DNA of 36,953 bases from Akkermansiaceae bacterium (GTDB lineage: Bacteria > Verrucomicrobiota > Verrucomicrobiia > Verrucomicrobiales > Akkermansiaceae): positions 1-36,953 of the forward strand of contig CANLKN010000031.1 of the NCBI GenBank assembly GCA_947491475.1. Direction: 5' to 3'. Both the position numbers and the translations under genes were made by a program. Each line of letters begins with the position of its first letter. Positions within the stretch are counted from its first letter, which is position 1. The notes beneath the pieces are model-generated. The model was not told the DNA's origin. It worked only from the letters and a program-made list of their open reading frames with translations, and searched no databases. Positions 1 to 36,953 of this stretch are shown here, one piece after another.

Positions 1-134
1 TGTTGGGGCACTTCGAGGATGTTGGACATGCTCCCCGATCCAAGCACTTTGGCAGCGCCCTGAGGGAAGCGGTTTTACATCCGCAAGTGGTGCACTTTGA
101 ATTCTAACAAGTGATTATCAGGTGGTGCACTTTG
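1..134. mobile_element. Presumed end of an insertion sequence abutting a truncated restriction gene
   Basis: No intact gene is visible here. A short open frame on the plus strand runs from the window edge to a TAA at 105-107 and matches nothing I recognise. The stretch contains an exact 13-base direct repeat (87-99 and 122-134) and shorter related words at 8-13 and 44-51. Homology to EcoRV in the next gene begins abruptly at about 140, immediately after the second repeat copy. Several copies of a terminal word next to a sharp breakpoint resemble the multiple terminal repeats of IS21-family elements. Assignment to that family is inference, because no transposase is in view. Confidence 0.35.
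87..134. repeat. Direct repeat GTGGTGCACTTTG, two copies
   Basis: GTGGTGCACTTTG occurs identically at 87-99 and 122-134, with starts 35 bases apart. The core GCACTTTG also occurs at 44-51 and GCACTT at 8-13, 36 bases earlier. The last copy lies exactly at the point where EcoRV homology starts, so the repeat probably belongs to the inserted element and not to the restriction gene. Confidence 0.6.
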
Positions 135-135
135 G

Positions 136-792
136 GTGATCGCCGACAACAGGTCCAACCCCAGAATCAAGTTTGCGGTAGATCTCAAGACGAGCTACCG
201 CGACCCCGATTTCCCCGGGCATGTCAACGGATTCACTCTTGGTAGCCACGGAGCTTATTTTAAGGAGCGAACCTCGACGAAAAACATTCAATTCCCATAC
301 TCAGACTACAGCGGACACTATTGCTTGGGGGTGATCTATACGCGAATTCTATCCGAAGAACTCGATGAGACCCGCGCCTATGCAGTCAAGGAGTTGGGCC
401 ATATTGAAGAAGGGGCACCTTATGTTGGTCCAGAAATCCTAGTTCCAAGCCTTCGATCAATTACATCCGTAGTACGGGATTTCGAGTTCTTTGTTTGCGA
501 GAAGTGGCAAATCGCCAGTGACAGGCAAGGTTCGGGTAACACGGCAAACATCGGAGCAATCACTTGGATTGAAGACATCCGCCTCTGTCGGTGAGTGTTC
601 TCAAAACTCGGCGAAAAGTGGTTCGATGAATATTGGATGAACCATGGTAGTGCCACCATGCTTCTTGATGATAAGCCAATGCCGATCAAGAGGCTTTGTG
701 ATTTTATGGATTTCAAAGGAGCTGAAAAATCTAAAATTGTTCCGGTGCGCACTAAAACAAAACCCCGCAAAACGAAACCACAATGCGAGTAA
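136..792 (+). pseudogene. EcoRV-family type II restriction endonuclease, N-truncated and with a nonsense codon
   Basis: The product resembles EcoRV, a PD-(D/E)XK endonuclease that cuts GATATC, from about residue 80 of EcoRV to its end. The catalytic pair of the second half-motif is visible as VDLK (Asp16 and Lys18 counted from 136). The region TKNI..P...Y..H...G.IYTR is kept. The DNA-recognition loop GSGNTAN is at nt 529-549, against GSGNTTN in EcoRV. The tail W.DEYW is kept as well. Two lesions are seen. About 80 N-terminal residues, including the first catalytic aspartate (Asp74 of EcoRV), are gone. A TGA at 592-594 also interrupts the same reading frame, which then continues open to 792. 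The gene overlaps the methyltransferase start by 10 bases, the expected layout of an R-M operon. The GTG at 136 is not a natural start. Either lesion alone should inactivate the enzyme. Confidence 0.85.
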
Positions 793-1703
793 TCACACCG
801 CCTCTGAAGAGCCAGGGCATCAAAACCAAGTTGGTGCCTTGGATCAATTTGCTCAAACCGGATTTCAAAGGACGCTGGATCGAACCATTTCTTGGCACGG
901 GTGTTGTGGCACTCAATTCGGGAAGTCGAAATGCACTACTAGGCGACATCAATCCACATATCATCCGCCTCTACCAAGCGATCCAGTCGGGGGAAATCAC
1001 ACCAGGTATTGCACGACAGTTTCTCGAATTGGAAGGGGCTGAGCTTAGAGCGGCAGATGAAAATGGTTACGTCCATTTTCGCACTATTCGGGATCGTTTC
1101 AACACCCACTTTGCTCCATTGGATCTACTCTTCCTATCGCGGGCTGGCTTCAATGGAATGATGCGCTTCAACCGCAAGGGCGCTTGGAATATTCCATTTT
1201 GCAAAAAACCCGAGCGGTTTGCCCGAGCTTATATAACAAAAATTGTCAACCAAGTGGAGGACGCGGCCAAGGTAATCCAGCCTGATTGGGAGTTTATTCA
1301 TGCTGATTTTGAGAAAATCATCAAGATGGCCGGTCCCGATGATTTGATTTATTGTGACCCTCCTTACCTTGGCCGCCATGTGGATTATTTCAATAGCTGG
1401 ACCGAATACGATGAGGAGCGCTTGTTCACTCTCCTGTCGGCGACACCTGCTCGCTTCATTCTCTCAACTTGGCACCACAACGATTATCGGACAAATCTGA
1501 CGCTTGAACAGTATTGGAACCGCTTCAACATCGTCACTCGCGAGCACTTTTACCATACCGGCGGCAAATTGGAAAATCGCAGGGAGGTAGTCGAAGCATT
1601 AGTATTCAATTTCGAAGCATCCATGCCCGTGCATACTCTTCGCAATGCTGAAAAACAGGAACAATACGAATTGTTCGCCGCAAATGCGAAAAAGGCGGTT
1701 TAA
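783..1703 (+). CDS. M.EcoRV-like adenine-N6 DNA methyltransferase (Dam family), orphaned
   Basis: This 306-residue protein closely resembles M.EcoRV, which methylates the first adenine of GATATC. The N-terminal KSQGIKTKLVPW segment is followed by the SAM-binding motif EPFLGTG (residues 34-40). The catalytic motif DPPY (192-195) is followed by LGRHVDYFNSW, nearly as in M.EcoRV, and later by STWHHNDYR and EHFYH. This motif order is that of alpha-class, Dam-like enzymes. Length is normal for the family (about 300) and no lesion is visible, so it is probably active. The ATG at 783 lies inside the last codons of the endonuclease remnant, giving coupled translation in the ancestral operon. With the nuclease broken it should act as a solitary methyltransferase. 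GATATC specificity is inferred from resemblance only. Confidence 0.92.
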   Translation: MRVITPPLKSQGIKTKLVPWINLLKPDFKGRWIEPFLGTGVVALNSGSRNALLGDINPHIIRLYQAIQSGEITPGIARQFLELEGAELRAADENGYVHFRTIRDRFNTHFAPLDLLFLSRAGFNGMMRFNRKGAWNIPFCKKPERFARAYITKIVNQVEDAAKVIQPDWEFIHADFEKIIKMAGPDDLIYCDPPYLGRHVDYFNSWTEYDEERLFTLLSATPARFILSTWHHNDYRTNLTLEQYWNRFNIVTREHFYHTGGKLENRREVVEALVFNFEASMPVHTLRNAEKQEQYELFAANAKKAV

Positions 1704-1734
1704 ATTCGGGTGTTTTGACTCATTTCTAACGTGC

Positions 1735-2619
1735 TTTGCTCCCGCTATAACAAATCCCACCTGCTTCGAACCTTTCCCATTCCCCACCCTCGAAGAATCC
1801 CCGCTCAAGCAGAGCATCCGCGATCTCGGCGAGCGTTTGGACGCGCACCGCAAGCGCCAGCAGGAGTTGCATCCCGGCCTCACGCTCACAGGCATGTATA
1901 ACGTCCTCGAAAAACTCCGCAGCGGAGAACCACTCACCGCCAAGGAAAAGCAAATCCACGACCAAGGCCTCGTCACCCTGCTCAAGCAGATCCACGACGA
2001 GCTCGATGAAGCCGTCTTTGAAGCCTATGGCTGGCAGGATCTGTCCGCCAATGCATCGCACTGTAGCGTCGGTCTGCGACCTTCGCTGGCGAATGAACCA
2101 GCGCCTTCGCTCTCTTCCAATGGCAACGACGGTCATAGACCGCCGCTACAAGCATCTCATTCGTCCGACGCTCACAGAGCGCCGCTACAAGCCACCCCAG
2201 TCGCCTTTTCCAATCTCAGCATTTCAGCTTCTCAGCATTTCAGCATTTATCCCGACGCCCTCCTCACCCGCCTCGTCGCCCTCAACCACGCCCGTGCCGC
2301 CGAGGAAAAGCGCTGCCTCATCCGCTGGCTGCGCCCGGAATATCAGAATCCAAACGCCGCCGCATCCCAACCCATCCAAGCCACGCTAGCAGGCACCGAA
2401 GCATCTTCTTCACATCCACAATCCACGATCCACGATCCACAATCTCCGGATTGGCCTTCCAAGCTCCCCGCCCAAGTCACCCTCATCCGCCAACTCCTCG
2501 CCCAAAACCTCACTGCCACCCCAGAACAACTCTCCGCCCGCTTCGGCCGCAAGAACGCCAAACGCACCGAGCAGATCGAGGGGATCATCGAGACGTTAAG
2601 GGGGCTGGGGCAGGTGTAA
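1735..2619 (+). pseudogene. C-terminal fragment of a large MmeI/Eco57I-like DNA methyltransferase
   Basis: Beginning at about 1750 (NPTCFEPFPFP) the frame matches the C-terminal part of large class I SAM-dependent DNA methyltransferases of the MmeI/YeeA type. The typical run includes IRDLGERLDAHRKRQQELHP, TLTGMYNVLEKLRSGEPLTA, KEK.IHDQGLV, then LLTRLVALNHARAAEEKR and IRWLRPEYQNP. The catalytic NPPY half and everything upstream is absent, and the frame simply runs back into the preceding methyltransferase gene with no start of its own. Three low-complexity insertions interrupt the conserved text without breaking the frame: TGTAGCG-type repeats (2062-2190), TCAGCATTTC repeats (about 2215-2250) and CCACAATCCACGATCC repeats (about 2410-2445). 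It is best read as a relic of a second modification system joined to the first by deletion or insertion. Confidence 0.7.
2062..2190. repeat. Three copies of a TGTAGCG mini-hairpin repeat
   Basis: Related 20-25 base units lie at 2062-2081 (plus orientation, TGTAGCGTCGGTCTGCGACC) and in reverse orientation at 2127-2151 and 2166-2190 (ending CGCCGCTACAA). Each unit contains a short palindrome: GGTC-TGC-GACC, GGTC-ATA-GACC and GCTC-ACA-GAGC. The third copy has changed both arms in step, so pairing is kept. The units sit in frame inside the methyltransferase relic and encode a low-complexity linker. This looks like a dispersed bacterial interspersed repeat. Confidence 0.75.
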
Positions 2620-2731
2620 CTCGAAACTCCAAATTGCAATGATTGATCCCGGTCGAAGGCCCGCAGGACAACCCACGGCGGGTTAAATCGGAGTGGCGCA
2701 AGCAACTCGCGTTGCGCTAACTTCCCCTACC

Positions 2732-3673
2732 ATGAATGCAACGAATTCTATTGCGATGAATGCTACTGAATCCACTCACGATGACGACCTTGAGCCCACC
2801 CGGCCTAAACCCCTTGGTCACGGCGGGCATTGGTTCGCCATGGGGCTGGAGGGCGACGCTCTACTGCATTTCGTCATGAAAACCGTTCGAAACAATTCCT
2901 TTTCCTCTGAGTTGCGACCAACTCCCTGGCCGGACGCCGCATACCCCATGCTGTCCCGCATGGAGGCATCGCACGCGTCATTACAAATCGTCGCTTTGGC
3001 CGGAGCCGGCAAAGGCGGTGCGTCACTTACCATGCTCTCTGCCTTTCCGGCATTCACCCGCACTTCCGAGTGGGTGATCGAGATTGAGAATTCCACGGAC
3101 TCCTACGGTCCATACGAGGGAACCGTGACCGCCTCCGCCGCATGCGGACACGAAATCGAATTCTTCGCCACCGATTTCGAGATTGAGGCGGAGAACTGGC
3201 GAAAACCCGGACTGGCGCGTGTCGCATTGGCCGGTCTTGCCCTCGACATGGTTTCTTATGCCGCTGAGCCGTGGGTCATCCGCGAGGGGCCGCGGGTTGA
3301 AGAGAAAAAACAGGAATTACGCGAGGCTGGGAGACACGCCGAAGCGGACGATCCGGATTTTCATGTCGTCCTCAAATCCGATGCGCTGCGCACCTTCTTT
3401 TCCATGGACGACGACGAGCACATGCTCATCGGACGGATCATGTCCGTCACAGCCATCAAGCCGCTGCCGTCATTCCAGGGTTGGCGTTTGGAGATCGAGT
3501 GCCTGCCCGACAAGATTCCGAGTGGTCACCGGCTGATCGTTTACGTGTTTCCACCCGCCTGGAAGGAGGCCAAGCCACCTCGCAAAGGCCAACTGGTGGA
3601 AGCAACAATCTGGCTTCAAGGGTCATGGCTCGGCGGCGATCCGGAGGAGAACGAAAGGATCTGGAACGGGTGA
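2732..3673 (+). CDS. Hypothetical protein of about 313 residues
   Basis: I do not recognise this protein. It is soluble-looking, with no signal peptide or membrane segment. It has an acidic N-terminus and a Gly/His-rich GHGGHWFAMG stretch near residue 45. A middle region is rich in short beta-type segments and includes ATDFEIEAENW. The C-terminal section (IGRIMSVTAI, GWRLEIECLP, RKGQLVEATIWLQGSW) has the alternating pattern of a small beta-barrel, possibly OB-like. The open frame extends upstream to a GTG near 2693, but ATG 2732 or ATG 2756 are more likely starts. None has a clear Shine-Dalgarno sequence. It lies alone between the methyltransferase relic and a repeat-bearing intergenic region, so context gives no function. 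Confidence 0.7.
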   Translation: MNATNSIAMNATESTHDDDLEPTRPKPLGHGGHWFAMGLEGDALLHFVMKTVRNNSFSSELRPTPWPDAAYPMLSRMEASHASLQIVALAGAGKGGASLTMLSAFPAFTRTSEWVIEIENSTDSYGPYEGTVTASAACGHEIEFFATDFEIEAENWRKPGLARVALAGLALDMVSYAAEPWVIREGPRVEEKKQELREAGRHAEADDPDFHVVLKSDALRTFFSMDDDEHMLIGRIMSVTAIKPLPSFQGWRLEIECLPDKIPSGHRLIVYVFPPAWKEAKPPRKGQLVEATIWLQGSWLGGDPEENERIWNG

Positions 3674-3828
3674 CGGCGAAGTTCCTCTGACAGCCGTTTC
3701 CCTATTCCAATCTGTCCAATCCATGCTTGATCCAGCATCCATGATCTCCTATCAATCCGCCGCATCCCTCCACCATAGCTTAGTTTAGCCACTGCGTGGT
3801 CGGATTTTCCGGGCCGCCTCAGTCGGTT

Positions 3829-3929
3829 CGATTGACGATTGTTGATTTTTGAATGGGTGATTGGATGTTGATTGGCCGTTCCGTCACATCAACAATCCAA
3901 AATCTTCAATCATCAATCGTAAATCGAAG
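3829..3929. repeat. Imperfect GATTGTTGATT-type palindrome
   Basis: The spacer between two convergent genes carries a long imperfect inverted repeat. The left arm (about 3829-3875) begins CGATTGACGATTGTTGATT. The reverse complement of the right arm (about 3886-3928) begins CGATTTACGATTGATGATT. The arms are AT-rich in a GC-rich neighbourhood and internally repetitive. Its size and position in a convergent spacer fit a dispersed repeat. It could also act as a transcript-end structure, although no T-run follows the stem. Confidence 0.65.
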
Positions 3930-3938
3930 GGACTACAC

Positions 3939-4937
3939 TCAGGGTGTGAAAAGCACCTTGCCCGCGCGCTGCGGCGCATCAAGGCGGGCGAGCGCTTGAT
4001 GATATTCATCTAACGAAAATGTGGTGTCCACCGGCTGCAAGAGCCTGCCAGCCGCGACGCGGGTGGCGAGATCCTGATAGACGGCGTGGACTTCCGCGGC
4101 CGGCGCGTTTTCCACCCAGCGGGTGACCCACAGGCCGCGCACGCGGATGTCGCGGAAGATGAGCAGGCCATTGGGAAGCGTGAGCGGCTTGCGGCCCATC
4201 GCGCCGTAGGTGATGTGGGTGCCTCCTTCGCGCAGCAGTTTCATGACACGCAGCGCGCTCTCGCCGCCCACCGCGTTGAAGGCGAGCGCGGCTTTGGCTC
4301 CACCGAGCGCGGATTTCGCAGCGGCGAGGCCTTCGTCGTCATCAAGGAAAACGTGGTCGGCTCCGAGTTTGCGGAGTTCATCCATCAACTCCGCGCGGCG
4401 GACGAAGGAAACCGTGCGGATGCCCAGATCGCGGGCGAGCTGGATCACGCAGCGGCCGACAGCGGAGTTACCGGCGTTCTGCACGATCCAATCGCCTTTC
4501 ACCGCCGCCTCGATGCCGTGCAACAACCTCCATGCGGTGGCGGGATTCACCTTGAGCATGGCGGCTTGCAGCGGATCGATGCCCGGCGGCAGTTTGAAAA
4601 GCGAGTCAGCAGCCACGGTGGTGTGGGTGGCCCAGGTGTCCGCGCGGCGCAGGAAAATCACGCGGTCGCCCGCTTGGAACGCTGAGTCGCCACTGGCCAC
4701 GACTTCACCGCAGCCTTCCACTCCGGGGGTGGCGGGCAGTTCGAGTTTTACCCCATAAGTGCCCTCGATCGTGTTGAGATCCGCCGGATTGATCGGCGCG
4801 GCGAGGATGCGGACCAGGACTTCGCCAGTTTCGGGCGGACGCGGTGAAAAGTCCTCGATTTCAAGCGTCTCGGCGGGTTTTCCAGTCTGGCGAATGATCA
4901 GGTGCTTGCCCGTTGGGGCGTTTGTGTCGGAGCTCAT
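3939..4937 (-). CDS. MECR/ETR1-type trans-2-enoyl-thioester reductase (MDR superfamily)
   Basis: This 332-residue zinc-free medium-chain dehydrogenase/reductase is most like mitochondrial MECR/ETR1 enoyl-CoA/ACP reductases, which reduce the trans-2 double bond of enoyl thioesters with NADPH. The N-terminal domain has INPADLNTIEGTYG, with Tyr61 at the place of the catalytic tyrosine, then PATPGVEGCGEV. NPATAWRLL (131-139) and the cofactor-binding NAGNSAVG (154-161) follow, then LALNAVGG-type and ITYGAMGRKPL motifs and the family's LLIFRDIRVRGLWVTRW segment. Length is typical. The minus-strand ATG is at 4935-4937. It has no obvious operon partner. A fatty-acid synthesis role is inferred; a general quinone or enone reductase is the alternative. 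Confidence 0.8.
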   Translation of the reverse strand: MSSDTNAPTGKHLIIRQTGKPAETLEIEDFSPRPPETGEVLVRILAAPINPADLNTIEGTYGVKLELPATPGVEGCGEVVASGDSAFQAGDRVIFLRRADTWATHTTVAADSLFKLPPGIDPLQAAMLKVNPATAWRLLHGIEAAVKGDWIVQNAGNSAVGRCVIQLARDLGIRTVSFVRRAELMDELRKLGADHVFLDDDEGLAAAKSALGGAKAALAFNAVGGESALRVMKLLREGGTHITYGAMGRKPLTLPNGLLIFRDIRVRGLWVTRWVENAPAAEVHAVYQDLATRVAAGRLLQPVDTTFSLDEYHQALARLDAPQRAGKVLFTP

Positions 4938-5020
4938 GCAGGAACTTTGCCAGATCGAGGCGGCGAGCCAAGGAGGAAGCGCGTAATCCTGATGGACGAC
5001 GCATCAAACCACATTGGATG

Positions 5021-5165
5021 AACCGCAAAGCCGCCAAGGTCGCAAAGGTCGCAAAGGTCGCAAAGGTCGCAAAGGGTCGCAAAGGGTCGCAAAGGGTCGC
5101 AGAGAGAATTTTTTGGAAACCTTTGCGCTTACTTTGCGTTCTCGGAGGCTCTGTGGTGAAAAATT
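5021..5165. repeat. GTCGCAAAG tandem array within a dispersed CGCAAAG/CTTTGCG element
   Basis: After AACCGCAAAG at 5021-5030, four 9-base units GTCGCAAAG, two 10-base units GGTCGCAAAG and a partial unit run to about 5104. They are followed by CTTTGCGCTTACTTTGCG (about 5121-5138) and GGCTCTGTGGTGAAA (about 5147-5161). Repeats opening with ACCGCAAAG and closing with CTTTGCGTTCTC...TGTGGTGAAA are a dispersed type met in many bacterial genomes. The change from 9- to 10-base units shifts the frame, which suggests slippage without coding constraint. It fills most of the 285-base gap between the enoyl reductase and the metallopeptidase. Confidence 0.8.
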
Positions 5166-5222
5166 CCATTACTCGATGTGTCGGCCATGTTCCAAGTATT
5201 GCGGCGCGGGTGCGGATGAGTC

Positions 5223-5969
5223 ATGGTCCGCGCGATGGAATTCTTGTTCGACTGGCCGGAGTTTTTGCCCGCGTTCGAGCGCGTGGGAAAACATGCCGGA
5301 TTTGCCTCGGAAATCCTGGTGGAAACCGACGCCGGGCCGCTGGTGGTCTGGCGCAGACTGGGCAATGGGCGGCGGGTTTATCTATCAGCCGGCATCCACG
5401 GCGACGAACCGGCCGGTCCGCTCGCGCTGCTCGAACTGATGCGCGCCGGGTTTTTTGCGTGCGATACCGATTGGACCATCTGCCCGGCGCTCAATCCCAC
5501 CGGGCTCGCCAATGCTTGCAGGGACAATGCGCAGGGAACGGATTTGAACCGCGATTACCGCCTGCAGCGAAGCCGCGAGGTGACCGCGCACGCCGCGTGG
5601 TTGGCGGCCAGGGCGGTGCCCGATTTGTTTGTTTCGCTGCACGAGGATTGGGAGGTCTCCGGTTTTTATCTCTATGAAATCAACCTCGGCGCGGACGACC
5701 CGCGGCGTGCTCACGGGATCATCGACGCAGTGAAACCGTGGTTTCCTCCAGAAGCCGGCCCTGAAATCGACGGCCATCTGGCGCGTGAGGAGGGCTGGAT
5801 TTTCCATGAAGCCGAGGCCGATGTCCCGGAGGGCTGGCCGGAGGCGATTTTCATGGCGAAACTCGGATGTCCTCTCTCCTTCACCTTCGAGACCCCGAGC
5901 CATGAGGCGATCGCCGCGCGGGTCGCAGCTCAGTGCGCCGCTGTGCGTGCCGCATGCCGGGTTTTTTGA
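5223..5969 (+). CDS. M14-family metallopeptidase, succinylglutamate desuccinylase/aspartoacylase-like
   Basis: This 248-residue protein has the zinc carboxypeptidase-like fold signature. HGDE (residues 59-62) would supply the first two zinc ligands, with SLHED (His140) as the third. LNRDYR (109-113) is the usual substrate-carboxylate-binding motif, and TFETPS (Glu223) is the likely general base. The single-domain size and the SAGIHGDEPAGP context are those of small M14 peptidases and acyl-amino-acid deacylases. No signal peptide is seen, so it is cytoplasmic. The ATG at 5223 is used here, but ATG 5235 is equally possible. The substrate cannot be told from the sequence. Confidence 0.8.
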   Translation: MVRAMEFLFDWPEFLPAFERVGKHAGFASEILVETDAGPLVVWRRLGNGRRVYLSAGIHGDEPAGPLALLELMRAGFFACDTDWTICPALNPTGLANACRDNAQGTDLNRDYRLQRSREVTAHAAWLAARAVPDLFVSLHEDWEVSGFYLYEINLGADDPRRAHGIIDAVKPWFPPEAGPEIDGHLAREEGWIFHEAEADVPEGWPEAIFMAKLGCPLSFTFETPSHEAIAARVAAQCAAVRAACRVF

Positions 5970-6034
5970 AGCATGCAAATTCCGATCAAGCGGGCTCGAC
6001 TCGCGCGCGCCCATGGTGTGGGGTTTCTCCCGTA

Positions 6035-7234
6035 ATGAGTTCCAGCAAGCCCGTCACCCTGCCAGTTAGCCACGATCTTGAGATCAAGGATGCCCAGTTG
6101 ATCTTTAACCGGGTCTGGAAGGGGCTGGAGAATGACCACGGGCGCAAAAACCTGCTTTTTCCAAAGGAGCTCATCCTTCTCGGTGGAGCACCTGGCGCCG
6201 GCAAGGGCACCCACACGGATTTCATCCGGAAAGTGCGTGGCATTTCATCAAGACCGATCGTGATGAGCCAGTTGCTTGACTCCCCGGACGCCCGCAAGAT
6301 CAAGGCGGCCGGCGGCATGGTGGGAGACGAAGAGGTGCTGCGGCTGCTGTTGCGCGAGTTGCTCAAACCGGAACACCGCGATAGCACCGTGCTCGATGGT
6401 TTTCCGCGCACCGGCGTGCAGGTGGAATGCCTCAAGATGCTCTACGATCAGATGATCTCATTGCGGCGCGAGTTTTCCAACACGAGAGAGGCGCACCTTT
6501 TCAAGCAGCCGACCTTCCACATCATGGTGCTTTTCGTGGATGAAGCGGAGAGCGTCGCCCGCCAACTCAAGCGCGGTCGCGAATCCGTGGCTCACAATAA
6601 AGAGGTGCGTCAGTCCGGAGTGGGTGAGTTGTTGGAGGAGCGCGCCACGGACTTTGATCCGGAACTCGCCCGCAACCGCTACCGGACGTTCAAGGAAAAG
6701 ACCTATGATGCGCTGGTCTCGCTCAAGCAAATCTTCCACTATCATTTCATCAACGCGCAGGCCTCGATCGAGACCGTTCAACGCAACATCATCCGCGAGC
6801 TGGAATACCAAAGCTCACTTGAGCTCGACCCGCGCACCTATGACACCCTGCGCCACATCCCGCTGGCCGATGAAATCGTCAAGCACGCGCGCCAGGAACT
6901 GGTCAACCGGCTCGATAGTTATGAGGTGGAGCACGCGCAGCTGCTCTATGCCGTCGTCGATTTCATTCAGCACAAAACCATGCCCATCATCATGCGCTAT
7001 GCCGTAAGCGGGCGGGCGATGATCAACACGGAAGATGTCTTGTTTGATAACCCGGTGGCTCTCGCAATCCTGATTGATATCTTTTCTGAGCGCGGTTTCC
7101 GCACCAGCGTGGACATCCACCAACAGGAAATCCCGGTGCGTTTTGATGTGGCCACCGGATTGATCGAAACGCGGCGCAAGAAAGTTTACCGGATCACCGT
7201 GATGTTCACCGGCTCTACGATCCGCCGCGGATGA
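6035..7234 (+). CDS. Adenylate-kinase-like nucleoside monophosphate kinase with extra C-terminal domain
   Basis: The first 250 or so of 399 residues are an adenylate kinase core. A 45-residue leader precedes the P-loop GAPGAGKGT (51-59), the NMP-binding region VMSQLL, and DGFPRT (121-126). A long LID-like stretch contains RGRES and an RYRTFKEKT helix. The remaining 150 residues, from about LDPRTYDTLRHIP onward, are not part of classical adenylate kinase (about 214 residues) and I do not recognise them. The start is ATG 6035; the open frame extends upstream only as overlap with the previous gene. The LID shows no zinc-binding cysteines. A role in nucleotide phosphorylation is likely, but the added domain suggests a specialised or regulated function. 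Confidence 0.75.
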   Translation: MSSSKPVTLPVSHDLEIKDAQLIFNRVWKGLENDHGRKNLLFPKELILLGGAPGAGKGTHTDFIRKVRGISSRPIVMSQLLDSPDARKIKAAGGMVGDEEVLRLLLRELLKPEHRDSTVLDGFPRTGVQVECLKMLYDQMISLRREFSNTREAHLFKQPTFHIMVLFVDEAESVARQLKRGRESVAHNKEVRQSGVGELLEERATDFDPELARNRYRTFKEKTYDALVSLKQIFHYHFINAQASIETVQRNIIRELEYQSSLELDPRTYDTLRHIPLADEIVKHARQELVNRLDSYEVEHAQLLYAVVDFIQHKTMPIIMRYAVSGRAMINTEDVLFDNPVALAILIDIFSERGFRTSVDIHQQEIPVRFDVATGLIETRRKKVYRITVMFTGSTIRRG

Positions 7235-7460
7235 TCATGCAGCTTGAACTGCCGGTCGGATGCCACAAGGTCCTGGCCTCGGTGAAAACGTGGATGAAGT
7301 GGGGCAGACCATTGAGCCCGAAAACTGACTTACGAAGGTAAATTGCATGCGCCATGCCCATTCATCTCCATCCAAATCAGCCCCGTTTTCGGCATGATAT
7401 GCGGGGTAGAGAAGACAGATTCCGGTATAATCAACGCCCGACAACCAAAGAACCACCACC

Positions 7461-7850
7461 ATGGAAACCCTCAAATTCCTCCTCAATAGCAAAAAAGCCG
7501 ACATTGAAAGCCCGCGCGAAGTCGTCCGCGAGGCCATCAGTTGGATGCACACGCAGTTCCACAACGCGGAGTTGGTTTATCACTATTCCGATGGCGGATC
7601 CGGCCTCGGCTCATACGGCTATTTCCAGATCAAATCCATCCTTAAGGAAACAGCCATCACCCTTCACATCAAGATCGCGGAGATCAACTGCGTCCCCTAC
7701 GCCTTCGCCGAAGTCCGCGTCCGCGGACACCACGAAATGATCCTTTTCCCCTTCTTCGGCGAAGTCGGTTCTGCCGATGGCAAGCTGACCATTCTCCACT
7801 ACATCGCGGATTTCATCCTCAGCACCACGCCTGATATCTCGGCGCTGTGA
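7461..7850 (+). CDS. Hypothetical protein, 129 residues
   Basis: I do not recognise this small soluble protein. It has no signal peptide or membrane span. Notable features are a DGGSGLGSYGYFQIK segment near the middle and strand-like stretches such as TAITLHIKIAEIN and MILFPFFGEV. The start at ATG 7461 is preceded by an ACCACC-rich stretch with no good ribosome site. The 226-base gap upstream shows a TATAAT at 7426-7431 but no matching -35 box. Codon use resembles the neighbours and the frame is uninterrupted, so it is likely a real gene. Confidence 0.6.
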   Translation: METLKFLLNSKKADIESPREVVREAISWMHTQFHNAELVYHYSDGGSGLGSYGYFQIKSILKETAITLHIKIAEINCVPYAFAEVRVRGHHEMILFPFFGEVGSADGKLTILHYIADFILSTTPDISAL

Positions 7851-7890
7851 ACGTCAGCCTAAAACATCCAATTGCCCGGCTCGCCGTGTA

Positions 7891-8718
7891 TTAGGCCCCG
7901 ATCGGGTGCCAGATGGTTTTCGCTTCGGTGAAATCCCGGATCGAGTAGGGTGTTTCATGCTTTCCAGAGAACCAATCGGTGGCAGGCGGGTGGATTACCA
8001 CGCGCTTGACGCTGTCGGCCGCGCCTTGTTGCAGGGCGGTGGCATCCGCTTTGTCTGCCACTGCGGCGATGGCGCGGATGTGCTCGTGGGTGGCGAAGGT
8101 GGCAAGCATGTCGGCGCGGTCGCCGGTGATCAGGTTGACCACCCCTCCGGGCAGATCGCTGACGGCGAGAATTTCACCTAACAGAATGGCGGGGTAGGGG
8201 CACTCGCGCGAGGCGAGCGCAACCACAGAATTTCCCGCAGTGATGGCGGGGAGGATCAAAGTGATCAATCCTAACAAGGGAGCGTCTTCAGGCGCGAGGA
8301 TACCGACGATGCCGACGGGTTCGGTGACGGTGAAGTTGAAATGCGACGTGGCAACCGGGTTCACGCTGCCGAGGACTTGTTCGTATTTGTCCGCCCATCC
8401 GGCGTAGTGGACCATGCGGTCGATGGTGGAGCGAACCTCGCGGGTGCTGGTCACGGCGGCCATTTCCGTGGCGCGCGATTCGAGCATTTCCGCGAGGCGG
8501 TAGAGAATTTGGGCGCGGTTGTAGGGCGTGCGTTTCGCCCAGCCGGCTCCGGCTTTGGCGGCTGCTTCCACGGCGTTTCTCACATCCTTCCTGGTGCACA
8601 GAGGGATGTTGCAGAGGAAATTCCCGGAGTTGTCTGTGAGAGGTGCCACACGGCCCGACTCGGAGCGGATGAAGGCTCCGCCGACGTAGCATTTGGGAGT
8701 TTTGGTGATTTTGAGCAT
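7891..8718 (-). CDS. Short aldehyde-dehydrogenase homologue lacking the catalytic domain
   Basis: This 275-residue protein has the N-terminal cofactor-binding half of an aldehyde dehydrogenase (YVGGAFIRSESGR, AGWAKRTPYNRAQILYRLAEM, TEPVGIVGILAPEDAPLLG, VVNLITGD). After about residue 240 it jumps straight to an ALDH-like C-terminal tail (DFTEAKTIWHPIG). The roughly 200-residue catalytic domain with the nucleophilic cysteine is absent, since full ALDHs have about 480 residues. Short homologues of this kind occur beside deoC and a full-length ALDH in other bacteria, so this may be a normal non-catalytic partner. Here deoC is two genes upstream, but the full-length ALDH is missing and an ABC ATPase sits between. 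Deletion of a once-complete gene is the alternative. Confidence 0.7.
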   Translation of the reverse strand: MLKITKTPKCYVGGAFIRSESGRVAPLTDNSGNFLCNIPLCTRKDVRNAVEAAAKAGAGWAKRTPYNRAQILYRLAEMLESRATEMAAVTSTREVRSTIDRMVHYAGWADKYEQVLGSVNPVATSHFNFTVTEPVGIVGILAPEDAPLLGLITLILPAITAGNSVVALASRECPYPAILLGEILAVSDLPGGVVNLITGDRADMLATFATHEHIRAIAAVADKADATALQQGAADSVKRVVIHPPATDWFSGKHETPYSIRDFTEAKTIWHPIGA

Positions 8719-8884
8719 GCGGTGATTGAGGACCCAGATCGGGGGATTACAAGATCGAAACGAATCGCCTCCAATTTCTCATGGCTAGCAAAATTGAGGC
8801 TTTCTCCTGTGCAAGTGGCTCAAGCTGGCCAGCGCCATTCTTCGCCGCATGGCTCTCAACGTCCACAATCGCAAAAGCCTCCCA

Positions 8885-9631
8885 TCAGGTTTCCGCATGT
8901 TCATGGATGAAATGCGGTGGCTGGGTGTGGACTTGCTTCTTTTCCTCGACGATCTCGCCGTCGTCCATGCGGGCGATTCGGTCGGCGTAGGAAAAGATGC
9001 GGTTGTCGTGAGTGACGATGATTACGGCGCGCTCCGGCGAGCGGGCGACGTTGCGGAAAAGCTCGAGCACGATTTCGCCGTTGTGCGCGTCGAGCGCGGC
9101 GGTCGGTTCGTCACAGATGACGAGCGGCGGTTCGTGGACCAGTGCGCGGGCGATGGCGACGCGCTGCTGCTGGCCGCCGGAGAGTTTGTTAGGTGAATCG
9201 TTCCAGCGCTTGCCGAGGTCCACCTTGTCGAGAATGGCTCGGGCCCGTTTGATTGCCACGCCATGGGAAAATCCCTGGATGAGTAGCGGAATGCCGACGT
9301 TTTCCGCCACGCTGAGGGTGGGGATGAGATTGAATTGTTGGAAAATGAATCCGATGTGTGAGGCGCGGAAGCGGGTAAGCGCCCCGCCGGACATGCGGTG
9401 GAGCGGGTTTTGAAAAACATCGATCTCGCCGCTTTCGACCCGCAGCGTGCCGGCGATGGCGCTGAGCAGGGTGGTTTTGCCACAACCGGACGGCCCCACG
9501 AGCATGAGGATCTCGCCGGCGTAGGCTTGAAGATTCACCTGCTTGAGCACATGGATGCGGTCCTGCCCGTCGCCGAAGTGTTTCTCCACGGCGCGCACAT
9601 CCACCACTTGTGGTCCATTTGCCTTTTTCAT
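8885..9631 (-). CDS. ABC transporter ATP-binding protein, LolD/MacB/DevA type
   Basis: The 248-residue ATPase has every motif of an active ABC subunit: Walker A GPSGCGKTT (46-54), Q-loop FIFQQFNL (around 96-102), signature LSGGQQQR (150-157), Walker B VICDEP (171-176) and the H-loop histidine in VTHD (208). The sequence style is that of LolD/MacB/DevA exporters, which work with a permease that also carries a periplasmic domain. No permease lies within the window beside it, so it is an orphan here. Its ATG overlaps the TGA of a short upstream open frame in the ATGA manner, suggesting it was once translationally coupled to a gene now mostly lost. Confidence 0.88.
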   Translation of the reverse strand: MKKANGPQVVDVRAVEKHFGDGQDRIHVLKQVNLQAYAGEILMLVGPSGCGKTTLLSAIAGTLRVESGEIDVFQNPLHRMSGGALTRFRASHIGFIFQQFNLIPTLSVAENVGIPLLIQGFSHGVAIKRARAILDKVDLGKRWNDSPNKLSGGQQQRVAIARALVHEPPLVICDEPTAALDAHNGEIVLELFRNVARSPERAVIIVTHDNRIFSYADRIARMDDGEIVEEKKQVHTQPPHFIHEHAET

Positions 9632-9752
9632 GAGCGGAAGGCTTTGGCGGTTTCGCAGAAGTTGAGGAGCAGAATGCCCATGGACTTGAAGCTGCCGGGG
9701 TGCTTCCGCTTGTCGAGCAAGAAGGGCTCAATGCAAATTCTGGAAGGCTGCG
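9628..9752 (-). other. Possible 3' remnant of a gene coupled to the ABC ATPase
   Basis: Between deoC and the ABC ATPase an open frame encodes about 40 residues (IEPFLLDKRKHPGSF, then MGILLLNFCETAKAF). It ends in TGA overlapping the ATPase start as ATGA. I do not recognise the peptide. The overlap geometry and the absence of a start codon suggest the tail of a truncated gene, but the stretch may equally be non-coding. Confidence 0.25.
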
Positions 9753-10682
9753 CTAATAGCCGCTCGAATCCTCGGAGAAGGCCCACGGGGCTTGATAGGC
9801 TCCGGTGCGTTGGGTTTCGAGTTGGCGGAGCAGGTCGTTGAGCAGGGCGGAGGCCCCGAAGCGGTAGCGGCGGTTGTTGAGCCATCCGTCGCCGAGGGTT
9901 TCCTTGACGGCGATGAGGAATTGCAGCGCCTGCTTGGCAGTGCGGATGCCGCCGGCGGGTTTCATGGCGATCTCGTTGCCGGTGGCGAGGAAGTGGTCGC
10001 GGATGGCGTCGAGCATCACCTGGTTATTGCCGAGAGTGGCATTGGCGGAGGTTTTGCCGGTGGAGGTCTTGATGAAATCGCCGGGGCGCAGCACGCGCAT
10101 CGCGAGAAACGAGGCCGCGCGGATGTGATCGTAGGTTTCCAGCTCGCTGGTTTCGAGGATCACCTTGAGCGTGGCATCGCCGCAGGCCTCAAGCACGGCG
10201 GAAATCTCGTCCTGCACGAGGTTGAGCTCACCCATGAGAAACGCACCGCGGTTGATGACCATGTCGATTTCGTCCGCACCATCGGCAACGGCTTGGCGGA
10301 CCTCAGCGAGACGTGTCTTGAGCGGTGCCTGGCCGGAGGGAAACGCGGTGGCCACCGAGGCGATGCGCACCGGCGTGCCTTTGACGTGCTTGGCCGCGTG
10401 CTTCACCATCGATGGGTAAACGCAGACCGCGGCGACTTGCGGGATGTCCGGCGCGTTGTGCGGGCGCAGTGCCTTGCGGCAGAGCGAGGCCACCTTGCCC
10501 GGCGTGTCCTTGCCCTCGAGGGTCGTCAGATCGACCATGGAAACGGCGAGCCGCAGGCCGAAGAGCTTGGAGGATTTCTTGATGCTGCGGGTGGTGTATT
10601 TGGACACGCGTTCCTCAATACCGGCTTGATCAACCGGGCCGACCTCGTCGAGCAGGCGTTGCAGGGAATTGCGGCGAATCAT
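9753..10682 (-). CDS. deoC: Deoxyribose-phosphate aldolase, eukaryote-like long class
   Basis: DERA cleaves 2-deoxyribose 5-phosphate to acetaldehyde and glyceraldehyde 3-phosphate in deoxynucleoside catabolism. This 309-residue protein is longer than the E. coli enzyme (259) and resembles the longer class that includes human DERA. The Schiff-base lysine is in FIKTSTGK (Lys205), and the second active-site lysine is in AMKPAGGIRT (Lys241). EIDMVIN (around 139-145) and IASVATAFPSGQ (108-118) are also typical. The open frame extends upstream to 10805, but homology begins at the ATG at 10680-10682. It is divergent from mscL and lies upstream of the ABC ATPase and the short ALDH on the same strand. 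Confidence 0.92.
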   Translation of the reverse strand: MIRRNSLQRLLDEVGPVDQAGIEERVSKYTTRSIKKSSKLFGLRLAVSMVDLTTLEGKDTPGKVASLCRKALRPHNAPDIPQVAAVCVYPSMVKHAAKHVKGTPVRIASVATAFPSGQAPLKTRLAEVRQAVADGADEIDMVINRGAFLMGELNLVQDEISAVLEACGDATLKVILETSELETYDHIRAASFLAMRVLRPGDFIKTSTGKTSANATLGNNQVMLDAIRDHFLATGNEIAMKPAGGIRTAKQALQFLIAVKETLGDGWLNNRRYRFGASALLNDLLRQLETQRTGAYQAPWAFSEDSSGY

Positions 10683-10716
10683 GACGCAGGGTGTTCTGTT
10701 GCGCCCGGCGTTGCCA

Positions 10717-10749
10717 AGTTTCAATTCCCGCCATAGTTTCAATTCCCGC
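10717..10749. repeat. AGTTTCAATTCCCGC direct repeat, two copies
   Basis: The 15-mer AGTTTCAATTCCCGC occurs at 10717-10731 and 10735-10749, starts 18 bases apart. It lies in the divergent spacer between deoC and mscL. It may be a tandem operator for either gene or a chance duplication, and no partner regulator is evident. Confidence 0.55.
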
Positions 10750-10818
10750 TTCGACAAAATGCTTGAAGGGATGTTAGGGCAGGTCTTGGATGAAAACCTA
10801 ACCAACTGCTACAGCACC

Positions 10819-11656
<838 letters not shown>

Positions 11657-11675
11657 GTTTGCCGACAATTTTTTC

Positions 11676-11716
11676 AAAAAACCAACGGTTCCTTGGTGGG
11701 AGCCGTTGGTTTTTTA
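11676..11716 (+). terminator. Rho-independent terminator after the PII gene
   Basis: CCAACGG (11682-11688) pairs with CCGTTGG (11703-11709), flanked by an A-run before and TTTTTT after. The stem is extended by A-T pairs across the two runs. It lies about 20 bases after the PII stop codon. Because of the flanking A-run it could also serve the convergent nnr gene. Confidence 0.85.
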
Positions 11717-11732
11717 GGTTCTCTTCCAGTGG

Positions 11733-13226
11733 TCAGCGGCGTGCGGATTGCCAATCGCGGAAAGCCGCGCCGAGTTGGTGGGTGCCATCAACCGGGGTGA
11801 GTGATTCCGGTGCGATGGTGGGGGTTTCAAGAGCGATTTCCGCCGCGCGGCCGCAGAGCCAGGCCGCATGGGCAGCGGCTTGAGATGGCGGCAGGCCTGC
11901 GGCAAGGCGGGCACCGATGACCCCGGCGAGCAAATCCCCTTGGCCGCCGGTGGCCATGCCGGGAGAGCCGGTGGCATTGCACCAAAGCGGCTGGCCGGCA
12001 CGGGAAATCAGGCTGCGCCCGCCTTTGAGCAGTAGAGTGGACGGGAAACGTTCGGCAAACATCCGGGCGGCTTGCTCGCGCGGCAGATCTGCAAGATCCG
12101 GGGCCAGCCGGCGGAATTCTCCGGGGTGGGGAGTGAGCACGTGGGAGTTTTTGAAAATAGCGTGACTGCCGGTTCTGGCGATCGTGTTGAGTGCGTCGGC
12201 ATCGATGACCGCAGGCATGGATTGAATTTCCAGCCAATCGAGGAAATCAGCGGAATTTTCCTCATCGAGCACTCCGAGGCCGCATCCGAGCACCAGCGCA
12301 TCGCAGTCGAGGGCACCAAGACTGTGGAATGAGCGATAGGGTGCGACGATGATTTCCGGCGGGCACTTGGCGGTGATGATGGCTGCGGCGGCGGCTGGCA
12401 CATGAAGCGTGACCAGCCCGGCACCGCCGCGCAGCGCACCGGTGGCTGCGAGCACGGCTGCACCGGGGTAGCGTTCCGAGCCGGCGAGCACCGCCACGCG
12501 CCCGGCAAGGCCTTTATGAAAATCGTAGGGTCTGGGGGATTTCCCGAAATCCATTTCCTGCGGGCAGATCAGTTCGATTTCACTGGGATTGGAAATGGTG
12601 AGGATTTCGATGGGCACCAGCACGAGCGAGCCCACGGCATGGACGGCGTGGCTGGTCAGCAGGCCTTGCTTGGGATTGCCGATCATGAAGGTGGCGTCCG
12701 CAGTGACCGCTCCGGGTGAGGGCGAGCCGCAATCGGCATCCACACCAGAGGGCAGGTCCACCGCCGCCACGCGCGCAGCGGCATTTTGGCGCAGCCATTC
12801 CATTTCCGCGGCGAGGCTGAAAAGCGGTTCGCGCAGCGGACCTCGGGCCCCGATGCCTAGCAGTCCGTCGAGCAGCAGCAGCGGGCTATTGAGGTCGAGG
12901 AAAGGTGGCATGTCCTGCATTTCCAAGGGATCGAGCTCAAGCCATTTGCTGCGTGTGAGTGGAGCGCACTCTCCAAGCGGGAACGCCGGGCGCACTGAGA
13001 TTTCCCAACCATAAAAGTCCCGCAGGATGCGCAGGGCGACCAGTGTGTCGCCTGCATTGTGGCCTTTTCCGAGATAACCGATGGCGGTGCCGGGCTGGGT
13101 GAAAAACCGTGCCAGCGCATGCCCGAGCCGGGTGCCGGCGAGATCGAGCAATCGTTCCTCACTCCATCCGGCGGCGATGGCGGCGGCCTCGGCGGCGCGC
13201 ATTTCCTGGCAAGTCACGGCAGACAT
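11733..13226 (-). CDS. nnr: Bifunctional NAD(P)HX epimerase / ADP-dependent dehydratase
   Basis: This 497-residue protein repairs hydrated NADH and NADPH. The N-terminal YjeF_N epimerase domain (about 1-215) contains DLPSGVDAD (157-165), with the catalytic region aspartate. Its nucleotide loop reads GKGHNAGD (53-60) where most family members have GxGNNGGDG. The C-terminal kinase-fold dehydratase domain (about 225-497) has AGSERYPGAAVLA, VIDADALN, LTPHPGEFRRL and GSPGMATGGQGDLLAG (420-435), with the catalytic Asp431. Both activities are probably kept, the epimerase being the less certain because of the altered loop. The product is cytoplasmic. The gene is convergent with the PII gene. Confidence 0.92.
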   Translation of the reverse strand: MSAVTCQEMRAAEAAAIAAGWSEERLLDLAGTRLGHALARFFTQPGTAIGYLGKGHNAGDTLVALRILRDFYGWEISVRPAFPLGECAPLTRSKWLELDPLEMQDMPPFLDLNSPLLLLDGLLGIGARGPLREPLFSLAAEMEWLRQNAAARVAAVDLPSGVDADCGSPSPGAVTADATFMIGNPKQGLLTSHAVHAVGSLVLVPIEILTISNPSEIELICPQEMDFGKSPRPYDFHKGLAGRVAVLAGSERYPGAAVLAATGALRGGAGLVTLHVPAAAAAIITAKCPPEIIVAPYRSFHSLGALDCDALVLGCGLGVLDEENSADFLDWLEIQSMPAVIDADALNTIARTGSHAIFKNSHVLTPHPGEFRRLAPDLADLPREQAARMFAERFPSTLLLKGGRSLISRAGQPLWCNATGSPGMATGGQGDLLAGVIGARLAAGLPPSQAAAHAAWLCGRAAEIALETPTIAPESLTPVDGTHQLGAAFRDWQSARR

Positions 13227-13292
13227 GCAGACAAACTAACCCGCTGCGGGAGCAATTGCAGTCCGAAAAATAGACGGTGACCTGTCACCGGA

Positions 13293-13895
13293 TCAACTCG
13301 ACCGGCGGTAGCGCAGGATGCCCTCGGCGATGGCGCGGGCGATGGCTTCACGATAGTTGCCGGTTTTCATACGCTCACGATCCTCGACGTTGCTGACAAA
13401 ACCGCCCTCGACCAGAATTCCGGGCAGGTTGCAGTTCCGAATCACGTAGTAGCGCGCAAACTTGGCGTTGCGATCCACCGTGCGGGTGCGGCGCACCAGA
13501 CTGTTTTGCACATGCTGCGCCAGGCACTGGCCTTCGCGGTTGTAATAGAAGGTTTCCAAGCCGCTCACGTGTTCCTTCCACGTGTAATTGTAATGAATGC
13601 TCACAAAAATCGCGTTCTTGTAGCGGTTGCCGATCGCCACGCGCTGCGGCAGCGAGACAAAATAATCGCTGCGGCGCGTCATCACGGTCTGGAAACCCAT
13701 GCGCTTGAGATTGTTTTCCAAACGCACCGCGGTATCCAGCGCCAGGTGTTTTTCATACACCTTGCCCCATTGCCCGCCGTTGTCGTGGCCGCCGTGGCCG
13801 GCATCGATCACCACCGTGCGGAAATTCGCCGCCCACGCACCGGAGCCCAGCGCACATGCAGCCGTCACGGCCAGAATACGAAGTATGATTTTCAT
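13293..13895 (-). CDS. Secreted N-acetylmuramoyl-L-alanine amidase (Amidase_3)
   Basis: The 200-residue precursor has a signal peptide (residues 1-22, cleavage after AWA). The Amidase_3 zinc hydrolase domain shows VVIDAGHGG (His34), YEKHLAL (Glu48), SIHYN (His101) and the catalytic LVEGGFVSN (Glu163). These are the three zinc ligands and the general base. The enzyme cuts the amide bond between N-acetylmuramic acid and the peptide stem in the periplasm. It has no additional AMIN or LysM domain, so it is a minimal catalytic form. The region upstream is strikingly AT-rich. Confidence 0.93.
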   Translation of the reverse strand: MKIILRILAVTAACALGSGAWAANFRTVVIDAGHGGHDNGGQWGKVYEKHLALDTAVRLENNLKRMGFQTVMTRRSDYFVSLPQRVAIGNRYKNAIFVSIHYNYTWKEHVSGLETFYYNREGQCLAQHVQNSLVRRTRTVDRNAKFARYYVIRNCNLPGILVEGGFVSNVEDRERMKTGNYREAIARAIAEGILRYRRSS

Positions 13896-13990
13896 GGGAA
13901 AAAGTAAGGAAATAAAAACTATTAAGAAAAATTGATATTTTTAAAAAATTGTAAAGATAATTTTTCAGACTAGCGACATTTTTCCCGGCT
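13896..13990 (-). promoter_or_regulatory. AT-rich upstream region of the amidase gene
   Basis: About 70 bases around 13905-13975 consist almost entirely of A and T runs, in a GC-rich neighbourhood. On the minus strand this places A/T tracts directly upstream of the amidase start, as expected for a promoter with an UP-like element. TTTACA is visible, but I could not find a well-spaced -10. The stretch ends in GCGACATTTTTCCC, similar to part of the palindrome at 23933-23944. Confidence 0.35.
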
Positions 13991-14001
13991 GCGGATGTAT
14001 G

Positions 14002-14874
14002 CTACTGGATGGTGATCTGCGGGCGGTCCGATGCTTTGCGGGTTTTGGCGCGCCTTTCAGCCGCAGCCTTGGGGTCATAGGGGATGCTGTTGGCCACGCG
14101 GACGCTGCCATCACCGAAGGTGAGCAACTGTGGATCCCCCTGTGGACCGCGCTGGTGGATCTGGCGCTCGACGAGCCTGCCGTCGGTGTCGATCACGCAG
14201 TGGACCCACATCGAAGGAGTGGCGAGAAACATGACGTGAAGGCGTTGTTGGCGGTCCACGGTGCACAGTGGTTTGCGCAGCATCAGCACGTCGCCAAGCA
14301 GGAAGGTGCGGACCAATTGGCCGGACATGCCATCGACGATCTGGGCATAGATCTGGGATTTCGAGTCGCCTGTGAAATTGATCACGCGGAACTCGCGGGT
14401 TTGGTCCGAAGCGCCTGAAACTCCGACCTTTTGGGACCAATACCGGCTGCCGGGTGTTTGGTTGAAAAACGCGCGGTTGGTGGAGGTCCCTGCGTCGGAT
14501 TTGCCGGGTTGTTGGATGACGGCGGAGACGGTGAAGTTTCCGGGCTCGGCGAGTTGGAAATGTTGGGAAAGGTCCACCTCGCGTGCCATCGTCTGGCCGG
14601 CCTGGATTTTCATGGGTCCGAAGAGCACACGGTTTTTCGGGTTGACGGTCGCGCCACTATTTTTTTTGACGATAAAATCGAGCCACTGCAAGCGGCCGTC
14701 GCTTTGGAAGACGAGTTCGCGGCCGGAGTGGTTGGTGATGGTGACCACGGCGATGACCGGTTCACCGGCGAGGTGCTGTTTCTTGGGCAGGCGCAGCGAG
14801 GCGGCGATCTGGGCGTGGGCGAAACCGGCCCCCAGCAGGAGAATGGCGAGTGTCTTGAGGGTTCGGCAGCTCAT
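14002..14874 (-). CDS. Secreted protein of unknown function, 290 residues
   Basis: A signal peptide (MSCRTLKTLAILLLGAGFAHA) begins at the ATG at 14872-14874; the longer open frame is unlikely. The mature part starts with an Ig-like or beta-sandwich region (LAGEPVIAVVTITNHSGREL, LQWLDFIVKK) comparable to domains that hold predicted protease or adhesion modules. A second half has short beta-repeats (VMFLATPSMWVHCVIDTDG). The C-terminus is basic. I do not recognise a family. It lies between the amidase and pdxA on the same strand with intergenic gaps of over 100 bases, so co-transcription is not evident. Confidence 0.75.
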   Translation of the reverse strand: MSCRTLKTLAILLLGAGFAHAQIAASLRLPKKQHLAGEPVIAVVTITNHSGRELVFQSDGRLQWLDFIVKKNSGATVNPKNRVLFGPMKIQAGQTMAREVDLSQHFQLAEPGNFTVSAVIQQPGKSDAGTSTNRAFFNQTPGSRYWSQKVGVSGASDQTREFRVINFTGDSKSQIYAQIVDGMSGQLVRTFLLGDVLMLRKPLCTVDRQQRLHVMFLATPSMWVHCVIDTDGRLVERQIHQRGPQGDPQLLTFGDGSVRVANSIPYDPKAAAERRAKTRKASDRPQITIQ

Positions 14875-15030
14875 GGGTGCGGCAGAGGTAGCCCACCGCG
14901 GCGGCGCCGTCAATCTAACGCCACTAACGATTGGCGAGCGGCGGCGGGATACCGGCTGCACGAGTTTCCGTCCATTCTATCAACCCCGGTTTTGGATTTG
15001 ATGACAGGCGGTCTCTGGTCAAGCGCTTGC

Positions 15031-15885
15031 TCAGGCCAGTTCGCAGGCGAGGCGGATGGCGGAGATCATCGAGGATGGATCCGCGAGTCCTTTGCCTGCT
15101 AGCGGGAAGGCGGTGCCATGATCCGGACTGGTGCGTGGTTTTGGCAGGCCGAGTGTCACGTTCACGGCGTTGTCGAAATCGAGCAGTTTGAGAGGAATCA
15201 ACCCCTGGTCATGATACATCGCGATCACCGCATCGAACTGGCCGCGCGCGGCATCACGGAAAACCGCATCGGGCACGGCCGGGCCGGTGAATACCGCGCG
15301 ACCGCTGGCGTTGAGTTGCTCGATGGCTGGCAGGATGATGCGAGTTTCCTCATCGCCGAAAGCTCCGTTTTCACCGGCATGGGGGTTGAGTCCGGCCACG
15401 GCGATGCGTGGGTTGGCGGTTCCACGACGCTGCAGAAAGTCCGCCGTGAGCAGGCCGATGCGGGTGATTCTCCGGGGCGTGAGCAAGGCCGGCACTGCCG
15501 AGATCGGTTCATGGATGGTCGCCAGCCCCACCGTGAGAGTGTTTCCAGTGAGCAGCATGCCGAAATCATCGATCCCGAAGGCGCTGGCGAAATACTCGGT
15601 TTGGCCGGGAAAAGGAAAGCCGAGTGCTTGCAGGCCCTCTTTGGAAACCGGTCCGGTGACCACCGCGTCGGCGTGGCCTTGTTTCATGGCGGCCACAGCT
15701 TGATCGAGCGCGGCCAGCGCGGCGGCCGCCGAGCGTGCGTCCGGCATTCCCGGAGTGCCCGCATGGCGGTCCCCCAACACCTCGATTTCGAATCCGGATG
15801 GCAGTTTTCCGGAGGCGAGCGCCAGGTCCACGACTTCCGGGCCGATTCCGGCGGGATCGCCGAGGGTGATGAGGATGCGTGCCAC
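15031..15885 (-). CDS. pdxA: 4-hydroxythreonine-4-phosphate dehydrogenase
   Basis: PdxA oxidises 4-phosphohydroxy-L-threonine in DXP-dependent pyridoxal phosphate synthesis. Homology begins with ILITLGDPAGIGPE just after a GTG at 15883-15885, used here as the start; the open frame extends to an upstream ATG at 15996. Metal-binding histidines are seen in ATIHEPIS (125), NPHAGENGAFGDEE (169) and MYHDQGL (225), and the family's RTSPDHGTAF follows. At 284 residues it is shorter than the E. coli enzyme (about 329), with trimmed loops but all key motifs. It is divergent from the following membrane-anchored protein gene. Confidence 0.9.
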   Translation of the reverse strand: MARILITLGDPAGIGPEVVDLALASGKLPSGFEIEVLGDRHAGTPGMPDARSAAAALAALDQAVAAMKQGHADAVVTGPVSKEGLQALGFPFPGQTEYFASAFGIDDFGMLLTGNTLTVGLATIHEPISAVPALLTPRRITRIGLLTADFLQRRGTANPRIAVAGLNPHAGENGAFGDEETRIILPAIEQLNASGRAVFTGPAVPDAVFRDAARGQFDAVIAMYHDQGLIPLKLLDFDNAVNVTLGLPKPRTSPDHGTAFPLAGKGLADPSSMISAIRLACELA

Positions 15886-16091
15886 GGCGGCATTATCCTT
15901 ACATCCGAGGGCGATGCCAAGTAGCGAAATCTTGCCAAATATCTCCTTGGCGATCGGGCATGGGGCGGATAGAGAAACGACTTCATTTGAAATCACGTGA
16001 TATCCATCGGTCCGTTCGACCCCAGCGCTACGACAGGTCCGCAGGAGATGCTCCGACTCTGGGCAAGGTGGCGCGTGTTCCCAGCACTGCG

Positions 16092-17012
16092 ATGCCCAAG
16101 GAGTTGATGCAACGCAGGCGAAGGCGTGGCACGGGTTCGCTCAAGGAGCAGAGCAAGCAGAGCCGCCAAAAGCGCCACGTGCTGTTAGCGTGGTCGGCCG
16201 TATTGGTGGTGACCGCACTCGGGGTGTTGGTGTTCTTTTTCTTGTCTTGGCTCCGGCCACAGATAGGGAAAGACCCGCTGCTGGCGGAAGATGCGGCGGG
16301 CCGTCCGATGCAGACGCGCAACGTTTCGAAATTTGAATCGCCCACTGAGAGCGCGGCGCTGGATTTGGTGAAACAGGCTCTGGCGGTGCGCGATCCAGGT
16401 GAGGTGGGGCAGTATTTCCGCCATCAGGCGGATGAGGCCGCGGTGGTGGCTTTTCTCGCAGGAATGGAAACGTCGGACGGCACTGTCATCGGCTACCAAT
16501 GGCTCAGCAGCATGGATGCCAACGGGCTGTTGATCGACGGGGTGCTGGTGAACACTTCCAAGGAAGGAGCCCCGCAAAACCGGATGGCCTTGCTCACGCC
16601 GGATGATAACGGAGTCTGGAAGATCGATTTCGAGGCCTTTGCCCGGGCTGTGCAACCCTCGTGGGAAGAGCTGCTGGCAGAGGGGGACCACGGCGGTGTG
16701 GTGCGCGTGATCTTGGGCAGGGACAGTTATTTCAACGGGCCATTCAAGGATGACGGCAAGTGGCAGAGTTATGGCATGGCTTCGCCCGACCACGACACCA
16801 TTCTTGTCGGTTATTGTCGCAAGGGCTCGCCGCAGGAACGGGCGATGGAATGGATCTCCTCCCAGGATAAGAACTCGGCGGGCCAGCGGTTCAATCGTGC
16901 GACACTCGAGTTGAAACGGCCGGTGGGTGCCGAGTCGCGACAGTTTGAGATCAGCCGGGTGCTGGCCGAGGACTGGGTGCTCGCTGACCAGCCATTCGAT
17001 GCTGCCTTTTGA
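16092..17012 (+). CDS. Single-pass membrane protein of unknown function
   Basis: This 306-residue protein has a very basic N-terminus (QRRRRRGTG), one transmembrane helix at about residues 31-53 (LLAWSAVLVVTALGVLVFFF), and an extracytoplasmic region of about 250 residues. It includes VKQALAVRDPGEVGQYFRH, VWKIDFEAFAR and IGYQWLSSMDANGL, the style of NTF2-like or DUF4878-like periplasmic domains. ATG 16092 is preferred because the longer open frame overlaps divergent pdxA. It may be co-transcribed with the lipoprotein gene 58 bases downstream. No function can be assigned. Confidence 0.75.
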   Translation: MPKELMQRRRRRGTGSLKEQSKQSRQKRHVLLAWSAVLVVTALGVLVFFFLSWLRPQIGKDPLLAEDAAGRPMQTRNVSKFESPTESAALDLVKQALAVRDPGEVGQYFRHQADEAAVVAFLAGMETSDGTVIGYQWLSSMDANGLLIDGVLVNTSKEGAPQNRMALLTPDDNGVWKIDFEAFARAVQPSWEELLAEGDHGGVVRVILGRDSYFNGPFKDDGKWQSYGMASPDHDTILVGYCRKGSPQERAMEWISSQDKNSAGQRFNRATLELKRPVGAESRQFEISRVLAEDWVLADQPFDAAF

Positions 17013-17070
17013 TTGGTTCGGATTTTCTCCGGGCTTGCAGGCAGGTATCAGGGACCCTTAGCATTGCGGC

Positions 17071-17574
17071 ATGCCAGCCTCGTTTTGGAAATTGCCGCTG
17101 CTTCTGGCGCTTTGCACCATGCTCTGCCATTGCGGGGCCACCGGTCCCGGTGGTGGCAATCTCGGTGGTCCGAGTGTGGAAGAGCGCAATGCGAGCATCG
17201 CCTCGGAGCCGACCGGTGATTTTTATTACGGTAGGCGCTACTATGTGGAGAAAACCCGTTTTTGGGGATACCTGCGGGAGCCGAGGCAGTCGTCCAACCG
17301 CGCGAAACTGGTGATGATGCGGGAAGACAAAAAGCGAGTGCCGGACCGCCTGCCGGAGAGCGGTCCGCCTGGACAGCGATACGGCTACGACAACAACTAT
17401 CAATATCGTATCCGCGGCCAATACACCGGCAAGGAAGTCTATGATCCCAACAGCAACCAGTTTCTACCGGAGTTCATGCTCACCGGCTACGAGTTGCTGG
17501 ACCGGCAGCCGGGCTGGTTGTTCCGCCCGGACGACCGCTATGATCCCCAGCGCATCACCATGCTGCCGCGCTGA
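17071..17574 (+). CDS. Probable lipoprotein of unknown function
   Basis: The 167-residue product starts with a hydrophobic leader ending TMLCHCGA. Cys21 (LCHC) or Cys19 would be the lipid-modified residue, with a Gly-rich linker after it. The mature part is rich in Tyr, Arg and Asp (FYYGRRYYVEKTRFWGYLREP, RYGYDNNYQYRIRGQY) and contains no known catalytic motif. It probably resides in the outer membrane or periplasm. Its stop lies three bases from the end of the convergent TPR gene. Confidence 0.75.
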   Translation: MPASFWKLPLLLALCTMLCHCGATGPGGGNLGGPSVEERNASIASEPTGDFYYGRRYYVEKTRFWGYLREPRQSSNRAKLVMMREDKKRVPDRLPESGPPGQRYGYDNNYQYRIRGQYTGKEVYDPNSNQFLPEFMLTGYELLDRQPGWLFRPDDRYDPQRITMLPR

Positions 17575-17577
17575 GGC

Positions 17578-18966
17578 TCAGCTGTAGGAGGATTCGACAC
17601 GGGCCGCCACGTCGCGATAGCCGTAGTCCACTTCGTAGATCTGCTTGAAGCTGTCGAGTGCGGCGGCCTTGTCTCCCATCTCATCATGGATGAGTCCCTT
17701 TTCGTAGAGGACTTCCTTTTTGGTGTTGTCCATGGCGTGCAAGTCGGCCAGGGCGTCCGAGAGTTGCTTGATGGAAAGGTCAAACATGCCCTTGGCTTTG
17801 AAAGTGCGGCCCAGCAGCAGCAGCACCTTGGTGCGGATGTGCGGATTGCGCGTGGCTTGTTGGAGGTGGGGGATGGCCGCGCTGTGGTCGCCTGAATTGT
17901 AGAGCGCTGAACCGAGTTCGAAGCGCAGTTGCGGGTCGGTAGGGTTTTGTTCCACACGGCGTTGTGCTTCCTGCACTTGCTCGGCGAGGCGGTCGGCTCG
18001 GCGGGCTTCGAGGGCGGCCCTGAGTTCGGCGTTGTCCGGATCCGCGGCCACGCCCGCCTCGAGTTGCTTGAGGTCGGTCTCGATGGCGCGGTCTTTCATG
18101 ATGGAGGCCTTGGTGGCGAGCGCGATGTCGCCGGCGCTCAGTGAGTGGGCCCATGTGTAGAAAGTCTCCGCGTTGTGCCAGTCCTCGAGTTGTTCATAGA
18201 CGCCGGCGAGTTCCTTGACAGTGGCGAGGTGATTGGGATCGGCATTGTATTTATCGATCACCTGATCGCGCCGTTGTTCGAGTTGCTCGCGGGTGAGGCC
18301 GGTGCGGGAGGCTTTTTCGAGTTCCTCGAACTGGCTGGCATCACGCATCAGGCTGCGCATGTCGGCGTTTTCATCCCACTTTTGTTTTTGCATCGAGGCG
18401 CGGGCTGAGGCGTCCTTGGAACCCTTGATGGCGATGCCGTCGGTGGGGTGGTGCTTGATGATGTCGTTATACACTTCCGACGCGAGCAGTGGTTGTTCGC
18501 GTTCGAGGTAGAACTTGGCGAGTTTGTGGAGGAGTTTTGAATTTTCAGGGCTGCCACTGCGGATGGTTTCGAGGGCGAAGGCGGCGGTTTCGAAGAGTTC
18601 AAGCTTGTGGCAGACATCGAAGAGCAGGTCGTTGGCCTGGTCATTGAGCGGGTCTTTTTCGAGTTCTTTTTCGATCAGCGGGAGAGTGGCGGCGGGATCT
18701 TTCTTGGCCGCGCCCTGAAGTTTCATAACGCCCATGCCTCCGGTCTGGAGGCCGAAGAGACCGCTTTTCTTTTTTGAGCCGCCGCTGAGCTGGAGTTCGC
18801 ATTTGCGCAGCAGCTTGCGGCCTTCGAGGAAACCGGGATTGTCCTTGAGGACGGCCTGGAGCAAGGTGATGGCGTAGTCGAGATTGGACGTCTGCACGGC
18901 AGTGAGGGCTTTGAGCCAGAATTGTTTCTGGCTGTTTGGCAGGTCGTTTTCGGTGATCTCGGGCAT
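17578..18966 (-). CDS. Tetratricopeptide-repeat protein
   Basis: This 462-residue protein is built of helical TPR-type repeats. They are clear at the N-terminus (YAITLLQAVLKDNPGFLEGRK), in the middle (VYEQLEDWHNAETFYTWAH) and at the C-terminus (LRFELGSALYNSGDHSAAIPHLQQA; KAAALDSFKQIYEVDYGYRDV). A charged central section (residues about 200-280) is predicted coiled coil. No signal peptide is seen from the ATG at 18964-18966, so it appears cytoplasmic. TPR proteins act as scaffolds; the partner is unknown. Confidence 0.85.
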   Translation of the reverse strand: MPEITENDLPNSQKQFWLKALTAVQTSNLDYAITLLQAVLKDNPGFLEGRKLLRKCELQLSGGSKKKSGLFGLQTGGMGVMKLQGAAKKDPAATLPLIEKELEKDPLNDQANDLLFDVCHKLELFETAAFALETIRSGSPENSKLLHKLAKFYLEREQPLLASEVYNDIIKHHPTDGIAIKGSKDASARASMQKQKWDENADMRSLMRDASQFEELEKASRTGLTREQLEQRRDQVIDKYNADPNHLATVKELAGVYEQLEDWHNAETFYTWAHSLSAGDIALATKASIMKDRAIETDLKQLEAGVAADPDNAELRAALEARRADRLAEQVQEAQRRVEQNPTDPQLRFELGSALYNSGDHSAAIPHLQQATRNPHIRTKVLLLLGRTFKAKGMFDLSIKQLSDALADLHAMDNTKKEVLYEKGLIHDEMGDKAAALDSFKQIYEVDYGYRDVAARVESSYS

Positions 18967-19186
18967 GGCTTGGGAATGGATGCGGTTTTGAGTTTGGCCG
19001 GCGGCGGGTGATGGCGGATGCGGTTGAAAACTTGGCGGTTGTGCGGCGGCTTGGCAAGCGCCTGTCACATCGAAAAAAACGTCGTTCAGAGAGGGTGCTT
19101 TTTTTGGGATTGATGGGGCGGGGGGGATGCGCTACCGAAACGCCGCAAAGCGGAGTGTATCGCTTTGAGCATCCTACCTATCCATC

Positions 19187-19498
19187 ATGCCTCCACGCCC
19201 ACAGAATTCCGGCCGCAAACCTTCAGGCGGCGGTAGCCGCAACCGCAATCGTTATGGTCCCCCGAAACGTTCCACCAAGGATGAGGAGGAAAAGGCGGTG
19301 GAGGTGGATGGCGAGATTTCCTCGGTTTTGGCTGGCACCATGTTCCGGGTGCGCTTGGACAGCGGTCACGAGGTGTTGGCCCATATCTCCGGCAAAATGC
19401 GCAAGCGCTTCATCCGCCTGGTGGTGGGTGACAAAGTGAAGATGGAAATGTCTCCCTATGACCTGACCAAGGCACGGATTGTTTTCCGCATGAGCTGA
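19187..19498 (+). CDS. infA: Translation initiation factor IF-1 with basic N-terminal extension
   Basis: The last 65 or so of 103 residues are the S1/OB-fold of IF-1 ([55 protein letters not shown]), which binds the ribosomal A site during initiation. Ordinary IF-1 has about 72 residues. Here about 35 extra residues rich in Arg, Asn, Gly, Ser and Pro precede the domain ([19 protein letters not shown]). No internal ATG or obvious alternative start gives the standard length, so the extension is probably translated. Its disordered, basic composition suggests RNA contact. Confidence 0.88.
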
Positions 19499-19510
19499 GG
19501 TTCACGCGGC

Positions 19511-20290
19511 TTATTGCAAGTCCGCCCCGGTTTCAGCCGCCTCCAGCGCGGACACGGCCTGCGTGCTGCGGCGCTCGATGACGATCTCCCCGAGCAGATC
19601 GCTCTGTCTTACGACGAACTGGTTGAGCTTCATCAGCTCAAGCAGCGCGAGGAAGGTGACGATGACCTCCGCCTTGGTGGTGGCGGACTGGAAGAGCTCC
19701 TCGAAGCGGCGCGATTCACCGGGTTGGAAACGCTGCATGAGCAGCTCGATTTTATCCGATACGGTGAACCGGTCGTCGATGATGTCGCCGAAATCATGCG
19801 ATTCCTCAAAGCGCTTGAGAACGTTTTGAAAGGCGCGGATCAGATCGAAGATGGAGATCTCGGCAAGCGGCAGAGGCTCCTCGGCGGGGCGATCCGCGAC
19901 ATCCGGTTGGTGGGCGAAACGACCTTCCTGCTCCATCTCGCGCAGCGAGAGAAAGCCGGCGGCATCCTTGAATTTTTTGTATTCGATGAGCTGGCGGATG
20001 AGTTCCCAGCGCGGATCGTCCTCTTCGGCATCCTCTTCGGGCGGTTGATCGACGCGCGGCAGCAGGGTGCGGCTTTTCAGATACATCAGGTTGGCGGCCA
20101 TGACGATGAACTCGGAGGCGAGGTCGATGTTGAGCAGCTTGAAGGTGTTGATGTAGTCGAGGTATTGGCGGGTAATGCGCTCGATGGAAATGGATTGGAT
20201 GTCCACCTCGTCTTTTTTGATGAGGTAGAGCAGGAGATCGAGCGGACCTTCGAAGATATCGAGGCGGACTTTATAGTCGTTGGCTTCCAC
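19511..20290 (-). CDS. scpA: Segregation and condensation protein A
   Basis: ScpA is the kleisin subunit of the SMC-ScpAB condensin. The 259-residue protein begins with the diagnostic YKVRLDIFEGPLDLLLYLI..DEVDI. It continues with ERITRQYLDYI, LASEFIVMAANLMYLKSRTLLP, and an acidic linker (PPEEDAEEDD). It ends with the winged-helix C-terminus (VIVTFLALLELMKLNQFVVRQ). Length is usual. No scpB or smc lies in the window. It is divergent from the AsmA-like gene; a 15-bp palindrome lies in the shared upstream region. Confidence 0.95.
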   Translation of the reverse strand: MEANDYKVRLDIFEGPLDLLLYLIKKDEVDIQSISIERITRQYLDYINTFKLLNIDLASEFIVMAANLMYLKSRTLLPRVDQPPEEDAEEDDPRWELIRQLIEYKKFKDAAGFLSLREMEQEGRFAHQPDVADRPAEEPLPLAEISIFDLIRAFQNVLKRFEESHDFGDIIDDRFTVSDKIELLMQRFQPGESRRFEELFQSATTKAEVIVTFLALLELMKLNQFVVRQSDLLGEIVIERRSTQAVSALEAAETGADLQ

Positions 20291-20338
20291 GGGCGGCGTC
20301 GTATGCGATGACTGGCTTGGGAGCGAGGCAATTTTGCC

Positions 20339-20385
20339 TCGCCTCGCGGCGCGGGCTGGACTTTACTCCGCGCGCCGCGAGGCGA
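20339..20385. repeat. Perfect 15-bp GC-rich inverted repeat between scpA and the next gene
   Basis: TCGCCTCGCGGCGCG (20339-20353) and CGCGCCGCGAGGCGA (20371-20385) are perfect reverse complements around a 17-base loop. The right arm ends eight bases before the ATG at 20394 of the AsmA-like gene. If transcribed, it would form a very stable hairpin over the translation start region. It may be a dispersed repeat or a regulatory structure. Confidence 0.75.
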
Positions 20386-20393
20386 AACATATT

Positions 20394-22037
20394 ATGGATT
20401 CCGAGCAATCTCAAAATTTCAATGAGCGTCTGAGCCAGTGGGTGGCAAACCAGGGGTTTTGGTTCCAGGTGCGCTATTCGATGTCTGGCAAGGGCATGAA
20501 AGGCAGGGCGATGTTTCATTTGCTGCGGCTGGCCTTCCGGCTTCTGGTTTTCGTGCTGCTGCTCGCGCTTGTGGCATGGATTTATCTTTTGAATCGCCCG
20601 AATGGCGTGCGCTTCAACCAGGAGTTCAAGCAGGAGCTGCAAACGGCGCTGTCCGCCTCGGAAATGGAGTTGGTGGGTATGCAGCACGTGCAGGGACAGT
20701 TGGAAATGGGCCGCATGGCCGCCCAAGGTGGATCCGAGACGTTTTACGACTCGCTGGAGGCCAGAAACATCCGGTTCAAGATGGGCTTGTTGGACGGACT
20801 GGCGGGGCGTTGGCAGCCGGGCACCATCTCCATCGCCCGTCTGGAAATCGATTTGCGCGCGGGCACCGATGATGCGGAGTCCGCAGCGAAGTTTGCGGAG
20901 GCGGTTTTTCGCCAACCACAGGCGGTGGAGGTAAATTCCTTCGAGGTGGCGGATGTCACGCTGCGCTGGGGATATTCCGAACGGACGCAAGGTTCCATCG
21001 AGTCCAGCTCGCTCAGGATGCAGCGCACCGAGACCGGCTGGCGGCTTAACTTCAAAGGCGGTATTTTCCATCAGAACTGGCTGAAAAGGCTCGAAATCGT
21101 CGAGCTGGTAGTGCTGGCCGAAAAAGGAGGCCTCGTATTCGAGCGGGCCGAGTTGAGGGGCCAGATGGGCACGGTGGAATTTTCCGGTCTGAGGGTGCAA
21201 GGCGGCGAACGCCCGGAGGTCAATGGCATCGTTAAGATCCGCAACATGGTGCTGGAGGAAATCCTGCCGCCGGCGCTGCGGACGTTTGTCGAGGGCTCGC
21301 TTTCCGGGGATTTCAAGGTCAGTGGCTCCACCAACAGCTCGGATGGTCTGGCGTTTGAGGGCCAGGTGGTGTTGGACGGGCAGGATATGATCACACTGCG
21401 CGACCGCTTTCATCTGCTCAAGGCGCTCTCGGTGGTGGACTTCTCGCGAAGCTACCATCGGGTGGATTTCCGTGAGGGCTCCTTCCAATTGCGTTCCCAG
21501 AGTGGTGGTTTGTTGCTCTCTGAAATTGATTTCAAGGCGGAGGACCTGCTCACCATGCAGGGAGAGGTCCAGGTGCGGCTGCCCACACAACAGGAAATCG
21601 ACGAGGCCGTGACGAAGGGAGCTGGCTCGGAATCCTCGGCATTGTTCGCCAATGACGACGAACTGGCGGGCGTGCGCAACCCGTCTTCGGGCGATTCGGA
21701 TTTCACGCTCAAGCGTGCCGCTCAGGAGGCGCGCAGGATCCAGGAGGGCTCACAGTCCATCGAATCGTTGAGCTTGTTTGACCGCCTCGGACTGAGCATT
21801 GAAATGCGCCGCATGCAAAGCCAGGCATCCGAGCGCATGTCGCGCATGCTGCGCTATGACGGTGCGGTGCGCATCACGCTTCCGTCAGACGCCTTTGAGC
21901 GTGCTCCGCAGCTCAATGAGATCTATCCGGCGGATCCGGTCACCGGCCGCATCTCGATGCAGGTGCCCATCACCGGCCATCTCTACGAGCTCACTCTCAA
22001 ACAGGCAGAGGACATCTATCAGCAAGGCAAACGCTGA
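20394..22037 (+). CDS. AsmA-like envelope protein with N-terminal membrane anchor
   Basis: The 547-residue protein has a short cytoplasmic N-terminus, one transmembrane helix (about 46-66) and a long periplasmic part of beta-rich repeats, such as WQPGTISIARLEIDL, EVADVTLRWGY, ERAELRGQMGTVEFSGLRV and FVEGSLSGDFKVSG. The late segment LLLSEIDFKAEDLLTMQGEVQVRL and the final RISMQVPITGHLYELTLKQA fit the pattern of AsmA/TamB-type lipid-transport-associated proteins. The family call rests on architecture, not on a motif. ATG 20394 follows the GC-rich palindrome closely; the upstream open frame overlaps scpA and is discarded. Confidence 0.65.
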   Translation: MDSEQSQNFNERLSQWVANQGFWFQVRYSMSGKGMKGRAMFHLLRLAFRLLVFVLLLALVAWIYLLNRPNGVRFNQEFKQELQTALSASEMELVGMQHVQGQLEMGRMAAQGGSETFYDSLEARNIRFKMGLLDGLAGRWQPGTISIARLEIDLRAGTDDAESAAKFAEAVFRQPQAVEVNSFEVADVTLRWGYSERTQGSIESSSLRMQRTETGWRLNFKGGIFHQNWLKRLEIVELVVLAEKGGLVFERAELRGQMGTVEFSGLRVQGGERPEVNGIVKIRNMVLEEILPPALRTFVEGSLSGDFKVSGSTNSSDGLAFEGQVVLDGQDMITLRDRFHLLKALSVVDFSRSYHRVDFREGSFQLRSQSGGLLLSEIDFKAEDLLTMQGEVQVRLPTQQEIDEAVTKGAGSESSALFANDDELAGVRNPSSGDSDFTLKRAAQEARRIQEGSQSIESLSLFDRLGLSIEMRRMQSQASERMSRMLRYDGAVRITLPSDAFERAPQLNEIYPADPVTGRISMQVPITGHLYELTLKQAEDIYQQGKR

Positions 22038-22041
22038 GATT

Positions 22042-22947
22042 TTACGCGCTGGCATCGAGCCCCAGGCTATGGAAAATCTCGCGCGTGGCGTGGCTTTTGT
22101 TAAGGGTGTAGAAATGGATGCCATCCACGCCTTCGTTGAGCAGACCGGCGCATTGCTCGGCGGCATAGTGGATGCCGACGCGTTCGATGGCCTCGGGGCT
22201 TGATTGGGCGCGGTTGAGTGCTCGCATGAGTTTGGCCGGATAACGCGCGCCGGCGGCCAGTTCGGCCATGCGTTTCATCCCTGGCAGCGAGGTGACGGGC
22301 ATCAGCCCGGCGATGATCGGCACGTGGATGCCCGCCAAGCGGCAGCGGTCGCGGAAATCCAGCAAATCATGGTTGTCGAAAAACAACTGGGTGCAGATGT
22401 AATCCGCGCCCTCATCCGTCTTCGCTTTGAGGAAATCGAGCTCCCGCATGCGGTTGGGCGTGTCCGGGTGGCCTTCCGGAAATCCGGCCACGCCGATGCC
22501 GAAGCCGCGCGGGTCCGGGTGCCTGCCGGTGGCGTTGAACTCGCGGATGAAACGCACCAGATCCGCGGCATGGCGGAAATCACCCTGGCTCCAATCGTAA
22601 TCCGCCTGGTCACGCGGCGGATCTCCGCGCAGGGCGAGGATGTTGGCCACGCCGGCAGCGGCGTAGCGCTCAAGGATCGCCTCCACCTCGGCGCGGCTGT
22701 GGCCCACGCAGGTGAGGTGGGGCACCGGTGGAATGGTGGTGGTTTGCTTGATTCGCACCACCAGATCGTGGGTCATCTCGCGGGTGGTGCCCCCGGCACC
22801 GTAGGTTACGGATACAAATGTCGGTTTCAAAGCCTCCAGCTCACGGATGGTCTGATAGAGATCTTCCCAAGCGGCGGTGCCACGCGGGGGGAAAAACTCG
22901 AATGACAGGGATGGCTGGGAGCCGCTGAGGATGTCCTGGATGTGCAT
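22042..22947 (-). CDS. metF: Methylenetetrahydrofolate reductase
   Basis: MetF reduces 5,10-methylene-THF to 5-methyl-THF with FAD, for methionine synthesis. The 301-residue length is typical. Catalytic Glu17 is in SFEFFPPRG. Further family text is FVSVTYGAGGTTRE, PHLTCVGHSRAEV, ILALRGDPP (the FAD-binding aspartate), DFLKAKTDEGADYICTQLFFDN and the C-terminal GVDGIHFYTLN. The start is the ATG at 22945-22947; the open frame extends further but is discarded. The gene is convergent with the AsmA-like gene, with stops four bases apart. Confidence 0.95.
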   Translation of the reverse strand: MHIQDILSGSQPSLSFEFFPPRGTAAWEDLYQTIRELEALKPTFVSVTYGAGGTTREMTHDLVVRIKQTTTIPPVPHLTCVGHSRAEVEAILERYAAAGVANILALRGDPPRDQADYDWSQGDFRHAADLVRFIREFNATGRHPDPRGFGIGVAGFPEGHPDTPNRMRELDFLKAKTDEGADYICTQLFFDNHDLLDFRDRCRLAGIHVPIIAGLMPVTSLPGMKRMAELAAGARYPAKLMRALNRAQSSPEAIERVGIHYAAEQCAGLLNEGVDGIHFYTLNKSHATREIFHSLGLDASA

Positions 22948-23070
22948 GGCGTGTGACGGGGGAGATAGGCAGGGTGGAAGTTTGATGGCAAAACGAAACT
23001 TTCCGGCACGACCGGAGTTTCCATTTAGCTGATGCCGCGACAGGCGGCGCGAAACAAGCCGTATTTTTTT

Positions 23071-23859
23071 ATGAAAACAATCCCGGTTTCCATCATTTTC
23101 GCAGGTCTTTTGGTCCCGCTGGCCGCGCGCGCCCAGTCCGAGCGTGGGGAAAGGCGCGGAATGCAGCCCAATGACGATGCCAGGCGGGCACCTCAACGGC
23201 AGTTCGCCCAAGCTTGGAAGGCAGCGGACAAAGATGGTGACGGATTCATCAGCTCAGAGGAATTCGCGCTAATGCCTCGCGTCAGCAACTTGCCGGAGGA
23301 CAAGCGTGGGCGGCTTTTTCAACGGCTCGACAAGGACGGCGACGGCAAGCTCGGGCGTGAGGAATTGCGCCGCATGGGGCGCGCGCATGAGCAGGGGCCG
23401 CGGCGGCTCTGGGAGCTGGATGTCGATCGCAGCGGCGGCGTCTCCTTGGAGGAGTTCAAGGCAGGCGAGATGTTTCAGAAACTGTCTGCCGAGCGGCAGT
23501 TGGAAATTTTCGGAAGATTGGATTCCGATGGTGACGGGATGATCACCCCGAAGGACAAGCCGGAGCCACCATTCAAGCGCGATGAGGAGAAACCTCGCCA
23601 CAGGCGCGGCCATGGTGCGGAGCATCCGAAACACCCGCCGATGGATTCCCGTTCGATGGTCCGCGAGTTGGATCAGGATGGCGATGGCGCGCTTTCTTTT
23701 GAGGAATTCCGCGCGTCCCCCGCCGTGCGCGATCTCTCCGAGGACGAGCAGGAAGACCGCTTTGTGAAATTGGACCGTGATGGCGACCAGAAAATCACTC
23801 CCGCGGATTTTCCACCTCGCGGCCCCCGCGGCAAAGGTGCCCCAACTGAAGCAGAATGA
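23071..23859 (+). CDS. Secreted EF-hand protein with six calcium-binding loops
   Basis: The 262-residue precursor has a signal peptide ending near ARA-Q. It then carries six EF-hand-type loops: DKDGDGFISSEE, DKDGDGKLGREE, DVDRSGGVSLEE, DSDGDGMITPKD, DQDGDGALSFEE and DRDGDQKITPAD. Four keep the full DxDGDG pattern, while the third and sixth are slightly divergent. A basic His-rich linker (EEKPRHRRGHGAEHPKHPP) divides the first four from the last two. Such proteins are common in Verrucomicrobiota and Planctomycetota and probably bind Ca2+ outside the cytoplasm. ATG 23071 is chosen because it begins the signal peptide. Confidence 0.88.
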   Translation: MKTIPVSIIFAGLLVPLAARAQSERGERRGMQPNDDARRAPQRQFAQAWKAADKDGDGFISSEEFALMPRVSNLPEDKRGRLFQRLDKDGDGKLGREELRRMGRAHEQGPRRLWELDVDRSGGVSLEEFKAGEMFQKLSAERQLEIFGRLDSDGDGMITPKDKPEPPFKRDEEKPRHRRGHGAEHPKHPPMDSRSMVRELDQDGDGALSFEEFRASPAVRDLSEDEQEDRFVKLDRDGDQKITPADFPPRGPRGKGAPTEAE

Positions 23860-23905
23860 CTTTTGGGCTCCCCGTCAAATTCGTCGCCGCCAGCGACATG
23901 AGTCC

Positions 23906-23944
23906 AAAACATGTCGCAAAAATCAAAAGATCGCGACATGTTTT
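23906..23944. terminator. 12-bp palindrome, probable bidirectional terminator
   Basis: AAAACATGTCGC (23906-23917) and GCGACATGTTTT (23933-23944) are perfect reverse complements around an A-rich 15-base loop, in the spacer between two convergent genes. TTTT closes the stem on each strand. A further GCGACATG occurs at 23893-23900. The location supports a terminator for both sides, although the stem is only half GC. Confidence 0.6.
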
Positions 23945-23954
23945 CCCCCTGCCA

Positions 23955-24320
23955 TCACGGCCGCGCGGGCATGCGGGTCAGCTCGTGGACTTGATCGCGG
24001 ATCTGGACGATGCGCTTCATGAAGGATCCTTCGGGAGCCATATTCGGGTCCGGCGGGGGCAGGAACTTGTAGGTGCGCCGCAGTCCGTCTTTCTCGAAGA
24101 ACACCGGCAGGCGTGTGGCGGCATCGATGCCGGCCCGCGTGCGGAAGCTGATGCTGCCTTCGTCAAAAACCAGCGTTTCCTTGCCTTCGAATAGAAGCAC
24201 CTTGCTGCCATCGGCAGTGACTTCGCCCTTGAAGTCTTTTTTCTTGAGCCAGCTCAATTCGGGGAAAGGGCCTTTTTCAGCGGCGCGGACTTCAAACCCG
24301 GCTCCAGCGCTGCCCACCAC
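23955..24320 (-). pseudogene. Truncated paralogue of the preceding secreted protein
   Basis: This 121-residue frame resembles the last third of the 280-residue protein upstream. FPELSWLKKKDFKGEV corresponds to FPGMGWISAATYRGTV, and RLPVFFEKDGLRRTYKFLPPP to RLPVQIFVGNQWQRYTFLDPP. It is in the same reading frame as that gene, separated by its TAG and about 40 open codons. It has neither signal peptide nor ATG; only a GTG at 24320 could start it. A tandem duplicate that lost its first half is the simplest reading. Expression as a small cytoplasmic protein cannot be excluded. Confidence 0.5.
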
Positions 24321-24437
24321 GCCGCCAGCGTGGCATCCATCGAACGCTTCCTCTCCGCCCGTCAGCTCCTGCCCGGAAAACCGTGCGGATTTTGAAGTGC
24401 CGGCGCGTGCACCAGAACCCGGGGGCGATGCGGCGGC

Positions 24438-25280
24438 CTAGCTCTTCTTCCTCTGCGGCCTGCTGTAGCTACGCCTTTGGAGCGACTCCGCATATTCGCG
24501 CAACGGCTTGAGGAATTTCTCAGGAATCTGCAACTGTGAGGTGGGTGGATCTAAAAACGTGTAGCGCTGCCACTGGTTGCCAACAAAGATTTGCACAGGT
24601 AATCTGGACTGGGCGGCGATCATGGCTTTTCGGTCATTCGAAGCCTCCTCCGCTTCCTGCATTTTATCCAAATCCAGCGGCATTCCTTCTTCTCCCCCAC
24701 TATCAGCCGCAGCCCTTACCGCACGCTTTTCGTAATAGTGGCAAACCACTTCCCCAACCTTGACGGTTCCCCGGTAAGTGGCGGCGGATATCCAACCCAT
24801 CCCCGGAAAACGATTCCCGGGAAGGCGCGTCGTCTCATCTTCATTTATGCGGTTGATGATCGCGCATTTTCTCGTTTCAGGAACTTCGATCGCCATCACT
24901 TGTCCGATCGTCCATGCCTCCACCTTGCTGCCGTCATCGTAGGTGGTGACATCCCGCCTGATGTTGCCGGTCTTCTCAGTTTCGATCCTGACGGGACTTT
25001 TCGCGTCAACGTCATCGGGAATCGGCTCAGCCTCACCGGTCTCCGTCTTGCGGTCAGACCTATCACGACGCTTCAGCGGCTCTCCGTGCGCATCCACAAA
25101 GTCGATCCTCCAATGGGCATTGACCGGAATGCGAGCGACAAACGGCGGCTTGGGTGCTGCGGGATTGACCGTCGTGTCCACAGGAGGGGTTTGCGTCTGT
25201 CCGCAAACAACCCCGGAAAACAGAAAAGCCAAACCGCAAACGGCGGCCCGCGAGAAGAATGGAAAGATCATGAATTTCAT
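24438..25280 (-). CDS. Secreted protein at the end of the pseudopilin-type operon
   Basis: The 280-residue precursor starts at the ATG at 25278-25280 with a signal peptide (MKFMIFPFFSRAAVCGLAFL, cleavage near VCG-QT). A Pro/Thr-rich linker and a charged, beta-rich region follow: HWRIDFVDAHGEPLKR, GNIRRDVTTYDDGSKVEAW and RFPGMGWISAATYRGTV. The start lies directly at the stop of the large protein upstream, indicating an operon. I do not recognise a family. Proximity suggests a role in the same pseudopilin-type envelope structure. Confidence 0.7.
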   Translation of the reverse strand: MKFMIFPFFSRAAVCGLAFLFSGVVCGQTQTPPVDTTVNPAAPKPPFVARIPVNAHWRIDFVDAHGEPLKRRDRSDRKTETGEAEPIPDDVDAKSPVRIETEKTGNIRRDVTTYDDGSKVEAWTIGQVMAIEVPETRKCAIINRINEDETTRLPGNRFPGMGWISAATYRGTVKVGEVVCHYYEKRAVRAAADSGGEEGMPLDLDKMQEAEEASNDRKAMIAAQSRLPVQIFVGNQWQRYTFLDPPTSQLQIPEKFLKPLREYAESLQRRSYSRPQRKKS

Positions 25281-25281
25281 A

Positions 25282-27528
25282 TTATTCCACCACGATTTCG
25301 ACGCTGCGGTCAATGACTTCGCCAGTAAAGCGGTCGATGGCGATGTGAACCCACTGCCTGACCTCCCCTTCCACCAAAAAGCTCTGAGCGGATCCGCCGG
25401 TTGCCCGCCCTGACTGGGCAACCAGGTCAATCATCAGATTCCATGTCCGGGTCTGACCGACATCGGCAAGCGCCCTGACCGGAGCCTCACGCAGTGTTTT
25501 GATTGCGGGATAGTTGGTCGTGACACCCTTGGTGGCAAAAAACGTGCGAACCAGATCTCCTTTATCGATAAACTTTATGGTTGGCGCTTCGAGCGAGCGT
25601 TCCCGAGCAATCGCCTCAACCACAGCATCATCGATTTTCTCGAGTGCGTAGTTGGAATTCGGATTGCTCTCGATGCCGCGCATTGCTCCTCCATGGATCA
25701 TAGCCTGAAGGACCGGTTTATGAGGAGTATTGAGGTTGAATTTTCCGGCTACAAAGCGCGGTGTGTTTTCCTGAGTGGGCGTCTCGGTATCGTTGACCGG
25801 ATCATAAGCCCAGCCTCCGCAGGTGAATACGTCGAGCAGTCCGAGATCCGCGCTGTTGGCAGTGAAGAAGTCCAGAGTCTTCCACGGCATATCGCGGAAA
25901 ACATAGCCGAGCTCGGCAACGCTACGGAATGGCCGATCCAGCATTACCGGCTGCACCGGCCGCGCTTTGGTGTCGTTGTAGTTCATAAACGGCGTGCCTC
26001 CATCCGTCTGGTCCCATGCCAAGATGCCATCTCCTCCCCGCAGGACGTTGTCACGGTCTCTGTAGGAAGTGATATCGGTTCCTCCGCGATTGTCAAAAAG
26101 GGCTCCATAAGCTCTTTGGAAAGTTCCGCTAAGGTCCAATGACTCCCATCCGTTGATGTCGCCATCATTAGCACCCGATACTGTGGCGAACGAGGCCAAA
26201 CCGTTGTTGGTCTTATCACGCCTAATACTGGAACTGTGAGAGCTACCACCTATGGGCGCGGCATTTGGTGTCGTGCTGGGACGGATAAGGTATTGGCTAC
26301 CCTCGCTGCGCTGGTTCCCGTGAATCATGCCAAAGCGCCGGGAACGTGGATCGGACCGGGATACGCCGAGGTTAAATTCATCCACGTCATAAGAAGCCGA
26401 GTAACGACGCGGCAGAGGCTCGGTAAAGTCATTCTGGTTTTGCCGGGAATTATCCTGGATATTGCGCATTACATCATAAGGCACATCGTCAAAACCCGCT
26501 ATGAACAACTCGAACTGAGCCGGATTATTTGGATCCGGTTCCATACCAAAGTCCGCGATGATCCGGGGTGCCGTAGGAATGATTCTGGCATCAAACAAAT
26601 TTGTGATAGACGTATGCAAGCTAATTGCTTCAATCCCGACAAGCTCATTGAGAGGAGGCGCACTGCGACCGGAGGCTCCGATAAGAGTGGAAAGTAGCAG
26701 TGGTTGCTGAAAGCCTTCCGCCGTGCCTGTGGAATTAAAACTGACCGTTCCAACTAATGGCTGATAGTCCCTTGGATTGGGGGCAGTCATGCCTGGAAAG
26801 GAGGATGGGTAACCCTGCACCGCCCATTTTCTTCCGTTTCCAGCAATCTGATAAGTGCCAAACACTCCTTTGGTAAAAGTCCTTGCGTTGAGGCTCGCCT
26901 TACCTTGAGGCCGAATCACAAAACCGGTCGGCCGCCCGCTCGTGGTGCTGTTGGCGGCATTCTGGTGCGGATTCCACATCTCGAACTGGTAGAAGAACGC
27001 GATTTTTCCGTCTGATTTATACCGCGGCGCGTAGAGGAGACGATGGAAATACGGCAAATTCTCGATGCCGGCGACATAAACGTCACTTGGCTTGGATGGG
27101 GTGTTTGTAAAATCGAAGCGGATGAAGGTTGGCCAACCGTCTCGGTCGTATTGGTCCAGAATGTTCGCGCCGATGCTCATGATTTGGAGGTCGGAGCGGG
27201 CGTCGAGGTCGCCGGTTTGAGAAATCGTGTCGTTGCCAGGCGTGGGGTTATTGTCATCCGACGTCGCGGTTTTCCCGAGCGAGGTTTCCTTGATCGTGGC
27301 TTTGAGGAGTTCGAAGAAATTCGGTTCCTCGTTATTGGGAATTTGGCTCAGCCTCCGGAGCTCTCCTCCCACGAGAATGGAAGAGTCATAAACCCATACG
27401 GTCTTCAGACGATCAGAGCTGGAGCCTGTGGGAACCAAGCCGAAATACTTGCGGATGAGCGGAAGAATTTGGCCCTGGGAGCCAAGTTTCTTGTAGTGCT
27501 CAAAGAGTTCAATTTTAGTTATATTCAT
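25282..27528 (-). CDS. Large Verru_Chthon cassette protein A-like protein, probably N-truncated
   Basis: This 748-residue protein resembles 'Verru_Chthon cassette protein A', a large product encoded beside pseudopilins in Verrucomicrobiota. Segments of that style include LIRKYFGLVPTGSSSDRLK, VWVYDSSILVGGELRRL, ILDQYDRDGWPTFIRF, GIENLPYFHRLL and FVAGKFNLNTPHKPVLQAM. As I recall the family, full members exceed 1000 residues and begin with a pilin-like membrane segment. Here the start (ATG 27526-27528) comes directly at the domain, without leader or anchor, and overlaps the pseudopilin stop by 14 bases. The pilin-like N-terminus may have been lost in a fusion or deletion, or the protein may be a natural short form. 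The family name rests on memory of motifs. Confidence 0.65.
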   Translation of the reverse strand: MNITKIELFEHYKKLGSQGQILPLIRKYFGLVPTGSSSDRLKTVWVYDSSILVGGELRRLSQIPNNEEPNFFELLKATIKETSLGKTATSDDNNPTPGNDTISQTGDLDARSDLQIMSIGANILDQYDRDGWPTFIRFDFTNTPSKPSDVYVAGIENLPYFHRLLYAPRYKSDGKIAFFYQFEMWNPHQNAANSTTSGRPTGFVIRPQGKASLNARTFTKGVFGTYQIAGNGRKWAVQGYPSSFPGMTAPNPRDYQPLVGTVSFNSTGTAEGFQQPLLLSTLIGASGRSAPPLNELVGIEAISLHTSITNLFDARIIPTAPRIIADFGMEPDPNNPAQFELFIAGFDDVPYDVMRNIQDNSRQNQNDFTEPLPRRYSASYDVDEFNLGVSRSDPRSRRFGMIHGNQRSEGSQYLIRPSTTPNAAPIGGSSHSSSIRRDKTNNGLASFATVSGANDGDINGWESLDLSGTFQRAYGALFDNRGGTDITSYRDRDNVLRGGDGILAWDQTDGGTPFMNYNDTKARPVQPVMLDRPFRSVAELGYVFRDMPWKTLDFFTANSADLGLLDVFTCGGWAYDPVNDTETPTQENTPRFVAGKFNLNTPHKPVLQAMIHGGAMRGIESNPNSNYALEKIDDAVVEAIARERSLEAPTIKFIDKGDLVRTFFATKGVTTNYPAIKTLREAPVRALADVGQTRTWNLMIDLVAQSGRATGGSAQSFLVEGEVRQWVHIAIDRFTGEVIDRSVEIVVE

Positions 27529-28087
27529 CGCTGATGCCGGCGAAGTTGTTCTTGAAGCCGGCGAGGTTGTTAAAAGCGATCTTGGGGGACCTTGCGGAAT
27601 TCTTGAAATCCGAGGCCACGGCGTAGTCGTCATTGCTGGTGAAATCCGGCATCCGGCCTCCCGCAGGCAACGCTCCAACGGCGCGTTTCATGCCCTCGGA
27701 CAGGTCGCCGTAATCCGTGATCTGCGCCCGATCCACCCTGATGAGTCTGGATAGCGCGCGGAGATTGGTGGCGGTCACATCGGCGGTGCCGTCCATGGAA
27801 GAGAGCGCACCGATGCGGATCTCGCTGTTGCGCTGGTCATTGGTGGCGTTGACCAAGGCGACGTGGACGAAAGTGCGCTTGGCCATGGCCTCGGCGCGCG
27901 CTGTTTCAAGCACGCCACTGACTTCCGCCGCCGCTCTCTCAACCGATTTGCTGTCCAGAATCGCCGGCAGCGAGGGCGTGATCATTGCGGTGAGGATGCC
28001 GATGATGGCAATGACCACCAGCAATTCCACCAACGTGAAGCCTGCGGCAAGAACTGGAATGCACTTACGGGTGAAAGGATATTTCAT
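27515..28087 (-). CDS. Pseudopilin with class III-type N-methylation signal
   Basis: The 190-residue protein has a basic leader MKYPFTRKCIPVLAAG followed by FTLVELLVVIAIIGILTAMI, the prepilin peptidase (GspO/PilD-type) site and hydrophobic helix of type IV pilin-like proteins. The Glu at position +5 is present. The body (ERAAAEVSGVLETARAEAMAKRTFVHVAL) is like GspH or the small pseudopilins of verrucomicrobial cassettes. The start is the ATG at 28085-28087; the longer open frame lacks support. Its end overlaps the large protein's start, so translation is coupled. The last residues (NNLAGFKNNFAGISDEYN) may be altered by the suspected junction. Confidence 0.85.
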   Translation of the reverse strand: MKYPFTRKCIPVLAAGFTLVELLVVIAIIGILTAMITPSLPAILDSKSVERAAAEVSGVLETARAEAMAKRTFVHVALVNATNDQRNSEIRIGALSSMDGTADVTATNLRALSRLIRVDRAQITDYGDLSEGMKRAVGALPAGGRMPDFTSNDDYAVASDFKNSARSPKIAFNNLAGFKNNFAGISDEYN

Positions 28088-28336
28088 GAATTTGGATTGT
28101 TTGCACTGGTCGCACAAAACTCAGCTTATCGCAATCGCCCCATAACAAGCATAGGGCGTGCAATGGGCGGCAAGTGGATTTGTTTTGAAAAATGACATCT
28201 AAAAAACAAGAATGAAGATTACAAAACATCGCCTGTCGGCATTATGTATTTACCGAGTAAATTCAACCTGCAAGTTGTAATTTGGAATTTATTGGGTTTG
28301 GAACCGACAAGGCGTGCTTGACCGCTAACGCGGCGG

Positions 28337-28344
28337 AGAGGAGG
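28337..28344 (+). promoter_or_regulatory. Strong Shine-Dalgarno sequence of polX
   Basis: AGAGGAGG ends eight bases before the ATG at 28353. It is the clearest ribosome binding site in the window and fixes the polX start. Most other genes here have weak or no such sequence. The remainder of the 265-base divergent spacer towards the pseudopilin operon (28088-28352) shows no further motif I can support. Confidence 0.8.
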
Positions 28345-28352
28345 TTTTTTCC

Positions 28353-30098
28353 ATGACGCGTGAGGAAATGGCGGAGGTGCTGGAGGAAATCGCACTGTTG
28401 TTGGAGTTGAAGGGCGAAAATCCGTTCAAGGTCCGCGCCTACCGCCAAGGGGCGGAGACGGTGCGCAACTTCGAGGGCGAGATCGTGGAGCTGGCGGCAA
28501 GAAACGAGTTGGAAGGCATCAAGGGACTGGGCGAGGCACTGCGCGACAAGCTGCACGAGCTGGCCAGCACCGGCAGCCTGAAGTTTCATCAGGATCTGCG
28601 AGCGGAGTTTCCCCCGGGATTGTTCGAGTTGTTCGATTTGCAGGGTCTCGGGCCGAAAAAGATCAAGACTCTGCATGAAGCGCTGGGCATCTCATCGGTG
28701 GAACGGCTCAAGGAAGCCTGCGAGCACGGAAAAGTCGCCACGCTGCCGGGTTTCGGCGAGAAAACGCAGGCGAAGATCCTTGAGTCCATCGCGCAGCATG
28801 AGCAATACGCCGACCGGTTTCTGTTAGGCTCGGTGAGCCCGCTGGTGGTCGGAATGCTCGACACCTTGCGGACCCACCCGGAGATTTCGCGGGTGACAGC
28901 GGCCGGTTCGTTCCGCCGCGCGAAGGAAACCGTGCATGATCTGGATTTCCTGGTCGCCACCAAGGAGCCGAAGCTCGTTTGCGAGGACTTCACCACGCTG
29001 CCGCAGGTGGCATCCGTGATCGCCTGCGGCGAGACCAAAGCCTCGGTGCGCCTGAAGAACGGCATCCAGTGCGATCTGCGCGCGGTGTCGAACGCGCAGT
29101 TTCCCTACGCGCTGCTGTATTTCACCGGGTCCAAGGAGCACAACGTCGCGCTCCGTTCACTGGCGCTCAAACAGGGCCTCTCGCTCAACGAATACGGCTT
29201 CACGCCAAGTGGCCCGGGCGTCCCGCCCGTGGATCTTCCTTCCGACCTCCACGAAGAACGCGATATTTATCAGTTTCTCGGCCTGCAATTCATCGAACCC
29301 GAGCTGCGCGAAAACCGCGGTGAGATCGAGGCCGCCGCCGCGCGCGAGCTGCCGCGCCTTGTGCAGCTCGACAACCTGCGCGGCACTTTCCACAGCCACA
29401 CCACCGAGTCCGATGGCATTCACACGCTGGAACAAATGGCCGATGAGGCGATGGAACTCGGCATGCAATACCTCGGTATCTCGGATCACTCGAAATCCAC
29501 AGTCGTCGCCAACGGCCTGGATGAAGCGCGCCTCACCCGCCAGATCGCGGATATCCGCGCGCTCAATGCCACGTTCGGCCAGTTCCGGCTCTTCGCCGGC
29601 TCCGAGGTGGACATCCTCAAGGACGGTTCGCTGGATTTCGGCGATGAATTGCTCTCGCAGCTCGATTTCTGCGTCGCCTCGGTGCACGCGCAGTTCCACC
29701 TGCCCGAGGATGAAATGACGCGGCGGATTTGCCGGGCGATGGAAAACGAGCACGTCACCATGCTCGGCCACCTCACCGGCCGCATGTTGCTCAAGCGCGA
29801 TGGCTACGCGGTCAATCATGCCATGATCATCGATTGCGCGGCGGAGACGCGCACCATCATCGAGCTCAACTGCAATCCCCGCCGGCTCGACATGGACTGG
29901 CGCTGGTGGAAACGCGCCCGCGACAAAGGCGTGCTCTGCTCGATCAACCCGGACGCCCACTCGACCGAGGGCCTTCACCATCTCGGCCTCGGCGTGCGCG
30001 TCGCCCGCAAGGGCTGGCTGCGCAAGGAGGACGTCCTCAACACCCGCCCGTTGGAGGAAGTGGAAGCGTTTCTCAAAACGCCGAAGGCCAAGCGCTGA
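28353..30098 (+). CDS. polX: DNA polymerase/3'-5' exonuclease PolX
   Basis: The 581-residue protein is a bacterial PolX, a family X polymerase joined to a PHP exonuclease that acts in base-excision-type gap filling. It has N-terminal helix-hairpin-helix regions ([26 protein letters not shown]), then the nucleotidyltransferase core [17 protein letters not shown]. The aspartates DLD (196-198) and Asp241 are present, so the polymerase site is intact. The PHP domain begins [11 protein letters not shown] (His347, His349) and continues with [21 protein letters not shown] and NPDAHS. Length is typical for full-length PolX. It is followed by rnhA 64 bases downstream on the same strand. Confidence 0.95.
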
Positions 30099-30162
30099 CA
30101 CTGGGAGCCCCTGTTAGAAGCGGGAAACGGCACCCGCCGGCCCCGATCCCGGATATCGTTTC

Positions 30163-30633
30163 ATGAAAAAAGTAATCATCCATACCGACGGAGCCTGCAA
30201 GGGCAACCCCGGCCGCGGCGCTTATGGAGCGGTCCTCGTCTGCGGCAAGCACCGCAAGGAAATTTCCGCCGGATACCGCATCACCACCAACAACCGCATG
30301 GAACTGCGAGCCGCCGTCGCCGCGCTCGAACTGCTCACCGAGCCCTGCGAAGTGGAACTTCACTCGGATTCGAAATACCTCGTCCAAGCCATCAAGGAAA
30401 AGTGGCTGGCCGGCTGGCAGCGCCGCGGTTGGCTCACCTCCGACAAGCAACCGGTCAAAAACCAGGACCTTTGGCGGCTGTTGATGGCCGCCATGGCACC
30501 GCACAAGATCCATTGGCACTGGGTGAAAGGCCACGCCGGCCACGCCGAAAACGAACGCTGCGACCACCTCGCCAACCAAGCCGTGGCCAGCGGAGCTTTG
30601 GCGGAAGACTTCGGCTTCGAGCCATGCCCATGA
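30163..30633 (+). CDS. rnhA: Ribonuclease HI
   Basis: The 156-residue protein is a standard RNase HI, which cleaves the RNA strand of RNA-DNA hybrids. All catalytic residues are present: Asp9 ([11 protein letters not shown]), Glu47 (NNRMELRA), Asp69 (HSDSKYL), His124 ([11 protein letters not shown]) and Asp134 (CDHLA). The basic handle region around [16 protein letters not shown] is kept. It probably belongs to the same transcript as polX and the downstream acyltransferase. Its stop is 41 bases before the next start. Confidence 0.97.
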
Positions 30634-30673
30634 GGCTTGCCTCCAAAGCACCCGGCGGCTTGGATGGCGGTCG

Positions 30674-31642
30674 GTGGCCGAATCGCAAAATCAAACATCG
30701 AGCCAGGCGGGGCGGCTGGGTCTCTTCGGCGATCTGCCATCGCGCCTTGCCGCGCAGGTGTTGCGGGCGCTGCCATGGTTTCTCGAGCCCGTGCTCATCG
30801 GCGGCTGGACCCTGGTGTTTTTCATCCTCGCGCGGCAACAAAGACGCGCCGTGACCGCCAACCTGCGGGCCATGTTCCCCGCGTGGAGCGCGCTGCGGGC
30901 GACTCTCGGCGCGTGGCGCGTGTTTTGGAATTTCGCCCTCACTTTTGTCGATGGCCTGCGCTGCGAGACTGGCACCGGCGGTGTCGATTGGGTGGTCGAG
31001 GGACTCGCCCACATGGAGGATCTGGCAAACCGCAGCGAGGGCTGCGTCATTCTAACCGCTCACATGGGAAACTACGACATCGCCGCGCCGATGTTTGCCA
31101 GCCGCTTCAACCGCACGCTCTACACGGTGCGCGCGCCGGAACGCGAGCCGCACGCCCAACAGCTCCGAGAACGCGAACTGCATGCCAGGGAGCAACGCCA
31201 CCCGAACTTCCGCACGCTCTGGAACCGCGGCGGAAACCTGCTCGGCGTGGAACTCGCACGGCTGCTCGCCGAGGGAAATTTTGTCGCTGTCCAGGGAGAC
31301 CGCGTGATCTTCGATGTCTCGCCGATGGAAGTGGCAGTGGAGCCCGGACTGCGGATGCGCCTGCCAAAGGGCCCGTTGTTTCTCGCCCAGGCCACCGGCG
31401 CACCATGCTTTCCGCTTTTCATCACCCGCGATGGTTGGCGGCGCTACCGCGTGACCGTGCACCCGCCGCTCGTTCTGCCCGCGCGGCGGCGCGGCGAGGA
31501 ATCCGCTGCCGCTCAAATCTGGGCGGCCGCAGTCTTCAACACAGCGCGCCACCATTGGAACCAATGGTTTGTTTTTGAGCCTCTACTCACCCGCACCGCA
31601 GATGCCCGGGCATCGGCTCTGCCAGCCATGCACCAGAATTAG
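30674..31642 (+). CDS. LpxL/HtrB-type lysophospholipid or lipid A acyltransferase
   Basis: The 322-residue protein belongs to the LpxL/LpxM family, which adds secondary acyl chains to lipid A in the inner membrane. A hydrophobic segment at about 36-53 anchors it, and the active-site HX4D motif is HMGNYD (His130, Asp135). Next come NRTLYTVRAPE, VQGDR and PLFLAQATGAPCFPLF, at the usual places. The GTG at 30674 is the start, as no ATG fits. Substrate specificity cannot be assigned; an ornithine-lipid or phospholipid acyltransferase is possible. Confidence 0.85.
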   Translation: MAESQNQTSSQAGRLGLFGDLPSRLAAQVLRALPWFLEPVLIGGWTLVFFILARQQRRAVTANLRAMFPAWSALRATLGAWRVFWNFALTFVDGLRCETGTGGVDWVVEGLAHMEDLANRSEGCVILTAHMGNYDIAAPMFASRFNRTLYTVRAPEREPHAQQLRERELHAREQRHPNFRTLWNRGGNLLGVELARLLAEGNFVAVQGDRVIFDVSPMEVAVEPGLRMRLPKGPLFLAQATGAPCFPLFITRDGWRRYRVTVHPPLVLPARRRGEESAAAQIWAAAVFNTARHHWNQWFVFEPLLTRTADARASALPAMHQN

Positions 31643-31752
31643 AACGCGGTTTACTCGTTTTTCATCAAATCACCCACCCAAGCAACCGATCCGGGACGCC
31701 AACCAGATTTTTCTCGTCCTCACGCCCCATCCTCGCCCACTTTCCCGCCGCC

Positions 31753-32874
31753 ATGCTCAAGGCCGGAATCGTAGGACTGCCAAACGTCGGGAAATCGACC
31801 CTTTTCAATGCTGTCACCCGCACGCGGAAAGCGGAGGCGGCCAATTATCCATTCTGCACCATCGATCCAAACGTCGGCATCGTCACCGTGCCGGATTCCC
31901 GGCTCGCCGTGCTCTCGAAAATCTCCGGCTCGCAGAAACTGGTGCCTACCGCCATCGAGTTCGTCGATATCGCAGGACTCGTCAAGGGGGCCTCCGAAGG
32001 TGCCGGCCTCGGCAACCAGTTCCTCGCCAACATCCGTGAAACCGATGCCATCGTCCAAGTCGTGCGCTGTTTTGAAAACGACGACATCATCCACGAACTC
32101 GGCACCGTCGATCCCATCCGCGATATCGAAATCATCAACTCCGAGCTGATCCTCGCCGACATGGCGGCACTCGAAAAACGCCGCTCTTCCCGCGAGAAAA
32201 AAGCCAAGGGCGGTGACAAGGAGGCGAAGAAGGAAGTCGAGATCATCGATGTGATCATGCCGCATCTCGATCAGGGCAAACCGGCGCTGACCATCCCGTT
32301 CAGCGACGAGGATGCGGCCATCGTCAAAGACTTCTTCCTGCTCTCCTCCAAACGCACGATCTACGCCTGCAACGTGAGCGAGGACGAGCTTGCCGCAGTC
32401 ACCGAAAATCCGGACTCCAACGCTCTTGTCGCCCGCGTCCGCAAGTTCGCCGCGGAACACAGCGGATCGGAAGCAGTCGTCATCTCCGCCCGCATCGAGG
32501 AGGAACTCAGCGAGCTTTCGCACGAGGAAGCCGCCGAATTTCTCAAGGACATGGGCGTGACCGACTCCGGCGTTTCCGCCTTGATCCGCGCCGTCTATCA
32601 TTTGTTAGGCCTGCGCACTTATCTGACAACCGGCGTGCAGGAAACCCGTGCCTGGACCATTCACGAGGGCGACAAGGCACCCGCCGCGGCCGGTGTGATC
32701 CACACCGATTTCGAGCGTGGCTTCATCGCCGCCGAAGTCGTGCACTATGACGACCTCGTCGGGCTTGGCTCGAAAAACGCCGCCAAGGAAGCCGGCAAGC
32801 TGCGCATCGAAGGCAAGGAATACGTGGTGAAAGACGGGGATGTGATCGAGTTCCGTTTCAACGTGAGCAAATAA
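31753..32874 (+). CDS. ychF: Ribosome-binding ATPase YchF (Obg family)
   Basis: The 373-residue protein is a full YchF/OLA1. The G1 loop GLPNVGKS is at residues 8-15. G2 and G3 follow ([35 protein letters not shown]). A G4-equivalent position reads YACNVSEDE, with N-x-x-E in place of NKxD, as expected for this ATP-preferring member. The C-terminal TGS-like domain ([41 protein letters not shown]) is intact. YchF associates with ribosomes and affects stress responses and translation fidelity. Confidence 0.95.
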
Positions 32875-33035
32875 CCCCCCGTCCCGCCGGCATCCCTCTT
32901 CCCGGCGCATGTGCGTCAAGTGAAGAGAAATAGTCAGATCACAAGGGTTTTTGTCAAAACAACCGTGAATAGCACAAATCGCCAGTGGCGGGCATGCGTT
33001 TCCGGCAATCATGGTAGGTCTTCAATTGAAAACTC

Positions 33036-34460
33036 ATGACACAGCCGAACTCATCTGACAGCGCGCCGCTTGGCGCTCCCCATTCCGCAGAATACCCGAT
33101 TCGCCCGGTGCTGGCGGTGGTAGGGGCCGGTTCGCTGGTCTGGGGCCGCAGCATCGTGGTGGATTTGATGAACAATCCCGACCTTGAAGGCGCGGAGATC
33201 CGTCTGATTGATGTGCTGCCGGAGCGCATGGAAATGGTGCGCGAGTGGGTGGAGTTTGCCAGAATCGCGCTTGGAGGATCGCATGTCATCACCGCCCACA
33301 CGAACCTCCGCGAGGGGCTGCGCGGTGCCACCGGCTGTCTCACCGCCATCTCGGTCGGCGGTGACCGCCTTTGGCGCTACGATGCCATGTATCCGCAGCT
33401 CGACGGCATTTTCCAACCGGTCGGCGATACCACCGGCCCCGGTGGCGCGATGCGCGCCTTGCGTCATGCACCGGCCCTGCTTCACATTGCCAGGACCCTG
33501 GCGGAAGTCGGCGCTCCGGATGCCGTGCTGCTTCAGGTCACCAATCCGCTCAATCCTCTAACAGCCTGTCTCGACACGCAGCCCGGCATCCGCGTCGTCG
33601 GATTCTGCCACGGCTATGAGGACACCGAGCACATCATTGCCGAAACCCTCGGCCTGGTTCCGGAAGGCATGAGCAAAGCCGTTTGGAAAAACCATTGCGT
33701 GCCGGTGAATGTGGAAGTCGCCGGCAACAACCATTTTGTGTTCGTGGACAAGCTGACCATCGGCGATCGCCATTACGACCAGTCCACCCTGCACGAGCTG
33801 ACACCGGCGATCTTCGACTGCCCGTTCCGCGAGGCCATCTGGTCGCGCTTCGGCGTGCTGGTCGGAAACAACCCGCGCCATCCGATCGAGTTCCTGCCGG
33901 ACTTTCTAACCAAAAAATGGGGCTACGGCCGCGCCTGGGGCGTGTCCCTTGTGGCCAATGAAATCGATCCCGAGAAAGGCGAGCGCCATGACGAACGCCA
34001 GCCGCGCATGGAAGCGGATCTCCGCGCCGCCCGCGCCGACCCCTCGGTGGTGCGGTCCTGGCCGCTCGAGCACAGTCATGAGCCGATCGCGGAAATCCTC
34101 GCCGCGTTGCATACCGGCAATCGCTTCGATGCCCACCTCAATGTGCGCAATGAGGGAGCCATCCGCGGGGTGGAGGATGATGCCCATGTGGAACTTTTCT
34201 GCCGCATCGAAAACGGCGTGGTGCACCGGCCGCAGGTGGTTTTCCCTGATGGCATCACGGCGGAAATTTCACGCATCGCCCGCAGCCACTTGCTGCTGGC
34301 CCGCTGCTGCATGGCATTCGACGAGGAATTGCTGATGGAGGCCTTGTCGCTTGACGCGCTGATCCCCTCTGACAAAGGACTTGCGCGCCGCTTGATGCGG
34401 GAAATGATCGAGTTCCAAAAAGATTATATCTTCCCCGCCGGCGTGGCAGGCGAGAGCTAA
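33036..34460 (+). CDS. Glycoside hydrolase family 4 (NAD-dependent glucosidase/galacturonidase type)
   Basis: GH4 enzymes hydrolyse glycosides through an NAD+-dependent redox step with a divalent metal. The 474-residue protein shows the Rossmann VGAGSLVWG (29-37), LIDVLPERM, GDTTGPGGAMRALRH, NPLNPLT (170-176), the metal-ligand cysteine and neighbour FCHGYEDT (Cys191) and VAGNNHFVF (His233). It is closest in style to alpha-glucosidases and alpha-galacturonidases. No signal peptide is seen, so it acts in the cytoplasm on imported sugars. It is the first gene of an apparent three-gene operon with a GPH-type symporter 21 bases downstream and a sulfatase relic after that. Confidence 0.88.
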   Translation: MTQPNSSDSAPLGAPHSAEYPIRPVLAVVGAGSLVWGRSIVVDLMNNPDLEGAEIRLIDVLPERMEMVREWVEFARIALGGSHVITAHTNLREGLRGATGCLTAISVGGDRLWRYDAMYPQLDGIFQPVGDTTGPGGAMRALRHAPALLHIARTLAEVGAPDAVLLQVTNPLNPLTACLDTQPGIRVVGFCHGYEDTEHIIAETLGLVPEGMSKAVWKNHCVPVNVEVAGNNHFVFVDKLTIGDRHYDQSTLHELTPAIFDCPFREAIWSRFGVLVGNNPRHPIEFLPDFLTKKWGYGRAWGVSLVANEIDPEKGERHDERQPRMEADLRAARADPSVVRSWPLEHSHEPIAEILAALHTGNRFDAHLNVRNEGAIRGVEDDAHVELFCRIENGVVHRPQVVFPDGITAEISRIARSHLLLARCCMAFDEELLMEALSLDALIPSDKGLARRLMREMIEFQKDYIFPAGVAGES

Positions 34461-34481
34461 CGCATCACCGGCATTTGAAAC

Positions 34482-35837
34482 ATGAAACCCACCGGAAAAA
34501 CCTGGAAACACCTCGGGCTGGGCGCGGGTGGAGCCGTTGAGAATTCGTTCCAGAACGCGCCGCTTGGCTTGGTCAATCCAATTTACAATGTCGGCCTCGG
34601 GGTCAATCCGGTGCTGGTCGGCATTGCGATGGCCATTCCCCGGATGTGGGAATTATTGATCGATCCTTTGATCGGGGCAGCCAGCGACAGGACGCGCAGC
34701 CGCTTCGGTCGCCGCCTGCCCTACATGGCCTTCGGTTTGCTCGGCAGCCTGATGTTATTCATCGCCATGTGGTGGGCGCCGGCCGGGATGTCCAAGCAGG
34801 CGCTGGGGATCTGGCTCATCGTCACGGCGTTTTTGTTTTACAGCTTTTACTCGTTTTTCGCCATTCCCTACGCGGGTCTCACCATCGAGGCCAGCGTGGC
34901 CGGGCCGGACCGCATCGGCGTGATGACCGCGCGCACCGCATTCTCCTACCTCAGCCAGATTGTTATCAGTTGGATCTACTGGTTCTGTCAGCGGGAATGG
35001 TTCTCCTCACCTGCCGAAGGCATGAGATGGGCGGCGATCGGTTTCGGGCTGCTGGTTACGCTTTGCGGTGTGGCGGTGATCGTCACCACCCTGCGCTACG
35101 GGCTGCACCGCCACAGCAGCCACGAGGGCTCCGCGCCGGTTGAGAAGGGGATCTATCTGAAACTCCTGTCGCTGGGTCCGACGCGCCGCATCCTGATCGC
35201 ACTGCTGAGCACGATGGTGGGCTTCACGCTGGTCAGCCACCTGAGTTTCTATCTTGTCGCGTTTTACGCCTGCAAGGGTGACCTCAAGCAGGCGTCGCTG
35301 GTGGTGGCGGTCAAGGCCACCGTCACCATGATCGCCGCGGTGATCGCATGCCCGCTCATCGGCATGGCGGCCAAGCGCTTCGGCAAGGAAAGGATCTTCA
35401 ACATCATGCTGGCGACCGGAGTGATCTCCAGCCTCTCGATGTGGTATCTCATCACACCGCTCAATCCCTATCTGAGCATGATCAGCGATCTGGGCATCTA
35501 CCTTTGCCTTGTGGGATTCTGGCTGCTGATGCCGGCGTATCTGGGCGACATCAGCGATTATTACGAGCGGGCGACCGGCCAGAGCTGCCAGGGCACCTTG
35601 TCCGCGCTCTATGGCAACGCGGTGAAAATCGGCGCTTCGGTGGCGCTGCTGCTCACCGGCTACATCCTCGTCGTCTGTGGCTTTGATGCCGCAATGCCGC
35701 ACGATGCGATGGACCGCCCGATTTTCAACATGCGCATCCTCTTCGCCGTGGTGCCGAGCATCGGCCTGGTGATCTCCTATTTCGCCATGGCACGGTTCCG
35801 TTTGCCAGACCCGTCGGCAACGCTGCAAGAATTGTAA
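34482..35837 (+). CDS. GPH-family sugar:cation symporter (MFS)
   Basis: The 451-residue protein has about twelve membrane helices and the glycoside-pentoside-hexuronide signature DPLIGAASDRTRSRFGRRLPYM early in the chain, as well as FFAIPYAGLTIE. GPH transporters bring in glycosides or hexuronides with H+ or Na+. The position directly after a GH4 enzyme suggests that it imports the enzyme's substrate. The sulfatase relic starts 12 bases after its stop. No lesion is visible, so import probably still functions. Confidence 0.9.
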   Translation: MKPTGKTWKHLGLGAGGAVENSFQNAPLGLVNPIYNVGLGVNPVLVGIAMAIPRMWELLIDPLIGAASDRTRSRFGRRLPYMAFGLLGSLMLFIAMWWAPAGMSKQALGIWLIVTAFLFYSFYSFFAIPYAGLTIEASVAGPDRIGVMTARTAFSYLSQIVISWIYWFCQREWFSSPAEGMRWAAIGFGLLVTLCGVAVIVTTLRYGLHRHSSHEGSAPVEKGIYLKLLSLGPTRRILIALLSTMVGFTLVSHLSFYLVAFYACKGDLKQASLVVAVKATVTMIAAVIACPLIGMAAKRFGKERIFNIMLATGVISSLSMWYLITPLNPYLSMISDLGIYLCLVGFWLLMPAYLGDISDYYERATGQSCQGTLSALYGNAVKIGASVALLLTGYILVVCGFDAAMPHDAMDRPIFNMRILFAVVPSIGLVISYFAMARFRLPDPSATLQEL

Positions 35838-35849
35838 AACCACAAACCG

Positions 35850-36453
35850 ATGACATGTTCAGCCTCACGTCTCCTGCTCGCCTGTTTGAGAATATGCATC
35901 CTGGTGGGATTCGGGGGGGCCCGCGCTTCCGAAAACCCGGTGAAGCCCAACGTGTTGCTGATTTTGTCCGATGACCAGCAGCTCAACACGGTGGGGTGTT
36001 ACGGGCTCAAACCTCTCAGACCCGCGCTACATCTATCTGGACGGGCACGATCTGGCCGGTCTGCTGCACGGGCGGATTCCCGAGCGCTCCGAGGTCCTCG
36101 TCCAATCCAGCCACCTGTGCGGACACCGCGCGCTGCTTCGCACCAAAGACTGGGCATTCTCGATGCGCACACGCCCGCCGGATGCGGAATTCCAGTTTGG
36201 CGAAAATTACGGATGGGCGGCCCGCGCACCGGAAGAGGCGGTCGAAATGACCTTGTTCGATCTGCGTAACGATCCGAAGGAGCTTCACAATCTTGCAGGC
36301 TCTCCGGACCACAAGGACATCCGCGACCGCCTGCGAACCCGCCTGCAGGAACGCGTGCTCGGACCCGACCGCATCGAATACCCCTGGCACAAGGACACCG
36401 GGCAGAGCCCGCCATTTTTCAAGCCCGTCTCACCGCTCTACCACCGGGACTGA
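35850..36453 (+). pseudogene. Sulfatase with large internal deletion
   Basis: The start is a typical secreted sulfatase: signal peptide, then KPNVLLILSDDQQLNTVGCYGLK, with the Ca2+-binding Asp pair. Near 36005-36018 the text jumps, with a change of reading frame, to the far C-terminal part of a sulfatase: DPRYIYLDGHDLAGLLHG, LRTKDWAFSMR, MTLFDLRNDPKELHNLAG and RDRLRTRLQERVLGPDR. Only about 600 bases remain of the 1400 or more expected. The C/S-x-P-x-R formylglycine site is absent, so the enzyme is dead. It is the last gene of the GH4-symporter operon, which suggests that the substrate was once a sulfated glycan. Confidence 0.88.
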
Positions 36454-36614
36454 CAGAATGCCGGCAACTCGCAACTTGGAAACGTTAAGGTAATGAAACC
36501 CCAGTCAACCCGGTCGAACCGCATAAATAGTTTGCGAGAAGTAACTAATATCAAGAACCCCCTGTGCACTTCAGTCACCATGTCGATGGGGCTGTCTGTC
36601 ACAGTATAGATTCC

Positions 36615-36890
36615 TTACCGGGCTCCGATCCTGCTCGCGGCATCAAGCTCAATTTCAAAAAGCAGGTCGCTGCGGCAAACCGCCGCTTCAACAAACGCGA
36701 CAGGAAGATGATCGATGCCCTGCCGATGGCAATATGTCTGAAAACATGATACATCCTTGATATCAGTAAAATAGGCGATGGCACGAACCGTGTTTTGCCA
36801 CGACATGAATGGGGTCAGTCCTTGGATTTCAATATGGTGGTTGACGTCCGGGCGGTGTATGTTAGAGATGCCGCATGGCCAGACCACCAA
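36615..36890 (-). pseudogene. RidA/chorismatase-like C-terminal remnant
   Basis: An open frame of about 90 residues with no clear ATG ends with AVCRSDLLFEIELDAA, preceded by MSWQNTVRAIAYFTDIKDV and GIDHLPVAFVEA. This resembles the C-terminal part of RidA/YjgF-fold proteins, particularly the FkbO/Hyg5/XanB2-type chorismatase branch. The N-terminal part is absent and a stop precedes the frame on the 5' side. The start of a Y1 transposase gene overlaps its 5' end on the other strand, so a mobile element may have cut it. The family call is inference. The 161 bases between the sulfatase relic and this remnant hold nothing I can identify. Confidence 0.45.
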
Positions 36891-36953
36891 GGTTTCAGTA
36901 TCCGGGAGCGGTTTATCACGTCATGGCGCGTGGCGACGGAGGGAAGCGGATTT
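36875..36953 (+). CDS. REP-associated tyrosine (Y1) transposase, 5' end only
   Basis: From the ATG at 36875 the frame reads MARPPRFQYPGAVYHVMARG and continues open to the window edge. MARP.R...PGAVYHVMARGN is the characteristic start of REP-associated tyrosine transposases (IS200/IS605-like TnpA homologues). The 'YHVMARG' strand is conserved, and the HUH and catalytic tyrosine motifs would lie beyond the edge. Such proteins mobilise small palindromic REP sequences and may relate to the dispersed repeats seen here. Confidence 0.8.
   Translation, partial: MARPPRFQYPGAVYHVMARGDGGKRI

Follow-up and report, generated by a model that had tools for sequence, protein, structure and literature searches.

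An EcoRV-type cassette with a broken endonuclease gene and a whole methyltransferase gene inside the remains of a Type IIG gene of an Akkermansiaceae bacterium

In the EcoRV system of E. coli plasmid pLG13 (NC_005019), the endonuclease gene (R) and the methyltransferase gene (M) diverge around a gene for a helix-turn-helix regulator. The catalytic residues of EcoRV are D74, D90 and K92, and its recognition loops have also been described (PMC4081073). Restriction-modification (R-M) systems are known to enter and move between genomic sites: a PabI-family system substituted 62 bp of resident DNA (PMC4615327), and R-M movement has been linked to insertion sequences (ISs; PMC3031569). In Halobacteria, members of Type II methylase families are reported to outnumber those of nuclease families, which has been read as decay through loss of R (PMC6471742).

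The window analyzed here is the whole 36,953-nucleotide contig C31 of a metagenome-type draft genome (G000; 3,892,403 bp in 182 contigs, completeness 96.63%). Coordinates without a prefix refer to the window, and those prefixed C85 to another contig of the same genome. An EcoRV-type system is genuinely present at this locus; it has decayed recently, and its M gene is whole (Table 1). The original prediction of an EcoRV-family pair is borne out by Pfam, in which the R fragment at 136–591 matches PF09233 (177.4 bits, E 4.5e-52) and M matches PF02086 (127.4 bits, E 1e-36); M also matches the PADLOC Type II MTase model with 376.1 bits. Alignment to EcoRV and M.EcoRV gave 83/244 identical residues for R (34%) and 151/290 for M (52.1%). 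Among solved structures, R matches 8 distinct sequences of R.EcoRV, with a best E of 4.6e-16, and M matches DpnII-type and Dam methylases. These similarities exceed chance by a wide margin.

Like its plasmid counterpart, R has the PD...DxK catalytic residues: the positions of E45, D74, D90 and K92 are all conserved across its two pieces, E45 being a further catalytic residue of EcoRV. The recognition loop GSGNTxN is also kept, in the form GSGNTAN that had been noticed from the window. The locus is unlike the plasmid system in that R and M are tandem and overlapping, the T187 position is Ala, and R is broken. A nearer relative is L059 (Verrucomicrobia MAG LacPavin, JAPLUI010000025.1), with the same gene order, the same 10-nt overlap, and an M that is 91% identical to ours. 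In contrast to our locus, the R of L059 is intact in one open frame, there is no IS, and the cassette adjoins a 3' fragment of a Type III Res gene (E 4.4e-24) and lies outside any Type IIG gene. At L059 1110–1490 and 1717–2649 we observed a short M-like fragment upstream of the cassette and the adjoining Type III Res 3' piece. Among the best 80 of 220 loci found with M as query, the three nearest relatives of M all come from Verrucomicrobia MAGs. This makes the verrucomicrobial host proposed earlier plausible, but it falls short of proof since R-M genes move.

Table 1. Features of the cassette and its surroundings; coordinates are those of the window unless prefixed C85
Feature	Coordinates	Strand	Basis or remark
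IS21-family right end, contig break within element	1–148		identical to ends of C112, C95, C10; 2–148 to C46
Right copy of 5-bp target duplication ACAGG	149–153		left copy C85:149–153
R codons 1–95	C85:433–149	minus	in-frame join to C31 part
EcoRV-type endonuclease (R), part 3' of IS up to nonsense codon	149–591	+	PF09233; in-frame join
In-frame TGA	592–594	+	codon is glycine in 8/8 aligned relatives
R C-terminal piece after TGA	595–792	+	PF09233 positions 199–240, E 4e-06, 26.9 bits
EcoRV-type (D12, Dam family) adenine methyltransferase (M), 306 aa, intact	783–1703	+	PF02086, TIGR00571; M.EcoRV identity 52.1%
MmeI-like Type IIG C-terminal remnant	1741–2619	+	PDLC03627 positions 908–1126, E 3.6e-67; DNA alignment to relatives
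REP-like repeats inside IIG remnant	2062–2189		three of 52 genome matches
Type IIG N-terminal remnant	C85 about 1658–507	minus	PDLC03627 4–235 and 242–371; Pfam MmeI_N, MmeI_hel

The Type IIG gene around the cassette

The cassette is flanked by N- and C-terminal remnants of an MmeI-like Type IIG enzyme (PDLC03627), a position overlooked in the original prediction. Downstream of M, the stretch 1711–2619 matches profile positions 908–1126 in PADLOC, and the N-terminal remnant lies on C85. Unlike in MmeI-like enzymes themselves, the core is gone: positions 372–907 are missing with the cassette in their place, and no one gene at the locus unites the N-terminal, methyltransferase and C-terminal parts. 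The N-terminal remnant also carries an in-frame TAG (G000:C85:888–890, minus strand) at a codon that is Gln in three relatives.

We aligned the DNA of 13 IIG loci, 12 from other genomes and one the open paralogue of the same genome (G000:C145; 1433.9 bits to PDLC03627 over 4–1126 of 1136). Homology ends at C85:503–508 in 9/13 loci and resumes at 1741–1774 of the window in 7/13; five of the others stop earlier at a contig end, and L046 resumes at 1848. In the six loci that span the gap, the end and resumption points are 1.78–1.83 kb apart. The L059 cassette is homologous to our locus between C85:483 and 1679 of the window. Because IIG homology stops and resumes around it in relatives, the cassette stands where a IIG core of about 1.8 kb was. 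As in the PabI-family case (PMC4615327), an R-M cassette has replaced resident DNA, which here was the core of another restriction gene. Among the literature records listed in our searches, which did not include REBASE, none described this locus or an EcoRV cassette lying within a IIG gene.

Two further features lie in this neighborhood. A REP-like sequence, CGGTCNNNGACCGCCGCTACA, has 52 matches in the genome (at most 2 mismatches) versus 3 for the reversed pattern, with copies in the open IIG remnant of the window and, at G000:C145:6669 and 6926, in the open IIG paralogue. A Uma2-family gene (PF05685) is encoded near the N-terminal remnant at G000:C85:2322–2978, minus strand.

A related arrangement occurs in L060 (Verrucomicrobiota), where the cassette lies between two short pieces of the same IIG family covering profile positions 304–350 (E 1.7e-08) and 618–647 (E 1.2e-05). 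The left boundaries are similar, the L060 piece ending at 350 and ours at 371 (ours resumes at 908). We compared 96 loci (6, plus the best 80 of 220 found with M, plus 10 viral; L034 and L067 are probably one contig) with six IIG proteins. Matches came only from L060, on both sides, and weakly from L092, in a large ORF downstream of M; a third cassette between IIG pieces was not found among the 96. A PADLOC search of one ORF per side in 10 of the 80 loci found an R-M gene in 1/10 left flanks (that of L070, where the contig end truncates it) and in 0/10 right flanks. The other defense-labeled matches were PDC-S62 left of L065 and CARF right of L067, and the left flank of L067 matched a model named for a desaturase. 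At 2/96 loci matched and with so few R-M neighbors, residence in IIG genes is not supported as a general rule for these cassettes. Our locus and L060 are suggestive of a pattern of nesting, as two cases and not a rule. That EcoRV-type cassettes of this lineage can enter by replacing MmeI-like IIG cores (R-M upon R-M invasion), perhaps shuttled between IIG genes by recombination in their conserved arms, is an idea that we consider unlikely.

The insertion sequence and the nonsense codon in R

A profile search of the assembly found three PF09233 stretches only: positions 2–80 on C85:122–358 (minus strand, at the contig end), and 70–155 and 150–239 on C31. Together these make up one gene and cover the profile over its whole length. 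When C85 and C31 are joined and one ACAGG copy is dropped, a single frame of 307 codons results, whose sole internal stop is the TGA; across the junction the joined R reads ...NWYPDLSFVNRSNPRIKFAVDLK... With the start of R at C85:433, the IS sits after codon 95. The GTG at 136 that had been proposed as the start falls within the IS end, and true R sequence begins at 149.

Bases 1–148 of the window are a repeat, as they are identical to the ends of several other contigs (Table 1). The 148-bp left end on C85 likewise terminates C137, and a 99% copy lies within C141. The C85 and C31 repeats, TGTCACCGATCA... and ...GTGATCGCCGACA, form the two inverted termini of a single element, which runs TGTCACC...CCGACA and is flanked on both sides by ACAGG; TGT...ACA ends with a short target duplication are typical of IS21. 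Pairing three left with five right ends, we observed a target duplication in 2/15 combinations, C85–C31 (ACAGG, 5 bp) and C137–C95 (GTTTTG, 6 bp). The element is assigned to the IS21 family because a complete relative in G402:C55 (2,793 bp; end identities of 98% on the right and 94% on the left) carries both istA, with its rve-domain transposase, and istB (IstB, E 1.7e-66). The interior of our element was not found in the assembly, where a PF01695 search gave only C3 and C18, neither adjoining these IS ends; this is as expected, because repeats break contigs.

R is split by this element, given that its N-terminus adjoins the left terminus of that IS, the 5-bp duplication is shared and the frame is continuous. 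The link from C85 through the IS to C31 is a probable one, drawn not from reads but from the shared duplication, the continuous frame and the presence of a single PF09233 gene. ISs act at R-M loci here as in the case of IS-linked movement (PMC3031569), with the difference that our IS breaks R and does not move the system.

The in-frame TGA seen in the original prediction is present as well. In all eight relatives compared (L059, L060, L061, L062, L065, L068, L070 and L071, picked from the best 80 of 220 loci found with M), the site is a GGN glycine codon. Two codons before it, a Gly that is otherwise invariant in the relatives has become Cys. Between them, the IS after codon 95 and the TGA leave no unbroken R gene, and with two killing lesions R, judged by its sequence, gives no enzyme. 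Reading of the TGA as a sense codon would not restore R, which the IS interrupts as well.

The methyltransferase gene and the age of the loss of R

M had been described as free of lesions and is indeed a whole reading frame, encoding a D12 protein of full length in which the FxGxG and DPPY motifs are present. From its 52.1% identity to M.EcoRV, the target is likely GATATC. Its start overlaps the stop of R by 10 nt, and the distance from R stop to M start is -26 to +5 nt in 36/37 loci measured among the best 80 of 220, with M starts taken from the M-query matches. Since the two lie so close, translational coupling of R and M is likely. Our M departs from the eight relatives in none of the 151 columns that are invariant among them, against 0 to 6 such departures in the eight controls.

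Several comparisons bear on when R was lost. Against L059, dN is 0.131 for R and 0.053 for M, and synonymous sites approach saturation (pS 0.665 and 0.761); in the L059–L060 pair, by contrast, dN is 0.150 for R and 0.183 for M. Polarized by L060 and L061, 16 changes in R fall on our side and 13 on the L059 side (binomial p 0.71), against 3 and 6 in M. We see no acceleration of either gene on our side, and the excess of R over M is spread evenly on both sides. An old decay marked by fast evolution of R was considered and rejected: of 137 columns invariant in the eight relatives, our R differs in 4, the TGA included, and the eight controls differ in 1 to 9 of 134–142.

Long residence of a cutter generally leads to avoidance of its site. 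Our count covered 436,953 bp of the 3,892,403-bp genome and gave 87 GATATC sites versus 88.4 expected (rank 53 of 64 palindromes), which shows no avoidance. On these counts, an EcoRV-type cutter was probably not a long-term resident. Avoidance is detectable in this genome, because other palindromes such as GTCGAC are strongly avoided: 3 GTCGAC sites were observed versus 107.2 expected in the same sample, about 36-fold rarer. Loci of the same genus, 59 kb in all, are likewise poor in GTCGAC (1 observed versus 16.2 expected), and this rarity suggests a long-standing SalI-like specificity in the genus.

With no excess of amino-acid change and no avoidance of GATATC, the loss of R looks recent relative to the split from L059. 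The unbroken M is therefore no proof that M is maintained or active. Because the decay is recent relative to that split, the conservation of M mostly predates the loss of R and does not demonstrate later selection.

We consider it very probable that a IIG core was swapped for an R-M cassette whose R was then recently killed. In this sequence of events, a tandem cassette (R then M, overlapping) would have replaced the methyltransferase and target-recognition core, about 1.8 kb, of an MmeI-like IIG gene. Later, and recently, an IS21-family element would have inserted after codon 95 of R, which a nonsense codon at 592–594 would also have killed. M, left whole, would if expressed methylate adenine at GATATC sites that no partner endonuclease any longer cuts, an orphan through loss of R; the sole PF09233 gene in the assembly is the broken one, and no functional cognate R accompanies M. 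The gene anatomy, the two lesions, the ACAGG duplication, the family assignment and the core replacement are established here; the target specificity, the production of M and the sequence of events are inferred. The orphan status proposed earlier agrees with a broken R and a whole M, but "a clear case" was too strong, since R was lost recently and M may be poorly expressed.

The whole cassette may instead be dead or dying, with the IS and TGA halting transcription or translation before M, which would be unexpressed and have yet to collect lesions of its own. We regard this as a serious possibility, somewhat short of an even chance. Both lesions precede M, whose start falls within the last codons of R, so its expression may be reduced; the spacing in 36/37 loci, which makes coupling likely, points the same way. 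A consensus scan of 1–2700 found no sigma-70-like site on the + strand, although such scans miss other types of promoter, and IS ends can carry promoters. Against a silent M, a GTG directly follows the TGA (595–597) and could, from its position, restart translation into the R/M overlap. The recent loss of R means that an unbroken M is expected either way.

Loss of R with M retained

Loss of R with M kept is a common fate among related loci, as R is broken or undetected in 20/75 assessable loci among the best 80 of 220. The 80 loci comprise 55 with R in a single open frame, 13 with a broken R, 7 where R went undetected and 5 where a contig end cuts it or hides it. An R was called intact if one frame ran from model position 15 or less to at least 265, the model having been built from 62 R frames that cover most of the same 80 loci. 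With M as query, whole M genes are favored and broken ones under-sampled, and frameshifts in drafts may be false; the 20/75 is thus an observation and not a test of asymmetry. A search starting from R found it in 7/387 genomes of the phylum, in pieces in 3/7, our genome included. Single in-frame stops occur in the related R genes of L073 (TAG), L074 (TAA), L077 (TGA) and L088 (TGA); the stops of L073 and L074 are only a few codons apart.

It is unlikely, in our judgment, that M is an active GATATC methylase selected after the loss of R, whether for regulation or for protection against incoming EcoRV-type systems. M is unbroken with conserved motifs and the tally of 20/75 is compatible with such selection, but that tally favors whole M genes by design, and R was lost too recently for later selection to be read. 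We give still less credence to an effect of assembly or strain mixture, in which part of the population would carry an uninterrupted R and the TGA or IS would be a minority variant or consensus artifact. The genome is a metagenome-type draft in 182 contigs, analyzed here from contigs rather than reads; however, the IS ends, the target duplication, the clean frame, the nearby Gly to Cys change and the lack of a second PF09233 copy in the assembly all speak against it. Scarcely credible is the original prediction that a deletion removed the first 80 or so residues of R, including Asp74: the window by itself shows no N-terminus because C31 ends inside the IS, which led to a misreading of the cause, and the N-terminus with Glu45 and Asp74 sits on C85 beside the other IS end, with the target duplication. 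When a gene seems cut short at a contig end, a break within an IS ought to be looked for before a deletion is proposed.

In the very probable account of a core swap followed by recent loss of R, the less usual feature is that the cassette took over the site of a IIG core; each kind of event is already known, and the combination is instructive. The locus catches successive inactivations of defense genes early, namely the IIG core swap, the IS and the nonsense codons, while its modification gene remains whole. With 20/75 assessable loci lacking an intact R, this lineage is well suited for asking whether solitary methylases are selected or merely slower to decay.
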